Shown here: positions 1 to 64,000 of the stretch, piece after piece
Numbering within the stretch: position 1 is the first letter of the stretch
Layout: the number at the start of each line of letters is the position of its first letter
Virus record (IMG/VR): IMGVR_UViG_3300025104_000001
Location: 26,768-90,767 of that record
Source: a virus
Length of the DNA stretch: 64,000 nt
Reading direction: 5' to 3' (one strand)
Position numbers and translations under genes: made by a program
Notes under the pieces: generated by a model
Told to the model about the DNA's origin: nothing
Seen by the model: the letters and a program-made list of their open reading frames with translations, nothing else
Databases searched by the model: none

Positions 1-714
1 AAAAGGAGAAGCATGAACAGGTTTTGTCTCCACTAGACGACGATAGATGTCTTGTGCTTTTTCAAGACTTTTGTCTAGCTTACGATACGAAACCTGAGCG
101 CAACACGATGAGGAGATAGCCAACGCTTCTTCTAGGCTATGATCTTGTGAATCAGTCCAATGACCTTGCATGTAATACGGGACATGCCAATCATTGTATC
201 CGAGTTCAAATGGGTCTGAATTAGCTACAGCTTCTAGCATGGCTTCTGCAAGAGCCTTGATTTCAGGTTGTGCGTCTTTGTGAGCACGGAGATAGAAGAA
301 GTTACCAATTTCGGTTGTCGTCATCACAACCTTGATGATTTGGAACGGTTCTAGGATACGATTGATGATTTGCTTATGTGCGCCTTCTTCATTCATTAAA
401 GCGGCAATTCTGCAGGCCTCACCCCTTGCTTCATCCCAAAGGGACTTTACTCGAGCAAGATTGGGTTCTTGAAGTTCCTCATTGGCTTGCATGCCTGGTT
501 GGTTCTTGCCCCAATGAACCGGCTTTGCTGGATTTGTTTGCACCAGCTCAATCATAGACTTGACGGGAATGGCTCGGCTTGATGCTGCGTTTCGTGAGAA
601 CATTCGGTGGGTAAGGAGCTCCGCGTGAATGAAACGGGGATACTCCAACTCAAAGGTTGTAAGCCGAACACCTGCGGGTGAAATTGAATCTGCGATGATG
701 TTTGCTTTAATCAT
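1..714 (-). CDS. thyX: FAD-dependent thymidylate synthase ThyX (C-terminus beyond window edge)
   Basis: Methylates dUMP to dTMP using folate and FAD, supplying dTTP for phage DNA. The frame opens with ATG at 714, behind an AAGGAG ribosome site, and stays open to base 1, so 238 codons are visible and the stop lies outside the window. The ThyX signature is seen as HRMFSRNAASSRA at about residues 36-48 (the RHRxxS..SxR class motif, here THR), and the tail reads KPVHASPF, the usual start of the family's HxSPFEH segment. It reads away from the DUF2828 gene, and its 5' leader contains a strong hairpin. Together with the dCMP deaminase at 7.7-8.2 kb it forms the visible pyrimidine nucleotide pathway. 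Confidence 0.9.
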   Translation of the reverse strand, partial: MIKANIIADSISPAGVRLTTFELEYPRFIHAELLTHRMFSRNAASSRAIPVKSMIELVQTNPAKPVHWGKNQPGMQANEELQEPNLARVKSLWDEARGEACRIAALMNEEGAHKQIINRILEPFQIIKVVMTTTEIGNFFYLRAHKDAQPEIKALAEAMLEAVANSDPFELGYNDWHVPYYMQGHWTDSQDHSLEEALAISSSCCAQVSYRKLDKSLEKAQDIYRRLVETKPVHASPF

Positions 715-741
715 AAAACTCCTTGGTAACAAAATGAACTA

Positions 742-764
742 CCACGAAACTAAAGATTTCGTGG
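742..764 (-). promoter_or_regulatory. Leader hairpin upstream of thyX
   Basis: A perfect 8-bp stem (CCACGAAA/TTTCGTGG) with a 7-nt loop lies 28 nt upstream of the thyX start codon in the transcribed strand. A moderately T-rich stretch follows it on the minus strand. It could be an attenuator or an mRNA-stabilising structure; only the stem itself is seen. Confidence 0.4.
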
Positions 765-859
765 TTTCGGACTTCGTAGACTCTGTTTTACCAACAGACG
801 CCTCCATCCGTTTTTGTTTAGAGTCCGACTTGGTTCCCAAACCAGACTTAATATACGAC

Positions 860-882
860 TAAAGATCGTGTATTTTTCTCGC
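860..882 (+). repeat. 23-bp inverted repeat, left copy
   Basis: TAAAGATCGTGTATTTTTC followed by TCGC. The reverse complement of a 22/23 identical copy lies at 2575-2597, so the pair brackets the DUF2828 gene. The function is unknown. Confidence 0.7.
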
Positions 883-898
883 TAACTCTTATTATAAA

Positions 899-927
899 AG
901 GCTGTCAGACATCATATCAGACAACCT
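899..927 (-). terminator. Possible terminator of the DUF2828 gene
   Basis: AGGCTGTC and GACAACCT can form an 8-bp stem with one C-A mismatch and a 13-nt loop. On the minus strand it is followed by TTTTATAATAA. It lies about 20 bp past the stop of the 950-2389 gene. The stem is weak, so the call is tentative. The same T-rich tail contains a TATAAT box that could serve thyX. Confidence 0.35.
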
Positions 928-949
928 TCCTAAAATCAAGATTTTATTC

Positions 950-2389
950 TTATACCGTCAGCCCATCAATGTCATAACGAGGAGAGCTGATTGTCTTCAG
1001 CATCACGCTTTCTGGCGTGATTTCCTCTGCCTTAAGAACGCTTTGCATGATTGCAGGGCTGAACCCAGTAATCATAGTTGTTCCGTTCTCATCAGACTTA
1101 ACTTGGATGTTTTGACTACGAGCGTTCACGTTCCAGAAGATGATGTTAGGACGAACATAACCCGCCCTTTCAAACTTCTCATTGATAGCTTGGTAGTTTG
1201 TTACCATCTTCTTCCTACCAGAGCAATCTTCCGAACTCGTAGCGGCGTTGAATTCCATATCTGAGATGATGATGATGTACTCAGGCATGTCGCTTTGAGG
1301 TACATTGTTCTCTACAGCAGAGTTCAACAGCAAATCAAATGCTGCTTGAATATCAGTAGAACCTCCCCAAGGCAATTTACGAACATAATCCACTTTTTCC
1401 TTGATGGTCTTCTGATCGATGTTTGCCCACTTCGGAGCAGTCTCAAACGTCATCGCCAAGTTCTTGAAGTGACCTTCTTGACGTTCAGCCAAGTAGATAC
1501 CCAAGGAGATTGCAACGTCCATGCATGACACTTTACCAAAACCACCTGCAGGACAGTTCATAGAACCAGAAACGTCAATCATAGGAAGCATCTTGGATGC
1601 ACCATCCAGATAGTCTGGCAGTTCCTTCCATTGTGCGTCTGCAACTTCAGCATCGCCGAATTGTGCAGTTCGAATAACATCATAAGGGTACAACGCCGAG
1701 GCTTTGGCTTTCACCTTGCCGTTTGCAAGAGCTTCCTTGTATGCAGAGAACCTCTCTTTAGCGTTACGGGCAAAAGCGTTTGTATAGCGAGCCATTGCAA
1801 CAGAAGGCACTTGGGAGAAATTGATTTCATCCCATTGTTTAGCGCACATCTTAGTCTCAACAGTGTTGGAAGTTTCAACCAACAGCTTACGATATGCTTT
1901 AGGGCTCAACTTCATCAAACCACGGATGATGGCAGCTTCTTTACCTTTGCGAGGCAACCACTTTGCAATCAACCCTGCATTGACAGATTTGGTTTCCATA
2001 GCAACCTTAAGTTGTTCAGCCAAGTGGAAACGGATTTGGGTTGGGATTGCATCATGACACAACAGAGGAACCAAATCGTCAAAACGACCTAGCTCGGGGA
2101 TCTTACCGCTCAACATGATTGAAGCGACTGCGCGCTTATCGTTCTTAGCCAACCAATCCATGATTGTACGGAATACCAAACGTTCGCCTGGGCCGCCACG
2201 AGCGTCACGCGCCCATAGCAAGATACGTAGCGCAGTGACAGGGTCCTCGGCATATGCCAGAATGAACTTCTCTAGTGCGTCGTTAGGATTGTTTCGTGCA
2301 GAACCGATAACAGCGAACAAGTCAACGTTACGGTTTAGGGAAGTTGCCAGAGTCTTTGCTCCATTGGCAGTGAAAGCCACGTTTGACAT
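950..2389 (-). CDS. DUF2828 / TROVE-like protein with von Willebrand A domain
   Basis: A 479-residue protein. The N-terminal half is helical and carries ARDARGGPGERLVFR at about residues 60-74, the hallmark of the DUF2828 family, which is related to TROVE/Ro60-type RNA-binding proteins. The C-terminal half is a von Willebrand A fold with an intact metal-binding MIDAS motif, DVSGSM, near residue 272, and a later SDMEFN segment near 376. TROVE-type proteins bind misfolded or small non-coding RNAs, so a role in RNA quality control or in binding the phage tRNAs is possible but not shown by sequence. It is a single-gene unit flanked by 23-bp inverted repeats, which sets it apart from the neighbouring operons. 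Confidence 0.8.
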   Translation of the reverse strand: MSNVAFTANGAKTLATSLNRNVDLFAVIGSARNNPNDALEKFILAYAEDPVTALRILLWARDARGGPGERLVFRTIMDWLAKNDKRAVASIMLSGKIPELGRFDDLVPLLCHDAIPTQIRFHLAEQLKVAMETKSVNAGLIAKWLPRKGKEAAIIRGLMKLSPKAYRKLLVETSNTVETKMCAKQWDEINFSQVPSVAMARYTNAFARNAKERFSAYKEALANGKVKAKASALYPYDVIRTAQFGDAEVADAQWKELPDYLDGASKMLPMIDVSGSMNCPAGGFGKVSCMDVAISLGIYLAERQEGHFKNLAMTFETAPKWANIDQKTIKEKVDYVRKLPWGGSTDIQAAFDLLLNSAVENNVPQSDMPEYIIIISDMEFNAATSSEDCSGRKKMVTNYQAINEKFERAGYVRPNIIFWNVNARSQNIQVKSDENGTTMITGFSPAIMQSVLKAEEITPESVMLKTISSPRYDIDGLTV

Positions 2390-2574
2390 AATAATCTCCG
2401 CAGGTTGTTTATGATTTCAAGAGATGAATTGCTGAAAGCAACCTTTTATACAGGAACGCTGTGCACTAAGCACTCATGAGGGCTCACGCTCTAACCCAAA
2501 AGCATACAAAGGCATGCTAGATCTAAGTTTTAATATGTCGGGTTCTTGATCTGCTTGCTGAAACGTTCCTTATT

Positions 2575-2597
2575 GCGTGAAAAATACACGATCTTTA
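2575..2597 (-). repeat. 23-bp inverted repeat, right copy
   Basis: Reads TAAAGATCGTGTATTTTTC on the minus strand, followed by ACGC; 22 of 23 bases match the copy at 860-882 in opposite orientation. It sits in the 230-bp gap (2390-2620) between the DUF2828 gene and the operon upstream. That gap holds no convincing gene, but has a TATAAT-like box (minus strand, near 2615) that may drive the DUF2828 gene. Confidence 0.7.
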
Positions 2598-2620
2598 ACC
2601 GGGTATTAGTTCATTATATA

Positions 2621-2881
2621 TCAATCTTGTGCCTTATAAAAAGAATTTTTTTGTTGATTAACACCTGCTTCAAAAGCAGCTTCCAGCCACTTTACCATCA
2701 TTCTAGTGGCAGCTTGAAAGTCCTTTGCTCCGTCAAACATGTAGATCAGAATGTCATCATAGAAACGCTCTGACCTAAATCCGAATCCTTCAATTTCGTG
2801 AAACCACCTGAAGAAATCAGTCCCAGAGGCTTCGGTAATATTTTCCGAACAGGGTCGTTCCACGTCGAATGCGTTCTTCAT
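2621..2881 (-). CDS. Hypothetical protein, 86 aa
   Basis: Last gene of the operon running leftward from 4.2 kb. I start it at ATG 2881, which has AAGGAA nine bases upstream and overlaps the end of the preceding gene by 65 bp; a longer in-frame start at 3049 would lie wholly inside that gene. The protein is aromatic- and acid-rich in the middle (DFFRWFHEIEGFGFRSERFY). No family is recognised. Confidence 0.55.
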   Translation of the reverse strand: MKNAFDVERPCSENITEASGTDFFRWFHEIEGFGFRSERFYDDILIYMFDGAKDFQAATRMMVKWLEAAFEAGVNQQKNSFYKAQD

Positions 2882-3506
2882 GCTTACGAATTCCTTCATA
2901 GTCGCACTTGTATGTATGGTTAGGGCCGCGTTCCATTTTGAACAGCTTGGGCTTGCCGTTCTCGTTCCATTCACAGGGCTCCCACTTAATGTCAAACTCA
3001 CCAGAGCGATAATGTTCTTCCCAGTCGTTGTCTGGGTGAAGTTGCTCAAACGCCCAAATCATTTCATCAAGAACCCAATCCCAGCGCTTATGGTGATTGG
3101 CGTCAATGTCATATTCATTCTCTTTGGCAGGCGCTGAAGTTGAACGGAGTTCTTCCGGAACATCCTCATCATCAACGTGAGGTGAACCATGTTTGGTAGC
3201 CTTCAGTTGTTTCAGCATAGGTAGAATGATGAGGGCTAGATTGGCATCCATATTCCATGTGTCATACTTGTCAATACGAACCTTGACCTTACGTTTTCTC
3301 TTGGAGTTAATCCACTGGCAGAGTTTCATAAGCCAAGAATCGTTTCCGTCCTTATCTTCTGCAAGCCAAGTGCCAAAATCATGCACCCAGTCTGGATGAC
3401 GCATGATTCCATATTCATCAGGAACCTTCTTAACCCAAAAGCAAAGCTTCTCAGCAATTTGATAAGGTCCAACCCAATTTACATAAGGGCCAATTTCTAC
3501 TTTCAT
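2817..3506 (-). CDS. Conserved phage hypothetical protein, 229 aa
   Basis: Begins MKVEIGPYVNWVGPYQIAE, an opening seen in a widespread family of uncharacterised myovirus proteins (recalled, not searched). It is soluble, tryptophan-rich, and charged. The start codon overlaps the stop of the upstream 48-aa gene as ATGA, so translation is probably coupled. No catalytic motif is visible. Confidence 0.8.
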   Translation of the reverse strand: MKVEIGPYVNWVGPYQIAEKLCFWVKKVPDEYGIMRHPDWVHDFGTWLAEDKDGNDSWLMKLCQWINSKRKRKVKVRIDKYDTWNMDANLALIILPMLKQLKATKHGSPHVDDEDVPEELRSTSAPAKENEYDIDANHHKRWDWVLDEMIWAFEQLHPDNDWEEHYRSGEFDIKWEPCEWNENGKPKLFKMERGPNHTYKCDYEGIRKHEERIRRGTTLFGKYYRSLWD

Positions 3507-3649
3507 TTTGATGCCACCATATAAAGTCCGATGTTAGCGAAAGCATAACCCGCATATGCGAGCAACATGCCGGTATTGCCTTTCATGCCTTGCTCTAGAG
3601 CAACGTAGGCATAAATGATGCCCGTTAGAATAATAAGCCATCCACTCAT
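3503..3649 (-). CDS. Small membrane protein, 48 aa
   Basis: Begins MSGWLIILTGIIYAYVALEQ and has two hydrophobic segments (about residues 3-18 and 27-45) separated by a short polar turn, suggesting a two-pass inner-membrane protein. It starts and ends with ATGA overlaps with its neighbours, which strongly supports it as a real gene in a coupled operon. The function is unknown. Confidence 0.75.
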   Translation of the reverse strand: MSGWLIILTGIIYAYVALEQGMKGNTGMLLAYAGYAFANIGLYMVASK

Positions 3650-3786
3650 CGCTGTTTCCTTTCACAATTGCATTCGCTACGACCTTGGTTGCAATCGCCA
3701 CTACAACCGTCAGTTTTTTCAGATATATGGTACATAGTGACAATAAACAAAACGAAACATATAACGCTAGCAACAATTTCAAACAT
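3646..3786 (-). CDS. Small membrane-anchored Cys-rich protein, 46 aa
   Basis: MFEIVASVICFVLFIVTMYH forms an N-terminal transmembrane helix, followed by a short tail with four cysteines (CSGD, CNQG, CNCE) that could bind metal or form disulfides. It overlaps the next gene by ATGA. An overlapping reading frame at 3534-3782 is rejected in favour of this one because of the coupled starts and stops. The function is unknown. Confidence 0.75.
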   Translation of the reverse strand: MFEIVASVICFVLFIVTMYHISEKTDGCSGDCNQGRSECNCERKQR

Positions 3787-3797
3787 GATATTCTTAC

Positions 3798-4013
3798 TTA
3801 GAATAGTGCCTTAGCGGCACCAAGCATATAAATCGCAAGCAAACCCGTATTGACAACAATCAAGGAATTTTCTTTGATCCTGACTGCAAAAATCAACCAC
3901 AGGACGCTACCCGCATTGAAAGCCCAAACATTCAAAGGATAGGTGTTCAAGGATGTCAAAAGAGCACCCGCAATCGTCAAGACTGTAGCGCTCCACTTCA
4001 AAAACGAATTCAA
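3798..4013 (-). CDS. Small membrane protein, 71 aa
   Basis: Starts at TTG 4013, preceded by AAGGAA at five bases and overlapping the upstream stop as TTGA. Three hydrophobic stretches (about residues 9-22, 28-43 and 50-66) suggest a three-pass membrane protein. The protein has few charged residues. It could modify the host envelope, but nothing specific can be assigned. Confidence 0.75.
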   Translation of the reverse strand: MNSFLKWSATVLTIAGALLTSLNTYPLNVWAFNAGSVLWLIFAVRIKENSLIVVNTGLLAIYMLGAAKALF

Positions 4014-4201
4014 GTGATTTCCTTACAATCAGAAACTTTGAGAACACCTTCAGTCACAATGACTCCGCCTTCAAGTCGTTGATACAACTCGGCAGTCTCT
4101 TTGATGTAGAAATGCATGATCTTACCCTTTTCGGTAATCAGAGTGAAGGGCATAGGATCTTTCTGAACTTGTTCCATGAATAGATTTTCGTTGTTGTTCA
4201 T
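4010..4201 (-). CDS. Hypothetical protein, 63 aa, first gene of leftward operon
   Basis: MNNNENLFMEQVQKDPMPF opens a small soluble protein. An in-frame ATG at 4210 coincides with the predicted transcription start, so I prefer ATG 4201, with GGAGG ten bases upstream; translation from 4210 as a leaderless mRNA cannot be excluded. It is the promoter-proximal gene of a coupled operon that continues to 2621. No family recognised. Confidence 0.7.
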   Translation of the reverse strand: MNNNENLFMEQVQKDPMPFTLITEKGKIMHFYIKETAELYQRLEGGVIVTEGVLKVSDCKEIT

Positions 4202-4216
4202 CGTCTTCATGCCTCC

Positions 4217-4244
4217 ATTATAACATGGTTTCAGACGATGTCTA
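4217..4244 (-). promoter_or_regulatory. Early-type sigma-70 promoter
   Basis: On the minus strand TAGACA (4244-4239), 16-bp spacer, TATAAT (4222-4217), then GGAGGCAT. This matches the recurrent promoter pattern of this phage and drives the operon 4201-2621. Confidence 0.8.
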
Positions 4245-4251
4245 GGACTTT

Positions 4252-4894
4252 TTATCCGAGAGCATTGCCATAGATGAGGTGAAGACCGCGGAGCACTTTG
4301 TCCAAGTTGTTCCAGCCTCGGAAAACCGACCACAACTCAATGTGGTCAACCGCTACGTGGGTGGCCCCACGATCGTAAATCAAAGACTCCGGGCTCCCAA
4401 CATCCGCTGGTAACTTCGTTCGTACCCAAGGGCCATAGTCATCTGAGCGACGCTTATACTGGGCAACGAGCCGCCCTTTTCGGGCGGCGTGAGCGGCATC
4501 TTGAATAGCCTGCAGCGCCGTATGGATTTCGGCGGGAGCAGGAGTGATGTGAGGCATGTCATATGATGTCCGGATGCGTTGCACGGTGTCAAAATTGGAC
4601 CAGCCAGACCTAGCCTGCCACCCCAAGTACATAATAGCACAGCGCTTCAATGTTTCGTTTTCGCGTGCAAGTGCATCCCGCTCTTCAAGCAGCTCGCGGA
4701 TCGTGTCGGGGTTGCAAGCGGCGATCAGATGGGCGTCTGCCTTAACGTCTTGGGCGGTTCGGCAATGGCGGACTTCGGCCAGAAACCCGTTCGCTCTTTA
4801 CAAACGTCCCGCTATTGGTAGGGCAAACCCGCCACGGGCCCGGCGTCGGCCCCTTCGCTAGTGCCTTGCGGATTTCCTCGTAACGGTCAGCCAT
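4252..4894 (-). pseudogene. Ea22-like protein gene, frameshifted
   Basis: The frame starting at ATG 4894 (AAGGAG seven bases upstream) encodes MADRYEEIRKALAKG then PTPGPW, typical of Ea22/Ead-like proteins of temperate phages, but terminates after 50 codons. The rest of the family pattern (DAHLIAACNPDTIRELLEE, then ERDALARENETLKR) continues in another frame near 4775 and runs to 4252. One surplus base in the TTTCTGG stretch explains the break. The distal part contains a 7-bp GC hairpin around 4490. Base composition is clearly richer in GC than the surrounding genes, so recent import is likely. Whether the frameshift is genuine or a sequencing error cannot be told here. Confidence 0.6.
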
Positions 4895-5126
4895 TGCGGT
4901 TCTCCTTGAACAGTACAGCTTTGGCCTCCTTCAGCACTTGCATCGGCGTCTCGGGGTCAAACCCCAGGCGGCGATACGTGTCCGCTGATGGAAACCACGA
5001 AACCATCGCAGCCAAGGCCTTTCGCAGCCGCTCATTCTCGGCTTCCAGCGCGTCACGCTCTGCCATCAGAATCTTGGCATCAACGTCCTTCATGCACATC
5101 TCGATAAAATCACCGGTGTTCATCAT
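4887..5126 (-). CDS. Coiled-coil hypothetical protein, 79 aa, GC-rich island
   Basis: Starts at ATG 5126 with AAGGAA four bases upstream and overlaps the Ea22-like gene by 8 bp. Residues 22-40 (AERDALEAENERLRKALAA) form a short leucine-zipper-like coiled coil, so it may dimerise. It shares the high GC content of the following frameshifted gene; the two were probably acquired together. The function is unknown. Confidence 0.7.
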   Translation of the reverse strand: MMNTGDFIEMCMKDVDAKILMAERDALEAENERLRKALAAMVSWFPSADTYRRLGFDPETPMQVLKEAKAVLFKENRNG

Positions 5127-5152
5127 GTTTCCTTTCGTTTACCGTATGACTA

Positions 5153-5181
5153 CATTGTACAGCAAACAAAAGGGCCGTCTA
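5153..5181 (-). promoter_or_regulatory. Early-type sigma-70 promoter
   Basis: Minus strand TAGACG (5181-5176), 17-bp spacer, TACAAT (5158-5153), followed by GTAGTCAT. It drives the GC-rich two-gene island. Confidence 0.7.
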
Positions 5182-5200
5182 GCCTCTTTGTCAAAAAATT

Positions 5201-5674
5201 TCACGACCATTGAACCCCGCCGCTAACGACAAAGTTCTCAACTTTCAGCTTCACAAAGGTCATACCCTCGTCATCATGAGCCTGACGCTCGATCTCGGCG
5301 TTCACTTCAGCTTCGGTTTCATATACCTCGGGAAAAATATCTAGTCTGATGTAGCCATCTTGGATAAATCCAATCACCCAACCCTTCTTTTGCCCTCGTG
5401 CTTGAGCCTTAGCAGTCTCAATAAGCTTAGAAGCTTCGATTGCTTTTTTTGCCAAATCTTCATGCTTCACATAATCAGACTTGACCCAATTGGTTTTATA
5501 CTCACGCTTGAGTTGCAGGTTGTAACGGCGAGTACCATTCCGAACGCTACCAGACAGGATAGCGAAGGAACCGTCCTTCTTATTGCTCAGCAGTTGACTT
5601 GTTTCAGTGTTGAAAAAGTAACCATCAGAGATTTGACGGAAACCTTCCAAAGAGTTAACAGGGATAAGAGCCAT
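5201..5674 (-). CDS. Hypothetical protein, 157 aa
   Basis: Begins MALIPVNSLEGFRQISDGYF with AAAGGAA upstream of ATG 5674. Lysine- and alanine-rich middle (EDLAKKAIEASKLIETAKAQ) predicts a helix, and the C-terminal half predicts a beta-rich domain. No known family recognised. It lies alone downstream of a 9-bp tandem repeat tract that may contain its control region. Confidence 0.7.
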   Translation of the reverse strand: MALIPVNSLEGFRQISDGYFFNTETSQLLSNKKDGSFAILSGSVRNGTRRYNLQLKREYKTNWVKSDYVKHEDLAKKAIEASKLIETAKAQARGQKKGWVIGFIQDGYIRLDIFPEVYETEAEVNAEIERQAHDDEGMTFVKLKVENFVVSGGVQWS

Positions 5675-5743
5675 TTCACATTCCTTTCAGAGTTCAGAGC
5701 AATAACAACCAACGAAAATTTATTTTATAGGAAGGTCCTTGGG

Positions 5744-5759
5744 AAGTCTAGAGGTTGTT
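5744..5759 (+). repeat. 16-bp inverted repeat bounding the tRNA/endonuclease cluster, left arm
   Basis: AAGTCTAGAGGTTGTT; its exact reverse complement is at 7241-7256, just upstream of the first tRNA. The two arms enclose the decayed endonuclease and six tRNA genes. Confidence 0.75.
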
Positions 5760-5767
5760 GCTGGTTT

Positions 5768-5827
5768 CTTGTATAACTTGTATAACTTGAATAACTTGAA
5801 TAACTTGTATAACTTGAATAACTTGTA
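5768..5827. repeat. 9-bp tandem repeat (CTTGWATAA), 6.7 copies
   Basis: Six full units plus a partial one of CTTGTATAA or CTTGAATAA, in the order T,T,A,A,T,A. It is AT-rich and lies about 95 bp upstream of the 5201-5674 gene. It could be an operator or iteron-like array, or a simple slippage repeat. Confidence 0.85.
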
Positions 5828-5881
5828 CTATTCACACATTGATTACTAGTTCTTTTTCAAGTTTCATCTCATGGGGAAAAC

Positions 5882-5900
5882 TGCTCCAAGTGCAGGAGCA
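5882..5900 (-). terminator. Terminator downstream of the endonuclease remnant
   Basis: TGCTCC / GGAGCA form a perfect 6-bp stem with a 7-nt loop. On the minus strand it is followed by GTTTTCCCC. Placed to end the tRNA/endonuclease transcript. Confidence 0.5.
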
Positions 5901-5970
5901 CTATATAATTTAACATTCACCGATTTACCGTACTCTACCCAATCCACTGATAGATGGGTAATTCCTTCTT

Positions 5971-6329
5971 TTACCATGTTGAACCTAAAGTATAACCTTT
6001 ATATTTTATCCACCTAGATGGGGTAACCCCATCTAGTCCTCGTTCTTTTGCTAATTTACTCTGTCGTATTTTAAATTCTTCTGTGTAGGGATGCCCTTTT
6101 ATTGATTTACCCTTATTTGGGTTAATTGGAATATCAATACCTAATTCTCTTGCTTTAATGTATTGATTACTTTTTTAGCACCGGGTGGGTGCTTGTTTAC
6201 ACTGTTATGGAAAGATTCCTTTTCAAAATTTGAAATTCTTCTATTCGGATTTTGTTTACAATATCTCTCATGATTTATTTTTGAATTATTATTCTTACAT
6301 TCTTTGTTGCAAAAATTACATATTAGCAT
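5971..6329 (-). pseudogene. Homing-endonuclease-like C2H2 zinc-finger gene, frameshifted
   Basis: ATG 6329 opens MLICNFCNKECKNNNSKINH, with a CxxC...HxxxxC zinc finger of the kind found at the N-terminus of phage free-standing homing endonucleases. The frame stops at 6141. In the -1 frame the family's distal pattern continues (NQYIKARELGIDIPINPNKG, then FKIRQSKLAKERG and WIKYKGYTLGSTW) to a stop at 5971. A seventh A in the six-A run just before the break would restore one frame. It lies directly after tRNA 5'-half remnants, consistent with insertion into the tRNA cluster. Its DNA is much more AT-rich than most neighbours. Confidence 0.65.
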
Positions 6330-6360
6330 TTTATTATTCTTATAATTACATTTTGTAAAT

Positions 6361-6440
6361 TCGTTGCCGTAGACCACTTGGCTAATCCAGCACAATATGC
6401 CATAGGCGGCTGCTCTACCAACTGAGTTAAAAGAATGAAT
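6361..6440 (-). other. Two tRNA 5'-half remnants
   Basis: On the minus strand, TTTTAACTCAGTTGGTAGAG, followed by CAGCCGCC, looks like the 5' half of one tRNA (acceptor, D-arm, start of the anticodon arm). GGATTAGCCAAGTGGTCTAC looks like the 5' half of another. Neither has a T-arm or 3' acceptor strand. Confidence 0.55.
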
Positions 6441-6442
6441 TT

Positions 6443-6517
6443 TGGTGGAGCTGCGGGGAATCGAACCCCGAACTGCGCCTTGCAAGGGCGCTGTGTTCCC
6501 AATTATACCACAACCCC
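6443..6517 (-). tRNA. tRNA-Ala(TGC)
   Basis: 75 nt with encoded CCA. Acceptor GGGGTTG pairs with CAGCTCC (two G-U pairs), anticodon loop CTTGCAA, T-arm CGGGG TTCGATT CCCCG. Confidence 0.93.
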
Positions 6518-6553
6518 AAAAATCTACATTGTTTTGTATATATTCAAAACGTT

Positions 6554-6629
6554 TGGGATGACCCACGGGATTTGAACCCATACTGCCAAGGTCACAACAT
6601 AGAGTTCTAATCATTACACTAAAGTCACC
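6554..6629 (-). tRNA. tRNA-His(GTG)
   Basis: 76 nt with encoded CCA. It has the extra 5' G(-1) opposite C73 that marks tRNA-His, anticodon loop TTGTGAC, T-arm ATGGG TTCAAAT CCCGT, and a mismatch in the anticodon stem. A 7-bp inverted repeat (6545-6551/6636-6642) flanks it. Confidence 0.88.
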
Positions 6630-6640
6630 ACTAAGCGTTT

Positions 6641-6717
6641 TGGAACGGTTAGTCAGATTCGAACTGACACTTCGGATTTGGAAGACCCGCGTGCTAGCCG
6701 TTAAACACTATAACCGC
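6641..6717 (-). tRNA. tRNA-Gly(TCC)
   Basis: 77 nt with encoded CCA. Acceptor GCGGTTA/TAACCGT, anticodon loop CTTCCAA, T-arm GTCAG TTCGAAT CTGAC. Confidence 0.92.
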
Positions 6718-6730
6718 ATTGAATATAACA

Positions 6731-6810
6731 GGATGGCTCCTACTTTTTGATTAAAGAGAGAAATCGAAACTCTCAACCAGTATATCTTAAAATAACTGCT
6801 GTAACCATCC
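6731..6810 (-). other. tRNA-like element with insertion between T-arm and acceptor
   Basis: Ends GGATGGT and GCCATCC pair over 7 bp like an acceptor stem, and a T-arm-like GAGAG...TTTCGAT...CTCTC is present. However, about 16 extra bases separate the T-arm from the 3' acceptor strand, and no good anticodon arm is found. It is probably a decayed or rearranged tRNA located between tRNA-Pro and tRNA-Gly. Confidence 0.45.
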
Positions 6811-6821
6811 TTAAATTTTTG

Positions 6822-6892
6822 TCTCCGAAGAAGGAATCGAACCTTCGCCTCATGGCCCCAAACCACGCACGCTACCATTACACCACTCGGAG
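6822..6892 (-). tRNA. tRNA-Pro(TGG)
   Basis: 71 nt to the discriminator base; CCA not encoded (ACA follows the acceptor). Acceptor CTCCGAG/TTCGGAG, anticodon loop TTTGGGG on stem CGTGG/CCATG, T-arm GAAGG TTCGATT CCTTC. Confidence 0.9.
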
Positions 6893-6983
6893 TGATTTCC
6901 ATTTTTCTACGGTGACCGCTACCAACTCGCTACTGAGTTGTATCACAGTTAGTTGGATCACTGCATATGATACTTTTAATCAG

Positions 6984-7076
6984 TGGTGCGGTAGGTTGGA
7001 TTCGAACCAACAGTGTTTACCACGAGGGACCGGATTTACAGTCCGGGGATGCACACGCCATAGCATCAACTACCGC
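6984..7076 (-). tRNA. tRNA-Tyr(GTA)
   Basis: 93 nt with long class II variable arm and encoded CCA. Acceptor GCGGTAG/CTACCGC, anticodon loop CTGTAAA on stem CGGA/TCCG, T-arm GTTGG TTCGAAT CCAAC. Confidence 0.93.
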
Positions 7077-7087
7077 ATCTTTGTCGT

Positions 7088-7155
7088 CACCATTTCAAAA
7101 CACAATATCGGTCCGGGATTCTAACCCATTTCTAATTTTGTGTTTTGAAATGGTG
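7088..7155 (-). repeat. 18-bp perfect inverted repeat between tRNA-Leu and tRNA-Tyr
   Basis: CACCATTTCAAAACACAA at 7088-7105 is exactly complementary to 7138-7155; the 32-nt loop contains GGGTTAGAATCCC, a T-arm-like remnant. The right arm includes the encoded CCA end of tRNA-Leu. It may be a precursor-processing stem or the scar of a lost tRNA. Confidence 0.8.
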
Positions 7156-7235
7156 CCCCTAGCAGGGTTCGAACCTGCACTCCTTTCGGAAGCGGATTTT
7201 GAGTCCGCCGAGTCTACCAGTTCCTCCATAGGGGC
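7151..7235 (-). tRNA. tRNA-Leu(CAA)
   Basis: 85 nt with class II variable arm and encoded CCA. Acceptor GCCCCTA/TAGGGGC, anticodon loop CTCAAAA, T-arm GCAGG TTCGAAC CCTGC. First tRNA of the leftward cluster. Confidence 0.93.
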
Positions 7236-7240
7236 AACAA

Positions 7241-7256
7241 AACAACCTCTAGACTT
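7241..7256 (-). repeat. 16-bp inverted repeat bounding the tRNA cluster, right arm
   Basis: Exact reverse complement of 5744-5759 (AAGTCTAGAGGTTGTT on the minus strand), five bases upstream of tRNA-Leu. Confidence 0.75.
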
Positions 7257-7275
7257 TTAAAGAACGTTTCGTCTC

Positions 7276-7336
7276 GGACGTTTGTTAACGTCCTCAACAT
7301 GTATCCCATTATATCAGAATTCTTCGCTGACAACAA
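7276..7336 (-). promoter_or_regulatory. Promoter and leader hairpin of the tRNA cluster
   Basis: Minus strand TTGTTG (7336-7331), 17-bp spacer, TATAAT (7313-7308) inside the end of the upstream gene. The leader then carries a 7-bp hairpin (GGACGTT/AACGTCC, 7276-7293) before tRNA-Leu. Confidence 0.6.
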
Positions 7337-7601
7337 CTTCTTGCTGATTCTTGAAAAATTCTTTTTCCCCAATCACGTGTCGCTTTTCCTGAATCGTAAG
7401 TTTGCCGAAGAACTTACGCGGGTTGCCACACAAGACACAATTGCTATTCCCACAGGTTACAGTATTTAGCTTATGAAGTCTATGCCCGACACGCTTACCT
7501 TTCAACCCCAGCCACTTGGCGATCTTCATCTGTCTTGCGATATGGCGTTCATCGTTTGCAAGACGCTTGCTGTGTTTCAACCTTTGTTCTACATCGCTCA
7601 T
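7314..7601 (-). CDS. Small zinc-ribbon-like conserved protein, 95 aa
   Basis: Lysine/arginine-rich protein with a central CGNSNCVLCGNPRKFFG motif (about residues 50-66), a three-cysteine cluster followed by NPR that recurs in short phage and betaproteobacterial proteins. The N-terminal half is highly basic and helical. The likely roles are metal binding or nucleic-acid binding; no specific function can be assigned. It has its own promoter near 7641-7670. Confidence 0.75.
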   Translation of the reverse strand: MSDVEQRLKHSKRLANDERHIARQMKIAKWLGLKGKRVGHRLHKLNTVTCGNSNCVLCGNPRKFFGKLTIQEKRHVIGEKEFFKNQQEVVVSEEF

Positions 7602-7640
7602 ATATCTTTCTCCTTGTACGTCGGAGACCCATTGAACCCT

Positions 7641-7670
7641 ATTATAGGGGCAATTTTCGCTTCACAACAA
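7641..7670 (-). promoter_or_regulatory. Sigma-70-like promoter of the 7314-7601 gene
   Basis: Minus strand TTGTTG (7670-7665), 18-bp spacer, TATAAT (7646-7641). Confidence 0.5.
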
Positions 7671-7736
7671 AAACCATACGGGGTTCTTAGACATTCATTT
7701 GAACCACCAAGACCCACACCCCATCCAATCTCTAAC

Positions 7737-8153
7737 CTAAATCTTTTCTACCTCGACACCTAGCTGCTGAAGAAACTTGATACCATCATCAGAACGATAC
7801 TGATTTCTGTACCATACCTTCCTGAACCCTGACGTCTTGATGGCTTTGGCACATTCGACGCAAGGCGCATGGGTCACAAACAAATCCGCACCGAGAGCAC
7901 TCTGACCGTCCCGTGCCATTTTGTAGATTGCGTTTTGTTCTGCATGAATGACCTCAGGCCTTGTTACAGTAGAACCGTCTTCATTCTGTGTCTCACAGAC
8001 GTTATCAAACCCCGGCGGTGTGCCGTTGTAACCCACGCTAAGAATACGATGGTCTTTCACAGCAACAGCACCGACCTTGAGCCTTGTAGCGGTTGAAGTC
8101 TTGGCAACAACCTCTGCAATCTCAATGTAAAGGTCTACGAATTTCCGTTTCAT
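7737..8153 (-). CDS. cd: Deoxycytidylate deaminase
   Basis: Converts dCMP to dUMP, feeding ThyX. The zinc site is complete: HAEQNAI at residues 70-76 (H70, E72) and PCVECAK at 97-103 (C98, C101). At 138 residues it is a compact member of the dCMP/cytidine deaminase superfamily and resembles T4 gp cd. The N-terminus (MKRKFVDLYIEIAEVVAKTS) matches the family. It is probably cytosolic and allosterically controlled by dCTP/dTTP, as in relatives, although that cannot be read here. Confidence 0.95.
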   Translation of the reverse strand: MKRKFVDLYIEIAEVVAKTSTATRLKVGAVAVKDHRILSVGYNGTPPGFDNVCETQNEDGSTVTRPEVIHAEQNAIYKMARDGQSALGADLFVTHAPCVECAKAIKTSGFRKVWYRNQYRSDDGIKFLQQLGVEVEKI

Positions 8154-8197
8154 TAGGAATGTGCAAAATACGCAATTTTGTTCAAGATGACGGACAA

Positions 8198-8470
8198 TTA
8201 GGCGGTCAAGTCTTTTTCACGTTTTGTGGAGTCACTTTTTTGTTTTGGTGGAATCTTACGAAGCCATGATGCCGAAAAGTCTGCAAATTTTCCCGAGCCT
8301 CCAAATTCAGTCACCAAACCTTGACCTTCACATTGCCAGATTCGTCCAAACTCCGGATGCTCACCTTTCAATGCACGAACGGTGACGATCTTTCCTCGAT
8401 TGGGACTATCTGTCCCGAAAGCGCCGCCGATTACTTCACATACATCACCTGTCTTGATTGGTTCTTGCAT
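8198..8470 (-). CDS. Small KOW/SH3-like hypothetical protein, 90 aa
   Basis: The first 60 residues (GDVCEVIGGAFGTDSPNRGK, then a GRIWQCEGQGL segment) look like a small beta-barrel of the KOW/SH3 type often found in short phage proteins, ending ADFSASWLRKIPP and a charged tail. This is inferred from pattern only. It sits 45 bp upstream of dCMP deaminase in the same direction. Confidence 0.65.
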   Translation of the reverse strand: MQEPIKTGDVCEVIGGAFGTDSPNRGKIVTVRALKGEHPEFGRIWQCEGQGLVTEFGGSGKFADFSASWLRKIPPKQKSDSTKREKDLTA

Positions 8471-8493
8471 TTGTGTTTCTGTCCCTCATGCAA

Positions 8494-8609
8494 ATACCTT
8501 TGTGAATGGCACCCCCTGGAGGAATCGAACCTCGTGCCGTCCATCCTTCACTAAGGAACGGTTTAGAAGACCGTTGAAGGGACAGGGGGTTTAATTTACA
8601 AAGGTATTC
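8494..8609 (-). repeat. 14-bp inverted repeat flanking tRNA-Arg
   Basis: AATACCTTTGTGAA (8494-8507) and TTTACAAAGGTATT (8596-8609) are complementary in 13 of 14 positions and directly flank the tRNA-Arg gene, so the precursor would be closed by a long stem. Confidence 0.7.
8508..8591 (-). tRNA. tRNA-Arg(TCT), aberrant: no canonical D-arm
   Basis: 84 nt with encoded CCA. Acceptor ACCCCCT/AGGGGGT, anticodon arm ACGGT CTTCTAA ACCGT and T-loop TTCGATT are clear, but only nine bases (GTCCCTTCA) separate the acceptor and anticodon stems. The 23-nt variable region holds a TCCTT-AGTG-AAGGA hairpin and GGAC complementary to the 5' GTCC. It may be a functional odd tRNA or a decaying gene. Confidence 0.7.
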
Positions 8610-8673
8610 ATACAACTAAGTTTTATGATATTCGTTTCACCATAGACGCATTGTTCTTCTTACTATATCTTCT

Positions 8674-8970
8674 TTAAAACATTTGAGCAATCAAAGGCGT
8701 TTCATCGAGTTCTTCGACGATGTTGGAGTAGTTATTCTTAATGTATCGTTCCAACACCTTCTTCTTGGACTTACCATTAATAGACTTCACGTCGATAATA
8801 AAAGGATACATGCTTCTATCTTTGCGGTAAGCAGGTTCAAACTCATAGACATACCAAGTGTCTTCGGGACCTTCCCAACGAGACTTAGGAACAAACTTGT
8901 ACTCAACCTTAACTGCTTTGTCGATCATTTTGTATTCAATGTGCTCCAATGCCTCTATTATGCGGCACAA
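8674..8970 (-). CDS. Hypothetical protein, up to 98 aa
   Basis: Charged soluble protein with segments VEYKFVPKSRWEGPEDTWYV and KSKKKVLERYIKNNYSNIVE. The longest frame starts at GTG 8970 without a clear ribosome site; an ATG at 8928 (MIDKAVKVEYKF) is an alternative with GGAG rather far upstream. Its proximity to the RuvC-like gene suggests cotranscription. No family recognised. Confidence 0.6.
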   Translation of the reverse strand: MCRIIEALEHIEYKMIDKAVKVEYKFVPKSRWEGPEDTWYVYEFEPAYRKDRSMYPFIIDVKSINGKSKKKVLERYIKNNYSNIVEELDETPLIAQMF

Positions 8971-8982
8971 AAGTTGCTTTGT

Positions 8983-9519
8983 CTACAACCCCGTTCTTGC
9001 TATTGCGTAACTGTCTACTATATCATGCGCAGGGGAAGCAAGTTTGCTCATTTGCATCCATTTTACAATATCTATGCCTTCTTTGTCAAGTAGGGTTTGC
9101 ACCATGGCTTCCTTGTTGGCGTTGCCCTTTCCTGTCCAGTGCTTCTTGACCGCCGTGGGTGCAATGATTTCAGGATGCAACCCAAACGACTTCTTGAGGT
9201 GATATTTCAACAAGCCAGCATTCTCTGCAATGTTGAACAACATGCTACCTCGTGCCCCGAAAGCGTAACCTTCTAGGATGATCTTAGAGCCAGCTTCCCA
9301 ATGCTGTTGTATTTTCTCAACAGACCATTTTGCTAGGGTTTCATAGCGATCAACGTTATCTGCCCAGTCCTTTTGGATAAGCGTACCCTCATAATTCAGA
9401 GCCTTTACACAGACCTTCTTGTTTGCATTTGCAAAATAGAAAAAGGATGATTTGAAGTCATCCCCTAGAACGCAAATTGATGGACTGGTATAAGAATAGT
9501 CTATACCAAATATCTTCAT
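8983..9519 (-). CDS. RuvC-like Holliday-junction resolvase (RNase H fold)
   Basis: A 178-residue protein with the acidic triad pattern of RuvC-type resolvases: GIDYSYTSPS (D7) in the first strand, ILEGYAFGARGSM (E83), and HDIVDSYAIA (D166/D169) near the end. NIAENAGLLKYHL and PTAVKKHWTGKGNANKEAMV are also typical of phage RuvC-like nucleases. It would cut branched DNA during recombination and before packaging, a job done in T4 itself by the unrelated gp49. The ATG overlaps the upstream gene's stop as ATGA. Confidence 0.85.
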   Translation of the reverse strand: MKIFGIDYSYTSPSICVLGDDFKSSFFYFANANKKVCVKALNYEGTLIQKDWADNVDRYETLAKWSVEKIQQHWEAGSKIILEGYAFGARGSMLFNIAENAGLLKYHLKKSFGLHPEIIAPTAVKKHWTGKGNANKEAMVQTLLDKEGIDIVKWMQMSKLASPAHDIVDSYAIARTGL

Positions 9520-9848
9520 TTTTCTTTCAGTGATTCAGCAAGAAGCTCTCCCTTTTCGTCAAGAGACTCGGATGCTTCTTTCATCAGTCGATAGGCTTGG
9601 AACACAGCGACGTTACGCCAATCGTCACCGTACTTTTCACGAAATTCTTCTTCACGTTGGAGAATAGCTTGTTTGAGTTTTTCGTATTCCTTGCGCACCC
9701 GAGCAGGGAATGAATTCACATCTTTCTCAAAAAAGAATTCCACATATGAAGTATCATTCGGAGGCGTCCATGGTCCTGAAGTATAATCTTCATCTAACCC
9801 AAGTTCTCTTTTTATACGACGCAGATACACGAGTTTGTCTATTAACAT
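9516..9848 (-). CDS. Hypothetical protein between primase and resolvase, 110 aa
   Basis: I start it at ATG 9848 (AAAGGA nine bases upstream), which overlaps the primase end by 59 bp; a longer start at 9875 is possible. The protein is charged and mostly helical (RVRKEYEKLKQAILQREEEF). Its stop overlaps the RuvC-like start as ATGA, so it is co-translated with a recombination nuclease. The function is unknown. Confidence 0.65.
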   Translation of the reverse strand: MLIDKLVYLRRIKRELGLDEDYTSGPWTPPNDTSYVEFFFEKDVNSFPARVRKEYEKLKQAILQREEEFREKYGDDWRNVAVFQAYRLMKEASESLDEKGELLAESLKEK

Positions 9849-10845
9849 CGGAATTAATCCTTTTCCATTTGGCATACTCCATCATTGCTCTAACATGATG
9901 GAAAGTTCTTTTCTTGATTAAGGCATTAACATCAATGCCGTCTTCCACCATTCTATTTATATCCTTTTGCTGAATGTCATTCGGAAAAATAACAACCCTT
10001 TCATTTTGCCGAATTGCATTAGCCATGTATCTGCAAATATTCACATTACGAGGTTCGTTGTCCCAAATATGAATTGCATTCTTGATACCAAGATTGTATT
10101 TCTGATATGCCAGAAGGTTTGCGTCCAATGTTGCAATGCAATTGTCTAGGAACAATGAATCAATGGCGCCCTCAACTACATAAACAGGTTTTGTGTAATC
10201 CAGATCACCCAAACCAAATATCTTGGGATAGCTCTCGTCAATCTTCAGTGTAATATAGCGAAGCTCTGAACTTTTGAAAGCACGGGCAATCAGAATCTTA
10301 AGGTTGCCAAATTTATCTGTTTCTGTCAAGATGATTCGAGGGTCGGCCGGGACTGTTTGCTCGAGACCAATCTTCTCAACAAAATCACGAAAGTTAGATG
10401 TGTACCAAAACTTCTTGTATTTCTCTTTAGGAATTTTGCGTGACTTCAGATATTCAACAGCAGGGTGAATCTTGGACAGCTCTGATATTGGAGTAAGATA
10501 TTTCGTCCAATCTTTGAGTTCTTCTGGCTCTTGTTTCTTTTCCTCAACCTTAGATTCTTCTCGTTCGCCTTTGAACGATTCGAGTACATACTCCTTATAG
10601 AGTCTCGGGTTTAGGAATTTCAGGAACGTCTTGAATTTGTGATTCTCTCCGCAATTGTGACACTGAAACGACAACAGACCCGTCTTGTCCTTGTATATGT
10701 AGCCACGCGCCTTTGCTTCGCTCTTTTCAGAGTCGCCGCAATACGGACAACGGAAATTCCACAACAGATTGCCCTTTTGCTTAAAGCGATCTAATTGTGA
10801 AGCTACAAACGATAAGAACTTTTGCTGAATGTAAAGATGTTCCAA
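9790..10845 (-). CDS. gp61: DNA primase, T4 gp61-like
   Basis: Makes RNA primers for lagging-strand synthesis with helicase gp41. Four zinc-binding cysteines (CPYCG at 33-37 and CHNCG at 62-66) form the DnaG/gp61-type finger, and a Toprim-like YVVEGAIDSLFL segment near residue 222 supplies the catalytic metal site. It is 351 aa against 342 for T4 gp61. The start is TTG 10845 with TAGGAG nine bases upstream. The helicase gp41 is encoded far away at 60.5-62 kb, so the primosome genes are split between operons. Confidence 0.9.
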   Translation of the reverse strand: MEHLYIQQKFLSFVASQLDRFKQKGNLLWNFRCPYCGDSEKSEAKARGYIYKDKTGLLSFQCHNCGENHKFKTFLKFLNPRLYKEYVLESFKGEREESKVEEKKQEPEELKDWTKYLTPISELSKIHPAVEYLKSRKIPKEKYKKFWYTSNFRDFVEKIGLEQTVPADPRIILTETDKFGNLKILIARAFKSSELRYITLKIDESYPKIFGLGDLDYTKPVYVVEGAIDSLFLDNCIATLDANLLAYQKYNLGIKNAIHIWDNEPRNVNICRYMANAIRQNERVVIFPNDIQQKDINRMVEDGIDVNALIKKRTFHHVRAMMEYAKWKRINSDVNRQTRVSASYKKRTWVR

Positions 10846-10879
10846 GGTTCGCTACTCCTACATGAACCTTGAGAATACA

Positions 10880-11344
10880 TCATTTTTCCTTGTCTGTCAA
10901 GGTCTCTTCTTCTTCTTTCCTTTTGCGACGAACCATGCCTAAGGGCTTAGGTGAGTCTGTTGAAACAGCAGAGCCTGTCACGTTGGTTGGTGTTTCCTCA
11001 TGCATGTTGAAGATTGCTTCCTCAATCATTGCCCATTCACGTTCAGAAATATCTAGCTCTTTCAAACCTTCTTTCAATAGCAACAATGATGCGGTGGCTG
11101 CCGCAAGCCATGATTTGCCGCCTGGAACCGTTCCAAGCAAACGCTTCAGGTTGAACACTATTCGGTGCAAATATGTGAATGAATCTTTCTCTTCAGATGT
11201 TTTCAAGTCTCTGAAACGACGAAGGCGTTTGCCGTCCTTGTCGATTATACCAAACTTGAAAGCTTCTTGCTGTTCCCAAGGGGTAGTTAGAAGTTTGATG
11301 ATTCTTAAGGCGTATATAAAGTCGCCCATTCTTGTAATGTTCAT
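10880..11344 (-). CDS. Conserved T4-like phage protein, 154 aa
   Basis: MGDFIYALRIIKLLTTPWEQ with EAFKFGIIDKDGKRLRR, then TFLHR/VFNLKRLL-type segments, are typical of an uncharacterised protein family conserved across T4-like viruses and cyanophages (recalled pattern). The C-terminal third is a highly charged tail rich in K, R and E. ATG 11344 overlaps the preceding stop. It may be virion-associated, but that is inference. Confidence 0.7.
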   Translation of the reverse strand: MNITRMGDFIYALRIIKLLTTPWEQQEAFKFGIIDKDGKRLRRFRDLKTSEEKDSFTYLHRIVFNLKRLLGTVPGGKSWLAAATASLLLLKEGLKELDISEREWAMIEEAIFNMHEETPTNVTGSAVSTDSPKPLGMVRRKRKEEEETLTDKEK

Positions 11345-11730
11345 AATTCCAAATCTTTGAGAATTATTTTTTGAAATGACTTGTTGATTCGTGTCGGATC
11401 AAATTTGATTTTTAGATTGGGGTTGACAACCACATGGCTCTCAATACCCCAAACCGTATTTAGAAACGTCATCACTAAATCATGGTTGTTAGGATGTGAC
11501 AGAAGAAATAAACTCTTTGCTACAAACTCCACACCGAAGCAATTACATGCAATAATAAAATTATTGAAAACAAGACGAGTAGAAAACCTTCCAGTCTCGG
11601 AAAATTTTTCAATTTTCCCCGCGACTCTTTTGATAAGCGCAAGGTCTTGTTCAAATTCTTCATCCGAGAAAACGGGATTTCTATATAATTTCGCCGCTGT
11701 CAGCTTGTAACTGCTTAGAGTGATTTGCAT
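11341..11730 (-). CDS. Conserved T4-like phage protein, 129 aa
   Basis: Contains RLVFNNFIIACNCFGVEFVA, resembling a short conserved protein of T4-like phages and cyanophages that usually travels with the neighbouring gene family. Mostly helical, no catalytic residues apparent. Start and stop codons overlap both neighbours (TAATG and ATGA), indicating a coupled operon. The function is unknown. Confidence 0.7.
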   Translation of the reverse strand: MQITLSSYKLTAAKLYRNPVFSDEEFEQDLALIKRVAGKIEKFSETGRFSTRLVFNNFIIACNCFGVEFVAKSLFLLSHPNNHDLVMTFLNTVWGIESHVVVNPNLKIKFDPTRINKSFQKIILKDLEL

Positions 11731-12125
11731 TATTCTTTGTCTAGTTCCTCGAAGTATTCGTCATCCATTTCCGTTTCCCAAACGTATTGGAGCTCCATAT
11801 CAATCTCATATTCACCATCCTCAGAGTCTCGGTAATAGGTGACAACCAAATTGTATTCGCTTTGGTCACCTTCCTTATAGACTGGGATAATGAAACTAAT
11901 TGCTTCTTGGGCTGAAGAATCTTCCAAATTGATGCGAATATTTTCCACATCGTCATAATTCAAATACAACCCCTTTGACCTCAACAATGAGTCGGCATGC
12001 TCGATAAACTTAATGACCTCACCATAATCAGTGAATGTCTTTTCACAGAAAATGGTTAGTTGGTCATTGATGGCGTCTAGTTCGTCACTGAAATCATCAT
12101 CAAGATCATAGGTTTCATGCAACAT
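11730..12125 (-). CDS. Acidic hypothetical protein, 131 aa
   Basis: Very acidic throughout (YDLDDDFSDELDAINDQLTI near the start, DSEDGEYEIDMELQYVWETE near the end). The chosen ATG 12125 follows GAGGTaaaa and overlaps the upstream gene by 11 bp; the upstream alternative at 12170 lacks such a site. Acidity could indicate a DNA mimic or inhibitor, but this is speculation. No family recognised. Confidence 0.65.
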   Translation of the reverse strand: MLHETYDLDDDFSDELDAINDQLTIFCEKTFTDYGEVIKFIEHADSLLRSKGLYLNYDDVENIRINLEDSSAQEAISFIIPVYKEGDQSEYNLVVTYYRDSEDGEYEIDMELQYVWETEMDDEYFEELDKE

Positions 12126-12426
12126 TTTTACCTCTACCTCTACGCTTAGCCTTTGGTGCTTCTTCTGCAATTACTTCTACGGGTTGTTCGTCTGCAATGG
12201 CGGCTTCCCCTTGGACTGTTTCATCAATCACGGCATCTTCCACGACTTCTGAAATCACGGCTTCAGCAGTAGGGACCTCGACCAATTGTTCTTCGACTTT
12301 GGGAAGAGGTTTAACACCGCCACGAACTGAAACAAGCAATTCGCCTGTTACTGGATGACGCCAGCCACGGTCGCTCGGCACAGCATCGGGGCACCAGCTT
12401 GGCGGAAAATTAACAATATTCCTCAT
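12115..12426 (-). CDS. Hypothetical protein with SWCPDAVPSDRGW motif, 103 aa
   Basis: The first 45 residues (PPSWCPDAVPSDRGWRHPVT, then GELLVSVRGGVKPLP) form a compact module that I have seen in other T4-like phage proteins, although without a function. The rest is a low-complexity acidic tail rich in E, V and A, ending in a basic patch (KAKRRGRGK). It overlaps the nucleotidyltransferase gene by 17 bp. Confidence 0.65.
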   Translation of the reverse strand: MRNIVNFPPSWCPDAVPSDRGWRHPVTGELLVSVRGGVKPLPKVEEQLVEVPTAEAVISEVVEDAVIDETVQGEAAIADEQPVEVIAEEAPKAKRRGRGKNVA

Positions 12427-13045
12427 TTAGCATATCTCCTAGAAAGTTTTCCAATAGTTCATCCAATTCTTCGTTTAGGACGTCCTGTAGTAATTTATAC
12501 AATTCTTGGGTGTCCTTTTCCGATGCTTTCTTAGGCATGCCTTTTCTGAATGATGCATAATCACCCACCTTGACAAAACCTCTCATCTTGGAAGCACTCA
12601 TGCCTGTTGCATCATCGGCGTCAGGGTCGCGTTCGCCTGCGCTAATCAATTCAACAACATCAAAGCGTGTCTTGTTACGTTCGGCTATGTCTTTGTAACC
12701 TTCCATTCGGTCAGAGCCAGCAAAGAAGTAAACTTCTTTGAATCCGTTGTTTGCAATCCAAGTGAATGCATTGATAGGTGTCTTGACATTTGGATCATCC
12801 ACAAATGTCACTTCAGGAAAGAACTTCTTTGCCATTTTGATTTTCACATCAAACGGCAAAGGGTTCTTTTTCTTATCAACGGTTCTAGACAGGAACAATA
12901 CAGGCATGCCACCTATCTTCTTAGCATGTGCAACCAATTTGTCTATAAGTAACTGATGACCTGATGTTGGTGGATTCATCCTACCAAAGGCAAATACAAT
13001 CTTATCTTTCATTAGTGTTATCCAGTCATGGTTGATGTTTTTCAT
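12410..13045 (-). CDS. Cytidylyltransferase-like nucleotidyltransferase (HIGH superfamily)
   Basis: FAFGRMNPPTSGHQLLIDKL carries the HxGH-type motif (TSGH) and SASKMRGF the second nucleotide-binding motif (ISGTxxR-like) of the NadM/cytidylyltransferase family. Such enzymes join a nucleotide to a phosphorylated substrate with loss of pyrophosphate, for example NMN plus ATP to NAD. The exact substrate cannot be read. The C-terminal 45 residues are an acidic helical extension. ATG 13045 is used; ATG 13012 (MKDKIVFAFGR) is a possible alternative start. It is transcribed divergently from gp55. Confidence 0.8.
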   Translation of the reverse strand: MKNINHDWITLMKDKIVFAFGRMNPPTSGHQLLIDKLVAHAKKIGGMPVLFLSRTVDKKKNPLPFDVKIKMAKKFFPEVTFVDDPNVKTPINAFTWIANNGFKEVYFFAGSDRMEGYKDIAERNKTRFDVVELISAGERDPDADDATGMSASKMRGFVKVGDYASFRKGMPKKASEKDTQELYKLLQDVLNEELDELLENFLGDMLNEEYC

Positions 13046-13074
13046 TTATTTATCAATGGTCCCCTTATGTCACC

Positions 13075-13160
13075 TAATATATCATCCCCACCCCATCCCC
13101 CATTGATAATCTGCTATAGTTTGAAAATTCTTCAATAAAATCAACAAGTTAACTTAGATC
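13075..13160. promoter_or_regulatory. Duplicated 85-bp regulatory element, copy A
   Basis: Contains a C-rich core ACCCCATCCCCCATTGATAA followed by TCTGCTATAGTT. It is nearly identical to 45876-45960 over the first 46 bp (one indel) and again at ATCAACAAGTTAA. It sits in the divergent gap upstream of gp55. TGCTATAGT resembles an extended -10 box. Confidence 0.8.
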
Positions 13161-13170
13161 GTGCTGTGAC

Positions 13171-13199
13171 TTGATATTGTTTGAAACATGCCTTATAAT
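13171..13199 (+). promoter_or_regulatory. Sigma-70 promoter of gp55
   Basis: TTGATA (13171-13176), 17-bp spacer, TATAAT (13194-13199); the gene's start codon is 31 bases further on. Confidence 0.85.
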
Positions 13200-13229
13200 A
13201 AGACATCTCGAATAAGAACAGGAGTTAGT

Positions 13230-13826
13230 ATGAGCACAGAGAAAAAAGCTGGACGCAATTATGTGGACAATGAAAAATTGTATGAATCTTTTTTAGAGTG
13301 GCATGCTAAACGTGCTGAGGCTGCTGAACAAGGTTTGGAAGAACCGCAACCACCAAAGTATATTTCGGAATGCATTGTGCTTATACCTACACGTTTAGCG
13401 TCCAAAGGAAATTTCTCGGGCTATTCATTCAAGGAGGACATGATTGGAGACGCTATTGAGAATATCATCCAATATTACAGAAACTTTGACCCAACAAAGT
13501 CTAAGAATCCGTTTGCATATTTCACACAGATCGCCTATTACGCCTTCCTGCGTAGGATCCTTCGAGAGAGGAAACAATCATATATCAAGCATAAGCTGAT
13601 TCAAAACAGCGACATCTTGGATAGCATCGTCACTCAAGAGCATGATGACAGTATCGACTATCATGTATCGATTGTTGAGACTATGAAGATGAACCTTCGC
13701 CCTGAGCTTGAGGAATATTTCGAGAGAAAGAAAGGCGTCAAGGCAAAGAAGATTGGTAAATCGATTGAGGACTTGCTAGAGGAAGAGCTGCAAGAAGTTG
13801 TGGAGGGCCCCGATGACGAAGCGTAA
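13230..13826 (+). CDS. gp55: Late-transcription sigma factor, T4 gp55-like
   Basis: Directs host RNA polymerase to phage late promoters. The core segment NIIQYYRNFDPTKSKNPFAY and FTQIAYYAFLRRILRERKQS is the sigma region-2-like signature of gp55 homologues, followed by a charged C-terminal tail that in T4 binds the gp45 clamp. ATG 13230 follows AGGAG; an upstream in-frame ATG at 13188 lies inside the promoter. The gene heads the plus-strand operon gp55-gp47-gp46. gp45 and gp33 are also encoded in the window, and TATAAATA boxes precede late genes. Confidence 0.92.
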   Translation: MSTEKKAGRNYVDNEKLYESFLEWHAKRAEAAEQGLEEPQPPKYISECIVLIPTRLASKGNFSGYSFKEDMIGDAIENIIQYYRNFDPTKSKNPFAYFTQIAYYAFLRRILRERKQSYIKHKLIQNSDILDSIVTQEHDDSIDYHVSIVETMKMNLRPELEEYFERKKGVKAKKIGKSIEDLLEEELQEVVEGPDDEA

Positions 13827-14901
13827 ACTGAACTGGGCTTTCATTACAGATCAACACTTCGGCTGCAGATCTGATAGCAAAATTTTCCACAGGCTGTTCA
13901 GGAAGTTCTACACTGAAGTTTTCATTCCGTTTCTCAAGGAGAATGAAATCAAGACTCTGTTTGTCTTGGGCGACTTCTTTGACCGCAGAAAATTCATCAA
14001 CTTTGAAACTCTCAAATTGTCAAGGGAAATATTCTTTGACCCCTTAAAGGAAATGGGAATCAAAGTTCATGCCATTGTGGGCAATCATGATGTAATGTAT
14101 AAGAACACAAACGCCGTCAATAGCTTGGACTTGCTTGTTAGTGAACATCATTATGACAACGTGACGGTGTATTCCGAACCTACAACGACTGTGGTTGATG
14201 ATGTTAAGGTGTTGATGCTACCTTGGATCAACTCTGAGAACTATGGTCGTTCCATTGATGCAATCAAACATTCAGACGCTCGCTTTGTGTTCGGTCACTT
14301 GGAGATGAAGGGGTTTGAATACCATAGGGGCATGGTGTCTGAACATGGTCACTGTGACGCCGATTTGCTTGCTAGATATGAGTATGTGTTCTCCGGTCAC
14401 TACCATCATCGTTCAAGCCGAGGCAACATTCATTACCTAGGCACCGCCTATGAGATGAATTGGTCTGATTACAACGACCCAAAGGGCTTTCATACCTTTG
14501 ACGGACAAAAATTGACGTTTGTAGAGAATCCTGAAAAGATTTTCATTCGCTTGGTTTACGATGATATAAACCCCAGGCAAATTGAAAAGGACATTGGGGA
14601 ACTAGGTTCTTTTAAAGATAAATTCGTCAAGGTGGTGATTCGGAGGAAGGAGCAACCAATCTTATTTGAACGATTCATAGACAAGATTGCAGAGACGGGT
14701 CCTTCTGACATAAACATTATTGACGAGACAAACTCTGTCAAAGTTCTGGCTGAGGTCGGGGACGAACTTCCTAAAGACACCCTTGAGGTTATCAAGAATT
14801 TCATTTATAATGATCTTGAGACAGATTTGTCTAAGGAGCGTCTGATGCGAAAGCTACAGACAATTTATGTCGCAGCAAAGGCGTTAGCCGATGATGAGTA
14901 A
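13813..14901 (+). CDS. gp47: Recombination endonuclease subunit, T4 gp47 (Mre11/SbcD-like)
   Basis: Nuclease half of the gp46/47 complex that resects DNA ends for UvsX-dependent recombination. Metallophosphoesterase motifs are complete: TDQHFG, GDFFDRRK, VGNHDV, GHLEMKG and SGHYHHRS. The start at ATG 13813 (GGAGG six bases upstream) overlaps the gp55 stop by 14 bp. The 362-residue length fits the family. Confidence 0.95.
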   Translation: MTKRKLNWAFITDQHFGCRSDSKIFHRLFRKFYTEVFIPFLKENEIKTLFVLGDFFDRRKFINFETLKLSREIFFDPLKEMGIKVHAIVGNHDVMYKNTNAVNSLDLLVSEHHYDNVTVYSEPTTTVVDDVKVLMLPWINSENYGRSIDAIKHSDARFVFGHLEMKGFEYHRGMVSEHGHCDADLLARYEYVFSGHYHHRSSRGNIHYLGTAYEMNWSDYNDPKGFHTFDGQKLTFVENPEKIFIRLVYDDINPRQIEKDIGELGSFKDKFVKVVIRRKEQPILFERFIDKIAETGPSDINIIDETNSVKVLAEVGDELPKDTLEVIKNFIYNDLETDLSKERLMRKLQTIYVAAKALADDE

Positions 14902-14904
14902 AAC

Positions 14905-16605
14905 ATGTTCTTAGTAAAAAAGATTCGATTCAAAAATTTCAGGTCATACGGCAATCAATTTACAGAGATAAACCTAATCAAGAGTGGCAGCACTGTTATC
15001 ACTGCACCTAATGGCAGTGGTAAATCTACCATCTTGATGGCGATTGAATTCGCACTGTTCGGCAAAGTGTCCAACGGCATCAACAAAAACGACTTGGTCA
15101 ATACAATCAACAAGAAAGATCTTGTCGTAGAGATTGAATGTGAAACGAAGGGCAAAGAGATTCTGATTCGCCGAGGCATCAAGCCTAACATCTTTGAAAT
15201 CTTCATTGATGGTAAATTGGTTGACCAAGAGGCGTCTACCAGAGACTATCAAACCCAATTTGAAGAAGAAATCCTGGGGTTCAACATCTCTAGCTTCCGC
15301 CAGGTTGTTTCAATCAGCGGCGGTTCATACACCCCGTTCCTTTTGCTATCTGCGGGGCAACGTAGAAAGATTGTTGAAGAGCTTTTGAACCTAACGGTGT
15401 TCTCTAAGATGTATATCATGCATCTTGCATCTATTGCACAAACGAAAGAAAATCTGCAATCAGTAGAAAACGAAATCGAGAAACTACAAGCATCGCTTGC
15501 TTCATTGAAGAAGGGTCTTGAAACCCTATCAGAGCAAGAAGAAGGCTATCGGAAAACGATTGAAGAAAACATTGAAAAAGCCAACTCAAAGATTCAGGCC
15601 ATCAATGACGAGATAAGAGATCAGAATGTTCAAATCGAAAAGCTCCAATCACAAGCAGACTCTTATGAAGTAAAAATCGCCAAGAAGACCAAGCTCCAAG
15701 AGTATGGACGGGACATGAGGAAGAAGATTCAGAAGATTACAGACTTCATCTCATTCTTCCGAGATAACGATACTTGCCCAACCTGCACCCAACCTATTAC
15801 TGAAGACTTCAAGGCGCAAGTCATCGAAGCTAAAGCAAATAAAAGAACAGAACTTCAGAGTAGCCTTGAAAATCTTAATGCGCTACTTCAAAAGACCGAG
15901 TCAGAAATCGAAAAGCTAGATGAAGTCCTAAAGAAGATTCGTTCTCTTGAAAACAACATCCACACAAACACAAAGCGCATCTCTGACCTTCAGGCATACA
16001 TTTCAGAGCAACAGAAGATCTTGGGTAAAAAACATTTCAGCTCGGCAGACCTTACAGCAGAAATTAAGAAAACTTCTCAGGATATTTCTGAATTAAAAGC
16101 TCGTCGTCTAGAACTTCTTGAAGAAAAACAATATAATGAGGTCATCAGTGCAATCATCAAGGACAACGGCATCAAGTCCAAGATCATTGCGCAATATGTG
16201 CCTCGAATGAACCAAGAGATCAACAAGTTCCTAGAGCTATTGGATTTGGGTATTTCATTCGAGATCAATGAGAATTTTGAAGAACGTATTCTTTCACGTT
16301 TCAAAGACGAACTTTCATACATGAGTTTCTCTGCGGGCGAACGTGCGAGAATTGACATTGCAATTCTTTTCACTTGGAGGGAGTTAGCTAAATTAAAGAA
16401 CTCGCTTAATTGCAATCTGCTCTTCCTAGACGAGATTTTTGATGCAGTATTGGACGACCAGGGACTAGAATCATTCATAAATCTGTTAAAATATCATCTA
16501 AGTGATACGAACGTTTTTCTAATTAGTCATCGACCCGAGGTTGTGGACAAATTTGAGAGCAATCTCCGCATTGTCAAATCTGCAAACTTTTCAAGGATAG
16601 AATAA
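14905..16605 (+). CDS. gp46: Recombination endonuclease subunit, T4 gp46 (Rad50/SbcC-like)
   Basis: ATPase partner of gp47. It has Walker A APNGSGKST near residue 35, a long coiled coil interrupted by the zinc-hook motif CPTC near residue 292, an ABC signature SFSAGERARIDIA and Walker B LLFLDEIFDAV. At 566 residues it is close to T4 gp46 (560). It sits four bases after gp47 and overlaps the ClpP-like gene by one base (TAATG), so the three are coupled. Confidence 0.96.
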   Translation: MFLVKKIRFKNFRSYGNQFTEINLIKSGSTVITAPNGSGKSTILMAIEFALFGKVSNGINKNDLVNTINKKDLVVEIECETKGKEILIRRGIKPNIFEIFIDGKLVDQEASTRDYQTQFEEEILGFNISSFRQVVSISGGSYTPFLLLSAGQRRKIVEELLNLTVFSKMYIMHLASIAQTKENLQSVENEIEKLQASLASLKKGLETLSEQEEGYRKTIEENIEKANSKIQAINDEIRDQNVQIEKLQSQADSYEVKIAKKTKLQEYGRDMRKKIQKITDFISFFRDNDTCPTCTQPITEDFKAQVIEAKANKRTELQSSLENLNALLQKTESEIEKLDEVLKKIRSLENNIHTNTKRISDLQAYISEQQKILGKKHFSSADLTAEIKKTSQDISELKARRLELLEEKQYNEVISAIIKDNGIKSKIIAQYVPRMNQEINKFLELLDLGISFEINENFEERILSRFKDELSYMSFSAGERARIDIAILFTWRELAKLKNSLNCNLLFLDEIFDAVLDDQGLESFINLLKYHLSDTNVFLISHRPEVVDKFESNLRIVKSANFSRIE

Positions 16606-17342
16606 TGATTTCCAAACAACCAGAATATATTCTCCGAACCATGTGGGATAGAATCAAAACAACAAATGAAAATCTAGATCAAGATGAAGAAACTCTTGAT
16701 GAAGTTGTTTCTGAAGATGAGCAGACATCGGTTTCGGTGTTTGACAAGTTTGCAATCATCCAACTGAATGGCCCTGTATGCGCTGAGACGGTCAATCCGA
16801 TTGTGGATTTCATTGTCGGGGCAAATTTGTCAAGTGACAAGAAACTGGATTTGAACGTCATTAACCTTTTCATTGACACCGAGGGCGGCGACCTCCATTC
16901 GGCTATGAAATTGATTGATGCCATTCGTATGAGTGAAATTCCTATTCGCACCATCGGATGGGGTAAGGTGGCATCCGCTGGTCTAATCATTTTCATGACT
17001 GGCGCAGAACGTTTCATATCCGAGAACTGTTCAATCCTTTCGCACAATGCAACCTTCAATGCGGCTCGTTACTCTGTTCGGGTGAATGACCTTTCACACC
17101 AACAAGAGTTCAAGCTCATCATTGACCGAATCATGCGTGTCTACAAAGAATGCACCGGCAAGGATGAGAAGTATATCAAGAAGCACCTGTTGCGTGATAA
17201 TGACGTCTACATGTCCGCTGCCGATGCAATCGAACATGGCCTCGGCGACGGGTTCCTTCCAAGAGGCATGTCTTGGCTAAAAAGTTTGGTTAGACAGAGA
17301 ATGACAGTCGAAGAAGTCCTTGACCCCGAGCTAAATACCTGA
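16605..17342 (+). CDS. ClpP-like serine protease
   Basis: Self-compartmentalising serine peptidase of the S14 (ClpP) family. The fold is recognised by FIDTEGGDLHSAMKLIDAIR, the nucleophile in GKVASAGLIIF (S124), the histidine in SILSHNATF (H147), and an aspartate near RDNDVYMSAADAIEHGLGD (D198 or D200). The first 45 residues are an unusual acidic extension (DQDEETLDEVVSEDEQ). No Clp ATPase is nearby, so it may work alone, for example as a head-maturation protease as in some phages, or use a host ATPase. It lies between gp46 and the clamp gene. Confidence 0.85.
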   Translation: MISKQPEYILRTMWDRIKTTNENLDQDEETLDEVVSEDEQTSVSVFDKFAIIQLNGPVCAETVNPIVDFIVGANLSSDKKLDLNVINLFIDTEGGDLHSAMKLIDAIRMSEIPIRTIGWGKVASAGLIIFMTGAERFISENCSILSHNATFNAARYSVRVNDLSHQQEFKLIIDRIMRVYKECTGKDEKYIKKHLLRDNDVYMSAADAIEHGLGDGFLPRGMSWLKSLVRQRMTVEEVLDPELNT

Positions 17343-17348
17343 TACAAT
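17320..17348 (+). promoter_or_regulatory. Sigma-70 promoter of the clamp gene
   Basis: TTGACC (17320-17325), 17-bp spacer, TACAAT (17343-17348), overlapping the end of the ClpP-like gene. Confidence 0.75.
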
Positions 17349-17394
17349 ACAGGTTCAAAAGTGTTGTACAAAAAATCTTTCATGAGGTAACATA

Positions 17395-18060
17395 ATGCAA
17401 CTTTCCAAGCGTACAATCGAAGTTCTCAAGAATTTCGCAACTATCAATCAGTCAATTGTTGTCAAACCTGGTAAGAAGCTTGCGACGATGGCAGTAGCCC
17501 GAAACATTCTAGCCGAGGCCGATGTTGAGGAAACTTTTCCATCAGAGTTTGCGATTTACAACCTCAACGAATTCCTTTCAGCGTTGTCACTGTTCGAGAA
17601 TCCCGAATTGGAGTTTGGCGAGAAGTGGGTCGTGATTCGTGAGAAGGGTGCCAAGCGCGGGGGCGTCAAGTATTTCTATTCAAACAAGGCTCTGATTGTG
17701 CATCCCACAAAGTCCATCAAGATGCCTGATGACATTTCTGTGGAGTTCACCGTTACAGAGGCAATCCTGACAAAAATCTCTCGCGCTGCAGGAGTGTTGG
17801 GTGTGAGTGACGTTGTGGTTGTGGGTGATGATGAAGGCATCAGCCTAATCGTTCAGGATCGTAAAAACGATTCTTCAAACGATTTTGAGATTCAGGTCTC
17901 TGACAAGGCTCAAGAAAAGCCATTCAAGTTCTTCTTCAAGCAAGAGAACCTGAAATTCATCCCGGGTGATTATGTTGTTCAAATTTCAGACAAAGGCATT
18001 TCGTCTTTCAAGAAAGCAGACGGTACAATGCAATACGCCGTGGCTCTAGAAGCCACTTAA
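17395..18060 (+). CDS. gp45: DNA polymerase sliding clamp, T4 gp45
   Basis: Trimeric processivity clamp and, in T4, the mobile activator of late transcription with gp55 and gp33. MQLSKRTIEVLKNFATINQS and KFFFKQENLKFIPGDYVVQI are characteristic of gp45 family members, and the 221-residue length matches (T4 228). It has its own promoter and a TGAGGT ribosome site. It is followed after 13 bp by the DpdA-like gene. Confidence 0.93.
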   Translation: MQLSKRTIEVLKNFATINQSIVVKPGKKLATMAVARNILAEADVEETFPSEFAIYNLNEFLSALSLFENPELEFGEKWVVIREKGAKRGGVKYFYSNKALIVHPTKSIKMPDDISVEFTVTEAILTKISRAAGVLGVSDVVVVGDDEGISLIVQDRKNDSSNDFEIQVSDKAQEKPFKFFFKQENLKFIPGDYVVQISDKGISSFKKADGTMQYAVALEAT

Positions 18061-18073
18061 CCAAGGAGACCCA

Positions 18074-19399
18074 ATGCTACACAATAATAGAATGAACTAT
18101 GTGGCGTCGGGTCTTCAATTTGCCAAGTTCCTCTACAAGGATGCTCTTAAGAGCAAGGAAATTGTTGACCTGACAGGCCAGTGGCTAAAGCGTTTGGATA
18201 ACGTCAACGGCCATCGCTTCAGTGTGCTGTTCAATGCATTCACTGAGAAGAAGATGGGCCCACAGATTCAAGAGACCATCAAGCCTTATGTCTATGATGT
18301 TCATTCGGACTCCGGTGGCCTTCAGATGATTTCTCGTGGCCTTGCTGTGACGCCTGAGATCAAAAAAGAAATCTATGAAACCCAAGGTAGGTATTCAGAT
18401 GTGGCTATGTCTTTTGACGAAATCCCAGTCTATACCTTGGTGCAGAAGTCTGAGCTGAAAGATGCGAGCAATAAAGTATTTGATAGGTCTCGTCTTGAGC
18501 CTTGCGCTAAGGCAACCGCTCGAAACATTACCGAGCAGATCCAATCATTCCTTGATAACAAGTCATCGACCCGCCCATTGGCGATCATTCAAGGGAACTG
18601 TCTAGAGACTGCTATGATTTGGTCGGATATCCTGTTTAAGGAGATTCCACAAAACATGCATGAAGTGATTGGAGGTATCGCTATTGGTTCACCTGCTCTA
18701 GGCGTCGGTGAATTGGAAGAAGTGAAGAAGGCGTTCTGGTTCACCCAGATTCCCTTTGACATTAAAGAGAAACATCTTCATATGTTGGGTGTGGGTGCAA
18801 TGAAGCGATTTGTGCCTACGTTGGTGTTTGTGAAATCGGGTTTGTTCAAGGATACCTTAGTGTCCTACGATTCAACAACCCATACCAGCATGAACATCTA
18901 CGGTCGCTATTACTACGGCAAGAAGCCAGGCCGTCAATATCAGATCGTCTACAATCGTGAATACACTCCAGCGTATGATGAGGTGTATGAAGACATTGTG
19001 TCTTTGCTACCAGAGCTAACCCAATGGTGTAAGAACGGATATGAATTCTTCACATTAATGAACGCCAAGCCAAAAGAATATACCAAGACGAACCCTTCAC
19101 GGATTCCGCTAATCATGTCAACCGTGGCGCATGCAATTTCATGTATTTACAACTTCACCAAGCACGTTGAAGATGCACTTCATGATGACGAAATCCTATA
19201 TGAGATGGTTGATGAAGAAGTAACCGAGCCGAAGTCTAAGATCAAGTATATTGACAAGACCAAGCGGAACGTCTATAATGAGCTAGGTAAAGTAAAAACC
19301 CTTGAGGATTACAAATATTGGGAATCCCATCTTGGCCGTTTCCTCAATAGCAAGCCTTCTCGTAACGGTCATACAACCTTGGATGATTTTTTCGAATGA
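18074..19399 (+). CDS. dpdA: DpdA-like DNA 7-deazaguanine transglycosylase (TGT family)
   Basis: Predicted to swap guanine in DNA for a 7-deazaguanine base such as preQ0, protecting phage DNA from host nucleases. TGT-superfamily features are seen: HSDSGGLQMISRG (DSGGxQ, residues 79-84) with the general acid/base Asp, a second catalytic-type Asp in MSFDEIPV (D115), GGIAIGSPA for base recognition, and HMLGVGAMKR with SYDSTTHT near 266-273, as in phage DpdA rather than tRNA TGT. The 441-residue length with a C-terminal helical extension also fits DpdA. AAGGAG precedes the ATG. Its stop overlaps the HAD gene (ATGA), and the next genes include QueC. Confidence 0.85.
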   Translation: MLHNNRMNYVASGLQFAKFLYKDALKSKEIVDLTGQWLKRLDNVNGHRFSVLFNAFTEKKMGPQIQETIKPYVYDVHSDSGGLQMISRGLAVTPEIKKEIYETQGRYSDVAMSFDEIPVYTLVQKSELKDASNKVFDRSRLEPCAKATARNITEQIQSFLDNKSSTRPLAIIQGNCLETAMIWSDILFKEIPQNMHEVIGGIAIGSPALGVGELEEVKKAFWFTQIPFDIKEKHLHMLGVGAMKRFVPTLVFVKSGLFKDTLVSYDSTTHTSMNIYGRYYYGKKPGRQYQIVYNREYTPAYDEVYEDIVSLLPELTQWCKNGYEFFTLMNAKPKEYTKTNPSRIPLIMSTVAHAISCIYNFTKHVEDALHDDEILYEMVDEEVTEPKSKIKYIDKTKRNVYNELGKVKTLEDYKYWESHLGRFLNSKPSRNGHTTLDDFFE

Positions 19400-19800
19400 G
19401 CATCGGATATGATCTTGACGGAGTTCTAATCTCCGATTTGTACTGGCCTGATGGCATGTCTCTTGAAGATTTTCTTAAGATGCGTGCTTCAGAGCCGTAT
19501 GCCAATTTTGTTCCAAAAGGAAGCTATGTCATTGTGACTGGTCGAAATTCATCAGATAGACCCTACACTGAAGCATGGATTAGCAAAAACCTTGCAAGCA
19601 ATCCCCCGTATCGTTTGTTTCATGATTGTCCAGATCATAGGCAAGGCGCAGAGTACAAGGCAAGTGTAATTAACCAGAACGGCATCAGGATTTTCATTGA
19701 ATCAGATGCAAAGCAGGTTGAGTATTTGAAAAAGCATTGCCCATATTGTCGTGTTTATCATTTCGGGAGCTTTCTAAGTGAAACGTTTTATAACCTATGA
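19396..19800 (+). CDS. HAD-like phosphatase in the DNA-modification cassette
   Basis: 134 residues starting MSIGYDLDGVLI: DxD motif (D6, D8) of the HAD superfamily, then VIVTGRN as motif II and FIESDAKQVEYL as the acidic motif IV region. Probably a small nucleotidase or phosphatase; its substrate is unknown. Translation is coupled to DpdA upstream and to the phosphoribosyltransferase downstream, so it may process a nucleotide intermediate of the modified base. Confidence 0.75.
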   Translation: MSIGYDLDGVLISDLYWPDGMSLEDFLKMRASEPYANFVPKGSYVIVTGRNSSDRPYTEAWISKNLASNPPYRLFHDCPDHRQGAEYKASVINQNGIRIFIESDAKQVEYLKKHCPYCRVYHFGSFLSETFYNL

Positions 19801-20260
19801 GGAAATGACTGCTCTGTTAGATGAGCAGATTCCCAAGATTGAAGCATACGGGTTTGATGAAATCGTTGCTGTGGTTCGTGGTGGTTTGACCGCTGCGCAC
19901 TACATTGCAAAACAACTTCGCTTACCTGTGGGTGTTTACTACCCATCAAATGATGCATATTCTACACCTCGTTTGATCCTAGCCAAGAAGAAGGCGGGCA
20001 AACTGTTGTTTGTGGAGGACCTTGTTGCGCAGGGTCGTACTCATGCCGAGCTATATAAGTTCATGAAGGGCTTTCCAGAAGTCGATTGGCATTTCATGCC
20101 AGTGCTAGTGGATGGGAAGTATGAGAAGAACTTCCTTATGCAGTGTTTGAAAACAGACGACTGGATTGTGTTCCCCTACGAAAAGTATGATAAAATGCAG
20201 GAAGGTGACAGGGGTCTTTTCCGGATGAATTCAGATGTTTATGGGGTAGCAAATGGGTAA
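19778..20260 (+). CDS. Phosphoribosyltransferase-like protein in the DNA-modification cassette
   Basis: 160 residues, type I PRTase fold: AVVRGGLTAAHYIAKQL supplies the pyrophosphate loop and LLFVEDLVAQGRTHAEL the PRPP-binding motif (E80, D81). These enzymes attach or remove ribose-5-phosphate from bases. It starts at GTG 19778 inside the HAD gene (23-bp overlap) and overlaps queC by 8 bp. In this context it could handle guanine or a deazaguanine base, but that is inference. Confidence 0.8.
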   Translation: MKRFITYEEMTALLDEQIPKIEAYGFDEIVAVVRGGLTAAHYIAKQLRLPVGVYYPSNDAYSTPRLILAKKKAGKLLFVEDLVAQGRTHAELYKFMKGFPEVDWHFMPVLVDGKYEKNFLMQCLKTDDWIVFPYEKYDKMQEGDRGLFRMNSDVYGVANG

Positions 20261-21173
20261 GAAGATTGTTGTTTTGCACAGTGGTGGTCTTGACTCTACA
20301 GTGATGTGGCGTCTAGCGAAAGAGGACATTCGCAATGAGGTGATCGCCGTATATTTTGACATTGGACACGACTACGCTTGGAAAGAAAAGGCGCAATTGC
20401 CGCCGGGCGCACACATCCATGATATGACTTGGTTCAAAGCCGAAGGCAAAGGCAAGGCGGGCAACGCCATGAATAACATCTTCATTCCTGGTAGGAACAT
20501 GATGTTTGCTACAATCGCTGCATGTAAGTATCTGCCTGACGAGATTTGGATGGGCGCGCTCATGGGTGAAATCCATGACCAAGCAACCGACAAGAACCTA
20601 GAATATCTCCATCGACAGAACGATATTCTTAGTTATGTTCTATCGCCCTTCGGAAAAGTGAAGGTGGTGTTTCCTTTCGTAGAACGCCAGTGGGGTAAGC
20701 TGCAAGTAACAAGGTGGGCATGCCAAAACGGTATGCAACAAGAGATTCTCGCATCGAGTTCATGCATGAGCGGTGAAGCAGGAAATTGTGGTCGTTGCGG
20801 CGTTTGTTTGCGCCGTGCAGGCATTTTCCCTCAATTAAACATGGAAGAAAGCTACAACGTTGATCCTTGGACAGCCCCCGAGAACCGCAAGCTGATCCAC
20901 GATTTGATTGTTGCTGAAATCAATCAAGACGATTCCCATTATGACCGCTTCCGTAGGGAAGAGATCATCCCCACTCTAATCCGAAACCACAGCGGAAAAT
21001 CTTTGCAGGAAATTTTGGAGCTTTATACGGATGGGGCTACTCAAGCTAAGGAAGAAGTTCTACAAGAAACTCCTCAAGAATCCGGGCCTAATCAAACGGA
21101 AATGAACCAAGACCAGACCTCGACAAGCACCCACAATCCAGACGCACCTCCTCAAGTCACCCATGTTGTTTAA
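20253..21173 (+). CDS. queC: QueC-like 7-cyano-7-deazaguanine (preQ0) synthase
   Basis: ATP-dependent enzyme of the PP-loop family that turns 7-carboxy-7-deazaguanine into preQ0. The motif HSGGLDSTVMW (SGGLDS at 10-15) binds ATP, and a cysteine cluster (SCMSGEAGNCGRCGVC, about residues 170-185) matches QueC's zinc site. It has a C-terminal, polar low-complexity extension of about 60 residues rich in Q, T, E and P, which is atypical. FolE, QueD and QueE are not in this window; they could be elsewhere in the phage or supplied by the host. Confidence 0.88.
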   Translation: MGKKIVVLHSGGLDSTVMWRLAKEDIRNEVIAVYFDIGHDYAWKEKAQLPPGAHIHDMTWFKAEGKGKAGNAMNNIFIPGRNMMFATIAACKYLPDEIWMGALMGEIHDQATDKNLEYLHRQNDILSYVLSPFGKVKVVFPFVERQWGKLQVTRWACQNGMQQEILASSSCMSGEAGNCGRCGVCLRRAGIFPQLNMEESYNVDPWTAPENRKLIHDLIVAEINQDDSHYDRFRREEIIPTLIRNHSGKSLQEILELYTDGATQAKEEVLQETPQESGPNQTEMNQDQTSTSTHNPDAPPQVTHVV

Positions 21174-22023
21174 TACCGCTTACATCATCTCATACCTGCC
21201 TAATGATTCTCTCAAGGCCAGGCGCCTTGAGATTCATAACAAACAGGTTGACTATTGGCTGGCTAAGGGTTTGAACGTCTTGGTGTATGCCCAAGGATAT
21301 CAACAAGACGACTTCCGAAAGGACGTCCAGTATATCGTCAATACCCGAGGCGAAACCGATAGGCCCGGGCCCGCTCGTAACGTCTTGCTCCGTGCTTTTT
21401 ATGATTCGGATGAAGACTTTTGTTTGTTGATGGACAACGACATTGTTCTCTATGAGGGTGAGAAGTATTGTGATAGTGACAACCTTGTTCAAATCTTAAA
21501 AGACATTCCTCTTGAAAGCCTAGAAGGTGTAGATGTATTTGAGCCTTTGAATCCTACACAAACACCTTTCAGTGCTTTCTATGCCGAAAAGAAGGATGTG
21601 CTAGCTAACAACCTAATCTTCAAGCGTCGTCCGAACATCTCAGGATGTTGTTTGTTCATTAGAAATTTCAAGAAGTTTGGTGAAGAGCCATTCTTCTATA
21701 ATGATTGGTTTGATGAAAAGACAGGTAAGGTTATCATGGGAGAAGATGTTGCCTTCGGTCTTAACCTCACGAAAAAGGGCAAGGGTGTCTATTCTTTGAT
21801 GAATGCCGTCCGAAAGGACATGGGGTGGACGTCGAGCTCTTGGTGCAAGAGCCCTGAAATCAGAAAGCAATCATTTGAAACTCTGAAGGCGATCCTACCG
21901 ACTTTGGGAGTGGGAACCAAGAACGGGAACCTAGATTGGGCAGGTTTCGCCGATCGCTACAAGATCCCACGACAAGTTCTAGCCCCCAAGAAAAAATCCG
22001 CAAGCATCCTAGACATGATGTGA
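21163..22023 (+). CDS. GT-A type glycosyltransferase in the DNA-modification cassette
   Basis: 286 residues. RPGPARNVLLRAFYDSDEDF followed by CLLMDNDIVLYEG (D91, D93) looks like the nucleotide-sugar-binding region and DxD motif of GT-A glycosyltransferases; NISGCCLFIRNF and MGEDVAFGLNLTKKGKG fit the acceptor half. It overlaps queC by 11 bp and ends the cassette. Transfer of a sugar onto the 7-deazaguanine-modified DNA, as T4 glucosylates hydroxymethylcytosine, is an attractive but unproven reading; glycosylating a protein is the alternative. Confidence 0.7.
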   Translation: MLFNTAYIISYLPNDSLKARRLEIHNKQVDYWLAKGLNVLVYAQGYQQDDFRKDVQYIVNTRGETDRPGPARNVLLRAFYDSDEDFCLLMDNDIVLYEGEKYCDSDNLVQILKDIPLESLEGVDVFEPLNPTQTPFSAFYAEKKDVLANNLIFKRRPNISGCCLFIRNFKKFGEEPFFYNDWFDEKTGKVIMGEDVAFGLNLTKKGKGVYSLMNAVRKDMGWTSSSWCKSPEIRKQSFETLKAILPTLGVGTKNGNLDWAGFADRYKIPRQVLAPKKKSASILDMM

Positions 22024-22038
22024 TTCTTGCCTTATAAT
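22010..22038 (+). promoter_or_regulatory. Early-type sigma-70 promoter
   Basis: TAGACA (22010-22015), 17-bp spacer, TATAAT (22033-22038), followed by GCAGTCAT. Drives the 22069 gene. Confidence 0.8.
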
Positions 22039-22068
22039 GCAGTCATTGTTGAACGGAGGACCTAGATC

Positions 22069-22293
22069 GTGTTTCAAGACGAAGCTCTCAAAGAACTTCA
22101 AGCTCGTAACGAGGCGCGTGTCAAACAAATGATTGAGCAGATGGGCACAAAGTATCTGTGCCATCCTGCAAATTTCATCACCAAGGCAAAGTTCAAGAAA
22201 GACCTGCGTAAATCCAAAAAGAAGGCGATGTCGATGTCTAAGGACAAGAACCTAAGTTTCGTAGTGCAAAACACTCCAGAAGGTCAAATCTGA
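22069..22293 (+). CDS. Small basic hypothetical protein, 74 aa
   Basis: Begins at GTG 22069 with GGAGG nine bases upstream. Helical and basic, with KAKFKKDLRKSKKKAMSMSK in the middle, suggesting nucleic-acid or ribosome interaction. It has its own early promoter. No family recognised. Confidence 0.7.
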   Translation: MFQDEALKELQARNEARVKQMIEQMGTKYLCHPANFITKAKFKKDLRKSKKKAMSMSKDKNLSFVVQNTPEGQI

Positions 22294-22376
22294 ACGAGAA
22301 AAGAAGGTTGGCAAGGAAACATAAGCCAAGGTGCAAGAACAGTCACAAGAATTTTTACAAACTATCTAATTTTTTG

Positions 22377-22404
22377 TAGACAAGTCGCAAAAACTTCATA
22401 TAAT
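22377..22404 (+). promoter_or_regulatory. Early-type sigma-70 promoter
   Basis: TAGACA (22377-22382), 16-bp spacer, TATAAT (22399-22404). Precedes the small membrane gene and tRNA-Met. Confidence 0.8.
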
Positions 22405-22436
22405 AAAGACGTCAACAAGCAAACGAGGACAGTAAA

Positions 22437-22586
22437 ATGCTGAAAGACTTCATTATGTGGATGCAAGAACCCGGCAAATGGAATGACGTCATGGTTATTT
22501 GCGGTGTGGTTATTATTGTTTCTTTGATCGGCATAATTGTCTGCGAAAAGATTGAAAAGCGTAAAGCTTGGAAAATGGGCCGATAG
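22437..22586 (+). CDS. Small single-pass membrane protein, 49 aa
   Basis: MLKDFIMWMQEPGKWNDVMV precedes a strong hydrophobic helix (about residues 19-37) and a basic tail, an N-out/C-in arrangement. GAGGAC lies upstream of the ATG. Remarkably, its last three codons (GGC CGA TAG) are the first bases of the tRNA-Met gene, so maturing the tRNA would cut the mRNA. The function is unknown. Confidence 0.65.
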   Translation: MLKDFIMWMQEPGKWNDVMVICGVVIIVSLIGIIVCEKIEKRKAWKMGR

Positions 22587-22653
22587 CTTAGTGGCCTAAA
22601 GCAGCGGCCTCATAAGCCGTTGATCCTGGGTTCAAATCCCAGTCGGCCCACCA
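22577..22653 (+). tRNA. tRNA-Met(CAT) (or tRNA-Ile2)
   Basis: 77 nt with encoded CCA. Acceptor GGGCCGA/TCGGCCC, anticodon loop CTCATAA on stem GCGGC/GCCGT, T-arm CTGGG TTCAAAT CCCAG. A CAT anticodon could also be modified to read AUA. Confidence 0.95.
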
Positions 22654-22679
22654 AAAATTGATTGAAGGAGGAAAGCAGG

Positions 22680-22868
22680 ATGGTGCATGAAGCAGGAAAG
22701 GGCGATGCGCCTCGTAAAGTACGAGACGACAAAGCCTATTCAGAAGGTTGGGATCGAATCTTTGGAGCTAAACGTGGCAAAGCAAAAGGAAACAATGAAG
22801 GTGAAGGTTCCCAAGCCAAGGAACCATCTAGTCGTGCCAGCGAAAACCAAAAAAGCGGGCAAACATAA
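22680..22868 (+). CDS. Small conserved phage protein (HEAGKGD family), 62 aa
   Basis: Begins MVHEAGKGDAPRKVRDDKAY then SEGWDRIFGAKRG, a motif shared by many short proteins of T4-like and other phages, with no known function. The tail is polar and disordered. ATG 22680 has AGGAGG eight bases upstream. Confidence 0.7.
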   Translation: MVHEAGKGDAPRKVRDDKAYSEGWDRIFGAKRGKAKGNNEGEGSQAKEPSSRASENQKSGQT

Positions 22869-22917
22869 AGACAAAAAACGTGAGATAAAATATAAGCACA
22901 TTGAAGAACATGTTTAG
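22795..22917 (+). CDS. Small basic phage protein, 40 aa
   Basis: MKVKVPKPRNHLVVPAKTKK then AGKHKDKKREIKYK; very basic, similar in plan to short MK..PRN..V..A..RKAGxH proteins found in many phages. It overlaps the previous gene by 74 bp in another frame; AAAGGA lies four bases before the ATG. The overlap is long, so confidence is moderate. Confidence 0.55.
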   Translation: MKVKVPKPRNHLVVPAKTKKAGKHKDKKREIKYKHIEEHV

Positions 22918-23122
22918 ACCGAATCCTTATCCTTGGGTTGAAATCGTTGATCCTAAGCCAGAGCCCACATTTACCTTAGATCAAATCATAGAGAAAATGG
23001 TCGAGATGTTTGGTGACAATGTAGCCGATCCAGACCATCATCCTCTTATTACGAAATATCAATTCAAGCTTGCTAAGCTTGAATTAACCCGCCAATTTGT
23101 TGTGGTGGAACCCCAAGTTTGA
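22910..23122 (+). CDS. Hypothetical protein, 70 aa
   Basis: MFRPNPYPWVEIVDPKPEPT begins a small acidic protein with a helical C-terminal half (LDQIIEKMVEMFGDNV). ATG 22910 overlaps the preceding stop by 8 bp. It converges on and overlaps the end of the minus-strand coiled-coil gene by 39 bp. No family recognised. Confidence 0.55.
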   Translation: MFRPNPYPWVEIVDPKPEPTFTLDQIIEKMVEMFGDNVADPDHHPLITKYQFKLAKLELTRQFVVVEPQV

Positions 23123-23452
23123 TTCGTGACGATATGCTTGTGCCAAGGCACGCTCCAATTCGTCGATGCGCTTGTTTGCTTCGCGTAGTTGCTCCATAAG
23201 CTCAAGATTCTGTATATGCAGATCTGAAAGCTGTTTTCTAGTTCTGTCAAGTTCGTCGCTAAGAAGCTTAATTTGTTGCATCAAGCTTTCAACTTGAGCA
23301 ATCTGGATGTCGCTTTGATTTTTCTTTTCTTCAACATCGGTTTTTTTAATCTTAAGCCAGACACCCAGAATTAAGATTCCGAGGCTGACTATGAAGCTCA
23401 AAGATGCTGGCAGATGTTGTAAGGTATTGCCTAAGTCGAGTGCAAGTTCCAT
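23084..23452 (-). CDS. Membrane-anchored coiled-coil protein, late gene
   Basis: 122 residues: a hydrophobic helix at about 15-34 (LPASLSFIVSLGILILGVWL) followed by some 70 residues of predicted coiled coil (MQQIKLLSDELDRTRKQLSD and a LRANKRIDELERAL-like repeat). It is the only minus-strand gene in a 15-kb plus-strand region and has a CATAAATA late-promoter box 30 bp upstream. Topology and timing suggest a late envelope function such as lysis control, but the family is not recognised. Confidence 0.7.
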   Translation of the reverse strand: MELALDLGNTLQHLPASLSFIVSLGILILGVWLKIKKTDVEEKKNQSDIQIAQVESLMQQIKLLSDELDRTRKQLSDLHIQNLELMEQLREANKRIDELERALAQAYRHESNLGFHHNKLAG

Positions 23453-23481
23453 TGAGAAGACCTAAGATAAATTCACCAGAA

Positions 23482-23489
23482 TATTTATG
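23482..23489 (-). promoter_or_regulatory. T4-type late promoter box (CATAAATA)
   Basis: CATAAATA on the minus strand, 30 bp upstream of the start at 23452; differs from the T4 late consensus TATAAATA at one base. Confidence 0.6.
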
Positions 23490-23495
23490 AGGTAC

Positions 23496-23523
23496 TAGAC
23501 AAGCACAGAACCTATGTTATAAT
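23496..23523 (+). promoter_or_regulatory. Early-type sigma-70 promoter
   Basis: TAGACA (23496-23501), 16-bp spacer, TATAAT (23518-23523), followed by GTAGGCAT. Confidence 0.85.
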
Positions 23524-23547
23524 GTAGGCATGAATGAGGGAAACATT

Positions 23548-23826
23548 ATGGACAAGACCGAATCGGAAGTTCGTCAAATTCTTATCGAAGCTATGAAGGC
23601 TCAGCTTGAGAACCCTACCAGGTCTTATTCCAACAGTGAATCATCCTTTGTTGCCTGCCGTCTGCGTAAATCGGGTTACCCCGGAGTCGCTGCACGTTAT
23701 TGGGCTTGGACTTGCGGCCCCGAGAACCGTGAAGAATTCGGTGATGAGATTTATGAGCTTCAGATGAAGCTCAAGGAAATTGACAGGGAATTTGTTATGC
23801 CTGATTGGGGTACCTATGGAACTTGA
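23548..23826 (+). CDS. Conserved hypothetical protein, 92 aa
   Basis: MDKTESEVRQILIEAMKAQL opens a soluble protein with a distinctive VACRLRKSGYPGVAARYWAW segment and an acidic C-terminus. The chosen ATG 23548 follows GAGGG; an in-frame ATG at 23530 lies at the probable transcription start. No function recognised. Confidence 0.65.
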   Translation: MDKTESEVRQILIEAMKAQLENPTRSYSNSESSFVACRLRKSGYPGVAARYWAWTCGPENREEFGDEIYELQMKLKEIDREFVMPDWGTYGT

Positions 23827-23904
23827 GGAACAACATGGGTAGCCTGAGTCTGGCTACTGGGCGAACCGTGGTTATATGAATCGTTCAAGACTGGCAAAGA
23901 CTGT

Positions 23905-24009
23905 ATGAACATGAACAAGATAATCCAAACAGCGTATGACCAAGGATTCGACGCTGGTCGCCGTGAGACCAAGCTGCGGGTGGAACAATCCTTGAAGAAT
24001 ATTTACTGA
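23905..24009 (+). CDS. Possible small protein, 34 aa
   Basis: MNMNKIIQTAYDQGFDAGRR then ETKLRVEQSLKNIY: a short amphipathic helical peptide. No strong ribosome site is visible, and the preceding 80 bp (23827-23904) hold only very short frames. Offered as a possible gene because its codon use resembles neighbours. Confidence 0.4.
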   Translation: MNMNKIIQTAYDQGFDAGRRETKLRVEQSLKNIY

Positions 24010-24025
24010 TCTTTGCTGATTTCTC

Positions 24026-24055
24026 TAGACGTGTTCTTTGGCTGATGCATATAAT
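24026..24055 (+). promoter_or_regulatory. Early-type sigma-70 promoter
   Basis: TAGACG (24026-24031), 18-bp spacer, TATAAT (24050-24055), followed by GAAGGCAT. Drives the 24095 gene and pseT. Confidence 0.75.
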
Positions 24056-24094
24056 GAAGGCATACAGTGAACGAAACATCAAAAGGGGTTTGAA

Positions 24095-24265
24095 GTGAAC
24101 AACGTTAAGAATTTTGCCATGGAACTGGAACAAGAAGTTCGTCAGTATATCGAAGCCGAGGGCACGGAGCTTGTTCGCCAAGCCTACAATGCACCTGAAG
24201 GTTTGACTCTGGACGAGCTGGTTGAATGTTGTGTGGGCGTAGAATATCAGAACGCTTTCAAGTAA
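24095..24265 (+). CDS. Small acidic protein upstream of pseT, 56 aa
   Basis: Starts at GTG 24095 with AAGGGG upstream. Sequence MNNVKNFAMELEQEVRQYIE with LTLDELVECCVGVEYQNAFK at the end; acidic, helical. Separated from pseT by 6 bp, so cotranscribed. The function is unknown. Confidence 0.7.
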   Translation: MNNVKNFAMELEQEVRQYIEAEGTELVRQAYNAPEGLTLDELVECCVGVEYQNAFK

Positions 24266-24271
24266 GGAAAC

Positions 24272-25174
24272 ATGATGCGAGCAATTGTGACCGTGGGGGT
24301 TTCGGCCTCGGGTAAGTCGACTTGGGCGTCGGACTTTATCAAAGCTGAGGCCTCCAAGGGCGTTATTTGGCAGCGCATTGAACGAGATTGTATCCGCAGG
24401 GGTATCTTGATTGAAAAGGGTATCGCTGCGGAACTGGAATGGGACAAATGGAATTGGAAATGGGAAAAGGAAGTGAGTGAGCGCGCAGACAAAATACTGG
24501 AAGCCGCTGCTCAATCACGCGCCAACGTTATTATCTCTGACACCAACCTGAACAAAGAACGACGGAAGAGTCTGATTCAGAAGCTCAAGGAATTTGGCTA
24601 CACCGTAGACGTTCGACCCTTTCCTATCTCGTTTGAGGAAGCTGTTAAACGTGACGCCAAGCGCAAGAACGGTGTGGGCGTTTCTGTTCTGGCATCTCAG
24701 TTTGAGCAATGGAACAAGCAATTCGTCACTCAGTATGAAGGCACTAAGGGTGCTCCCAAGGCCATCATCGTTGATATTGACGGCACGTTGGCACAAATGA
24801 ATCGTGACCGTGGCCCGTTTGAATGGGACAAGGTTGAACAAGACAAGCTGGATGAAGAAGTGGCAGCAATCGTCAAAGCTCTGGAAAGCTCTGGAGAATG
24901 GAAGATTGTTGTTCTGTCGGGTCGCGATGGCGTCTGCCGTCCTCAAATCGAACGGTGGCTGGCACGGCACGAAATTCGGTACAGCGACTTCTTCATGCGT
25001 GCTGAAGGCGATATGCGTAAGGATTCGGTCATCAAATCAGAAATCTTCTGGTGTGATGTTGCTCCGAAATATGACGTTAAAATGGTCATTGATGGCCGTC
25101 CTCAGGTCACCCGTATGTGGCGCAGCATTGGTCTGAAAGTGCTTCAGGTGGGTAACCCTTACATTGAATTTTGA
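24272..25174 (+). CDS. pseT: Polynucleotide kinase / 3'-phosphatase (T4 PseT)
   Basis: Repairs RNA or DNA ends by phosphorylating 5'-OH and removing 3'-phosphate; in T4 it counters host anticodon nucleases together with RNA ligase. N-terminal kinase domain with P-loop GVSASGKST (residues 9-17); C-terminal HAD phosphatase with DIDGTLA near 168 and VVLSGRDG downstream. Length 300 matches T4 PseT (301). It makes sense in a phage carrying its own tRNAs. No RNA ligase is seen in this window. Confidence 0.95.
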   Translation: MMRAIVTVGVSASGKSTWASDFIKAEASKGVIWQRIERDCIRRGILIEKGIAAELEWDKWNWKWEKEVSERADKILEAAAQSRANVIISDTNLNKERRKSLIQKLKEFGYTVDVRPFPISFEEAVKRDAKRKNGVGVSVLASQFEQWNKQFVTQYEGTKGAPKAIIVDIDGTLAQMNRDRGPFEWDKVEQDKLDEEVAAIVKALESSGEWKIVVLSGRDGVCRPQIERWLARHEIRYSDFFMRAEGDMRKDSVIKSEIFWCDVAPKYDVKMVIDGRPQVTRMWRSIGLKVLQVGNPYIEF

Positions 25175-25187
25175 GTTGTTTTATAAT
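25159..25187 (+). promoter_or_regulatory. Probable sigma-70 promoter of the 25222 gene
   Basis: TTACAT (25159-25164), 17-bp spacer, TATAAT (25182-25187); weak -35 box. Confidence 0.5.
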
Positions 25188-25221
25188 TGGATTTTCAACG
25201 TAGACAAAAAGGAACACCTAT

Positions 25222-25698
25222 ATGAAAAACGAAGCCCTTCAAGCAATCAACCAAAGCCTAGAATCGCTGGCTAGTATGGTCAAATATCTTGATGCTCGCA
25301 TGAATGCCCTTGAGGATCGTGTGGCCAAGCCAGTAGCTAAAGTTCGTAATGACGAAAAGAGTCCTCTGATTGTTCGGCATTCACGTTACTTTGATGGGTT
25401 CGGTGGGGTGGAAGCCAGGGGCGGCGTGACATACGTCTTTGAACTAAACTACAAGAACCGAACCGCCAAGGTGGGTATTGCGGTGTGTTCTCTGAAGGAA
25501 AATTTCAACAAGGCCACGGGTCGCAAACTTGCTGAGGATCGTCTGAAGACCGATCCTATCGTTTTTGGGTACAGCGCGCCTAGCTATGTTGGTCTTGTGG
25601 ATGCCTTTTGGGACGCTGTGACTCTTGATTCTGCTAGTATGTCTAAGGACAACCGGCGCATCATCAAAAACATCAAAACAAACTACCTGATTTACTGA
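25222..25698 (+). CDS. Hypothetical protein, 158 aa
   Basis: N-terminal helix with heptad character (LQAINQSLESLASMVKYLDA) followed by a beta-rich region (FGGVEARGGVTYVFELNYKN). Possibly an oligomer through the N-terminus. Four bases separate it from the nuclease gene downstream. No family recognised. Confidence 0.75.
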   Translation: MKNEALQAINQSLESLASMVKYLDARMNALEDRVAKPVAKVRNDEKSPLIVRHSRYFDGFGGVEARGGVTYVFELNYKNRTAKVGIAVCSLKENFNKATGRKLAEDRLKTDPIVFGYSAPSYVGLVDAFWDAVTLDSASMSKDNRRIIKNIKTNYLIY

Positions 25699-25702
25699 TT
25701 TA

Positions 25703-26347
25703 ATGCATACATATAACAAGGATGGAATAGGCCGTTTCTATTCTACTCCTAAAGGAGACTATCCCTCGGTTACTACTGTTCTTGGAGCTTATGGTGACGA
25801 CACCGGGCTCCAAGAATGGCGCGATAAGATTGGTGCTGAAAATGCAGATCGAATCGTGAAAGAGTCAACGGACATTGGTTCTCATCTTCACTATCTTTTT
25901 GAATGTCTACTGCGAAAAGTTGACGCCAAAAAGTCGGAAACGCCCGAAGAGAAGAAAGCAGAACAAATGTTCAAGGTAGCCAAACCCAAGCTGCTAAAAA
26001 TTGTTGACCAAGTTCTTTACATGGAAGAACCTGTATGGTCTGATACGTTCAGAATCGCTGGCAGGTTTGACATGCTATGCAGAACGAAAGAAGGCAAGAT
26101 TGCGCTGGTAGATTACAAGAATACAAGGCGTAGCAAGTCTAAGGAAGAAATTTCCTCCTATAGACTACAACTTGCCTTCTATGTTAGAATGATTAAGGAA
26201 ACGTTGGGGATAGACGTTGAAGAACAGAAGATCTTTATGGTAAATCGTGAAGGCTTCGTACAGGTATTTAACTTCTATGAACACGAAACACCTAGATCAG
26301 AGCTTGTTGCTATCAGGAAAAACTTTTGGGAAAAGTACGGTTACTAA
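25703..26347 (+). CDS. RecB/Cas4-like PD-(D/E)XK nuclease
   Basis: The nuclease core is seen as IAGRFDMLCRTKEGKIALVD followed by YKNTRR: the D...(D)xK arrangement (GRFDM, then LVDYKN) of RecB-type and Cas4-like exonucleases, plus a later QLAFYVRMI helix typical of motif Q-x-x-x-Y. The N-terminal half (YPSVTTVLG, IGSHLHYLFE) also follows this family. Probably processes DNA ends in replication or recombination, given gp59 and gp32 nearby. Confidence 0.85.
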   Translation: MHTYNKDGIGRFYSTPKGDYPSVTTVLGAYGDDTGLQEWRDKIGAENADRIVKESTDIGSHLHYLFECLLRKVDAKKSETPEEKKAEQMFKVAKPKLLKIVDQVLYMEEPVWSDTFRIAGRFDMLCRTKEGKIALVDYKNTRRSKSKEEISSYRLQLAFYVRMIKETLGIDVEEQKIFMVNREGFVQVFNFYEHETPRSELVAIRKNFWEKYGY

Positions 26348-26846
26348 ACTGTTTCTCATTATGATTCTTCTATTGGGCTCTCTAATTCCTTCACATGCTT
26401 CAAACTACAAAGCGATTGACGCCATTGAAGCCCTGTCAAATGCAAACAAAGAAATGGTTTGTCTGGCTAAGGTCATTTATGATGAAGCACGAGGTGAAAC
26501 GCCTCGTGGCATGCAAGCCGTTGCCCACGTTGTTTTGAATCGAGCAAAACATCAAGACTACCCTGGTACAATCTGCGGCGTTGCATATCAAAAGCATCGT
26601 GGCGTTTGTCAATTCAGCGGAATGTGCAAAAAGAAGACTAAGCAGTTTGATGCCGAGTCTTTGAATGTAGCATATAGAGTTTTGGTTTTGAAGGACGTAA
26701 AAGACCCAACCCGAGGCGCAACACACTTTCACAATGATACCACATCACCGCCATGGAGCAAAACATATGTCAGAACAGCAAGAATTGGAAAACACACTTT
26801 CTATAAACCAGGCTATCGACAAAATCCAAGTAGTCGAGGAGATTGA
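26280..26846 (+). CDS. SleB-like cell-wall hydrolase with signal peptide
   Basis: After a hydrophobic export signal (KLFLIMILLLGSLIPSHA) comes the Hydrolase_2/SleB domain: LAKVIYDEARGETPRGMQAV, VLNRAKHQDYPGTICGV and GATHFHNDTTSPPW. The Glu in YDEARGE is the likely catalytic residue of this lytic transglycosylase-type fold. The start is uncertain: ATG 26280 overlaps the nuclease gene by 68 bp; TTG about 26306 or ATG 26360 are alternatives. It would degrade peptidoglycan, perhaps early during infection since it is embedded in a replication operon rather than the lysis cassette. Confidence 0.75.
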   Translation, partial: NTKHLDQSLLLSGKTFGKSTVTKLFLIMILLLGSLIPSHASNYKAIDAIEALSNANKEMVCLAKVIYDEARGETPRGMQAVAHVVLNRAKHQDYPGTICGVAYQKHRGVCQFSGMCKKKTKQFDAESLNVAYRVLVLKDVKDPTRGATHFHNDTTSPPWSKTYVRTARIGKHTFYKPGYRQNPSSRGD

Positions 26847-27033
26847 GAAGATGGCTCTTGAGAAGAAAATTGACTACATTTCCGCAGCCTTAGAACTCGC
26901 TCGAAAATTGGATTGGGACCCTGCTTGGATTGCTCCTTATATCACCGGATCTCTCAAAGAGAAAATCCGTGTAGAAGGTGAAGCACAGGGGCTGTTGAAA
27001 AGGACCAGTAGACCCCAGGTGTTGTTTGAATGA
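26767..27033 (+). CDS. gp33: Late-transcription co-activator, T4 gp33-like
   Basis: 88 residues, helical and acidic. IEKMALEKKIDYISAALELA, WIAPYITGSLKEKIRVEGEA and a hydrophobic tail line up with the plan of T4 gp33, which bridges RNA polymerase and the gp45 clamp at late promoters. ATG 26767 has GGAG eight bases upstream and overlaps the hydrolase by 80 bp. Its stop overlaps gp59's start. The position just before gp59 matches T4, which supports the call. Confidence 0.8.
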   Translation: MSEQQELENTLSINQAIDKIQVVEEIEKMALEKKIDYISAALELARKLDWDPAWIAPYITGSLKEKIRVEGEAQGLLKRTSRPQVLFE

Positions 27034-27599
27034 CGGGACAAGAGCTTTATCAAATCTTTTTGGGAATGAAGCTCCATTTCACCCAGAAGTCCTATGACTA
27101 TTTGACATATGGGCCTAAGCGGGTTGATGCGGCTTCAATGGGCAAATATTATGTCTTGTCTAGTGCCTTAGGACGAAAGTTTGCTACGAGAGAAGCTCTA
27201 GAGACTCGTCTGATTGCATTGTTCAAGAACAAGGTTTGCTGGCTGAACGAAATCTCGACGCCAGAAGCTGAAAAAGCTGAAGCCAAGCATCGCTCGGACC
27301 TTAACTGTTTTTCGTACAATTTTGAGAACCACTTGTCCTTGATTAAAGAGCAATATCCTGATATGATTAGTGTTGTTCGAGTGAACAACGCCTTCGAGGT
27401 TCCACCTATTGGGAGGATGCTACTGAACAAGGAAATCAATATCGAGACATACTGTGCACTTGATTATCTGTTGGACTTTTCAAGACACATCAACGATCTT
27501 GTCTGGAAGGCAGAGAAACTTAGGATTGAAAAATACAAGGCTTTCTTCACACCAGATAAGGCCAAGATAGCGAAAATTGCCAAGCCTTTCTTCGCATAG
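27030..27599 (+). CDS. gp59: Helicase loader, T4 gp59-like
   Basis: Loads gp41 helicase onto gp32-covered forked DNA. Recognised from QELYQIFLGMKLHFTQKSYD at the N-terminus, HRSDLNCFSYNFENHLSLIK, and FEVPPIGRMLLNKEINIETY in the C-terminal half; 189 residues against 217 in T4. The order gp33-gp59-gp32 matches T4. ATGA overlap with gp33 implies coupling. Confidence 0.85.
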   Translation: MTGQELYQIFLGMKLHFTQKSYDYLTYGPKRVDAASMGKYYVLSSALGRKFATREALETRLIALFKNKVCWLNEISTPEAEKAEAKHRSDLNCFSYNFENHLSLIKEQYPDMISVVRVNNAFEVPPIGRMLLNKEINIETYCALDYLLDFSRHINDLVWKAEKLRIEKYKAFFTPDKAKIAKIAKPFFA

Positions 27600-27615
27600 A
27601 TATCTAGGTACATCA

Positions 27616-27644
27616 TTGCAAACGTGGATAAAATATGTTACACT
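27616..27644 (+). promoter_or_regulatory. Probable promoter of gene 32
   Basis: TTGCAA (27616-27621), 17-bp spacer, TACACT (27639-27644) in the 108-bp gap before gp32. Confidence 0.5.
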
Positions 27645-27707
27645 AAACATTCAGTTGCTTACATCATGCATTTCGTGGATCATTCAATTTTTAAGGAGTA
27701 AACATTT

Positions 27708-28655
27708 ATGACAATCAATCGCTCAGCTCTTCGCCGCAGTACCGCTCAAACCCTTCTAAAGAAAATTCAAGAAGCATCAGTTAAGAAAGGCGAATCTCAA
27801 GGTTCAGACGACCGCTTTTGGCAACCCACTGTTGATAGCAACGGCAATGGTTTCGCCGTGATTCGTTTCCTTCCATCAAAGACAGAAGACACTCTTCCAT
27901 TTGTCAAGACTTATAGCCATGGCTTCAAGGTCGGCTCTAAGTGGTTCATTGAAGAATGCCCTACTACAATCGGCGAGAAGTGCCCCGTTTGTGATGCAAA
28001 CTCTGAACTCTGGAACAGCGGTTATGAGAACGACAAGAAAACGGTTCGTGAGCGCAAGCGTCGCCTACGTTTCGTGAGCAATATCATGGTTATCAAGGAT
28101 CCCAAAAATCCTGAAAACGAGGGCAAGATCTTCCTGTTCGGTTATGGTCAGAAGATCTATGACAAGCTAGTGACCGCCATGAATCCCCCAGAAGAATACG
28201 GCGAGGATCCTCGTGACCCATTCGGCTTTTTCGATGGCTGTGTGGTCAAGCTGAAAATCAAGAACAAGGACGGCTATCGTAATTATGATGACACTACAGT
28301 TGAACCCGCATCAGACTTGTATGACGGTGACGAAGAAAAGCTGATGGAAGTCCTAGAGAAGATGTATGACCTCAGTGAATTCACCGATCCTAAGAAGTTC
28401 AAGTCCTATGAGCAGTTGAAGACTCGTTTTTCACAAGTGTTAGGTGAAGATGCTCCTGCAAAACAGGACAACGATGAAGACGACGCTCCTCGTAGCACAG
28501 GTCGTGAATACGGCGCTGCTGCAAGACATAAGGACGAGACTCCTCCGTGGGATGATGAAGAAAAGCCTAAGGCTAAGGTTGACTCCAAGCCAAAGGCAGC
28601 TGTTGAAGATGACGATGATTTGGCATTCTTCAAGTCGCTCGCTGAAGACGAATAA
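27708..28655 (+). CDS. gp32: Single-stranded DNA-binding protein, T4 gp32
   Basis: Coats single-stranded DNA during replication, recombination and repair. The N-terminal cooperativity region (LRRSTAQTLLKKIQEASVKK), the OB-fold core (FAVIRFLPSKTEDTLPFVKT), and the zinc site (EECPTTIGEKCPVCD, about 81-95) are all present. The C-terminal 75 residues are acidic and end in DDDDLAFFKSLAEDE, the protein-interaction tail. At 315 residues it is close to T4 gp32 (301). AAGGAG precedes the ATG. Confidence 0.95.
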   Translation: MTINRSALRRSTAQTLLKKIQEASVKKGESQGSDDRFWQPTVDSNGNGFAVIRFLPSKTEDTLPFVKTYSHGFKVGSKWFIEECPTTIGEKCPVCDANSELWNSGYENDKKTVRERKRRLRFVSNIMVIKDPKNPENEGKIFLFGYGQKIYDKLVTAMNPPEEYGEDPRDPFGFFDGCVVKLKIKNKDGYRNYDDTTVEPASDLYDGDEEKLMEVLEKMYDLSEFTDPKKFKSYEQLKTRFSQVLGEDAPAKQDNDEDDAPRSTGREYGAAARHKDETPPWDDEEKPKAKVDSKPKAAVEDDDDLAFFKSLAEDE

Positions 28656-28666
28656 TTAGCTGCCAT

Positions 28667-30096
28667 ATGGATAAAGATACCCTTGTTAACTTAAGTGTGC
28701 CTTCAATTGCAAAAAGGCCAGATGCTCAAAAGGCTCTGGCCTTTTTTACAGATTACCTACCAGAAGGTTCTTCGCTATCAGAGCGACATTACTGTTTGAA
28801 GAATTCACTTAAAGCTAGGCCAAAATGTGAGGTTTGTGGATCCGAGGTAAATTTCCAGCTAGGTAAATACAATCGTTTCTGCTCTAGGAAATGCAGCATT
28901 GCTTTTTACAAGAATGATGCTTCGATAAAGAAAAAGATTTCAGAATCAAATAAGAGATCAGCCGAGCAGGCTAAAGAAAAAAGAAAAGAAACCAATCTTA
29001 AAAGATACGGCGTCGAGTGTACTTTTACTACGATTAACAATGACCGAAAAGCTAAGGGTCTAGTTTCTCCGTCTGTCTCCAAGAATGCGGATGTTTCTTC
29101 ATTGCTGAGCGAATCCGTTCTGAGGGAAATGCATCATGAGAAGAAGCTAAATTTGGTTGAGATTGCAAACGAACTGGGTGTTACCGAAAGGGCGATCTGG
29201 AATAGATTGAAGATGTTCTCAATAGAACAAATGTACTGGGGTGGTTCTTCTCTTGAGACTAGAATTTGCGACTTTCTAGAAGGCCTTGACGTGCAGTTCA
29301 AGAGGAATTACAAACCCGATTTTCTACAAGATAAAGAGATCGACATCTGGATTCCCGAATCTAAACTAGGAATAGAGATAAACGGCCTCTATTGGCATAG
29401 CGAACATAAAAGACCCAAAACATATTATCATGATAAAGCCAAGACATGTCTTAACAACGGTGTCAGATTGATTCAATTTTGGGAGCATGAAATCATAGAA
29501 AAGGAAAAATTGGTCTTTTCTATGATTAGGAATGCTGTTGGTAGGTCAGAAATAAAATTGAGTGCCAGAGACTGCATTGTTGTGGAGTCAACCAAAGCCG
29601 ACAGAGAAACCATTAGAACATTCCTAGACGAAAACCATCTAAAGGGCTATCATCATTATTCAAGGGCGTTTCTTTTAAAGAACAAAGATGGCGAGATTCT
29701 TTCAACCATGACCTTTTCAAAGCCGAGATTTTCGAAGAGTTCTGGGCTAGAATTGATTAGGTTTTGTTCAAAAATGAACACCACAATTCGAGGCGGGCCA
29801 GTAAATTGTGGAAACATTGTACATCTGTTCTTGAGTCTGATATAATGACCTATGCGGATTTGAGGTACTCTACAGGAAGCATTTACCGAGATGTGTTTGG
29901 TATGAAATTTGAAGGCGTAACATCACCTGGATTCTTTTGGGCAAATAGTAAACTAGAAACCAGGAATCGACTAACACTGATCAATCAGATCGTAAGAAAT
30001 GAAGGTGAAACCCAGGAGGCCGCTGCCAGGAGACTCGGGTGGTTTAAGGTTTTTGATTGCGGTAATCTGAAATTTTCCTCTAAGCGAGAAAGCTAG
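28667..30096 (+). pseudogene. VSR-like (EDxHD) homing endonuclease gene, frameshifted
   Basis: The frame from 28667 encodes a zinc-finger-like N-terminus (KCEVCGSEVNFQ, NRFCSRKCS), a helix-turn-helix-like stretch (NLVEIANELGVTERAIWNRL), and a Vsr/PD-(D/E)XK nuclease core (EIDIWIPESKLGIEINGLYW then HSEHKRP, and RLIQFWEHE). It stops at 29845, yet the expected continuation (ASKLWKHCTSVLESDIMTYA, DLRYSTGSIYRDV) follows in the -1 frame up to 30096. One missing G in GGCGGGCC near 29803 explains it. Sitting directly behind gp32 is typical for such free-standing elements. Confidence 0.75.
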
Positions 30097-30122
30097 GCAA
30101 CTAGCCCTTTTTGCTTTATAAT
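30094..30122 (+). promoter_or_regulatory. Early-type sigma-70 promoter of rnh
   Basis: TAGGCA (30094-30099), 17-bp spacer, TATAAT (30117-30122), followed by GTAGGC, overlapping the end of the endonuclease pseudogene. Confidence 0.8.
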
Positions 30123-30150
30123 GTAGGCTATTACTTCGGAGGGTAGACTC

Positions 30151-31032
30151 TTGATCTTAATTGACCTATCTCAGACCCTTTTCTCGGTTATTTTTCAGAA
30201 CCAGAAGAATGGCGTCAACAAAGACTTGGCACGTTCCATGATCTTTATGACGTTGCTCTCATATCGCAAACAGTTCGGTTCGAAGTATGGTGCCCCTGTT
30301 CTAGCGATTGACTCCAAGACTGGATATTGGCGTCGAGAAATTTTCGAGCATTACAAGGCCCATCGTAAGAAGGCACGAGAGGCCTCAGACATTGATTGGG
30401 ATGCATTCTTTGACATTGCAAACACGGTGACAGCCGAGATTCGTGAGTGTATTCCTTGGAAAACGATCTATGTGGACAAAGCAGAGGCAGACGACATCAT
30501 TGCAGTTCTGGCAATGAAGTATGGCGACATGCCCACCTTGATTGTGTCATCGGACAAGGATTACAAACAACTGCACTACAAGAAAGGCGTAGCACAATAT
30601 TCGCCCATTATGAAGAAATGGATTACGACCGATGATCCTAAGAAGGATTTGGTTGAACTGATTCTGACGGGTGACGCAGGCGACGGCATCCCTAACATTC
30701 GTTCTGACGCAGATTCGATTGTTAAGGGCAAACGTCAAAAGCCGATCTCTCAGAAGTTCAAGGATGAGTTCCATGCAAACCCGGCACGCATTTATCGTGA
30801 CCACAAGGAACGATATGACCTGAATGAAAAGTTGATTGATTTCACCAAAATCCCTGAGCACATCCAACAAGCCATCCTTGCAGAGTTTGACAAGAAGCCA
30901 GTCGGCTCTATAAATAAACTATATCAGCTTTTCGTGGCACACAAAATGCCTCGTATGCTATCAGACATCGAACTCTTTAAGGTGAAGGAATCAGACTATG
31001 CCGTTTGTGCAGAAGGCAGTTTTTTCCAGTAA
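30151..31032 (+). CDS. rnh: RNase H / 5'-3' exonuclease (T4 Rnh, FEN-1 family)
   Basis: Removes RNA primers from lagging-strand fragments. Acidic metal-site residues are present: VLAIDSKTGYWRREIFEHYK, VDKAEADDIIAVLA, VSSDKDYKQL and TGDAGDGIPN, the order found in T4 RNase H and FEN-type nucleases. At 293 residues it is close to T4 (305). The start is TTG 30151 with GGAGGG upstream. It is driven by its own early promoter. Confidence 0.93.
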   Translation: MILIDLSQTLFSVIFQNQKNGVNKDLARSMIFMTLLSYRKQFGSKYGAPVLAIDSKTGYWRREIFEHYKAHRKKAREASDIDWDAFFDIANTVTAEIRECIPWKTIYVDKAEADDIIAVLAMKYGDMPTLIVSSDKDYKQLHYKKGVAQYSPIMKKWITTDDPKKDLVELILTGDAGDGIPNIRSDADSIVKGKRQKPISQKFKDEFHANPARIYRDHKERYDLNEKLIDFTKIPEHIQQAILAEFDKKPVGSINKLYQLFVAHKMPRMLSDIELFKVKESDYAVCAEGSFFQ

Positions 31033-31486
31033 TGGAATTTCCCAGGACCTAGTGGCATTGCTAGGTTCATACGGCGAAACACAAGTCAAAAAGGCTTTTG
31101 AGACGGCCAAGAATCCAGAGTATTTGATTGGCTTGATGAAGGAGGTCCTTTCATACAAGTTCATTGAACTGCCAGAAGGTAGTTATAAAAACAGCACTAC
31201 CAAGGTGCCTTATCAGTCTATGGAAAGGGCATTGAAGCAGTTGAAATATTTTACTGTGGATTCGCCTTATTACGCCGATGAGCAAACAAAGTGGCGAAAG
31301 CTCTCGATCCTTTTGGAAAGCGTCACCTTTGTAGAAGCAGAGGCTATAATGAAATTGATCACCGGTGCATATGATGTTGCATCTGTCAAAGCCTTTCTCT
31401 ACCCTCCCAAGAAGAAGAAAGAAGTTATCAGGACGACAGAGGAAACAGAACCACTAAGTCAGACGTTTGTTGTCGATTCCGAGTAA
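30998..31486 (+). CDS. Hypothetical protein, 162 aa (possibly DUF6433-like)
   Basis: Contains YKFIELPEGSYKNSTTKVPY and FVEAEAIMKLITG segments reminiscent of the DUF6433 family found after rnh in T4-like phages and cyanophages (recalled pattern, not verified). Helical, with a lysine-rich hinge. It overlaps rnh by 35 bp and ends at a strong terminator. A TATAAATA string at 30909-30916 inside rnh could be a late promoter for it. Confidence 0.65.
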   Translation: MPFVQKAVFSSNGISQDLVALLGSYGETQVKKAFETAKNPEYLIGLMKEVLSYKFIELPEGSYKNSTTKVPYQSMERALKQLKYFTVDSPYYADEQTKWRKLSILLESVTFVEAEAIMKLITGAYDVASVKAFLYPPKKKKEVIRTTEETEPLSQTFVVDSE

Positions 31487-31490
31487 GAAC

Positions 31491-31514
31491 AAAAAGCCCC
31501 TTTCGGGGCTTTTT
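31491..31514. terminator. Bidirectional rho-independent terminator
   Basis: AAAAAGCCCC-TTTC-GGGGCTTTTT, a 10-bp stem with A- and T-runs on both sides, between the convergent 31486 and 31528 gene ends. Confidence 0.93.
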
Positions 31515-31527
31515 CTACGTCCCTTTC

Positions 31528-34500
31528 TTAATCATGCAACGCTATTACGGTTCCGGTGATTGTCTTGCCTACGTCAGCTGGATGGAATCTTAATGTTCCG
31601 TGCTGATGCAAATAAACCTCACCTTGTAGTGGCAATGCTTCCGCTTGATAGTTAGAGCGGTTCTTCGTTGTCGGGACTCCGTTCAATTGAATCTTGAAGT
31701 CTGATCCCCAATATGAATCCACCGCCAAGAACTTAGGATGGAATGAACCATTTGCAAAAGCCACTGACCCTACCCTGGAGATATAATCAGATCCGTTTTG
31801 GACAATTTCAACTGAAGGTGAAATCAATGGTCTATTGATTTTATCGGATGAAGGTCTTTCTTGCCACATTGCAATATAGTGAATACCTGCATGGTCGGTG
31901 TAACTAAACTGATTATTAGACCAAAAAATACCGTTAGTCGTACTAGTATCAATGAAAATATTAGTTCCAACCTTACGGAACCGAACAGCATTTATGTTCG
32001 ATCCTAGGTTTCCGTTCGACCAAACATCCATCCATCTCTGGAATAATAGAGTGTCATTTGCACCAGCCAAGAATCTATAGCCGATGTCTGTCAGGTTGTT
32101 GATGACAGGTGCGCTAGTGATACCGAATACCAATGATGGGCGCCCATAGTCTCTCATTCTAAACCATGATGGAATGTCGCGGAATACCACAACCCAATCA
32201 CCAACCAATTCTTTCCTGGCGACGATTCCGCCTTGCAAGTAGTTACCCGGGAACTTCAAACGAGCACCCGAATAGTCGTTACCACTATTCTGGAATGGCT
32301 TATTGGGTAAAGGACTGATGTTGCCGTTGTAACGGTCGATACCTTTTGTGATTCTTAGGTTGCTCATATAGCCACGGAAACCGCGCCAGTTGCCACCGAA
32401 GTTCTCACTATCCTGTAACCACATGTTCTCAAGGGAACCGGAAGGTGTATATGTGCCAGGTGTTGTGCCTGAATTCAACATAGCACCCCAAACGTAGCAT
32501 GCTTCTTCAGTTCCGTTACCAGCCCAGCTTGTTGTTGGGTTTGTCGAACCTGTTGGACCCCAAGCAAAATATCTTGACACGTTGTTGGAGTTCTCTGTTG
32601 CGGTCACCCACAAGCGAACCCAACCGTTGGTCAAAACTTCTCGTCCCACAGTATGACCTGACCCAACAGTCACAAAGGTGTCGGTGTCAAAATCATACAC
32701 TGAACGAGTGTCAGTATTGTTGATGCCGGTTCTCAACATGAAGTAACGACGAGTGCCCTTCTTAGCAAAGATGCTTGAAGTGTATGTGCCTTGTTGCAAT
32801 GTCTTATACTGATAGAAGTTGTGAACATCAATATTTGTGGTGTTAGGGATGAAAGCCTCCGCACTCATAACACCTGATGGGTTCGGATACTTAGTAACAG
32901 GTATAGAACCGTTTTGGAGTGTCCAGGTTGTGGTTCGTGCAAAGCGCTTACCAATATGCAATGGTCTGGTTGAAGGAAAGCCTGTTGAATCTGTCCATGT
33001 AGCAACAGATGTGCCGTTCAATGTCATTTCCCAATTGTTGTTCGCCTTGCGAACAAGAGTAACAAAGTTCCAAGAATCAGGAATAACCGATGGGCCCGTC
33101 TGACCGAAAGTGGTGCTTCCATTCCACCATGCCAATTGGCCCTGAGTGTTTAGTGACAATGCGCCTATTTCATTTGCCGCACCTCGGAAGTCAACTAGAA
33201 TCTGTTCCGTTACATTGTAGTTTGTAGGATAAATCCACAATTCCAAGGTGAAGTTTCCAGATCCCATTGAATAACGGGTTTGTGAGGCATAGAAAATACC
33301 GCTTTCACCATCAAAGTAAGTAGTTGGTTTAGATTCACCTGTGCCAGACCAGACAATAGGAACGTCTGAAGATGGCGCTAGTTCACCTTCAATAGCGGTC
33401 GGTGGTTGATTCCACTTCTCATCCTTCATACCATAATCGCCCGCTTTCTCGAAGTAGTTTAGATACACCACATAGGGGTAGTAGACGTCACCATCTAACA
33501 CTATAGGCTGTCCGTCATAAGTTGTATCTGGTAGAGCATCGATGTTCCAGTCCACATTAATGTCTGGGCTGTTCAAAATACCAATTTGATGTGAGCGGTC
33601 ATACAGCTGAACCGTAGGCGGCGTGAATGTTGTAACCACCTCTTTTGGTTTGTAGTAAACAGTATCCCTAATCCACATCTTTGAGGAGTTATCTTTGTAA
33701 TATCCGTCAAAGCAAGTGAATGTATATTGGTCAGTAGCCACAAAAGATGTGGTAGATGCCGGACCGTTCTCAAACCGTAGACTTATTCCTTTGATGAAGG
33801 GTTCGGTTGTAGTATGACCTGTCTTAGAACCAGGATGATTCTTAACCCAATTTCCACCATCCCAACCCCATAAGGTGGAGTTGAAGGTTTTCCACTGCTT
33901 TGAGCTGCCTATGAATTCATGAACACACCAGTACAAATAGTAGTGGTTGTAAAAAAGATCTGTTGCTAAAAATCCCAATACTCTGTTCTTACCGATGAAG
34001 CAGCAGTTAGTTGCATAAATGTCGCTGTTTGTTGATCTGTCGGCGTTTTCTACCCAATCTAACATTGCTGTTCTTGATTCATTATGGGCAATGTCAATTA
34101 CAGCTGGCCCGGTTGATTTAATACCGGGAATATAAGCGAACTCTCTATATTCACCAAAATCTGAATCCCATTCATATGCATATTCAATATGACGATACCA
34201 GATGCGGTTATAGCCTGAATTTGAGCCAGGTTTCAAGCGCATGTTCACTCGAGTAGCACCTGCATTGTGTTGGAAAGGAATATACAATACGGTATCAACG
34301 TTTATTGCATATTGGGTTGTTCCTGAAATGCCCGGAGACCGGCTGGTGTATGTGTAGTATGAACCAGAACCCGAACTCCAATCATTCAAGAACATCCACT
34401 TATTTTCCAACCGAGAAACAATCATGCTCTGGTGACGGTTAGAATTGCGAACAAACGCCAACTGATTTCTGAGTGTGGAGTTTGTAATACCTGTCACGTT

Positions 34501-36333
34501 TGCTGAAATTTGGTCATACCAACAACCTGCAGTTGTGGAACCATCATTCACATCTGTGCGCTGTAATAGAAGAATCTGGGCATCGCCGTTACGAACATCT
34601 CGGTGTGGATTTACTATCAACCTTGAACAAAATCTCCATTTGGAGTTAGTCCCTCCTTCATCAAAATTAGAGAACGAAGGATAGTTGATGATGACGTTAA
34701 CCCATGTCTGGCCGCCATCAGTTGTGTAGTGAAGACCTAGGCCCCAGAAGATAGCATAAACGTTTCCGAAATTATCAACGTCTAAAGCATATACCTTAGA
34801 TTGGCAACCGGGTGGCGCGCCTATATGAACCAGAGTTGTTTCTGTTTCTGTGATTGTCAGTTTCCACAAACCTGTAGATGCACATGCAACCCAGATGTTG
34901 CCGTAAGTGTCAACCTTAACGTCTTGGATGTTTGTCACAGCCAGGGACGGTGTGGTTGTGGCATCCCAAGACTCAATCTTGCCATAGTAAATGTCATATA
35001 TCGTAATGCCTGTTTTATCGTAAGTGATAAAGGCCCTGTCCTCAATCCATTTTCTAACACCCGCATAATATTGGACATGCACATGGTCTGGTCTAGAATA
35101 CATTATATTCTTAAGGATGTTGTCATATGTGTACTGGGCGCCATTTGTCCAGTATTGTGAGGAGTCACGATAGGCATAAGGCAGCAGGTTCAAAATCGCG
35201 TCAGGTGATCTATGATACTCTCGGACGTTGTATTTCATATCCGAGGCTAATTCTCCTGTCTGCGTGATATAAGCAACAAATTTTGAAGGGAAAGGTTGTT
35301 TGATTTCCGCGCCGTTCCATTGGCCTGATGCATACATGCGACCAGAACCCAAGGGAAAGAAGGCGGGGTCAAAGTAGTTAGAGTTCGAACTCGAAGCAGT
35401 GCCGAATACGTTACCTATGCCCGTGAAACCTTCAGGACCGCCAATCTCGGGTGTGAATTTGTCAGGGTGTAGGAGAGACACCATGTAACTAATTCGAGTA
35501 CGACCCGCGCGAATAACGGTGTTCAAGAAAGTATCTTGAATTTGATTATATTGGTTAGGGATATTATCCGGATAGTTGTAAATCTTACGAGCAGAGTACA
35601 AAGAAAGATTCAATCCATTTGGATGAACTGTTTCCTTAGAACCCAGTGAAACATATCCGCCGCTTAGAAAATTGACGTATCCGTTTGCACCCAAATCCTG
35701 TTCAATTCGGAATGGATACAATTGAATGTTGTCGTTTTGATAGAAGCGCTTTGGATTTCTATCTACGTCCAAAAGAAACTGTTCTTTAACCCAATCGTTG
35801 TTTGTTGTATCTGTCTCATCTTCAACAAGAATCAAACGATAGTAAACGTTCAAATATTCAGTGGGTGATTGATAGCAAGGTGGCGACAAATTAATTGCTG
35901 TTTTTGCATGGCTAGAATATATCCAACTTGTATAACCAACATAAGGTAGTTGATTGTCACCTATGTTGTAACTAATTAGACAAATACAACTAATTGCTGC
36001 CGTTGAAGCAGGTGGTGGGAATAGGGAATAATATTCCCAATATGCGGGAGATTCGGTTGTTTTTGGAAAGTATTTTTTTAGAGCTGTGCCAGTGGGCGCG
36101 TAACCTGTATAAAAGGCACTATTCTCTAGATTTCCGTAATACGGACTATACCTATTTACCATAGGATAGGTTTCGCTTCCTCTATAGAGGATGGCAAGTC
36201 GTTGAATAACAGTCTCGCCTTGAAATAGGTCAATATATTTGTCGAGAAAGATGAAATTGTCTCTTTCTTCAACTCGCTTTTCGCCGGTATTAACATCAAC
36301 GAATTCAAAAATTGCTTTACCTTTGACTTGCAT
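31528..36333 (-). CDS. Giant tail fibre/adhesin-like structural protein, 1601 aa
   Basis: Probable receptor-binding or tail-tip protein. The N-terminus (MQVKGKAIFEFVDVNTGEKR) is likely the attachment part. About residues 450-540 hold beta-propeller-like repeats (VDTYGNIWVACASTGLWKLT, LHYTTDGGQTWVN). A LamG/concanavalin-type jelly roll starts near 997 (FTLELWIYPTNY, WNFVTLVRK) and finishes near 1311-1350 (MSNLRITKGIDRYNGN). It is interrupted by about 170 residues resembling a carbohydrate-binding module (FAKKGTRRYFMLRTG, NGWVRLWVTATE, YVWGAMLNSGTTPGTY). The C-terminal region is beta-rich. Late expression is likely from the AATAAATA box near 37.79 kb. Confidence 0.8.
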   Translation of the reverse strand: MQVKGKAIFEFVDVNTGEKRVEERDNFIFLDKYIDLFQGETVIQRLAILYRGSETYPMVNRYSPYYGNLENSAFYTGYAPTGTALKKYFPKTTESPAYWEYYSLFPPPASTAAISCICLISYNIGDNQLPYVGYTSWIYSSHAKTAINLSPPCYQSPTEYLNVYYRLILVEDETDTTNNDWVKEQFLLDVDRNPKRFYQNDNIQLYPFRIEQDLGANGYVNFLSGGYVSLGSKETVHPNGLNLSLYSARKIYNYPDNIPNQYNQIQDTFLNTVIRAGRTRISYMVSLLHPDKFTPEIGGPEGFTGIGNVFGTASSSNSNYFDPAFFPLGSGRMYASGQWNGAEIKQPFPSKFVAYITQTGELASDMKYNVREYHRSPDAILNLLPYAYRDSSQYWTNGAQYTYDNILKNIMYSRPDHVHVQYYAGVRKWIEDRAFITYDKTGITIYDIYYGKIESWDATTTPSLAVTNIQDVKVDTYGNIWVACASTGLWKLTITETETTLVHIGAPPGCQSKVYALDVDNFGNVYAIFWGLGLHYTTDGGQTWVNVIINYPSFSNFDEGGTNSKWRFCSRLIVNPHRDVRNGDAQILLLQRTDVNDGSTTAGCWYDQISANVTGITNSTLRNQLAFVRNSNRHQSMIVSRLENKWMFLNDWSSGSGSYYTYTSRSPGISGTTQYAINVDTVLYIPFQHNAGATRVNMRLKPGSNSGYNRIWYRHIEYAYEWDSDFGEYREFAYIPGIKSTGPAVIDIAHNESRTAMLDWVENADRSTNSDIYATNCCFIGKNRVLGFLATDLFYNHYYLYWCVHEFIGSSKQWKTFNSTLWGWDGGNWVKNHPGSKTGHTTTEPFIKGISLRFENGPASTTSFVATDQYTFTCFDGYYKDNSSKMWIRDTVYYKPKEVVTTFTPPTVQLYDRSHQIGILNSPDINVDWNIDALPDTTYDGQPIVLDGDVYYPYVVYLNYFEKAGDYGMKDEKWNQPPTAIEGELAPSSDVPIVWSGTGESKPTTYFDGESGIFYASQTRYSMGSGNFTLELWIYPTNYNVTEQILVDFRGAANEIGALSLNTQGQLAWWNGSTTFGQTGPSVIPDSWNFVTLVRKANNNWEMTLNGTSVATWTDSTGFPSTRPLHIGKRFARTTTWTLQNGSIPVTKYPNPSGVMSAEAFIPNTTNIDVHNFYQYKTLQQGTYTSSIFAKKGTRRYFMLRTGINNTDTRSVYDFDTDTFVTVGSGHTVGREVLTNGWVRLWVTATENSNNVSRYFAWGPTGSTNPTTSWAGNGTEEACYVWGAMLNSGTTPGTYTPSGSLENMWLQDSENFGGNWRGFRGYMSNLRITKGIDRYNGNISPLPNKPFQNSGNDYSGARLKFPGNYLQGGIVARKELVGDWVVVFRDIPSWFRMRDYGRPSLVFGITSAPVINNLTDIGYRFLAGANDTLLFQRWMDVWSNGNLGSNINAVRFRKVGTNIFIDTSTTNGIFWSNNQFSYTDHAGIHYIAMWQERPSSDKINRPLISPSVEIVQNGSDYISRVGSVAFANGSFHPKFLAVDSYWGSDFKIQLNGVPTTKNRSNYQAEALPLQGEVYLHQHGTLRFHPADVGKTITGTVIALHD

Positions 36334-37764
36334 TTAGCCCCCAATTTGTCCTGTTGATAGGTCCACGTATTCCTGTATGAAGTATATATTAGGGTTGCCG
36401 CCACCGTGGGTTATAGAAGCAACATCTTCTGGAGTTAAGAATATTCTTGTAATTTCTTCATATTTTTGAGAGTACCATATGTTTTTGTTTGCATTCTGAC
36501 TTATGCCGTAAACATCACTATCCGGAATACAATACACCGGAAATGATTCTGTTGTTTCTAATAATGAATAAACGTTAGATGACGCTTTAGGCCCATCCAA
36601 CATTGCATGATCTGCAATGTTCAAATAAGGCATCCTGTTATCAAAATGCGCTTGGAAAGGAATTATGTAATTTTCCTTTTCCAACATGGCTCTTGGACGA
36701 TTGCCGATTCCACTAGAATCTGCGTTCTTATACTCAACTTCAATGAAGAATTCATTTTCCTTTTTGCTAATGCAATGGATAGGAATTCTATATACTTCTG
36801 AATACTTGAATGGGTTTAGTAATAAATGAGGTTCTTGATTTCCACCAGGATAATCAACAATCCGCATTTTATCCAATGAGATATGGCCGCTTGGTGATTT
36901 AATCCAGACGCTAATTTTCACAATGTCTTTCAGGTCGTGGTCGAACGTGAAAGTCATATCAACCGTACCACGTCTCAATTCCTCATCTGTTAAGTTGAAA
37001 TCTGTAGTTGTCAAGAATACAGCATAACAAGGATCCTCAGGCACACTAGGTATGACCCATGACCTGTTATTAGACATTTCATATACTTGTCTAATGATGC
37101 TAGCTTTAGGATATCCGAAAATTACCCTGCCTCGCAAATGACTGATTGAATCAGTGAATTGCATGTTCTGGCCCAATTCAAACACTGTAGTGATAATAAC
37201 ACCACTTTGGCTTGAAATGGTCATGTTGCCGATATTGTTCACTGCAGCCATGACAATAGGTATCATTTCTGCATAACCCTGTGATGTTATCGGACTTCTA
37301 ATACGAGCATTTGACCTTCCCCAGTTACCACGGTCGATAACTGAAGAGCTTTCCATTGTAAAAACGTTGTCACCTGCTACACTAATGATAGTAGCGATTT
37401 TACCTACAAGAGTCAGCCCACCCGATAGCGTTGCAGAACCAGAAACTAACCAAGGTGAAGGCCAGTGAATTATCTCAGATAGAGACTCAAACCCACCTAA
37501 TTTCCAACCACTACTGACTAATACTGTTTCATTGGCCCGATCATCACAAACCAAATGGAAATACACTTGCCCGCCTGGAGGCGAAACATATCCTGTCGCG
37601 GGATTATCTAGGCGGAAATCGATGTTTGGGCTTGTCGGTATTAGATAACGACAAACGTAATTATACCAAGAGAAATCTGCAGACGTAGAATCAGGGTAGG
37701 TGTATTCATCGAAACCTACCCAGCTAAAATCTACTTGATTGTTTGGCGGATATTGATAACTCAT
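36334..37764 (-). CDS. Tail-associated structural protein, 476 aa
   Basis: The N-terminal ~75 residues carry four related beta motifs (PPNNQVDFSW, STSADFSW, SPNIDFRL, PPGGQVYFHL), a repeated short strand pattern common in phage tail proteins. The rest is beta-rich with no enzyme motif. Adjacent to the giant adhesin and beginning just after the late promoter box, it probably belongs to the tail fibre or tip assembly. The function is inferred from context. Confidence 0.65.
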   Translation of the reverse strand: MSYQYPPNNQVDFSWVGFDEYTYPDSTSADFSWYNYVCRYLIPTSPNIDFRLDNPATGYVSPPGGQVYFHLVCDDRANETVLVSSGWKLGGFESLSEIIHWPSPWLVSGSATLSGGLTLVGKIATIISVAGDNVFTMESSSVIDRGNWGRSNARIRSPITSQGYAEMIPIVMAAVNNIGNMTISSQSGVIITTVFELGQNMQFTDSISHLRGRVIFGYPKASIIRQVYEMSNNRSWVIPSVPEDPCYAVFLTTTDFNLTDEELRRGTVDMTFTFDHDLKDIVKISVWIKSPSGHISLDKMRIVDYPGGNQEPHLLLNPFKYSEVYRIPIHCISKKENEFFIEVEYKNADSSGIGNRPRAMLEKENYIIPFQAHFDNRMPYLNIADHAMLDGPKASSNVYSLLETTESFPVYCIPDSDVYGISQNANKNIWYSQKYEEITRIFLTPEDVASITHGGGNPNIYFIQEYVDLSTGQIGG

Positions 37765-37768
37765 TTAA

Positions 37769-37801
37769 CCCAGATACCTGATTATAGGTATTTATTCTGG
37801 G
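37769..37801 (-). promoter_or_regulatory. Late promoter box AATAAATA within a hairpin
   Basis: AATAAATA on the minus strand (37796-37789) lies 25 bp upstream of the 37764 start. It is embedded in an imperfect hairpin (CCCAG...CTGGG with inner TACCT/AGGTA), which may terminate transcription of the upstream gene. Confidence 0.5.
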
Positions 37802-37805
37802 TCAT

Positions 37806-38219
37806 TCATCCTCCTGGCATAGTCCACTGCAATGTAGTGAAGCGAATAGGACCGTTGATAACAATGTTCACTGTGTTCATTTGCAAATCACCGCCGCCAC
37901 CAACTTGGGTAATAGATGCGTCAGCAACTGCATTCCCTGTTGAATCATAGATTCGTGCCCAAACAGCAGTGCCTGTTGCATTTGCAAACGAATCTTCGGC
38001 AATTGGTCCAAATGTCAAAACACCGTTTGATGCTGTACCGCAAGGATAAGACAATGTGTGTTCTGAAAGAACGTTTTGTGAAGTGATAGGACTATCGGGG
38101 CCTGTAGGTTGAATTCCGTCATAAATCTTCAAAACCCCCGCAGCGCCGCCTGCATCAATTTTGTTGATTAGTGTTTGTGCTAGTTCTGTTCTAGCTGCCA
38201 ATGAAAGTTTGACTGCCAT
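37806..38219 (-). CDS. Conserved small tail protein, 137 aa
   Basis: SLAARTELAQTLINKIDAGG followed by LKIYDG and a GTAVWARIYDSTGNAVADAS segment is a pattern I recognise from small tail-associated proteins in many phages (function undetermined). Beta-rich C-terminal half. Two bases separate it from the 38222 gene. Confidence 0.7.
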   Translation of the reverse strand: MAVKLSLAARTELAQTLINKIDAGGAAGVLKIYDGIQPTGPDSPITSQNVLSEHTLSYPCGTASNGVLTFGPIAEDSFANATGTAVWARIYDSTGNAVADASITQVGGGGDLQMNTVNIVINGPIRFTTLQWTMPGG

Positions 38220-38221
38220 TT

Positions 38222-39445
38222 TTAGTAATTCCTTACAATGTTGACTCTTAGTTGTTTGTTCCAGATGTTTTGGTAGCTCAAAAGAATCGGACTACACTCG
38301 TGCACTTTGATGTTCAAATGGTTCTGATGAACACCTACGACCATACCAGCATTGGGTGCGTTTGTGATTCTATCAAACGGAGTACCATAGATGTGAATAT
38401 CATAATATTTCTCGTATCTGGTTCCTTTTGAAATCCAAAATCTAAATACACGGTCAATCTTCATATTACCCAGATCAATTACAACGTCTTTTTGATTCTT
38501 GGGAGTAAGCCAAGTTACCGTTGATTGATCTCCAGAAATTTGTTCCCACAAGTATGTATGTCCTGTGGCGATACCTCTTAGAACAGGTGTGAGTTCAACC
38601 GTTGTTAGACACAATGAAATTATTTCGTCTGGAACAACTGCTTTCAAGTCCCAAAGTAGAATCTCAAAGTCCCATTCAAAGGTTCTATCTAATTTGTCTG
38701 GGCCTTTATATACGGTTAGGGATCCACCCACTTCGCCAGGTTTTCTATAACCAGTAAAAACGTCACCACCAGATTCAGTAACGTTGGAATTTCGGGGTAT
38801 AGCAATAAATTTTCCATTTTGTGTCCTGTAGAAGAATTTTCTCTCGTCAGGCGTTTTCACACGTTCAGAAGGCAAGTAATAATCCATTACGTTGCCGTTC
38901 TTCAATGCAGCCAGAGATTTATTTAATTTGACAGAGCCCAAATCACCAAATAGGTTTGAAGGTGTATATTCACCTAATCTGGTTGTTTTATTGTGAACCC
39001 TTGTTGTAGGCACGGGAAGTGCAGGTGTTTCAACTTGAAACTTCTGAAAATCTTCCTCATAATTTGAATACTGATCATCATAAACCCATTTGCCATCAGG
39101 CGTTTTATCAGCCTTGCGTATTGTGCCGTCTTCAGTATAGATCGTACCGTCTTCAAACAAGACATAACCCTGAAATGGGGCTTTGGTTTGTTTGATTCTC
39201 AATTTCAAAGGGCCAAAATAATCATCAGGTGTGGTGTATTGAATATAGCCTTGATTAAAAGTCCAAGTTCCCTTTGAAAACGTTATTTCATAGGTGTCTC
39301 TAGGATTGTAATTAGCAATCTGAAAGATGTAGGAGGATTGAATCCTCAATACTTCGGGATGAATAAGAATGAGGTCATCGGGTTGAACGATTTTAGTCCG
39401 ATCAACCCAAAGATCCCTATCGAGCTTAATTGGCTTGTAGATCAT
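38222..39445 (-). CDS. Tail-associated structural protein, 407 aa
   Basis: Beta-rich protein with an N-terminal all-beta region (YEITFSKGTWTFNQGYIQYT), a proline/threonine linker and a C-terminal PKD/Ig-like stretch (GHTYLWEQISGDQSTVTWLT). Such domains often bind carbohydrates or support fibres. Its start overlaps the PAAR gene stop (4 bp), linking it to the baseplate spike operon. The specific role is unknown. Confidence 0.65.
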   Translation of the reverse strand: MIYKPIKLDRDLWVDRTKIVQPDDLILIHPEVLRIQSSYIFQIANYNPRDTYEITFSKGTWTFNQGYIQYTTPDDYFGPLKLRIKQTKAPFQGYVLFEDGTIYTEDGTIRKADKTPDGKWVYDDQYSNYEEDFQKFQVETPALPVPTTRVHNKTTRLGEYTPSNLFGDLGSVKLNKSLAALKNGNVMDYYLPSERVKTPDERKFFYRTQNGKFIAIPRNSNVTESGGDVFTGYRKPGEVGGSLTVYKGPDKLDRTFEWDFEILLWDLKAVVPDEIISLCLTTVELTPVLRGIATGHTYLWEQISGDQSTVTWLTPKNQKDVVIDLGNMKIDRVFRFWISKGTRYEKYYDIHIYGTPFDRITNAPNAGMVVGVHQNHLNIKVHECSPILLSYQNIWNKQLRVNIVRNY

Positions 39446-39726
39446 CCGTTTGCAAATACGTTAGGAGAGCCTGTTGCAACAAAACTGCCGCAAGCAACGG
39501 GGTCTCCGATTCTTCCGACCTGAAGGTTGTTTGCAAAAACATTAGGAGAACCTGATGCAAGAACAGAGCCGTGACAGGAAACGCAACAATGGACAGCCCA
39601 AGCATCGCTTTGCCTATGGACGGGAATCATGTTTGCAAACACATTAGGAGAGGCCGTAACAGATGGTCTAGGGGCGAAACAGCCATGTCCGGTACAAAGA
39701 TCACCTAACCGAGTTACTGCCGGCAT
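39442..39726 (-). CDS. gp5.4: PAAR-repeat spike tip protein (T4 gp5.4-like)
   Basis: Caps the membrane-piercing spike. Contains three copies of a SPNVFAN-type PAAR repeat (TASPNVFANM, SGSPNVFANN, TGSPNVFANG) with conserved His/Cys residues (GHGC, HCCVSCHG) that bind a metal at the tip. A CGTAAATA string 26 bp upstream may be a weak late promoter. It is next to gp5, as expected. Confidence 0.9.
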   Translation of the reverse strand: MPAVTRLGDLCTGHGCFAPRPSVTASPNVFANMIPVHRQSDAWAVHCCVSCHGSVLASGSPNVFANNLQVGRIGDPVACGSFVATGSPNVFANG

Positions 39727-39800
39727 GGCGAAACCTCCTTTGAAGACGACATATTTACGCTCCTCGAAAAATCTCGTTTAAGACCTAATTCCATTCCACC

Positions 39801-42491
39801 TTAGGTGTAAACCAAACCCATTGATTGATCTCTGAAACCCGAAAAGTAGGTCCTCAGATCGGGTGTTGATTTCTTCTGACCTCTATTGCCGTTAGGGTTG
39901 TATGAAATATGTATCACCGGATTTCTTCCATGATATTCGAGAATCATTTGGTCGAATGCTGGAAGGATCTTAGAGATTTCTTGAATACGGTGAACATATT
40001 GTTCTTTAGGCAATCCTGGGAATTGAATATCAACTGCCTGACCCTTAGGATGTTGAGAATTGCCGTTCGACCCCATATTTCGTAATCCTGATGTAATAAT
40101 GAATTCGTTTCCGTAGCGTGATCTAATTGGCTCTAGAACGTTTTTAGCCAAAGCGCTTAGGTTATCGAAAATCTCACATTTCGTTAGACCACCTTGCTCC
40201 TTCAATGAAACCTTAGAAAACACTGGGCTTGTGGTCAAATCTGCCAATTTGTAATTGGTGCTGATTTGATCGCTTCCTTTTGGATCATCGCCCGGGCACT
40301 TTGTTTCTTTCTTATCAGGCTCTGCCTTCTCTAGCTTCTCTATTTCAGGATCGGGTTCTGTCTGTGTTGATTTCATTGTGCCATCGGGTTGTCTGGCTGG
40401 GGGCGACGCCTGTGATGCCGGTGGAATAGCACCGCTAGCTTGGGCTGCTTGAATTGCCTCTGCCTCGGATTCAACACTTTGAACAGGAACTTCCTCATCA
40501 TCGTCATAAACTTCAACTGTAATTTTACCAACAGCATAATCTCCTGCGGAAATATTTTGAGGGAACCAAGAACAGTTCATCAGAATGTTACTTGCGCCTT
40601 CGTGCAAGTTACCACTTGAACCAACGTGCATATCGCCATTGGAAATGATGAACGCTTGACCTTCTGCACCGATGTGAAGGTTTGAACCTGTTTTGATTGT
40701 CATATCGCCATCTGATTCCATGTTTAGGACGCCTTTGGAATAGATGTTTGTGTCGCCCATCACCGTGATATTGCAGGTGCCACCCACGTAGATGTTTCTG
40801 TCAGCAACAGTGACTTCAAATTGATCCTTGACACTCTTATAAACAACCGTGCCGTCAGGATGGAATTCAACAAACGAACCCGCTCTATGATAAATGTGGA
40901 TACGTTCAGCATCGGGCGTGTCGTCGTATTCAACAGTGTGGCCCGACTCTGATTGATAAACGTGGTTCAAAGGATATTTTGCAGCGTAAGGTGATTTTGG
41001 TTCGTCCCATGAACCACCACCCGCTGTACCTACGCCTTTGATTAGAGTTTGTTCTTTTGCCTTAACAATCGTCTGATCGATTTTCTCGTTTCGTGCAAGT
41101 CTAGAAACGTCTTGTTCATTTATCCATTTCTTACGAGGATAGACTTCAAATGGGTCTTGGAATCCTGGCTTGTCGTTTTTCTCTATTGTCCGAGGTTCGG
41201 TTACACCGGATGCGGGAATCGGTTTTGGTTGGCCTGAAGTTGTGGATTCCCCCACTGGTTTTCCTAGGTTTGATTGTTGGGCTTGTTGTTTCTTCTTGAT
41301 TGCCTCAACGTCTTCCTTAGCTATCGGCCCGTCATCGCCGGCAAATTCAACTAGACGAGCCTTTTCACGTTCAGCTCTTTTCTTCACACCTTCCCTGATA
41401 TTTGGAGAGCTGCTCCTGAAGTCCTTATCTATGTTCTTGATCTTGTCATCTTGGACTGCCGCAACAATCTCAGCATCTGTCATTGATGATATGTCTTTGC
41501 CAGCTAATGCTCGTTTGATAACACGGCCACTACCATATTGGGTGGATGTAGAGAAAACCATTTCCTGAACAGCAGGGCCTCGGTTTGTCAAGTCGATGCC
41601 GTCTTTTCTCAAGATGTTCAGTGTTGGTGTATAGTTATTGTCTACAATAAACTGGCGTTGGGCGTCCTCGAACCCTTTGGGATCTCTAGCTGCAACCTCT
41701 TTCCATTTAGCATCGAAAGCGGGTGTGCCGGGAACTAATCCAGCAAAGTCTTGTTTGTACTTGGACCCGTCTATGAAACGCTTTACTGGAGAATTGTTTG
41801 CTCTACTGCTCTTTGGGCCATCTGCTCCCATGTATGATGCAAGCTGATACTTGCCGTATGATGCTCCACCTAGGTCGCCTGACGCTTTGCCTTTGTAATC
41901 GTTGATTGCATCAATTCGACCGTTAGATTCGAATTGGCTTGTTAGCTGACCAACCTTGTAATCAGCTTTCTTTTCCTTGGATGGTAAAGCAACTCCATCT
42001 ACCTGATTAAGGACGTTGCCTGTTCTAGTTTTTACGGGATTGCCTGAACCGTCCAAGACAACGTTGCCCGAACCGTCTTTCAGAATTCCGCCCGAAGAAT
42101 CGGTTTCGTCAGATTCTATCGATGTGAGGTCTTTGAGACCTTCATATCTTGTTCCGGCAGTTCCTGGGTATTGATCTGAGAATTTCTGTCCTTTTTCTTC
42201 TGGTATGCCAGCCAGAGTTCCCAACATGATTGGTTCTTGAAATGAACCTTCATCACGAAAAATACAAACAACCCAAGTTCCTTCAACCGGACCTGTAGGT
42301 GAGAACCCAATACCTGAAACCCCTGCAGACGTAATAGGCTGCAAAGGGAACGCCCATGGTAAATCTTTAGTAGGAAGCAAAACGGTATCCTCTGTATGAA
42401 TACCCATTATCCGAACCTTGCAGCGACCCAATTTCAAAGGGTCGGCTCGTGATTCTACAACACCATAATAGAATTTGTTTCCACTAATCAT
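39801..42491 (-). CDS. gp5: Baseplate hub spike, T4 gp5-like, with two wall-hydrolase domains
   Basis: Central tail spike that pierces the envelope. The N-terminal OB-fold (KFYYGVVESRADPLKLGRCK, then VRIMGIH) is as in T4 gp5. About residues 165-385 form a hydrolase domain (SYGKYQLASYMG, FIVDNNYTPTLNIL) of the tail/VgrG muramidase type, different from T4's lysozyme. About 495-680 form a beta-helix with repeated short strands (NIYVGGTCNITVMGDTNIYS). The C-terminus is an M15-type peptidase (SGLRNMGSNGNSQHPKGQAV, DIQF, HISY) with the HxxxxxxD...H zinc site. At 896 residues it is far longer than T4 gp5 (575). Confidence 0.88.
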   Translation of the reverse strand: MISGNKFYYGVVESRADPLKLGRCKVRIMGIHTEDTVLLPTKDLPWAFPLQPITSAGVSGIGFSPTGPVEGTWVVCIFRDEGSFQEPIMLGTLAGIPEEKGQKFSDQYPGTAGTRYEGLKDLTSIESDETDSSGGILKDGSGNVVLDGSGNPVKTRTGNVLNQVDGVALPSKEKKADYKVGQLTSQFESNGRIDAINDYKGKASGDLGGASYGKYQLASYMGADGPKSSRANNSPVKRFIDGSKYKQDFAGLVPGTPAFDAKWKEVAARDPKGFEDAQRQFIVDNNYTPTLNILRKDGIDLTNRGPAVQEMVFSTSTQYGSGRVIKRALAGKDISSMTDAEIVAAVQDDKIKNIDKDFRSSSPNIREGVKKRAEREKARLVEFAGDDGPIAKEDVEAIKKKQQAQQSNLGKPVGESTTSGQPKPIPASGVTEPRTIEKNDKPGFQDPFEVYPRKKWINEQDVSRLARNEKIDQTIVKAKEQTLIKGVGTAGGGSWDEPKSPYAAKYPLNHVYQSESGHTVEYDDTPDAERIHIYHRAGSFVEFHPDGTVVYKSVKDQFEVTVADRNIYVGGTCNITVMGDTNIYSKGVLNMESDGDMTIKTGSNLHIGAEGQAFIISNGDMHVGSSGNLHEGASNILMNCSWFPQNISAGDYAVGKITVEVYDDDEEVPVQSVESEAEAIQAAQASGAIPPASQASPPARQPDGTMKSTQTEPDPEIEKLEKAEPDKKETKCPGDDPKGSDQISTNYKLADLTTSPVFSKVSLKEQGGLTKCEIFDNLSALAKNVLEPIRSRYGNEFIITSGLRNMGSNGNSQHPKGQAVDIQFPGLPKEQYVHRIQEISKILPAFDQMILEYHGRNPVIHISYNPNGNRGQKKSTPDLRTYFSGFRDQSMGLVYT

Positions 42492-43726
42492 TAGCTTTTC
42501 CTCGAGTCTTTAACCGCTTCAACAGACATGTGAAAGTCTTGTGCTTTAAAAATGTAACGAATAGCCGTAACTAAATATTTTCCTGATAACAATTTATCTT
42601 CGGAGTTATCTTTGTTCTCCGTAGTAATCATTTTTGTCTGTAGGAACTTCATATCTATGACATCACCGACCTTCATCTTTCTATGACCGAAGGCCAAGAA
42701 ACGAATCTTCAGATTTGAAAATTGTCTCATTGCAGACAGCTTGGTTTGGATTGAATCGTAGTAATATGTTTGTGTGGCTGAATGAACGTTTCTAGTTTCT
42801 GGTTTGATGATAACTTCAGAGCCAAAAACATCTCGTCTTGATTTCAATGAGACACCAAAGCCGTTCTGATCTGCAACACCAATCAATGCATCATTCAATT
42901 TACCTTTATTGTCACTTTCAATCTCAAATCGCTTCTTGACATATTTCTTTCTGATCAAATCGTTTGTCCAAAGGGTTGTGTAGTTTTCCGTTACGCCCTT
43001 AATGGTGTCGCCCATGTTGACAATTTCATATTCTCGAATATTGGATGGGTCTTTCGCAGCAAAGCTTTTGCCTGCGGGTTCATATCGGTATTCAAAAACT
43101 GGACTTGCTGTAATCAATTTCTCTACACTTTTGAAATTGTAACCTTTCATCGTCTCGTAGAAAAGAAAATAACTTCCACCAGACTCTGCCGATATACTTC
43201 TACCAGCATACCAGTTAATACCCTCGAACGGAGTCCAACTAGGCATTACGAATTTAAATGAACCGCTTGTAGATTCAACTTCAAAAGGTTTTTCGCTTCC
43301 AATGTATTGGCTAAACAATTGCTTAACTGCTTCTGAATTGGTGCCTTCAATTGCGCTATACACCCTGGTGTGTTCATTCAGAACACTTTCAAACGAAATG
43401 AAATGTAGTTTGTAAACTTCAGATGTTGGGTTATTTTTCAAACGACTTGAAACAGAGTAAACATAAAACTCTTTGATTTCAACCTCATCGCTTCCAGGTT
43501 CGGCAAAAATTTCAATTGTCAATTTCTCGTTGCCTGTTAGGTTCATCAAATCGGATGCACCAACATTATCTACCATTAACAATTCGCCAGATAGGCTATT
43601 TGAAAACAAATCCTCGAAAATGCTAATTTCAGAAACAAAAGACGTGATGTTGAATTCTTTCCCGTCTTTGTTTTTCAGCTTAACTGATCTATATGTGCCT
43701 AGAAACGGAATTGTTAATTCAGACAT
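42491..43726 (-). CDS. gp27: Baseplate hub protein, T4 gp27-like
   Basis: Trimeric hub connecting the gp5 spike with the tail tube. ITSFVSEISIFEDLFSNSLS, GELLMVDNVGASDLMNLTGN and IFAEPGSDEV follow the gp27 N-terminal tube-like domain; the C-terminus has LSGKYLVTAIRYIF. At 411 residues (T4 391) and with gp5 immediately downstream (1-bp overlap), the assignment is firm. Confidence 0.88.
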   Translation of the reverse strand: MSELTIPFLGTYRSVKLKNKDGKEFNITSFVSEISIFEDLFSNSLSGELLMVDNVGASDLMNLTGNEKLTIEIFAEPGSDEVEIKEFYVYSVSSRLKNNPTSEVYKLHFISFESVLNEHTRVYSAIEGTNSEAVKQLFSQYIGSEKPFEVESTSGSFKFVMPSWTPFEGINWYAGRSISAESGGSYFLFYETMKGYNFKSVEKLITASPVFEYRYEPAGKSFAAKDPSNIREYEIVNMGDTIKGVTENYTTLWTNDLIRKKYVKKRFEIESDNKGKLNDALIGVADQNGFGVSLKSRRDVFGSEVIIKPETRNVHSATQTYYYDSIQTKLSAMRQFSNLKIRFLAFGHRKMKVGDVIDMKFLQTKMITTENKDNSEDKLLSGKYLVTAIRYIFKAQDFHMSVEAVKDSRKS

Positions 43727-44285
43727 TAGTGCCTCTCAATTTTTTCTCAACGTCAATTAAAAATGAAGGCATATATTCTTTTCTAATTGCTCTGATGATT
43801 CTCTTTGAATCGTTCACCGATTCCTCATGTTCGGCATTAGAAACAGGATAATATGTTGTGGGATCAATTATATCAAATTCAGGATCCGAATCTACTGTTC
43901 CGAAAGGGCGTTTATTGATCATTATCTGGTTCGCCCTCAAATCTGCCACTTGACCGTTTCTAACATAATGATGGGTGGCGCCTGGATTATCATATTTCTT
44001 CTTGATGAATACATCAATGCTTCTTGTGTCCATTAACCATTCATTAGGATCAACAATATCATTAACCAAATATAAAGTCCAGAATAAATCAGAACGACCA
44101 TACAATTTATGGGCAATAACGTCTGCTCTTTCTGCAGAGTTTAATGTCAAGGTCGTTAGAAACGTAGGGCTATCTCGTAGAGATTCTAATATTCTTAGCT
44201 TTATGAAAATATCTCTAAAGAAGAAATAATCATCGTCACCTTCAAACAAATAACTTTGTAATGGGAGCTTTCTAAACAATTTCAT
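43719..44285 (-). CDS. gp53: Baseplate wedge protein, T4 gp53-like
   Basis: Wedge-to-hub connector. The N-terminal half has LTLNSAERADVIAHKLYGRS and DLFWTLYLVNDIVDPNEW, the LysM-like pattern of gp53. The 188-residue length fits (T4 196). It overlaps gp27 by 8 bp and gp48 by 4 bp. Confidence 0.88.
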   Translation of the reverse strand: MKLFRKLPLQSYLFEGDDDYFFFRDIFIKLRILESLRDSPTFLTTLTLNSAERADVIAHKLYGRSDLFWTLYLVNDIVDPNEWLMDTRSIDVFIKKKYDNPGATHHYVRNGQVADLRANQIMINKRPFGTVDSDPEFDIIDPTTYYPVSNAEHEESVNDSKRIIRAIRKEYMPSFLIDVEKKLRGTNV

Positions 44286-45370
44286 CTAGCAACTCCTTCA
44301 AGGTTATTGTTATTTTTGAAACGATCTCTGTGTAGGAATTCCATTTCAGTAAATTGCATTGTGACTTCCCAAGCAACGGGCGCTCCGTTATAATTGGTCG
44401 CAACCCACTGGCCAGCGCCTGTGTAGTTGATAATCATATTGGTCAAGGCGCAAGTGGATGTTCGGTATAGCCATTTATTTTCTTGAGCACCATGCATGAA
44501 TGTTATATCGAACATCGCGGGGAACAAATAGAAGTTACCGCTTGTACTTTGGTCAAGCTCTGGATACATATATAGCTTCATTTTTTCCAAAAGGAAATGT
44601 AGCTTGATTGCCTCGGCTGCTGATTTAGGAATGAATTTCCATTGGAAGTTGAATGAACGATTATTGACACCATCAAACAAGAATTCGTTTCTAGGGTTAG
44701 GTGCTCTTTTTGTCAATAGCTTAAGGTTTGTTTTTGCGCCTTCCAAATCTATCTGCTCTAACAATCCAGCAATACCTGAAGCCGCACCCAATGACATTGC
44801 CTTTGCTGCCTTTGTAGCAGATTCAGAAACTGTTCCGGGGTTATTCAAAAATTCATCACCCATAGCAACCATAGCTGAAACCAAACCGCCTTCTGCTTTT
44901 GACCACATTGTTGAGTGATCGGTTACAATTGAATCGGGCATAGGCAATGCGATGATTTCGCTTAGCTTTTTCAAAACAGGAGAACCTGCAACGCTTGTGT
45001 TTCTCAATTGACCTTCAGGACCCATATTTTGAGCCATTCGAGGACCTTCACCTTCAACGAATGTGACTTCTTTGTCAGAGTCTCCTCTGACGCCCGAAAG
45101 CCCTTTACCGGTGTCAAGCATATAGACTTCAAATTTCACATAATAAGAATTAGCAGCAGAACCCAAATCATCAGGGAACCAAGCAGCCCCCTCCCAAGTG
45201 AAATTACTTTCGGTGCTTCCAGAATTGGGGTCTTCTGGAATTTGCGAAAAAATTTGCTCTGCGGGCTCTTGTGCAAGTTGACTTAATTCGCCAGTATTGA
45301 CGTTCAACGCCTCCCTAATATTGAAATCTCTGCCACCATCTATGATGCTTTGTGGATTGATAGTCGCCAT
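44282..45370 (-). CDS. gp48: Baseplate tail-tube cap, T4 gp48-like
   Basis: Caps the baseplate and starts the tail tube. Strong markers: NPRNEFLFDGVNNRSFNFQW, KFIPKSAAEAIKLHFLLEK, TSGNFYLFPAMFDITFMHGA, WLYRTSTCALTNMIINYTGA and APVAWEVTMQFTEMEFLHRD, all typical of gp48. 362 residues (T4 364). Preceded by an AATAAATA late box on its strand, 37 bp upstream. Confidence 0.9.
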   Translation of the reverse strand: MATINPQSIIDGGRDFNIREALNVNTGELSQLAQEPAEQIFSQIPEDPNSGSTESNFTWEGAAWFPDDLGSAANSYYVKFEVYMLDTGKGLSGVRGDSDKEVTFVEGEGPRMAQNMGPEGQLRNTSVAGSPVLKKLSEIIALPMPDSIVTDHSTMWSKAEGGLVSAMVAMGDEFLNNPGTVSESATKAAKAMSLGAASGIAGLLEQIDLEGAKTNLKLLTKRAPNPRNEFLFDGVNNRSFNFQWKFIPKSAAEAIKLHFLLEKMKLYMYPELDQSTSGNFYLFPAMFDITFMHGAQENKWLYRTSTCALTNMIINYTGAGQWVATNYNGAPVAWEVTMQFTEMEFLHRDRFKNNNNLEGVAR

Positions 45371-45387
45371 TCTGGTGTTCTCTTTAG

Positions 45388-45414
45388 TATAAATATATTG
45401 ATGAAGTATTTATT
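45388..45414. promoter_or_regulatory. Divergent pair of late promoters
   Basis: TATAAATA on the plus strand (45388-45395, for gp4) and AATAAATA on the minus strand (45414-45407, for gp48) lie 11 bp apart in the 52-bp divergent gap. Confidence 0.75.
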
Positions 45415-45422
45415 GAGAATCC

Positions 45423-45878
45423 ATGGCGAGAGAACCCCAACAAGGTAGATACGTATTAAGGAACCCCCAGAAATATGAAGGTGACCCCACAAACGTCATT
45501 TTTCGTTCATCCTGGGAAAAGAGATTCATGATTTTCCTAGACAATCATGACTCCATTATATCATGGAGTTCTGAAGAAGTGGTGGTGCCTTACTTTTGGG
45601 AACTAGATGGGAAGATGCATCGTTACTATCCTGATTTCATAGTGACGATGAAAACCAAACAAGGTGTTGTGAAAATGATGATTGAGATCAAACCTTATTC
45701 CCAGACAATAGCACCTACAAAAAAAGGTCGAAAGAAAGAGAAAACCTTCTTGACGGAAGTCGAGACGTACACTAAGAACGTTGCAAAGTGGAAAGCTGCT
45801 GAACTGTATTGCAAGGAGAGGAATTGGTTGTTCCGAATCATTACGGAGAAGGAATTGTTCAAGGACAAGGTATGGTAA
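45423..45878 (+). CDS. gp4: Head completion protein, T4 gp4-like (TnsA-type nuclease fold)
   Basis: Completes filled heads before tail joining. WEKRFMIFLDNHDSIISWSS, VPYFWELDGKMHRYYPDFIV and MIEIKPYSQT carry the E...D...E-x-K residues of a PD-(D/E)XK fold as in gp4, and VAKWKAAELYCKERNWLFR with TEKEL closes the family pattern. 151 residues (T4 150). It starts behind a perfect TATAAATA late box. Confidence 0.92.
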   Translation: MAREPQQGRYVLRNPQKYEGDPTNVIFRSSWEKRFMIFLDNHDSIISWSSEEVVVPYFWELDGKMHRYYPDFIVTMKTKQGVVKMMIEIKPYSQTIAPTKKGRKKEKTFLTEVETYTKNVAKWKAAELYCKERNWLFRIITEKELFKDKVW

Positions 45879-45960
45879 TATATCATCCCACCCCATCCCC
45901 CATTGATAATCTGCTATAGTTCAAAGAAATCCGTTAAGAATCAACAAGTTAAACGAGATC
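45876..45960. promoter_or_regulatory. Duplicated 85-bp regulatory element, copy B
   Basis: Near-identical to 13075-13160 in the same orientation relative to the downstream gene. It starts at the stop codon of gp4 and ends five bases before the start of the 45965 gene. Contains CATCCCCCATTGATAATCTG and CTATAGTT. Confidence 0.8.
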
Positions 45961-45964
45961 GGAA

Positions 45965-46723
45965 ATGATTGACGATTTTAAGGCTACGCTAGGCAAGCGA
46001 GGATTTGCAAAGCCAACAATGTTCAGGGTAGAGTTCACTAACATCCCTGATGTAATGAACAACACTCGAGGCACCAACGAGATTGTGAGAGACCTACACT
46101 TTTTTGCAGAGACCGCTGAATTCCCTGGCACCCAAATCCTGACACACGAGCTGCGCTACTATGACATGCCAGCTAAATTTGCATACGGCAAAGCGCATGA
46201 TGAATTGAACATCACCTTCAGACTAGATCGTGACTTCCAGGTGAAGAAATTGTTTGACGTCTGGGTAAATTCAATATATGATAGAGAAACAGGTAACATG
46301 AACTACAAGGTTGACTATTCTGGTAGCTTACAGATTTATCAGATTATGGAGAACGGTGTTTCAAGCTATGCTATTGAGTTAGAAGACGTATTTCCTACAC
46401 AAATCGGTCAGATTTCATTGGGTTGGGATCAAAGTGGATCCTATTCTCGTTTGCCCGTAACATTCACTTTCAAAAGAATGAGAACTGTTGCAAACAAGAC
46501 AATCTTCAGAAGACCAACCTTCGGTTCAGTTGCAGGAGGTTCAGGCGTGGGTTCAATTTCAAGCGGTTTGCTGAATGCTGAAAGAACAATTAATGAACCA
46601 TTGAGCAACATGAAATCTGAATTGGCCTCTATGCTTGATGATGGCTTGGGAGCATTTAGACAAATCTCAGTTATGGATAAAACACAACTGGGAGGATTGT
46701 TCGGCGGTTTCGATTTTGTTTAA
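45965..46723 (+). CDS. Tail tube-fold protein (gp54 initiator or gp19-like)
   Basis: MFRVEFTNIPDVM, ETAEFPGTQILTHELRYYDM and LPVTFTFKRMRTVANKTIFR show the beta-barrel tube fold shared by T4 gp19 and gp54. At 252 residues it is longer than gp19 (163) and shorter than gp54 (320); the C-terminal 70-residue glycine/serine- and helix-rich extension favours the tube initiator gp54. Its upstream region is the duplicated 85-bp element rather than a TATAAATA box. Confidence 0.75.
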   Translation: MIDDFKATLGKRGFAKPTMFRVEFTNIPDVMNNTRGTNEIVRDLHFFAETAEFPGTQILTHELRYYDMPAKFAYGKAHDELNITFRLDRDFQVKKLFDVWVNSIYDRETGNMNYKVDYSGSLQIYQIMENGVSSYAIELEDVFPTQIGQISLGWDQSGSYSRLPVTFTFKRMRTVANKTIFRRPTFGSVAGGSGVGSISSGLLNAERTINEPLSNMKSELASMLDDGLGAFRQISVMDKTQLGGLFGGFDFV

Positions 46724-46762
46724 GATATAGATATATGAAGAACATTAGCTAAGAGGATTGCT

Positions 46763-47458
46763 ATGGCGCTACCAAAAATTGAAAGTCCTACATTCACTAC
46801 AAAACTTCCGACAGGCGAAGATTTGAAGTTTCGACCATTCACTGTTAAGGAACAGAAGAATCTCCTGATTATTGCAGAGGGTGGTTCAGAGAAAGATATT
46901 GTTGAAGGTATTGTTGAATTGGTGACAAATTGCACATTCGGTAAAATTGATTGGCTAAAACAACCTACGGTCAATTTGGAATATGCATTCTTGCATATTC
47001 GTTCCAAGTCTGTGGGTGAGGTTGTTGAAATGACATATCAGTGTAAAGCCGCACATGATGGGAAAACGTGTAATCAGAAGAACTTCATCGAGGTTGATGT
47101 TAGAACCGCGACCCATGAACCTTTCCCTGAAAGCACAATCAAGATTACAGATTCAATCTCTATCACGTTTGACCATGTTACAGTCAAAGATGTACTGGAT
47201 ATGATGAACGGTCTAACAAGCGAACAGTTGTTGTATGCGAAGACCAAAATGGTTATCCACGGTGATGAGGTAATTACAGAATTCAACAAAGACGAATTCA
47301 AAGAGTTTGTCGATTCATTTCCACCTGATGCTTCAGAACGAGTTGATGCATTTTTCCGAAATCAACCCACATTGGTTCTGAAGCCTAAGACTAAATGCAC
47401 CAAATGCGGCGAAGAATCATTTATTGAATTGAAAGGCGTTCTAAATTTTTTCGGATAA
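46763..47458 (+). CDS. gp26: Baseplate hub assembly protein, T4 gp26-like
   Basis: TTKLPTGEDLKFRPFTVKEQ with KNLLIIAEG opens as the T4 baseplate protein gp26 family does. It ends with a CxxC knuckle (CTKCGEESFIEL). It is just upstream of the tape measure gene, the position of lambda's G/GT tail chaperones. The last codons before the TAA contain AAATTTT in the phase A AAT TTT, a classical -1 slippery heptamer. The -1 frame then stays open to 47643, so a longer gp26 fusion product is likely. Confidence 0.85.
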   Translation: MALPKIESPTFTTKLPTGEDLKFRPFTVKEQKNLLIIAEGGSEKDIVEGIVELVTNCTFGKIDWLKQPTVNLEYAFLHIRSKSVGEVVEMTYQCKAAHDGKTCNQKNFIEVDVRTATHEPFPESTIKITDSISITFDHVTVKDVLDMMNGLTSEQLLYAKTKMVIHGDEVITEFNKDEFKEFVDSFPPDASERVDAFFRNQPTLVLKPKTKCTKCGEESFIELKGVLNFFG

Positions 47459-47643
47459 TTCTCGGTCATGAGCCATTGAGTGTAATGTATAAGCTCAATT
47501 TCCAATTGATGCAGTTACACAAATACTCATTGACCGAGATTGAAAGTATGATTCCTTTTGAACGAGAAATTTACTTGGCTATGTTGGCGAAACACATTAG
47601 AGAAGAGAACGAACGGATTAAAAATGCCAAACGAAGAAAGTAA
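47443..47643 (+). CDS. Probable -1 frameshift extension of gp26 (GT-like), also readable as small gene from 47485
   Basis: After slippage at A AAT TTT (47443-47449), the -1 frame reads FFRIILGHEPLSVMYKLNF and QLMQLHKYSLTEIESMIPFE, then REIYLAMLAKHIREENERIK, ending at TAA 47643. An ATG at 47485 inside it could start a free 52-aa protein but has no good ribosome site. The PFEREIY pattern resembles small proteins following gp26 in other T4-like phages. It is most likely a tail assembly chaperone extension. Confidence 0.65.
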   Translation, partial: KFFRIILGHEPLSVMYKLNFQLMQLHKYSLTEIESMIPFEREIYLAMLAKHIREENERIKNAKRRK

Positions 47644-49516
47644 GCTAAGAAAAGCAATTGAAGAACTAACAAAGCTACCTCAAAAGCTAAAGGAAGGCGT
47701 TAAAAATTTCGCCGAGGATTCGGTTGAAAATGTTAAGAGTGTGTTCACTCGTAAAAATGTAGTTAACGCAATCATGCCCAAATTCTTCGGTCGCGGAGTC
47801 AATAAGATTTTGGATATAATAAGTGATAGAACAAAAAAAGTCGAACCCAACCGATCAACCATCAGCACTGATAAACCCGCATTTGAAACTGATGATGAAA
47901 CGGACATCGATCTAGTTGAAGAACTGCTAGATACAATAGACGAAGGCTTCACTGAAACGAATGAAAACCTAACAAAGATCTTAAAAAAGCTAGGTGGTGA
48001 AGGTTCATCATCTAACAATTCAACAACACCTCTGCTTCTAGGGTATTCAAATAAAACAGAAGGGTCTATCGCTGAAATCATAGACGTCCCCGAAAAGAGC
48101 CAAGAGACTCTTGTAGAGCTTTTGGACATCAATGGTCAAATTGTTAAGGTAATGCAGGCTGTTGAAAAGAACACCCGCGTCGATTCTCTGAAGCAACGTG
48201 AGGATGAAATCGAAGCTCGTAAAGCTAGAGCAGCTCAGCGTATGTTGCAAATGGGAGCAACTGGTTCTGTTGGAGCAGCGAGTGTAGGTGGTAAGGGCGA
48301 CATCATGGACGCCATTATGAATGGCTTAGTAAATGCTGTCTTGGGGTATGCAGGCATCAAGGCCGCATCTAGTCGCCTAGGTGGTAAAGTATTGGGTGGC
48401 GTCAAAGGAGCAGCTAGTTCTGTTTGGCAAGGTGTGAAAGGTGCTGTTGGGGGTGTGTGGCAGGGCGCTAAAAACGGTGCATTAGCAGCATCTAATGCTT
48501 GGAAAAATACAGGCGGTGCAAAGGGCATATGGGGAGCAATGAAAGGTGCCGCTTCAAGAGCACCTGCCCCTTTGAAAGCCCTTGGTCTTGTGGGTGCAGG
48601 AAGCGCCGCAGCTAGTGCGGCCCCAGCAGTTTCATCAACATTGCCTGCAAAGGTGGGCGGAGCAGTTGCGCCCGCGGCTGTAAAAGGTGGTTTCCTACAA
48701 GGTGCCAAGAACATTGGAGCTAAGGCATTGGGTGCCCCTTTGAAAGCCCTTGGTCTTGTGGGTGCAGGAAGCGCCGCAGCTAGTGCGGCCCCAGCAGTTT
48801 CATCAACATTGCCTGCACTAGCTGCAACAAACGCCACCAAGGTGGGCGGAGCAGTTGCGCCCGCGGCTGTAAAAGGTGGTTTCCTACAAGGTGCCAAGAA
48901 CATTGGAGCTAAGGCATTGGGTGCCCCTTTGACATTAGGCATTGGCGCATATGAAGCCTACAACGTAAGCAAAGACGAGAAACTTTCATCTGAACAGAAG
49001 ACAATAGAGTATTCCAAGATAGGTGGCAAAACGGCAGGTGCCCTAGCTGGAGCCAAGGCTGGTGCAATGGTAGGCGCAATAGGCGGTCCTATTGGAGCTG
49101 CAATCGGCGGTGTGATTGGTGGTATTGGTGGATACTTCCTAGGTGAAAAGGGCGGCGAGGTTGTGGGTGACGTTATCAATGCAGTTGCTCCTTCAAATTC
49201 GCCGTTAGAAACAAAGATACCTCGGGTTAATGTTTCTAATACGGTAAAACCTAACATCGGCACAATTCAACCAGGCCAGACAAAGACAAATAACCTTCAG
49301 TTTTTGACTCAGCAGATTGAACAAACTAATGCCGAGAAACAAGACATGAAAGCAAATCCTACAATTGTGCCAATTGCAATAAATAATCAAAGTAATATTT
49401 CAACGTCTCAAGGTTCGGATTCTGGAAGAACTAGAACCCCCGTGCCACTAGTTAGAAACCAAGACGGAACAATTCAGAGATTATTGGATTTGAATTATCA
49501 TCCGCTATTGACATGA
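47624..49516 (+). CDS. Tape measure-like tail protein, 630 aa
   Basis: Located after gp26, where T4 has its hub/tape measure genes. ATG 47624 (MPNEESKLRKAIEELTKLPQ) overlaps the gp26 extension by 20 bp. The N-terminal third is helical and charged. The middle is an Ala/Gly-rich region with an almost perfect internal duplication (48566-48733 and 48734-48922; copies differ by a 21-bp insertion). A glycine-zipper hydrophobic stretch (AKAGAMVGAIGGPIGAAIGG) suggests membrane insertion during DNA ejection. A role as tape measure or pore-forming hub protein is inferred from position and composition. Confidence 0.7.
   Translation: MPNEESKLRKAIEELTKLPQKLKEGVKNFAEDSVENVKSVFTRKNVVNAIMPKFFGRGVNKILDIISDRTKKVEPNRSTISTDKPAFETDDETDIDLVEELLDTIDEGFTETNENLTKILKKLGGEGSSSNNSTTPLLLGYSNKTEGSIAEIIDVPEKSQETLVELLDINGQIVKVMQAVEKNTRVDSLKQREDEIEARKARAAQRMLQMGATGSVGAASVGGKGDIMDAIMNGLVNAVLGYAGIKAASSRLGGKVLGGVKGAASSVWQGVKGAVGGVWQGAKNGALAASNAWKNTGGAKGIWGAMKGAASRAPAPLKALGLVGAGSAAASAAPAVSSTLPAKVGGAVAPAAVKGGFLQGAKNIGAKALGAPLKALGLVGAGSAAASAAPAVSSTLPALAATNATKVGGAVAPAAVKGGFLQGAKNIGAKALGAPLTLGIGAYEAYNVSKDEKLSSEQKTIEYSKIGGKTAGALAGAKAGAMVGAIGGPIGAAIGGVIGGIGGYFLGEKGGEVVGDVINAVAPSNSPLETKIPRVNVSNTVKPNIGTIQPGQTKTNNLQFLTQQIEQTNAEKQDMKANPTIVPIAINNQSNISTSQGSDSGRTRTPVPLVRNQDGTIQRLLDLNYHPLLT
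48566..48922 (+). repeat. Tandem duplication inside the tape measure gene
   Basis: Two consecutive copies of 168 and 189 bp, essentially identical at DNA level except for a 21-bp insertion (encoding LAATNAT) in the second. They encode ALGLVGAGSAAASAAPAVSS followed by GGAVAPAAVKGGFLQGAKNI. Confidence 0.9.
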
Positions 49517-49527
49517 GGAATTAGACA

Positions 49528-49779
49528 ATGCCAATTTACGAATTTCAGTGTAGTGAATGTGAAGGTGTGGTAGATAGGTTTTTCAAAATGTCTGAAAAGC
49601 CTAAAGAGTTTATTGACAAGTGCCCCCATTGCAAATCAACCTCAACATTCAAGTCGATTATGAGTGCAGTTGCAATGTCATATAACGGCTTTAATCACGC
49701 CGCCAAAGTTCCAACGGATTTGAAAAATAGACTTGATCAGATTAGAAAACACTATCCCAATATGCAATCAACTGTTTAA
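49528..49779 (+). CDS. FmdB-type zinc-ribbon protein, 83 aa
   Basis: MPIYEFQCSECEGVVDRFFK with CPHCKSTSTFKSIMSAV: two CxxC knuckles in the arrangement of the FmdB/CxxC zinc-ribbon family. Such small proteins occur next to tail and baseplate genes in several T4-like phages, but the function is not known. GAGG precedes the ATG. Confidence 0.8.
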   Translation: MPIYEFQCSECEGVVDRFFKMSEKPKEFIDKCPHCKSTSTFKSIMSAVAMSYNGFNHAAKVPTDLKNRLDQIRKHYPNMQSTV

Positions 49780-49791
49780 AAGGAGTTAGTT

Positions 49792-50130
49792 ATGGTTGAG
49801 ACTTTTCAAGATTTTATGAAGAGAATTTGGGTTGATCTTCAACGCCTATTCTTTTTGTTCCTTGTGGTATTCGTTCTATCATCAATTGATAGCGTTTTCC
49901 CATTCGCGGGACAATATGCATTTCTAACATCTGTATTGACAAGCACATCTATTGTTTTGTCTGTTGCAGGAATTAGCCATATCATTCGTCGCATTTTTTT
50001 CCCTAGTATTGATTTGAAAGAGTTTTCTCGAGAAGCGCTAAATCATCCACTGGCTTCTGCAATCGTTTTTCTAGGCGTTTGTATTGTCCTTTCAACCTTT
50101 ATTGTTGTAAATGTAATGTTGCTAACATGA
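49792..50130 (+). CDS. Putative holin
   Basis: 112 residues with three strongly hydrophobic segments (about 18-35, 43-62 and 87-110) and short polar ends, preceded by AAGGAG. It overlaps the endolysin start as ATGA and heads a cassette holin-endolysin-Rz/Rz1. The position and topology point to a class I-like holin that permeabilises the inner membrane; no specific holin family is recognised. Confidence 0.7.
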   Translation: MVETFQDFMKRIWVDLQRLFFLFLVVFVLSSIDSVFPFAGQYAFLTSVLTSTSIVLSVAGISHIIRRIFFPSIDLKEFSREALNHPLASAIVFLGVCIVLSTFIVVNVMLLT

Positions 50131-50819
50131 CTAAACTATCACTTTTCCTAATTGGACTTGTGATGAGTATCAACGTGTTAGCAGATGAGGTTCCAAAGAA
50201 CTTCTTATATCATAAGGACGCATTAGTTAAAGTGATGCAAACAAGTTGGAATGACATTTCTATTCCGAGTGTTATTCCGGGCTTAATTGAGCAAGAGACG
50301 TGCATTTCATTGACCCATCCCAAATGCTGGTCTAGATTCGCAAAACTAGAGACTAGCAGGGAATATGGATTTGGTCTGGGTCAATTAACAGTCACAAAAC
50401 GTTTCAATGCATTTGAAGAAGTCAAAACATTGGATAGTCGTTTGAAAGATTGGAAATGGGATGATCGTTTCAATGCCGAATATCAAATGATTGCTATTGT
50501 AGCAATGTTGAAACGAAACTTCAAGGTTTTCAGAAGTGCTGAAAAGGAAATCGACCGATATGCCTTTGCTCTTGCAGCATACAATGGCGGCATAGGTGGG
50601 ATTCAATCAGATCAACGTATCTGCAGAAACACAAAAGGATGCAATCCCAATTTGTGGTTTGGGCACGTTGAACATACTTCATTGAAAAAGAAAACTGCTG
50701 TAACTGGTTATGGTAAAAGTTTCTTCGAGATAAATCGAAAGTATCCAGTGAATATTTTGAACGTCAGACGATTCAAGTACAAACCATATGTTGATCCCTA
50801 TTTCAAGGCGGTGCTATGA
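50127..50819 (+). CDS. Endolysin with lytic-transglycosylase-like domain and signal
   Basis: Cleaves peptidoglycan at lysis. MTKLSLFLIGLVMSINVLA is an export signal (secretion or signal-arrest-release). The domain has PSVIPGLIEQETCISLTHPK (catalytic Glu likely in IEQET), GFGLGQLTVTKRFN and FALAAYNGGIGGI, the three landmarks of SLT-type lytic transglycosylases. 230 residues. Coupled to the holin (ATGA) and to Rz (ATGA). Confidence 0.83.
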   Translation: MTKLSLFLIGLVMSINVLADEVPKNFLYHKDALVKVMQTSWNDISIPSVIPGLIEQETCISLTHPKCWSRFAKLETSREYGFGLGQLTVTKRFNAFEEVKTLDSRLKDWKWDDRFNAEYQMIAIVAMLKRNFKVFRSAEKEIDRYAFALAAYNGGIGGIQSDQRICRNTKGCNPNLWFGHVEHTSLKKKTAVTGYGKSFFEINRKYPVNILNVRRFKYKPYVDPYFKAVL

Positions 50820-51370
50820 TCTCAAATCGTAAACTTTATTTGATTATCGCCGCATTTGTTTCATCCGTGGGCGCTTCTGTTTATTTCACCGCCCAATATA
50901 AAGACGGGCAATATGCAATCAAAGAGCAAAAGGTTCGGGATGAGTATATTGCTGAGTTGAAGAAACGCCAGGATGAATACAATGCAAGGGTGGAAGAGCT
51001 GAACAAAAAGGCTCTTGAACGCCAAACACAATTGTCCAATCTCAATTCAGAATTGGAGAGAAAATATGCTAATGCGAACAAACGTGCAGATCAAGCGCTT
51101 ACTAAGTATAATGATCTTGTCTCTAATGGTTGGAGGTTGCGGGACCCCGGAACCCAAACCCAACCCTCCATGCAATTGCCCAACGCCTCCAGTGGTGGTG
51201 ATTCCTCAACCACCACTGGCAGTAACGGAGCCTCCAGTGGCGGAGAACTTTCTAGAGAGGCTAGTGAATTTCTTCTCCAACTCGCCTCAGACGCCGACAA
51301 AGTAGTGGAACAATTAAGAGTTGCACAAGAGTACGCTTTGCGTCTAAAACAGATTTGCGAAAAACAATAA
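50816..51370 (+). CDS. Rz: Inner-membrane spanin subunit, Rz-like
   Basis: Type II membrane protein: one N-terminal transmembrane helix (LYLIIAAFVSSVGASVYFTA) followed by a long periplasmic coiled coil (ELKKRQDEYNARVEELNKKA), a Ser/Gly/Thr-rich linker and a final helix. With Rz1 it fuses inner and outer membranes in the last step of lysis. An Rz1 frame is embedded within it, as in lambda. Confidence 0.85.
   Translation: MISNRKLYLIIAAFVSSVGASVYFTAQYKDGQYAIKEQKVRDEYIAELKKRQDEYNARVEELNKKALERQTQLSNLNSELERKYANANKRADQALTKYNDLVSNGWRLRDPGTQTQPSMQLPNASSGGDSSTTTGSNGASSGGELSREASEFLLQLASDADKVVEQLRVAQEYALRLKQICEKQ
51066..51305 (+). CDS. Rz1: Outer-membrane spanin lipoprotein, Rz1-like, embedded in Rz
   Basis: Encoded in a different frame inside Rz. 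MLMRTNVQIKRLLSIMILSL is a signal peptide ending in lipobox MVGGC, followed by a proline-rich mature part (CNCPTPPVVVIPQPPLAVTE), the classical o-spanin plan. Start at ATG 51066 or 51072. The nested arrangement explains the biased composition of the Rz linker. Confidence 0.85.
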   Translation: MLMRTNVQIKRLLSIMILSLMVGGCGTPEPKPNPPCNCPTPPVVVIPQPPLAVTEPPVAENFLERLVNFFSNSPQTPTK

Positions 51371-51400
51371 ATGAAGCATATTTACATGATATGCGAATCA

Positions 51401-51430
51401 AAGGGATCGGATTTCTCCGATCCCTTTTCT
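51401..51430 (+). terminator. Rho-independent terminator after the lysis cassette
   Basis: AAGGGATCGGA-ttt-CTCCGATCCCTT stem, then TTCTTTTCTT. Confidence 0.88.
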
Positions 51431-51454
51431 TTTCTTAACAAACAAGGAGTTTAG

Positions 51455-52159
51455 ATGCGCAGAACAACCAAGCAGCCAACTAAAGGGAAAAGAACGGGAA
51501 TGGTAAAGCGCGAAGAATTTTCTCTTGCAGAAATTAAGCCAAAAACAGAAGCCCAGCGAATGATGATGGCAGGATATTTGCAAGGGCAAAACGTTGTAGC
51601 ATATGGTTCGGCTGGTTCGGGTAAATCATTCATTGCATGTTACTTGGCACTAAAAGATTTGCATGATAAGGAGAAACAAAAAATAATCATTGTTAGAAGC
51701 GCAGTCCCAACTCGAGACCAAGGTTTTCTACCAGGTACCCTTGAAGAAAAATCAGCCATATATCAGATTCCCTATGTCAATATCATCAATGAACTTTGTC
51801 AGAACGGAGCAGCTTGGGAAATCTTGACAAAGAAGGGAGCAATTCAATTCATGACCACAAGCTATGTCCGAGGCGTCACTCTTGATGATGCAGTTATAAT
51901 AGTGGACGAATTTCAGAACCTAACTCCCCATGAAATCTATTCTTTACTAACCCGTGTAGGTGAAAATACCCAAGTAATTTTGTGCGGTGACACAAAACAA
52001 TCTGATCTGAACAAGAAGAAAGAAGAATCTTGTTTTGAATGGATGATGAAGGTTGCAGAACGTATGCCTGATTGGTTCGATCTTGTTCGATTCATGCCTT
52101 GCGATATTGTCAGATCAGAGTTCGTCAAGAAACTTATTATGGTTACGGAAGATCTATAA
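51455..52159 (+). CDS. phoH: PhoH-like ATPase
   Basis: 234 residues. Walker A GSAGSGKS near residue 51, VPTRDQGFLPGTLEEKSAIY in the middle and Walker B VIIVDEFQN near 150, with GDTKQSD as sensor, define the PhoH family, common in large phages. PhoH proteins are predicted RNA helicase-like ATPases; the phage role is unsettled. It stands between the lysis cassette terminator and the late gp25 operon. Confidence 0.92.
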   Translation: MRRTTKQPTKGKRTGMVKREEFSLAEIKPKTEAQRMMMAGYLQGQNVVAYGSAGSGKSFIACYLALKDLHDKEKQKIIIVRSAVPTRDQGFLPGTLEEKSAIYQIPYVNIINELCQNGAAWEILTKKGAIQFMTTSYVRGVTLDDAVIIVDEFQNLTPHEIYSLLTRVGENTQVILCGDTKQSDLNKKKEESCFEWMMKVAERMPDWFDLVRFMPCDIVRSEFVKKLIMVTEDL

Positions 52160-52162
52160 ATA
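52155..52162 (+). promoter_or_regulatory. T4-type late promoter box of gp25
   Basis: TATAAATA, overlapping the phoH stop codon and 31 bp upstream of the gp25 start. Confidence 0.8.
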
Positions 52163-52192
52163 GCTGGAGAGGTTTCGTAGAGATTCAATAAA

Positions 52193-52582
52193 ATGGCAAA
52201 GAAATATGTTTACCGAGATATCAATCTGGCGTTTGAAAAACATCCGCTTACTGGAGATGTTGTCTCGGCTACAGATGTTGAAGCAATTAAGAAATCTCTG
52301 CGAAACCTTGTTATGACCAATCTTTATGACGTCCCTTTCAATCCAGAAAAGGGAACATTGTTGAACGGTTCTTTGTTTGAGAACTTTACACCAATTACAA
52401 CAGAGTTTCTCAAGACAAAAATAAAAGAGATGGTTGATCTCTATGAACCTCGAATTCAGGTTCAGAAAATTGTTATATTCCAAAAAGAGGACCAGAATGC
52501 ACTGGAAGTGACAATTCACTTCAAAATTCTTGACTTAAATAGGTTCGAGGATATTACAATCTTCGTTGAAAGAACGAGATAA
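52193..52582 (+). CDS. gp25: Baseplate wedge protein, T4 gp25-like
   Basis: VYRDINLAFEKHPLTGDVVS, IKKSLRNLVMTNLYDVPFNP and KGTLLNGSLFENFTPIT are the hallmarks of gp25, the lysozyme-like wedge protein conserved in all contractile systems. The EPR-type core is seen as YEPRIQVQKI. 129 residues (T4 132). First gene of the gp25-gp6 operon behind a perfect late box. Confidence 0.95.
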   Translation: MAKKYVYRDINLAFEKHPLTGDVVSATDVEAIKKSLRNLVMTNLYDVPFNPEKGTLLNGSLFENFTPITTEFLKTKIKEMVDLYEPRIQVQKIVIFQKEDQNALEVTIHFKILDLNRFEDITIFVERTR

Positions 52583-52587
52583 AGAAA

Positions 52588-54303
52588 ATGGCAGAAAGGG
52601 CTCTAATTAATCTGACGGCAATGGAATTCTCCGACATTAAGGAGAATTTAAAGGCGTTTCTACGAAATCAGGACGAATTTACAGATTACAATTTTGAAGG
52701 CTCTGGGCTTTCAATTATCCTTGACCTATTGGCGTACAATTCTCAACATACGGCTTATCTAGCCAACATGCTTGCAAACGAGGCTGAAATTGATTCGGCC
52801 ATTTTGCGTTCTAACGTTGTATCAAGAGCCAAGCTATTGGGTTACACCCCAAGATCAACTACGGCATCAAGAGCAGTGCTATCAATTACAGTTAATGACC
52901 CAGGTAACCAATCTACCTCATTGTTAATGCCTCGTGGTACAAAATTCATTGCCAAATCTTCATCTCAGCAATTCATCTTTACAACACTTGACGACTACAA
53001 CCTACACCTAGATGAATCGGGTGTGTTTCGTAATGACGAGGTTGGAGTGTTTGAAGGCATCATTAAAGCGTATTCATTTGACGTTACCTCAGACGAGCGT
53101 AGATACATCATCCCTTCAAAGAAGATTGACACCAATACTTTGAGGGTGGGTGTTTTTGATAACATTAGTTCAAATGAATATACTGTCTACGAAAAAGCCC
53201 ACGGCATCAATAAAGTGGGTTCAGATTCAACCGTGTTTTGGGTTTATGAAACTGATGGCGGATTCTATGAATTGAAATTCGGTGATGGTGTATTCGGCAA
53301 AAAGCCTACATTGAACGGTGTGGTGTATTGCGAATATTTAGAATCAAATGGAAGTTCTGCAAACGGTTTCTCTCAATTCTCTCTAGTTGGAACCTTCGAG
53401 GGTTATGAGAACGCAGACATTTCAGTAGAGACAATCAATGCATCAGCAGGCGGATCAGAACCCGAAGCAACATCTTCAATCAAGCTTAATGCACCTCGTT
53501 TCTATCAGTCACAGAACAGAGCGATTACCAAAGAAGATTTTGCCGCTGTTACGAATGACATTTACCCTTATGCCAAATCTGTTGCAGTATGGGGCGGTGA
53601 AGAACTGAACCCTCCACAATTTGGTAAGGTATTCATCTCAATCATTCCAAAAAGCCTAACAAAACTAACATCTACAAACAAGCGCGATCTTGAAAGAAAG
53701 ATTCGTTCTAGGTCTGTTGCAGGCATTGCACCTGTAATCGTTGATCCTAAGTTCATCAATTTGAACATGACTATTCATGCTTCAGTCAGAAAGAACGCAA
53801 CAAATGGCTTGAGTAATTTCTCAAAACAAATAACTGATCTTGTTGAAACCTATTTTGACAATACCTTCGGAATTTTTGATAGTGACTTCTATTATTCAAA
53901 CCTCTTGGCTGAGATCAAGAACTATTCAAGAGCCATTGTAGGTGTAAGAGCAGAGTATTCATTGTCTCTTGTCAATTCATTGAATCAGACAGACTTTGCT
54001 TTCGAAAACGCCATTGTTCCTGGCAGCGTAAGAACAAACAAGGTTCGTTTGACTGGTACGACTGAATTCTATCCAATCGAAGATAACAATGGTGATGGCA
54101 CCCTTTATGCAGGAACAGTCTCAATTGGTACAGTCAATTATCACACAGGCAAGATTATTATAGATACAACTAAAATTCAAGAAACAACTACAAACGTATT
54201 GGAAGTTTTTGTGACGCCCGCAAATGATGATATTCTAGCAGGTTTCGCAACAGCAATCGTCTTGAACAAGGATAGATTGTCAGTCGAATTGAGGTCAGTA
54301 TAA
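52588..54303 (+). CDS. gp6: Baseplate wedge protein, T4 gp6-like
   Basis: Forms the inner iris of the baseplate. FSDIKENLKAFLRNQDEFTD, YNFEGSGLSIILDLLAYNSQ and HTAYLANMLANEAEIDSAIL are strongly conserved in gp6 homologues; AITKEDFAAVTNDIYPYAKS marks the middle. 571 residues (T4 660). Downstream of gp25 by 5 bp, as in other contractile phages. Confidence 0.93.
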   Translation: MAERALINLTAMEFSDIKENLKAFLRNQDEFTDYNFEGSGLSIILDLLAYNSQHTAYLANMLANEAEIDSAILRSNVVSRAKLLGYTPRSTTASRAVLSITVNDPGNQSTSLLMPRGTKFIAKSSSQQFIFTTLDDYNLHLDESGVFRNDEVGVFEGIIKAYSFDVTSDERRYIIPSKKIDTNTLRVGVFDNISSNEYTVYEKAHGINKVGSDSTVFWVYETDGGFYELKFGDGVFGKKPTLNGVVYCEYLESNGSSANGFSQFSLVGTFEGYENADISVETINASAGGSEPEATSSIKLNAPRFYQSQNRAITKEDFAAVTNDIYPYAKSVAVWGGEELNPPQFGKVFISIIPKSLTKLTSTNKRDLERKIRSRSVAGIAPVIVDPKFINLNMTIHASVRKNATNGLSNFSKQITDLVETYFDNTFGIFDSDFYYSNLLAEIKNYSRAIVGVRAEYSLSLVNSLNQTDFAFENAIVPGSVRTNKVRLTGTTEFYPIEDNNGDGTLYAGTVSIGTVNYHTGKIIIDTTKIQETTTNVLEVFVTPANDDILAGFATAIVLNKDRLSVELRSV

Positions 54304-55619
54304 TGGCTAATATCAACGTTGTAGCGAGGGCTGGAAGCCAAATGGTTTCCGCTCTCCCAAAATTTGTAATCGAGAACTACCCTAAATTTGTGAATTTCCT
54401 TCGTGCTTATTACACCTGGTCAGCAACCGAAGGGCCAGATCTTGCAATGGAGGCGATGAAATTAGCAAATGACGTTGATTTGGTAATCGAGGAGATGTTG
54501 CCTTCATACAGAGCATCATACGCCAAGAACTTCCCAATTGAATTGAAAACCAATTTTAGACACTTCGCTAAGTTCCTCAAGGAGTTTTATCAATTGAGAG
54601 GAACCGAAGAATCCTATAGAATTTTCTTCAAAGCCGTATTTAACGAAGAAGCCTCAGTATATTTCCCTCGAATTCAACTCTTCAAACCATCTGAAGCGGT
54701 TTGGAACAAAGAAACATTTTTCAAAGCCTCTGCGACAAGCGGTAATCCGTTCGATCTCATCAATGCGGAAATCACTGGATTGAACAATGGCTACAAGGCT
54801 ATTGTGTCTAACGTTGTTAAGGTTGGTGATCTCTACGATATTTACTTCGAGGAAGCTAACGGCGAATTTGAAGTGGGTGAGGTCATTGTCCATGAAAACA
54901 TCTCAGTAACAGTTGTACCTATATTCAAGGTGTCATCATTCACCTCAACTCAAGATTGGTATGATTCATCAATCATTCATACCAACGGCGTGATATTGAA
55001 AGTGGACAAAATCAACTACGGCCGAATCGTGGGTTTGACTATTACAGACGGCGGAACAGGATATGAGGTTGATGATGTAATCACTTCAACGTCTCAATAT
55101 TCCGGAACAGGATTTAAAGCCAAGGTTACGGGTGTGGATGGTTCTGGTGCAATTACAAGCATCGCCGTTCAACGTTCAGGATTCGGATTCAGCCACGATG
55201 ACGTAGATATCATCGTTGAAAGCTCTTCGGGCACGGGCGCAATTCTTGAACCTATATTTGATTCTGAGTTCAGAAAAATCAAGAGCTTGTCAATCATTCA
55301 GAACGACAAATTCACCAATGGTTCAGATTTGACCGTTACATTGCCCAACGGAACACAGATTGTATTTACTCAAGGCGTTACCAACACTGTCAAGTATTGG
55401 GTGAAACCCCAATCAACCCCATCTACGGGGTATGCAAAGCTACATGATTCGGATTATTATCAAGAATATTCTTACGAGATTCAATCGAAAGCTGATGCGA
55501 AGGCGCAAGAAGAATCTTTGAAAGCCCTTTTGCATATCGCTGGTTTGAAGATGTTTGTGAAAACAATACTTCAAGAAGAAGCGACAATCAACGCTGAAAC
55601 CGACATCTTATTCGCTTGA
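54303..55619 (+). CDS. Baseplate wedge-associated structural protein, 438 aa
   Basis: PKFVIENYPKFVNFLRAYYT, RTNFRHFAKFLKEFYQLRGT-like segments and a repeated beta region (ITDGGTGYEVDDVITSTSQY, VQRSGFGFSHDDV) are typical of a large structural protein found after gp6 in T4-like phages, where T4 itself has gp7. It is much smaller than gp7 (1032), so I do not equate them. Start overlaps gp6's stop (ATAATG). It ends 12 bp inside the convergent gp16 gene. Confidence 0.75.
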   Translation: MANINVVARAGSQMVSALPKFVIENYPKFVNFLRAYYTWSATEGPDLAMEAMKLANDVDLVIEEMLPSYRASYAKNFPIELKTNFRHFAKFLKEFYQLRGTEESYRIFFKAVFNEEASVYFPRIQLFKPSEAVWNKETFFKASATSGNPFDLINAEITGLNNGYKAIVSNVVKVGDLYDIYFEEANGEFEVGEVIVHENISVTVVPIFKVSSFTSTQDWYDSSIIHTNGVILKVDKINYGRIVGLTITDGGTGYEVDDVITSTSQYSGTGFKAKVTGVDGSGAITSIAVQRSGFGFSHDDVDIIVESSSGTGAILEPIFDSEFRKIKSLSIIQNDKFTNGSDLTVTLPNGTQIVFTQGVTNTVKYWVKPQSTPSTGYAKLHDSDYYQEYSYEIQSKADAKAQEESLKALLHIAGLKMFVKTILQEEATINAETDILFA

Positions 55620-56021
55620 TTGTCCTTTGTTCCTAATCAATTTCATTAGTTCCTCCGAGGAACCCACGTACAAGTGATTGTGGTTGATATTTGTAGAAAG
55701 GCTTTCGGAGCCCTTCTCTTTTGCCTTTGTGCGTCTTGAAGAAACTTCGTCTAGCTTGCTTGCAACATCTGTGATTGTCTTCACCAAGTTAGCAGCCACC
55801 TCAAATGCCCTTGGATGTTCCGTGCTTTCTGCAATCTGCACCAAAGCATCAAGCATGTTCTCGGACTTTTGGATCATTTTTTTGAACGTCTGACGAGCGA
55901 GTTCTTGATCTTCCTTGTCCTTGAGATCTTCTGGTGTTTCGTTTTCAATGACCAAAGGTGGCTTAGCCTCAGGTTTAGTGGCTGGAATCAGGTCGAACGT
56001 TTCTTCTAGTTTTTCAAACAT
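55608..56021 (-). CDS. gp16: Small terminase subunit, T4 gp16-like
   Basis: Regulates the packaging motor gp17. SENMLDALVQIAESTEHPRA then FEVAANLVKTITDVASKLDE follows the gp16 core (PRAxEVxxxLxK), and the C-terminus has the conserved HLYVGSSEELMKLI patch. 137 residues (T4 164). Convergent with the wedge gene upstream; the large subunit gp17 is not in the window. Confidence 0.85.
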   Translation of the reverse strand: MFEKLEETFDLIPATKPEAKPPLVIENETPEDLKDKEDQELARQTFKKMIQKSENMLDALVQIAESTEHPRAFEVAANLVKTITDVASKLDEVSSRRTKAKEKGSESLSTNINHNHLYVGSSEELMKLIRNKGQSSE

Positions 56022-56023
56022 GA

Positions 56024-56764
56024 TTATGCGCTATTCTCTATTACAGTTTCGGCGATAGGGCCATTTGGTGGGACGCCCTCAAATCTTTGAATAACATGAG
56101 GAGTATCGAAATCTGGTTCAAAGAATGTGTTTGCGTCAATCTTGGTGATGATTGCTTTATCTGTTACTGGTCCATAAAAGAACCCCTTTACCGTGAAGTC
56201 AAGAGTCCATTCAATCAATCTGGCATCTTCAAAAGGACCCTCCACGTTATCGTTTAGGGTTACAGAATTCAAAACAATATGAATGTCTCGCTCTAATCCC
56301 AATTCAGGTATTTCCTTTGCTGCTACGGTATATTCGGGTTGGAAGAAGGGTAGAATCTGTTCAACCACTTGCAATCCGTCCTCAAAATATCCTGCGAAGA
56401 TAGTCAGGGTCATGTTTATATCATAAGGCGCAGGAGCATATTGCATCTTAGCAAGATTGCCATTGGGGGTCCTTGTAATGTGGTTTACAGTGTTCTCTTT
56501 TCTGTAACCCGCATATGAAGGTGATCCTGCCTCAAACGCCATTCTAGGGAATGAGTTATTCCACGCTGCTCTCAATGCAGGGTTTTGAATGAAACGCTCC
56601 AATGCCTTATCCTTCTGAACGAATGACAAAGGCACTTTGATTATTTTGTCTGCCCCACCTGGTTCGGCGTTCTTACGGACAATAGAAATGTCGTTGAACA
56701 ACGTGCCGAAGATAGACACATACTTTTTATAGTGTTGGTGATAAAATGGTGCGTGCCCTAGCAT
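56024..56764 (-). CDS. gp15: Tail completion/sheath stabiliser, T4 gp15-like
   Basis: Hexameric tail terminator that joins the tail to the neck. HYKKYVSIFGTLFNDISIVR, IIKVPLSFVQKDKALERFIQ, SFPRMAFE and YDINMTLTIFAGYFEDGLQV are the characteristic blocks. 246 residues (T4 272). It overlaps gp14 by one base. Confidence 0.9.
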   Translation of the reverse strand: MLGHAPFYHQHYKKYVSIFGTLFNDISIVRKNAEPGGADKIIKVPLSFVQKDKALERFIQNPALRAAWNNSFPRMAFEAGSPSYAGYRKENTVNHITRTPNGNLAKMQYAPAPYDINMTLTIFAGYFEDGLQVVEQILPFFQPEYTVAAKEIPELGLERDIHIVLNSVTLNDNVEGPFEDARLIEWTLDFTVKGFFYGPVTDKAIITKIDANTFFEPDFDTPHVIQRFEGVPPNGPIAETVIENSA

Positions 56765-57411
56765 TATGGATTCCCGAATGGATTGCGCTCGTCAAACTGA
56801 ATAAAATCGTTTGAAAGTTGTTGTAATGGGTCGTTGTCTGCGTTTGTATCATTAGCCACACTGTCATTGTTCAATAGCCCAGCTGTACCTGCATCCAATA
56901 CAGGTTCGCCCGTATTGACCTGTTGATGATTGTACTTGGCTCTTTCGCACTTGATGAAATAATAAACAGGACTTCCCAATGCCTTGAATTGAAAGTCTGA
57001 AATATCAACCTTGGCGATTCTAAAAATGTCATCAGGGCCTAGGTAATCCCAAGCGGGAATATAGATGTAATCGCCTTCCCTTGGTCTATGTCCAAACACC
57101 CCATCAAAACGTCTAACGCCAACCAAGAACGTACAAGTGTTAGGTTGTACCAAACCAAACTTGGCATATAGGTCATAGTTGCCGTAGGGTTGCTCGAAGT
57201 CCTTTAGATACATTTCAATAACAACAGATTGGCCTAGCTTCTCAAATCTGTTTTCGCCAAACAATGAGTCGTAGTTCGCATCATTGACCTGTTCTACCTT
57301 GATGTAATGAACATCTACGCCAGCAAGCTGCACTAACTCTGTTGCAAGTTCGTGATAAAGGTCTTGCTCGTTGTTTGCATTGATGTGCTGAAAATATGGT
57401 GAAACTGCCAT
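56764..57411 (-). CDS. gp14: Neck protein, T4 gp14-like
   Basis: Part of the collar to which gp15-capped tails bind. ELATELVQLAGVDVHYIKVE, SVVIEMYLKDFEQPYGNYDL and EGDYIYIPAWDYLGPDDIFR fit the gp14 family. 215 residues (T4 256). Sits between gp13 and gp15 in the T4 gene order. Confidence 0.9.
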   Translation of the reverse strand: MAVSPYFQHINANNEQDLYHELATELVQLAGVDVHYIKVEQVNDANYDSLFGENRFEKLGQSVVIEMYLKDFEQPYGNYDLYAKFGLVQPNTCTFLVGVRRFDGVFGHRPREGDYIYIPAWDYLGPDDIFRIAKVDISDFQFKALGSPVYYFIKCERAKYNHQQVNTGEPVLDAGTAGLLNNDSVANDTNADNDPLQQLSNDFIQFDERNPFGNP

Positions 57412-57415
57412 TGCT

Positions 57416-58162
57416 CTAGCCCATTATGAAGTCTACTGGTTCTTGGTGTTCTAAGATCATGGATTCTTCTAGTTCTTTGATCTCTGCTTCTGCTTCTTGA
57501 AGTATACCTTCTGCATCAATTGTCACGCCGCCAACCAACTGAACGTTTCGTAGCTTACGAAGGTTGTTACCCCACTGTCTCTTGATTAGAGCAGTGGCAT
57601 ATTTTTTGAGAAAAGGGTCATTCCACACTCGTGGGAATTCGTCGGGGTCGAGAACTCTTGTTGCTTCAACAACAAAAATCTGACCTTCACGAACCGTATT
57701 CCAGTCAATATCAATGAACAGTCTGTCCATATGACGATTAAAGCGAATGTGCTTCGTTTTTCCAGAAACAACGTTCTTCAATGTCTCACGATAAGACATC
57801 GCCATGCTGTATGTTAAAAGACCATCGCCTTTTAGTGCAAAAGGATATGTGCTAGCCATCAATTGCCATTCAATAGAAAATTGGCTTGATCCTTGATATG
57901 ACGTTTCCAAGACTCGCTGAACACCTACGAATGAGTCATCAATCGGGAAGTATTTGTCTTGAATGACTTGAGCTGTTGCTTCGACTGGCACATACATTTG
58001 GATGCTGCCGTCATGGTGATTTCGACCAAAATATTCCAAGGCAGCATCGACCAAATCCTCGACCTGTTGATTGTCTACGTTGATTTGAATAACGGGCGCA
58101 CCCAAACGGCGCAGGCAATACGCTTTGAACTCTTTTCTTGTTTCTGGTTTAGATGCAGACAT
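57416..58162 (-). CDS. gp13: Neck protein, T4 gp13-like
   Basis: TRKEFKAYCLRRLGAPVIQI, VDDQVEDLVDAALEYFGRNH-like sequence near residue 35 and FLKKYATALIKRQWGNNLRK are conserved in gp13, the head-completion neck protein. 248 residues (T4 309). A perfect TATAAATA box lies 25 bp upstream and opens the late operon gp13-14-15-16. Confidence 0.92.
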   Translation of the reverse strand: MSASKPETRKEFKAYCLRRLGAPVIQINVDNQQVEDLVDAALEYFGRNHHDGSIQMYVPVEATAQVIQDKYFPIDDSFVGVQRVLETSYQGSSQFSIEWQLMASTYPFALKGDGLLTYSMAMSYRETLKNVVSGKTKHIRFNRHMDRLFIDIDWNTVREGQIFVVEATRVLDPDEFPRVWNDPFLKKYATALIKRQWGNNLRKLRNVQLVGGVTIDAEGILQEAEAEIKELEESMILEHQEPVDFIMG

Positions 58163-58186
58163 GTTTATCCACCTAGTTGTTTTTAT

Positions 58187-58194
58187 TATTTATA
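58187..58194 (-). promoter_or_regulatory. T4-type late promoter box of gp13
   Basis: TATAAATA on the minus strand, directly beside the 58196-58225 terminator. Confidence 0.85.
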
Positions 58195-58195
58195 G

Positions 58196-58225
58196 GAAAG
58201 AAAGCCCCTCGAGGGGCTTTCTTTC
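58196..58225. terminator. Bidirectional terminator, perfect 30-bp palindrome
   Basis: GAAAGAAAGCCCCTC followed by its exact complement; ends the leftward ligase operon and isolates it from the gp13 late operon. It overlaps the last two bases of the upstream gene. Confidence 0.9.
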
Positions 58226-58541
58226 AAATTTCTGGAGGTTCTTCCGAATAATGAGGCTTTGAAGGCCTGGGCTCAAATGCACTAAGCAACTCTTTATATT
58301 TCTCAAGGTATTGTTCTTGTTCATACCCAAACCTACGGTTCAGGAACAACACCAGATCAGCTTGATTCTTCAAAAACTCTACGGGCGTTTTGCTTTTCAT
58401 AATGCGGCGGATGTAATAGTTCACACCCAACTTAGAGTTCTTCTGTTTGAACAGATTGAAAGCATCCATAACCTTAGGGATACAACCAAATTGTTTGCAA
58501 TGCGCTACTGTCTCGCACTCGTCACAAATTTTCTCGCTCAT
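58224..58541 (-). CDS. Zinc-finger-like hypothetical protein, 105 aa
   Basis: Begins with MSEKICDECETVAHCKQFGC, with four cysteines and one histidine that could bind zinc. The remainder is helical and basic to acidic. It overlaps the ligase stop as ATGA, suggesting a DNA-metabolism partner. No family recognised. Confidence 0.75.
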   Translation of the reverse strand: MSEKICDECETVAHCKQFGCIPKVMDAFNLFKQKNSKLGVNYYIRRIMKSKTPVEFLKNQADLVLFLNRRFGYEQEQYLEKYKELLSAFEPRPSKPHYSEEPPEI

Positions 58542-59896
58542 TTCTCACCCCTCATCGCTTCATCAAAGATTTGAATAATCTTCTCAAGACTATCCGCTTC
58601 GCTCTTATCAAGACGTTCCTCAACAAACCGTGGGAGGAACAGACGCCGAGGACCATTGTCATTGGGCATCAAAGAGTTTGCCCGAACGGTGATGATTTTC
58701 TTGTCAATCCATTCGTCCATCTCTTTGGTGATACGCTCACGGTCCGCATCGCTGAAGCCCGATACATTAGTCTGCACCAAACCATCGGAGCTCTCACAAA
58801 TCAACGAACCAAACCATTTTTCATTTTTGCCGTTGCCTGGATTGAAGCCTCGGACAATCAGATCAACCTCGGCTTCCACCTTCATCTTGATTTGATCCTT
58901 GGACGTACCATCTGCCCAAATTGCTTCGGGGTTCTTGATGACCGTGCCTTCATATCCCATGGCGGTCATTTGAACATAATGTTCAAATGCTTCTTTCAAG
59001 GAGAAGACGATCTTGGTGGGGATGGGAAGGAAGTATTGGCCTTTCAGCTTCTCAACCTTTTTATAACGCTCACGATACGGAACTTCATATTTGCCGCCTG
59101 CTACTGCATTCTCAACAGGCACCTTGTCCCAGATGAAGTAGAACGGTTTCTGGTTCTTCTCAAACGAACCACCCTTGAGAACACTGTTCAAAACACCGTT
59201 GCCGATCTCACGAGGCAAAATCTTCCAACCATCCGGATGTTTTTCTGCCACAAGAAGTTCGCCATGGTAACAATATCCTACATCGGCTACCTTCAAGAAT
59301 TCATCAATGAACGCTTGGAACTCAACATTGGCGAACGTTGTGCCGTTACGACTTGTGATCTTGACTGAGCGATCAGCATAAACGAACACGTTGGCGAACA
59401 TGCCGTCTGCTTTCTCTTGGGAGAAGATTCCGTCTTTCCAATTGAACTTATCAATGTTGCTACCTTTCTGCAAGGAGCAGCGCATGTAAGGATATTCGGG
59501 AATCGTACCAGGGAAAACTCGATTGATTAAACCCACATTGATACCACAACGTAGGTCACCTTTCAGGAGATTTGCTAGAACTTTTGCCTCTTGTTCTAGC
59601 AGTGAAGACATGAGCGATGCGACCTCATCTCGGGCAGCATTACCTGTAATTGCACGGCTTGTTAGACGATCCAGTGTTGCTTCGACTGAGGGCCAAGCAT
59701 CGTTCAAATTCTTAACACCGAAATTCACCACCTCGGGAACCTTCTTGATGCCGTAGACATACTCTGGGCTGTAGGTTCGATTCAGCAGGCGAACAAAGTT
59801 CGGATACTTCTCGCCAAACTCTTTCAGCTTAGCTTCCTTGAACAAACGAGAACCGTCGCTGTTCAAAATTTCAATAAGGGTTGCAAATGTGGTCAT
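58538..59896 (-). CDS. gp30: ATP-dependent DNA ligase, T4 gp30-like
   Basis: Joins Okazaki fragments. Adenylation site EKADG (KxDG, K about residue 159), RNGTTF as motif Ia/III region, GELLV, EGTVIKNP (motif IV) and IKMKVEAEVDLIV (motif V, KxK). 452 residues (T4 487). The ATG overlaps the stop of the upstream pseudogene (TAATG). Confidence 0.95.
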   Translation of the reverse strand: MTTFATLIEILNSDGSRLFKEAKLKEFGEKYPNFVRLLNRTYSPEYVYGIKKVPEVVNFGVKNLNDAWPSVEATLDRLTSRAITGNAARDEVASLMSSLLEQEAKVLANLLKGDLRCGINVGLINRVFPGTIPEYPYMRCSLQKGSNIDKFNWKDGIFSQEKADGMFANVFVYADRSVKITSRNGTTFANVEFQAFIDEFLKVADVGYCYHGELLVAEKHPDGWKILPREIGNGVLNSVLKGGSFEKNQKPFYFIWDKVPVENAVAGGKYEVPYRERYKKVEKLKGQYFLPIPTKIVFSLKEAFEHYVQMTAMGYEGTVIKNPEAIWADGTSKDQIKMKVEAEVDLIVRGFNPGNGKNEKWFGSLICESSDGLVQTNVSGFSDADRERITKEMDEWIDKKIITVRANSLMPNDNGPRRLFLPRFVEERLDKSEADSLEKIIQIFDEAMRGEK

Positions 59897-60180
59897 TAAA
59901 ACTCCAGTGCTTCAAACTCTTCTTGGGTAATTCCGGAATATGTGTACTCGGTACTATTTGGTCCGTAGGACTCGGTAATTCGCCATTTCACTTTACCATC
60001 AGATCCTTTTTGACCGATTCAGCGCCGATAACCAGCGTCTGACATACCAGCAAACAAATCTTCGCTTTCGTAATTATCAGCCGCCCAATTATCCATACGG
60101 ACAATCTTCGGCTTAATTTAGTTGTCTTTAACTGCTACTTTTGAGTAGAATTTTTCAAAAGCGATGTTTTGTTTGTTCAT
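59896..60180 (-). pseudogene. Small gene with two in-frame stop codons
   Basis: ATG 60180 opens MNKQNIAFEKFYSKVAVKDN, then TAA at codon 21, IKPKIVRMDNWAADNYESED with LFAGMSDAGYRR, TGA at codon 54, and IGQKGSDGKVKWRITESYGP to a TAA that overlaps the ligase ATG. No frameshift is needed: the reading frame, stop overlap and protein-like sequence persist over 95 codons. C-to-T changes (CAA to TAA, CGA to TGA) would explain both stops. Either a recent pseudogene or stop-codon readthrough. Confidence 0.65.
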
Positions 60181-60237
60181 GATGTTCCTTCCTTGTTGAT
60201 TCAATTTTAAGACAAGACGCACGAGGCGTCTTGTCCT

Positions 60238-60462
60238 TTATTCAACAATCTTGCAGTAGTGACACTGAAAAGAGAAGTAGTCTTTTTCGTAGGTCGTGTC
60301 TGAGCCATGATATCCATATTGAACCCACCAGAGTTCTTCTGTTTTCACAATGTTTCGAATGACAACAACGTCGCCTTTGGAACCATAGGCAGCAGTCCAA
60401 CGAGAACCAACCTCAAGATCTTCCTTTTTTGAAAATGTGTCGGACAACCGCTTTATGCCCAT
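60238..60462 (-). CDS. Hypothetical protein, 74 aa (5' end possibly frameshifted)
   Basis: Encodes EDLEVGSRWTAAYGSKGDVV and a C-terminal CHYC pair. ATG 60462 has no ribosome site. A better start, ATG 60481 with AAGGAG six bases upstream and a promoter just before it, opens METEIINGHKAVVRHIF but hits a stop at 60413. Removing one A from the six-A run (60425-60430) would join the two frames. So the true gene may be 60238-60481 with a single-base insertion. Confidence 0.6.
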   Translation of the reverse strand: MGIKRLSDTFSKKEDLEVGSRWTAAYGSKGDVVVIRNIVKTEELWWVQYGYHGSDTTYEKDYFSFQCHYCKIVE

Positions 60463-60507
60463 TAATGATTTCAGTTTCCATGATATGCTCCTTGTCCCTA
60501 TGCCTCA

Positions 60508-60535
60508 ATTATAGCATAGAACAAGGAGTTGTCTA
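60508..60535 (-). promoter_or_regulatory. Early-type sigma-70 promoter
   Basis: Minus strand TAGACA (60535-60530), 16-bp spacer, TATAAT (60513-60508), followed by TGAGGCAT. Drives the 60481/60462 gene and probably the ligase operon. Confidence 0.85.
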
Positions 60536-60540
60536 GAACT

Positions 60541-61968
60541 TTATTCTACCTTGATGCCTGAGAACCTTGGCTTGTTGCCTACACCCAAAGCTGGCTTCTT
60601 GAACTTGATTTCCCCTGTATCTTGGTCAATCTCCTCATCTTTACGCTTAGGACTTCCGTTTGAAACGGGTCGTGTCTTTGTCATCTGAACCTCAGACTCT
60701 GCATCAAACAACCTCATCTTCGAGCGATCAATACCTACAACGAAACGGAGCTTGCTTGCCATGTCTGAAAAGCGATTCTTCAACTGTTTGAACATGACAA
60801 CATTCTGCTCGTCTAGTTCTTCAGTACGAATCATAGCCAAAAGGATATCGGCGGTCATGGCTAGGCCATGGCTGTCTGAAATTTCCTTCAGACCAACATC
60901 TGTCGTATCCGTGCCCTCACGATTCAACTGAGTAGCTGAAACAATAGGCAGATTGTACTCAATAGCCAGACCACGTAGTTCTTCACAAATGGCCTTGACA
61001 TATTGATAAGAGTTCACCATGCCTGCCTTGAATCGGCTTGAAGAACAGATGTTGATGTAGTCAACGTAGATGATGTCTGGCACGAAGTCTTTCTTCAACT
61101 TCAGCTCATTGATGAGCGCCCTGAATTGCGTAACACCCGCACTAGCGGTGGGGTACTCTTTGACAATCAAGCGACCCTTACAGCCATCCAATGCCTTGTT
61201 CAACCGACGTCTGTATTCTTGCAATGACAGATTAGGTAGATCTTGAATCCTCATGTTCAAGATGTTAGCGTCAATGCGCTCCGAGATACGTTCTTCTGCC
61301 ATTTCCATGGTGATATAAAGGACGTTCTTGTCTGCTAAGAGGTTCCGTGCCGCACAATGACAAAGGAACAGAGATTTACCAGCACCAGTTGATGCTGATA
61401 CAACTGCAAGAGTTTTCCGAGGCAAACCTCCGTTTGTGATTTCGTTCAGTGCTTCAATGTCAAAAGGAATCTTGTATTCATTGATTTGATGCAACATTTT
61501 GTAGCGTTGCTCAATCATGGTCATGAAGTCGTGACCGATGTTGGTATCAAATGACACCGATAGAGCATTCTTCAAAATGTCCGGGATCTGGCCTACGTCC
61601 GCCTTATCGTCCTCTATCATTGCAGCGGCGTCTACAATGGCATTGAACAGTGCCTTGTCCTTGCAGAACTTTTCCGTATGCTCAACAAGCCAATCAATCG
61701 AGGGCGCTTTGCTACGCTTTGTCAGTCTATTGACAAGATCAACCGCAGTCTCATAGTCTGATTGTTTTAGTCCTTTCGTGTCCTTGATTTCAATACGTAG
61801 CTCATCTTGAGTAGGTGCCTTGTTGTACTTGGAAACGAACTCTGAGATTTTTGTGAAGACGATAGAATGGGCGTTCTCGCCAAAATACTCATCCTTCAAA
61901 AAAGGGAGAACCCTTCGCATATACTCATCATTGTGCAACAGGTTCTCCAAGATTACTTCTTCTATCAT
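60541..61968 (-). CDS. gp41: Replicative DNA helicase, T4 gp41 (DnaB family)
   Basis: Hexameric 5'-3' helicase of the replication fork, working with primase gp61 and loader gp59. Walker A SASTGAGKS near residue 190, YITMEMAEERISERIDANIL, Walker B IIYVDYINIC and IVSATQLNREGTDT (H4) are intact. 475 residues, same as T4. No intein is present here although gp41 is a common intein site. The C-terminal 45 residues are a polar tail. Confidence 0.95.
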   Translation of the reverse strand: MIEEVILENLLHNDEYMRRVLPFLKDEYFGENAHSIVFTKISEFVSKYNKAPTQDELRIEIKDTKGLKQSDYETAVDLVNRLTKRSKAPSIDWLVEHTEKFCKDKALFNAIVDAAAMIEDDKADVGQIPDILKNALSVSFDTNIGHDFMTMIEQRYKMLHQINEYKIPFDIEALNEITNGGLPRKTLAVVSASTGAGKSLFLCHCAARNLLADKNVLYITMEMAEERISERIDANILNMRIQDLPNLSLQEYRRRLNKALDGCKGRLIVKEYPTASAGVTQFRALINELKLKKDFVPDIIYVDYINICSSSRFKAGMVNSYQYVKAICEELRGLAIEYNLPIVSATQLNREGTDTTDVGLKEISDSHGLAMTADILLAMIRTEELDEQNVVMFKQLKNRFSDMASKLRFVVGIDRSKMRLFDAESEVQMTKTRPVSNGSPKRKDEEIDQDTGEIKFKKPALGVGNKPRFSGIKVE

Positions 61969-61991
61969 TTATTCTCCTAGACCAAAGGACA

Positions 61992-62020
61992 ATTATATCA
62001 GGAATCATCTTGTTTGTCAA
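61992..62020 (-). promoter_or_regulatory. Consensus sigma-70 promoter of gp41
   Basis: Minus strand TTGACA (62020-62015), 17-bp spacer, TATAAT (61997-61992): a perfect consensus, within the end of the upstream gene. Confidence 0.88.
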
Positions 62021-62339
62021 ATTCTTTCAGACGTTCCATAGCTAGTAAATAATTGATGAGATTACCCACGATAACGTTCAGTTCATCCGACTCCACGTTC
62101 TGTTTGTCCTTGTTCACTGCGGTGTAGTCAATCTCAAGCTGCGAACCTTTCACCTCGACACTACGGAGAATGATGATATGGTCCTTGAAGTCACCATCCT
62201 GAAGCACAACGGCTCCGATGATTTTCTTCTCGTCCATCATGCGAGCTTCTTCATCGCTCTCCACAGGGATCGAATAAAAAGAAGGCACAACCTTCCTCAA
62301 ATCTTGGATAATTGCATAGACATCATTTTTCGTCTGCAT
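61998..62339 (-). CDS. Hypothetical protein downstream of uvsX, 113 aa
   Basis: MQTKNDVYAIIQDLRKVVPS, with an acidic, mixed alpha/beta body (IIGAVVLQDGDFKDHIIILR). I start at ATG 62339 (GGAG six bases upstream); longer starts at 62351 and 62357 lie deeper in uvsX. It overlaps the uvsX-C end by 17 bp. The function is unknown. Confidence 0.65.
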   Translation of the reverse strand: MQTKNDVYAIIQDLRKVVPSFYSIPVESDEEARMMDEKKIIGAVVLQDGDFKDHIIILRSVEVKGSQLEIDYTAVNKDKQNVESDELNVIVGNLINYLLAMERLKEFDKQDDS

Positions 62340-62859
62340 CGGCTTCTCCATGTTCATCAGACATGATGGATTCGTTCATCACCAATTGGTATTTCTTACA
62401 GATGAAGTCCTTGAACTTCTGGTTCTTCAGGATGTCTTCCCAAAATTCTGCCGTGTTTGTTTCCTTGGCACGATACTTGCCTTCAACCAATTCGCCCGTA
62501 TCAGGATCAACCTTCTGATACCAACCCATACTTGGCTTAGTAACGAAGCCTCCCTCAAGGGCAAGGTCTAGCAAACCCGACCAACGGGTAATGCCCCCGT
62601 CAAACATAACAGTCAAAGGAATCTTGGACTTCTCTTTGACGCGACGAGACTTCTCGATGTTGATGGTGAAAGTATAACCTGCAACGTCCGTGCCATCTTT
62701 CTCTTGAGAACGACCAATGATCCAGATGTCGTTTGCAGAATAGTATCCACCGGTATTATGAGTTATGAGACCATTTTCAAGGATGTAGTGTTCGACCTCA
62801 TCAACTGAAATATCAAAGACGGGAACGTTACCGATTGATTTCTTGCTTACCAATTTCAT
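62323..62859 (-). CDS. uvsX: UvsX C-terminal part fused to a split-intein C-fragment
   Basis: Residues 1-35 are an intein C-fragment: VFDISVDEVEHYILENGLIT ends in His34-Asn35, the blocks F and G of the Hint fold. Thr36 is the +1 extein residue, and from there the sequence is the RecA-type UvsX C-terminus (GGYYSANDIWIIGRSQ, FTINIEKSRRVKEKSK, TVMFDGGITRWSGLLDLALE). The junction aligns with T4 UvsX MGGG/TGPMYSAD, in the DNA-binding loop L2. The gene has its own ATG and AAGGAA site, so it is translated separately; only protein trans-splicing with the upstream part would give full UvsX. The acidic C-tail is kept. Confidence 0.9.
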   Translation of the reverse strand: MKLVSKKSIGNVPVFDISVDEVEHYILENGLITHNTGGYYSANDIWIIGRSQEKDGTDVAGYTFTINIEKSRRVKEKSKIPLTVMFDGGITRWSGLLDLALEGGFVTKPSMGWYQKVDPDTGELVEGKYRAKETNTAEFWEDILKNQKFKDFICKKYQLVMNESIMSDEHGEADADEK

Positions 62860-63851
62860 TCATTATTTCCTTTGCAATTTGCTTAACATAATTTGTGGGG
62901 TCTTTAGCATGCTTTTCAAATTGCACTCTAAAAAACCTTATACCCTAATCCTTCCATGAATTCTTGTTTCACTGCGTCTCTACGCTTTGCTTCTTCCGAT
63001 CTATGCCAAAATTCGCTATCATATTCTATAACAATTTTCAGAGCCGTGTCTACAAAGTCATATTTTACATACCCCAATCCTTTGATGAATTTACCAAATT
63101 CTCTTTCACCGTAATGAGGTTTAACGAATTGAATTTCCTCACACAAGCTATCAAAAAATCTAACCGATGATTTTGAGCAATATGCATAACGAGAGGACAT
63201 AAATTCGGCATACTCGTCTTCAGTTTTACCTTGACTAATCCAATACTCTACACACCATGGTTGATGTTTTCTTCGCTCTTCGGCTGAATACTTTTGAGCA
63301 TATTTGTTGCCATTGCTTGTTTGAAGTGCTGTTACCTTTTCAGCGGCTTCTTCTTCTGAAAGACCACGAGCAATCCAGTAATTCTTATTCCAGCGTGATA
63401 CGGATGAACCATTTGATTTGACTTTTTGATGAAATTTGATTGCGTTCTGAGATTGGGTCTCTTTTACCTTTACAATGGCCTCATCTTTAGTGTAGCCTCG
63501 CTTAACCCAATATTCCACACACCTCGGAGAATTTTCTTTTTGAATTTCACTTGTGAAGCGTCTTGCTTCATCTTCAGAATAACCCCGGACCAACCAATAT
63601 GTTTTGCTTCGTCTAGACCCGCCCAGTTTTCCACTTGGATTAACTATTGACTTTATTATTTTGTAAATTTCCACCATTCCCCTTAGTTCGTTTCCGTGCG
63701 CAAGCAATTTTGAAACGATAATGGGGTTTTTGAGGTTTAGGTCTTTATCAAAAGCAGAATATATCATCAGCATTTCTTCATCTGATGGCTGTTTGTTAAG
63801 GTCAAGTGAAGGGAAATTTTTCTTGTACCATTCTATCGTTTGTTTTTTCAT
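62828..63851 (-). pseudogene. Homing endonuclease between the split-intein halves (single-base frameshift near its 3' end)
   Basis: ATG 63851 with AGGAGG upstream. Four repeats of about 40-50 residues (YWLVRGYSEDEA, YWVKRGYTKDEA, YWIARGLSEEEA, YWISQGKTEDEY) form a likely DNA-binding region, followed by a Vsr-like/EDxHD nuclease domain (FVDTALKIVIEYDSEFWHRS, RRDAVKQEFMEGLGYKV). The frame stops at 62928 within a six-T run. In the neighbouring frame the domain continues (FRVQFEKHAKDPTNYVKQIA) to TAA 62828, overlapping the IntC start. The intact frame would be 307 aa, or about 340 aa with the repaired end. It matches the endonuclease type found with other split inteins. Confidence 0.8.
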
Positions 63852-63909
63852 ATGTGCCTCCTGAATGTACTTTTATATAAAAACTGTTTTTTCAGGAGGC
63901 ACTGGCCTG

Positions 63910-64000
63910 TTAGTGACGGATAAACTCCATATCGTAAGTGAGGTCCTTTGCCATCACCCACTTCTCCGAGCCGTCACCCATTCTAACAAGAAACGGATGT
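63910..64000 (-). CDS. uvsX: End of UvsX N-part with split-intein N-fragment (rest outside window)
   Basis: The last 29 residues before the TAA at 63912-63910 are visible: HPFLVRMGDGSEKWVMAKDL then TYDMEFIRH. This is intein block B (xHPxLV...W..A.DL) and its short tail, as at the end of natural IntN fragments. The start of the gene, and hence the N-terminal extein, lies beyond base 64000. The stop codon followed by a separate gene shows that the intein is physically split. Confidence 0.8.
   Translation of the reverse strand, partial: HPFLVRMGDGSEKWVMAKDLTYDMEFIRH

Follow-up and report, generated by a model that had tools for sequence, protein, structure and literature searches.

A D-arm-less tRNA-Arg(UCU) gene of a T4-like phage and its phage relatives with a predicted pseudoknotted core

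The D-arm and its loop contacts are held to be near-universal in tRNA outside mitochondria. The 8/4 and 9/3 tRNAs (allo-tRNAs) and tRNA-Sec, which have a 12-bp acceptor/T branch, a long variable arm and serine, histidine, cysteine or selenocysteine identity, keep their D-arm. The described exceptions are mammalian mitochondrial tRNA-Ser(GCU/AGY) and the D-arm-less mitochondrial tRNAs of nematodes and arthropods (PMC4394434, PMC9976931). The phage genes described here share with these the missing D-arm and the retained acceptor, anticodon arm and T-arm (PMC4394434, PMC9976931), but they lie in bacteriophages rather than mitochondria, and they differ in structure: in the mitochondrial tRNAs the D-arm has shrunk to a connector and the T-loops are atypical, whereas the phage genes replace it by a 5-bp helix, supported by covariation, with the loop of the variable arm, and have a canonical T-loop (TTCGATT). 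The preliminary description of the gene that started this work had considered a D-arm-less tRNA unusual outside mitochondria, and we agree. One class of the phage genes (class A) shares with the 8/4 tRNAs a long variable arm and an acceptor/T branch of 12 bp divided 8/4; it differs in having no D-arm, an apparent arginine identity, and a variable arm that pairs with the D region. The tRNA-like structures of plant RNA viruses (PMC9976931) are likewise viral and pseudoknotted, but they form the 3′ end of a genomic RNA, whereas in the DNA phages the pseudoknot would be at the centre of a separate tRNA gene. Canonical phage tRNA-Arg(UCU) has the same anticodon, T-loop, CCA, position in tRNA clusters and presumed decoding of AGA; the D-arm-less kind differs in having no D-stem or D-loop, a pseudoknotted core and (in class A) the 8/4 branch, and in being missed by ARAGORN.

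The gene was found in a window of 64,000 nucleotides (positions 26,768 to 90,767 of IMG/VR record IMGVR_UViG_3300025104_000001, a 90.8-kb virus contig). Genes for SbcC-like, sliding-clamp and baseplate-wedge proteins mark the source as a T4-like tailed phage; the baseplate protein shares about 35% identity with the counterpart in Methylophilales phage Melnitz, and no DNA match to a named phage was obtained for the first 25 kb of the window. The gene occupies window positions 8507-8590 on the minus strand (84 nt, CCA encoded), between two small co-directional ORFs and about 1.3 kb upstream of a cluster of six tRNAs on the same strand (6443-7235). Sequence, covariance model and homologues all define it over this whole interval. 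Read from 8590 to 8507, it begins with the 5′ strand of the acceptor stem, ACCCCCTG (8583-8590), a TC linker (8581-8582; 2-3 nt in the family) and, where the D-arm should be, the strand CCTTC (8576-8580), the 5′ side of a helix that we call P2. The anticodon arm follows, with stem strands AACGGT (8570-8575) and ACCGTT (8557-8562) around the loop CTTCTAA (8563-8569; anticodon UCU at 8567-8565). The variable arm then contains CCT (8554-8556), the 5′ strand of a second helix, P4; a linker TAGT between P4 and P2 strands (8550-8553), A-rich in the family alignment; the 3′ strand of P2, GAAGG (8545-8549), within the variable-arm loop; and, after AT, the motif GGA (8540-8542) and the 3′ strand of P4, CGG (8537-8539). 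After CAC come the T-arm (8519-8533; stem GAGG/CCTC, loop TTCGATT), the 3′ strand of the acceptor stem, CAGGGGGT (8511-8518), and the discriminator G73 with CCA (8507-8510).

The preliminary identification as a D-arm-less tRNA-Arg(UCU) was borne out. The acceptor stem, an anticodon arm with UCU, the T-arm and the CCA end can all be read in the sequence, and U33, a purine at position 37, a T-loop of the form TTCRANT and a CCA end are found in the gene and its family. Counted as a 7-bp acceptor and a 5-bp anticodon stem, the two are separated by nine bases (GTCCCTTCA), which is insufficient for a D-arm; the gene is not a four-arm cloverleaf, as the interval from acceptor to anticodon arm holds just 2-3 linker nucleotides and P2. 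Standard tools fail on it: neither ARAGORN nor Rfam at gathering score detects the gene, the Rfam tRNA model does not reach threshold at its place, and the one Rfam match is a sub-threshold tRNA-Sec hit (27.2 bits, E 0.0013). Our covariance model R1 scores it at 106 bits, with the gene itself part of the R1 seed. An unconstrained fold of its RNA (z = -3.98) already displays the acceptor, P2, the anticodon arm and the T-arm.

Covariance-model searches, a check that the preliminary description had proposed, were run together with pattern searches, and 80 distinct class A genes were parsed from all fetched DNA. Their stems are an 8-bp acceptor, a 5-bp P2, an anticodon stem of 5-6 bp and a 4-bp T-stem. 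Across 81 distinct class A sequences, standard pairs fill 97.9% of cells against 70.7±0.6% after shuffling (because the sequences are related, the shuffle statistics overstate independence), and the figure falls to about 51% when the partners are slid by one column. Both sides change in 21 of the 23 pairs; there are 456 double-change cells against 103±11 in shuffled sets and the covariation score is 0.749 against 0.193, on alignments that were seeded gapless (A2, A5). Stem by stem, 98.1% of acceptor cells are paired in these 81 relatives, with double changes in 8/8 pairs; the anticodon stem reaches 99.8% for 5 pairs; and the T-stem reaches 99.1%, its sequence being partly set by the search pattern. 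The acceptor and T-arm that the preliminary description had found convincing are present, with stem lengths corrected to 8 and 4 bp: the eighth acceptor pair occurs in 71/80 genes, G-C to A-U changes included, and an alternative fifth T pair in just 5/80.

The conserved partner of the D region is the variable-arm loop (CCTTC with GAAGG in the window gene), a helix that the preliminary description did not see. P2 is paired in 99.0% of cells (396/400, against 72.8% shuffled, in a parse that demanded at least 4 of 5 P2 pairs), with double changes in 5/5 pairs; in an earlier pattern-only set it was present wherever the acceptor and anticodon stems were sound. When the set is reduced to 18 sequences of low similarity, the value is 96.7% against 63.1±3.9%. 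The region is therefore not an unpaired connector of the mitochondrial type. P4 joins the three bases after the anticodon stem to the three bases after GGA, and was used in no search pattern or model; it is paired in 77.9% of cells against 48.5±2.9% shuffled (68.5% against 43.6±5.9% in the 18 thinned sequences), counted on its own structural registration rather than on the covariance-model alignment A4, whose inserts displace the P4 5′ strand. For each of the 5′ classes GGC, AGC, GCC, GAC, CCC, ACT, ACG, ATC, CAC and GTC the complement is found after GGA (GGC/GCC, AGC/GCT, GAC/GTC, ATC/GAT, CAC/GTG, and so on); in the window gene P4 is limited to its first two C-G pairs. Neither of the variable-region pairings in the preliminary description (the hairpin, and GGAC with GTCC) is conserved across the family; a local hairpin of at least 5 bp occurs in 10/80 relatives. 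Since P2 and P4 cross, comparison across the family indicates a pseudoknotted core for class A, with an 8-bp acceptor, a 4-bp T-stem, a 5-bp P2 and a 3-4-bp P4 crossing it.

Class A genes occur in unrelated phages, among them Lazarusvirus, Aeromonas phage AhSzw-1, Escherichia phage Av-05 and Vibrio phages. Distant blastn matches of about 70-75% identity span the gene in the unrelated Acinetobacter Lazarusvirus and Salicola phage SCTP-2, and shorter matches were obtained in Salmonella phage Arash, an oyster Zobellviridae phage, Nitrincola phage 1M3-16 and Acinetobacter phage ME3; none of these is annotated as tRNA. A pattern search of IMG/VR returned 116 stretches in viral contigs, and with the AhSzw-1 copy as query, blastn gave matches in 369 phage records, of which 314 are Vibrio; the annotation of the matches listed was only "none" or "hypothetical protein". 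ARAGORN detected none of the 79 class A genes on which it was run. The family is nearly limited to phages: a scan of about 85,000 bacterial and archaeal genomes gave 15 pattern matches, most of them unrelated, the true members being L127, L134, L138 and L140, and the Av-05 copy was sought in E. coli genomes and not found. CCA is encoded in 70/80 class A genes, and 51 of 79 have a canonical same-strand tRNA no more than 1.5 kb away. Because UCU and T-arm patterns seeded the searches, the class A counts are biased towards UCU and a GAGG T-stem.

Several features of the surrounding loci may be recorded here. A tandem pair of class A genes with anticodons UCU and ACG was seen in L089 (6418-6592); the ACG copy has GTGTA replacing the GGA segment and may be degenerate. 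A class A gene of L022 has, at a distance of 88 nt, an ARAGORN-called tRNA (6822-6906) whose UUA anticodon would make it a suppressor of UAA. Acinetobacter phage ME3 (L008) has a group I intron match (81 bits, 2043-2379) about 500 bases downstream of its D-arm-less gene and the adjoining tRNA-Met and tRNA-Leu, and a weaker second one at 1747-1966. In AhSzw-1 (L409, 5468-6034) an HNH-endonuclease-like frame lies just upstream of the tandem D-arm-less tRNAs; it is interrupted in frame by seven TAG codons, with neither TAA nor TGA before position 190, a pattern suggesting that the phage may decode TAG as an amino acid.

Relaxed searches revealed a second group of about 110 distinct genes with a related architecture (class B). 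Their acceptor/T branch is 7/5, positions 8-9 are TA, a P2 of 3-4 bp occupies the place of that of class A, and TAA, one or two bases, and GGA follow it. The class B P2 pairs in 276/288 cells against 67.9±2.2% shuffled, in many classes (CGG/CCG, CTC/GAG, CCC/GGG, CGC/GCG, CAC/GTG, CTT/AAG and others). Class B is less hidden than class A, because the Rfam tRNA model reaches its cut-off for some of its members (L400, L411); ARAGORN detects 6 of the 110. E. coli phages of the BASEL set carry class B genes, as in Bas93/Bas94 (PQ850617.1, 59419-59500), and in four phage records (G051, G052, G050 and G057; loci L233, L254, L225 and L221) there are at least three D-arm-less arginine tRNAs with differing anticodons per record.

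The anticodons are overwhelmingly those of arginine. In class A, UCU accounts for 73/80 and CCU for 5/80. Searches run free of any anticodon gave arginine anticodons almost exclusively: the class A loci that they first returned were all known UCU loci, a further search added a CCU gene (L148), and about 43 of the 44 true class B matches carried UCU or CCU. More CCU genes came from another search, and Arg ACG, UCG, GCG and CCG were brought in by parsing and by model searches over whole records. The tRNA-Arg bases C35 with U36 or G36 are accordingly present, in UCU and CCU and, in class B, also in the four others. Rare members have Ile anticodons (GAU, UAU), CAU or, in class A, Tyr (GUA).

A near-invariant GGA lies between the 3′ strands of P2 and P4. 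It is present in 60 of 61 genes of a set that did not require GG, the remaining one being a register error. The base after GG is A in 189/193 arginine members against 1/7 of the Ile, CAU and Tyr members (Fisher P 1.8e-8, on the less favourable count, with only seven non-arginine genes available). The Ile and CAU members carry GGT, except for L396, and the class A Tyr genes GGC or GGT; the exceptions to the rule are an Arg(CCG) gene with GGT (L452) and the UAU gene with GGA (L396). The latter belongs to class B (L396, 1726-1805) and its anticodon stem is poor; it may be a pseudogene or an arginine tRNA in the course of change. In bacteria, A20 is the main determinant for ArgRS, which prefers A or G at position 73 (U73 is also in the review's table), and the isoleucine identity set includes U20 and A73 (PMC9976931). 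Because base 20 is a determinant and the third base of GGN tracks identity, we infer that GGN may be G18-G19-N20 moved into the variable arm. There is no D-loop to hold A20; a GGA in the variable arm that differs in most non-arginine members fits a relocated A20, although it is not proof of one. The discriminator is G73 in the window gene and T in 31, G in 26, A in 21 and C in 2 class A genes.

The genes appear to fill an empty slot. Canonical Arg(UCU) accounts for 0 of 378 canonical tRNAs in class A loci (13 expected); in control loci it accounts for 18 of 508 (P about 1.5e-6; the control loci were taken from two other pattern searches, so the background is approximate). No other Arg(UCU) gene was found in the 90.8-kb contig of the source phage. 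AhSzw-1 has tandem D-arm-less CCU and UCU genes and, in the same 12 kb, 20 canonical tRNAs, none of them for arginine. AGA occurs 12.5 times per 1000 codons in the window, where it makes up 26% of the arginine codons; this frequent use of AGA in the phage's own genes is probably the reason for making the D-arm-less tRNA, whose role would be codon supply, as is usual for phage tRNAs.

The preliminary description had also reported a 14-bp inverted repeat enclosing the gene. The repeat is real, with 14 of 15 positions paired between the leader arm AATACCTTTGTAAAT (8608-8594) and the trailer arm ATTCACAAAGGTATT (8507-8493), both on the minus strand, and the part of it outside the gene was unmatched in 200 shuffles. 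It is not conserved in the family: comparable inverted repeats occur in only about 6 of 80 relatives (L060, L064, L015, L031, L034 and the near-identical L045), so it was rejected as a part of the D-arm-less system and is taken to be local to this phage lineage, in whose precursor it probably folds the leader on the trailer.

Four other readings of the gene have to be weighed. The preliminary description named one of them itself, a decaying gene, that is, an ordinary tRNA-Arg that has lost its D-arm by deletion and is drifting. The missing D-arm, the failure of ARAGORN and of Rfam at its gathering score, and a few degenerate-looking relatives (L007 and the ACG gene of L089) are what such a gene would produce. 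Against it stand compensatory changes at most pairs over some 80 class A relatives in unrelated phages, the usual CCA and the near-invariant GGA; for the family, covariation and spread refute decay, and for the window gene we regard it as very improbable. The sub-threshold Rfam match and the long acceptor branch recall a variant selenocysteine tRNA, but the score is far under the gathering score of 47, and ordinary tRNA-Ser genes in the same loci outscore it with that model. The anticodon is UCU or CCU, not UCA (no UCA anticodon was found in the family), and there is no D-stem, let alone the long one of tRNA-Sec; this identity is rejected, with next to no probability left to it.

A fold so far from that of normal tRNA could also belong to a non-decoding tRNA mimic, for instance one that diverts host anticodon nucleases as a decoy or sink, a titrator of ArgRS or a regulatory RNA. 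Phages deploy tRNAs against tRNA-cutting defences (PMC10264068, PMC11555353). A decoy with a fixed anticodon is rejected by the CCU and other anticodons of the family. The range of six arginine anticodons and a few for Ile and Tyr, some in tandem isoacceptor sets, the position of the genes in place of an absent canonical Arg(UCU), and the encoded CCA usual in class A all make any mimic unlikely. The last reading is compatible with decoding and adds a cause to it: the core would have been selected, rather than being neutral, for evading host enzymes (nucleases or modification enzymes) that recognise the D-arm or elbow. The near limitation to phages (few matches in cellular genomes beside the many viral stretches) is consistent with this, as is the cutting of tRNAs by host systems during infection (PMC11555353, PMC13096335), and we hold it as a tentative addition only. 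Our preferred reading, to which we give a probability of roughly 0.8 from the comparative sequence evidence, is that the window gene is a functional arginine tRNA for AGA codons, a member of a phage family that is widespread and has replaced the D-arm; for the members at large, functional AGR-decoding tRNAs with a new core fold would be the best reading.

If the gene is such a tRNA, P2 would take the usual role of the D-stem and stack on the anticodon stem. By analogy with G18-G19, GG would dock into the T-loop in their stead, the A of GGA would take over from A20 as the ArgRS determinant, and the molecule would decode AGA. We lean, with rather less assurance than for the window gene, towards a new structural class of tRNA, in which a pseudoknot between variable arm and D region stands in for the D-arm and provides the elbow contact and the identity base (G18-G19-N20) from elsewhere in the chain, and which has diversified into six Arg anticodons as well as Ile and Tyr, with base 20 switching with the amino acid. 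There is a good chance that this architecture deserves a class of its own; a search of the open-access literature found no report of D-arm-less phage tRNAs or of such an architecture. Because tools of the ARAGORN type miss class A, studies of phage tRNA repertoires, codon supply and anti-defence probably lack the D-arm-less Arg tRNA. Relocation of the ArgRS determinant A20 becomes directly testable, and class B is present in laboratory phages of E. coli. With some 80 class A and 110 class B genes that do without a D-arm, phages offer a natural test of what a tRNA needs for charging and decoding.

What the first reader, a model, noticed from the sequence alone, without database searches (positions are those of the whole stretch)
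18074..22023. Five-gene overlapping cassette predicting glycosylated or otherwise hypermodified 7-deazaguanine DNA
Seen: DpdA-like transglycosylase, HAD phosphatase, phosphoribosyltransferase, QueC and a DxD glycosyltransferase, each overlapping the next by 4-23 bp. Known: DpdA inserts preQ0-type bases in DNA of some phages and QueC makes preQ0. A glycosyltransferase, PRTase and HAD coupled to DpdA/QueC is not a combination I know. Inferred: the cassette may make a base beyond preQ0, for example a sugar-decorated deazaguanine, analogous to glucosylated hmC in T4.
Basis: partly seen in the sequence, partly recalled or inferred. Interest (0 to 1): 0.88.

Follow-up and report, generated by a model that had tools for sequence, protein, structure and literature searches.

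The report
Phage cassette for sugar-decorated DNA guanine
A T4-like phage carries a complete gene set to replace guanine in its DNA with a 7-deazaguanine, plus an enzyme that probably adds a sugar to that base; many other phages pair the same kinds of genes, so a new class of phage DNA armour looks likely and can be tested in phages already isolated.

Summary
The five overlapping genes are real, and their order is conserved in a relative 64-80% identical per protein. The first is a DpdA2-type DNA-guanine transglycosylase; its model matches only TGT enzymes at significance. FolE, QueE and QueD are encoded elsewhere in the same phage, which closes as a 128-kb circle, so the base-making pathway is complete. 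The last gene is a GT-A glycosyltransferase with an invariant DxD.

It is not. Glycosyltransferases lie near DpdA2 in 25 of 29 sequence clusters, often overlapping it by 4 bases or one gene away. GT-B enzymes, a QueD-like protein and sugar epimerases also accompany a second, longer DpdA family, including in cultured Pseudomonas phage Paride. Two other contigs repeat DpdA(long)-HAD-PRT-QueC-GT with unrelated GTs. The window clade is unusual in having both QueC and a GT; its QueC lacks three residues essential in E. coli QueC.

Most likely the cassette installs a 7-deazaguanine in DNA and glycosylates it (about 0.62). Base insertion is well supported; the sugar, its attachment point and the HAD/PRT roles are inferred. 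The literature held reports no glycosylated deazaguanine DNA, but two key papers were unavailable.

The parts
18074..19399 (+). DpdA2-type DNA-guanine transglycosylase, 441 aa
   Evidence: phrog_10773 1e-97; aligned with DpdA homologues of six other phages, invariant DSGGLQ and D266; AF2 model pLDDT 88.6, top PDB matches all TGT
19396..19800 (+). HAD-family phosphatase, 134 aa
   Evidence: phrog_415 1.8e-6; D6, D8, T48, K88, E102, D104 invariant with L005 and Stenotrophomonas phage Ps15 homologues
19778..20260 (+). Type I purine-like phosphoribosyltransferase, 160 aa
   Evidence: phrog_8995 4.5e-9, NF006613 4.5e-7; PRPP loop VEDLVAQGRT in the sequence; 41-45% identical to PRTs of L257/L258 cassettes
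20253..21173 (+). Divergent QueC-family protein, 306 aa
   Evidence: PF06508 3.7e-14; SGGLDS, IPGRN and Zn cysteines kept, YPDC replaced by QATDKN
21163..22023 (+). GT-A fold glycosyltransferase, 286 aa
   Evidence: AF2 model pLDDT 84.9; PDB matches GalNAc-T2, PcManGT, AvpGT etc.; invariant A71-R72-N73, D91xD93, E194-D195 in 16 relatives

Best explanation
The cassette is the insertion-and-tailoring half of a complete phage pathway for 7-deazaguanine DNA. FolE, QueD and QueE (encoded elsewhere in the genome) turn GTP into 7-carboxy-7-deazaguanine (CDG). The divergent QueC activates the carboxylate with ATP and makes a C7 amide, nitrile or similar group. DpdA2 swaps guanine in phage DNA for this base. 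The purine PRT recaptures the released guanine as GMP; the HAD removes a phosphate from a nucleotide or sugar phosphate of the same pathway. The GT-A enzyme then transfers a sugar from a host nucleotide-sugar onto the C7 group of the inserted base, much as T4 glucosylates hmC. Base making and insertion are supported by homology and fold; GT action on the base, the sugar, and the exact HAD, PRT and QueC reactions are inferred.
For: Complete FolE/QueD/QueE/QueC/DpdA2 set in one phage. TGT fold of DpdA2; relatives live in phages with measured deazaguanine DNA (nt-1: PMC6884629; 6E35.1a: 15% of dG, PMC12028318). GT-A fold and conserved DxD. GTs within 6.5 kb of DpdA2 in 25 of 29 clusters, all on the same strand, many overlapping DpdA by 4 bases. 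GT-A and GT-B families occupy the same slot upstream of DpdA in different contigs. GT-B, QueD-like protein and sugar epimerase accompany a second DpdA family. HAD-PRT-QueC-GT order recurs with a different DpdA and an unrelated GT in L258. Sugar-nucleotide enzymes in sister DpdA2 loci.
Against: No biochemical datum for any GT next to DpdA. GT-A fold matches are generic (TM about 0.5) and 15 of 44 GT-A relatives lie away from deazaguanine genes. The phage has none of the sugar epimerases seen in sister loci, so a host donor must be assumed. QueC lacks three residues essential in E. coli, so the C7 acceptor group is unknown. The sampled loci are related and were chosen by similarity to the window.
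Confidence: 0.62

Rival explanations
1. The divergent QueC does not make preQ0 but joins ATP-activated CDG to a partner other than ammonia. In sister phages the partner would come from inositol (INO1 makes inositol phosphate, HAD removes the phosphate); here from a phosphoribosyl product of the PRT dephosphorylated by HAD. The GT then extends that moiety, so the base is a sugar or cyclitol conjugate built in two steps.
For: Window QueC belongs to a subfamily with (Q)ATDKN in place of YPDC; its relatives sit in INO1-HAD-QueC modules next to FolE, DpdA2 and once a GT-B; HAD-PRT-QueC recurs as a block in L257/L258; QueC-family proteins are known to conjugate deazaguanine to protein in type IV CBASS (abstract of PMC13279940).
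Against: No enzyme of this subfamily has been assayed here or in the papers read; PRT also occurs in DpdA loci without HAD or QueC, where guanine salvage is simpler; the L257/L258 QueC lacks the TDKN motif although it sits with HAD and PRT; no INO1 homologue was found in the window phage by tblastn of the Ps15 protein.
Confidence: 0.15
2. Plain deazaguanine DNA: the phage inserts preQ0 or the 7-amide only, and the GT acts on something else (cell surface, virion protein or a small molecule), sharing the operon by convenience.
For: Phages carry many GTs for surface glycans; distant GT-A relatives occur outside deazaguanine loci, for example beside capsule-related genes in L013; plain dPreQ0 or dPreQ1 is what has been measured in DpdA2 phages so far.
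Against: Tight overlap and same strand; three different GT families tied to two DpdA families in many lineages; the two measured DpdA2 phage types have QueC (and mostly QueF or ArcS) but no GT at the locus, so they do not test the GT type.
Confidence: 0.17
3. The pathway modifies tRNA rather than DNA, as queuosine enzymes do, and the GT glycosylates a queuosine-like tRNA base.
For: TGT fold; the phage carries tRNA genes, including Tyr and His; animal GT-A and GT-B enzymes glycosylate queuosine in tRNA (own knowledge).
Against: Phages with DpdA2 relatives have deazaguanine in DNA by mass spectrometry (PMC6884629, PMC12028318); the locus lies among replication genes gp45, gp46 and gp47; no QueA, QueG or QueH was found in viruses in PMC6884629.
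Confidence: 0.04

Closest known systems
DpdA2 deazaguanine DNA-modification cluster of Vibrio phages nt-1, KVP40 and 6E35.1a (PMC6884629, PMC8056088, PMC12028318)
   Same: Homologous DpdA2, FolE and two-part QueD, QueE, a QueC; T4-like phage
   Different: Vibrio type has canonical-like QueC with QueF (or ArcS in nt-1) and no GT, PRT or HAD beside DpdA; the window has GT, PRT, HAD and a divergent QueC, and no QueF
DpdA2 + GT-B loci of Synechococcus phage BUCT-ZZ01, Xanthomonas phage X1 and Acidovorax phage ACP17 (hypothetical proteins in the records)
   Same: DpdA2 overlapping or directly beside a glycosyltransferase, with FolE and QueE
   Different: GT-B enzymes and a QueD-like 120-aa protein, no QueC at the locus; the window has a GT-A and QueC
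Long-DpdA + GT-B loci (Pseudomonas phages Paride and PA5oct group; many IMG/VR contigs)
   Same: TGT-superfamily protein, GT, PRT and QueE in one region
   Different: Separate, longer DpdA family; sugar epimerase present; no HAD or QueC in most
T4 alpha/beta-glucosyltransferases acting on hmC DNA; TET-associated glycosyltransferases (TAGT)
   Same: Post-replicative transfer of sugar to a modified DNA base is the proposed logic; a TAGT is the second-best viral structural match to the window GT
   Different: Those act on hydroxymethyl-pyrimidines; the window GT matches no Pfam model
Mannosyl- and galactosyl-queuosine in animal tRNA (QTMAN, QTGAL; own knowledge)
   Same: GT-B and GT-A enzymes glycosylating a 7-deazaguanine in a nucleic acid
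   Different: tRNA not DNA; sugar on the queuosine cyclopentenediol, which this phage is not known to make

Membership tests
DpdA2 DNA-guanine transglycosylase | Sequence homology to Vibrio-type DpdA2 | tested here: met
   tblastn hits in Vibrio phages (29-31% identity, E to 3e-41); 29% to 6E35.1a in alignment; HMM 8e-162 (model includes the window)
DpdA2 DNA-guanine transglycosylase | TGT fold and catalytic aspartates (DSGG; nucleophile Asp) | tested here: met
   Foldseek top five TGT/QTRT1, E 4.9e-7 to 7.7e-6; D79 and D266 invariant in 20 sequences. Assignment of the roles of D79/D266 is by analogy to TGT
DpdA2 DNA-guanine transglycosylase | Encoded with preQ0-pathway genes | tested here: met
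   FolE, QueE, QueD and QueC in the same phage
DpdA2 DNA-guanine transglycosylase | Base exchange in DNA | not testable with these tools
   Needs LC-MS or enzyme assay
Canonical QueC (preQ0 synthase) | SGGxDS ATP loop, R of VPxRN, four Zn cysteines | tested here: met
   SGGLDS, IPGRN, C-x7-C-xx-C-xx-C (E. coli spacing x8)
Canonical QueC (preQ0 synthase) | YxQxHxxE, YPDC and Y189 (E. coli numbering), essential by mutation | tested here: not met
   No Tyr at the Y35, Y131 or Y189 positions; QATDKN in place of YPDC
GT-A glycosyltransferase | GT-A fold | tested here: met
   140 PDB matches at E <= 0.001, led by GT-A enzymes
GT-A glycosyltransferase | DxD metal/donor motif | tested here: met
   D91-N-D93, both Asp invariant in 16 sequences
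TET-associated glycosyltransferase (TAGT) | Match to a family profile | tested here: not met
   No Pfam family at E <= 0.1; structural similarity only
HAD phosphatase | DxD, T/S, K and acidic motif | tested here: met
   D6, D8, T48, K88, E102, D104 invariant in three homologues
Purine phosphoribosyltransferase | PRPP loop and family score | tested here: inconclusive
   VEDLVAQGRT present; phrog_8995 4.5e-9 and NF006613 4.5e-7, but under the curated cut-offs of PF00156 and NF006613
Glycosylated-base DNA modification (T4-like logic) | Sugar on the DNA base | not testable with these tools
   Needs nucleoside LC-MS of phage DNA

The most novel reading that the evidence does not exclude
Phages run a combinatorial deazaguanine hypermodification chemistry: two or more DpdA families share swappable glycosyltransferases, QueC-family ligases, HADs and makers of inositol, phosphoribosyl or NDP-sugars, so that guanine in their DNA carries diverse sugar or cyclitol conjugates at C7, a class of DNA bases not yet described.
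Probability: 0.3. Interest if true: 0.93.

Novelty: new variant of a known kind. Interest (0 to 1): 0.82.

Why it matters
The deazaguanine DNA bases described in the papers read here carry only small C7 groups. A sugar-bearing purine in DNA would be a new class of base hypermodification, parallel to glucosyl-hmC but on guanine, and would probably affect restriction and Cas nucleases differently. The loci are common in environmental phages (389 DpdA2 and at least 366 GT-B relatives in IMG/VR) and present in cultured phages (BUCT-ZZ01, X1, ACP17, Paride), so the question can be put directly to DNA that already exists. It also names candidate enzymes: DNA deazaguanine glycosyltransferases, a second DpdA family, and a QueC subfamily with probably altered chemistry.

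Tried and rejected
PF01702 (TGT) rang in none of 17 phage records, three of which carry DpdA2, so its silence says nothing. PF01242 found no QueD in the 90-kb record: the gene lies outside that record and was found in sister contigs. Considered and dropped: the GT as a TAGT (no profile match); QueF, GT-B or epimerase in this phage (none); ArcS on the phage contig (none); X1 L009_hA as a PIG-L deacetylase (no Pfam hit). The 'phosphoribosyltransferase' annotated in Ps15 is a HAD. Cui et al. 2023 (PMC10516641) and the 2024 review (PMC10966956) are not held, so I could not check whether they mention GTs; from memory, Cui's abstract lists eight deazaguanines, none glycosylated. I suspect the QueD-like protein is that paper's CDG decarboxylase DpdL, but this is memory only. 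A literature search for DpdL found nothing.
Full report
Observation. Five + strand ORFs at 18074-22023 overlap by 4, 23, 8 and 11 bases. They follow the sliding clamp gp45 (17395-18060), a Clp-like protease and a gp47/gp46-like pair of a T4-like phage. The same order lies in L005, a 16-kb viral contig with 80, 64, 65, 77 and 68% aa identity for the five proteins; changes concentrate at third codon positions and dN is 0.15-0.32 against saturated dS, so all five are maintained genes.

The genome. The window is part of a 90.8-kb virus record. An identical locus lies in a 128,635-base contig of a MAG labelled Anaerolineae (CAKZJX010000007.1) whose ends share a perfect 183-base repeat; the window runs across that junction, so the phage genome is a closed circle of about 128.45 kb (inference). 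It encodes FolE, QueE and a two-part QueD like that of Vibrio phage 6E35.1a, but no QueF, GT-B, 120-aa QueD-like protein or sugar epimerase, and no ArcS match on that contig. The phage can therefore make a 7-deazaguanine from GTP itself.

DpdA. The first protein is PHROG 10773 and shares DSGGLQ, FDEIP, QGN and YDS blocks with homologues in Vibrio, Stenotrophomonas, Pseudomonas, Xanthomonas and Synechococcus phages. Its AF2 model (pLDDT 88.6) matches TGT chains and nothing else below E 0.001. DpdA2 was defined in Vibrio phage nt-1, whose DNA has dPreQ0 (PMC6884629); 6E35.1a, which has a direct relative, has 15% of dG modified with a mass fitting dPreQ1 (PMC12028318).

Glycosyltransferase. No Pfam family matches, but relatives share A-R-N, D91xD93 and E194-D195. 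The model (pLDDT 84.9) matches GT-A enzymes in the PDB, and a TET-associated glycosyltransferase ranks second among viral structures. TM-scores are about 0.5: this gives the fold, not the substrate.

Comparative evidence, DpdA2. I fetched 80 of 389 IMG/VR relatives (chosen by similarity to the window protein, so not a random sample). Most share QueE-FolE-exonuclease-[GT]-DpdA-QueD-like-GT-QueD, beside genes that look like gp47/gp46. Collapsed at 70% identity, 25 of 29 DpdA2 clusters have a GT within 6.5 kb. All these GTs are on the same strand; of 29 upstream ones 22 overlap the DpdA start by 4-8 bases; downstream ones are usually one gene away. The upstream slot holds a GT-B enzyme in many contigs but a homologue of the window's GT-A in the L080/L102 group. 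In the L110-L126 group that GT-A lies upstream of QueE-PRT-FolE; DpdA2 was confirmed on the four records checked. The DpdA2 tree puts the window clade and the L115/L122 group apart (the L080 group is merged there into a GT-B representative), so the GT-A family has joined DpdA2 loci more than once. Of 44 GT-A relatives, 23 lie near deazaguanine genes, 6 are cut off in the same synteny, and 15, mostly distant, do not (my count).

Second DpdA family. GT-B relatives number at least 366 in IMG/VR. Of 80 loci fetched, 76 have a 485-540-aa protein with DSGGFQ and YDCASPF motifs that aligns with DpdA2 (hhalign E 6e-7, probability 92%), 76 an SDR sugar epimerase, 66 the QueD-like protein, 58 FolE and 54 a PRT. 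Cultured Pseudomonas phage Paride has long DpdA, GT-B and QueD-like genes in a row, then an SDR, a PRT and QueE; PA5oct shares the long DpdA and QueD-like genes. Sister DpdA2 loci also hold GDP-mannose dehydratase (PF16363, 3e-135), an epimerase, and a nucleotidyltransferase fused to a mannose-6-phosphate-isomerase cupin.

The cassette recurs. L258 carries FolE - DpdA(long) - radical SAM - HAD - PRT - small ORF - QueC - GT-A; L257 has FolE - DpdA(long) - radical SAM - HAD - PRT - QueC, then one gene, then the GT. HAD, PRT and QueC are 30-35, 41-45 and 27-29% identical to the window's. The DpdA belongs to the other family, and the GT is GT2-like (PF00535, E 0.013, below cut-off) with no detectable similarity to the window's GT. 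Conserved order with both end genes exchanged argues that the GT's role is tied to the deazaguanine.

QueC. GT and QueC nearly exclude each other in DpdA2 clusters: 24 GT only, 4 QueC only, 1 both (the window clade); Fisher p 2e-4, not corrected for phylogeny. The clustering predates, whose L246 has DpdA2, GT-B and QueC together, so the exclusion is not absolute. The window QueC keeps SGGLDS, IPGRN and the cysteines but has QATDKN for YPDC and no counterparts of E. coli Y35, Y131 and Y189, whose alanine mutants are inactive (PMC13329287). Relatives lie in INO1-HAD-QueC modules, some beside FolE and DpdA2. This suggests a QueC that makes something other than preQ0 and a HAD acting on a sugar or cyclitol phosphate; that step is speculation.

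PRT. A purine-like PRT occurs in many DpdA loci, also without HAD or QueC. Each DpdA exchange frees one guanine, so recapture as GMP is the simplest role (inference).

Literature. In 5.39 million open papers none uses the terms tried for glycosylated deazaguanine, and only two hold DpdA, 7-deazaguanine, phage and glycosyltransferase together; in the one I checked the GT is unrelated to DpdA. Cui 2023 and the 2024 review could not be read, so novelty is provisional.

Verdict. Deazaguanine in this phage's DNA: about 0.9. GT acting on that base: about 0.65. Sugar identity, acceptor group and the HAD, PRT and QueC chemistry remain open.

Noticed in passing
L246 5502-7795, L247 5438-7765, L248 5313-7750, L250 4784-7846, L245; L007 3502-5983 (Stenotrophomonas phage Ps15): Recurrent INO1 (myo-inositol phosphate synthase, PF01658) - HAD - QueC modules in phages, most with DpdA2 nearby: possible inositol-linked deazaguanine.
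   Followed up: partly
L099 4221-7366 (Pseudomonas phage Paride) and L143-L222: A 485-540-aa TGT-superfamily protein without Pfam or PHROG match, nearly always with GT-B, SDR sugar epimerase and a QueD-like protein: an apparently separate DpdA family.
   Followed up: partly
L008 9296-9658 and 70 other DpdA2 loci; L098, L099: A 120-aa QueD-like family (phrog_17812) with invariant H16, H35, H37 and S-C-E, next to DpdA and in phages with FolE/QueD/QueE; perhaps a CDG-processing enzyme.
   Followed up: partly
L012 7992-8864 and L095 7615-13269 (Sinorhizobium phage Phosso): Jumbo phage with a homologue of the window GT, a separate QueD-like/GT-B/FolE/QueE locus, and a long DpdA at a third site.
   Followed up: no
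L015 2773-3303 (upstream of the window): The exonuclease gene between FolE and QueE, one ORF in BUCT-ZZ01, is split into two ORFs in this phage: frameshift, other start, or a broken gene.
   Followed up: no
CAKZJX010000007.1 (L228; L234-L240): A closed phage genome binned in an Anaerolineae MAG of a species collection: a binning artefact or a hint of the host.
   Followed up: partly
window 16605-17342: A ClpP-like protease gene (PF00574, 1.5e-22) sits between gp46 and gp45; similar genes flank DpdA in 17 loci.
   Followed up: no
L257 2663-3307, L258 3449-4093: A small radical SAM protein (PF04055) sits between long DpdA and HAD in the parallel cassettes; absent from the window cassette.
   Followed up: no
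window 6443-7235 and 22577-22653: Six tRNA genes in a cluster and a tRNA-Met just after the cassette.
   Followed up: no
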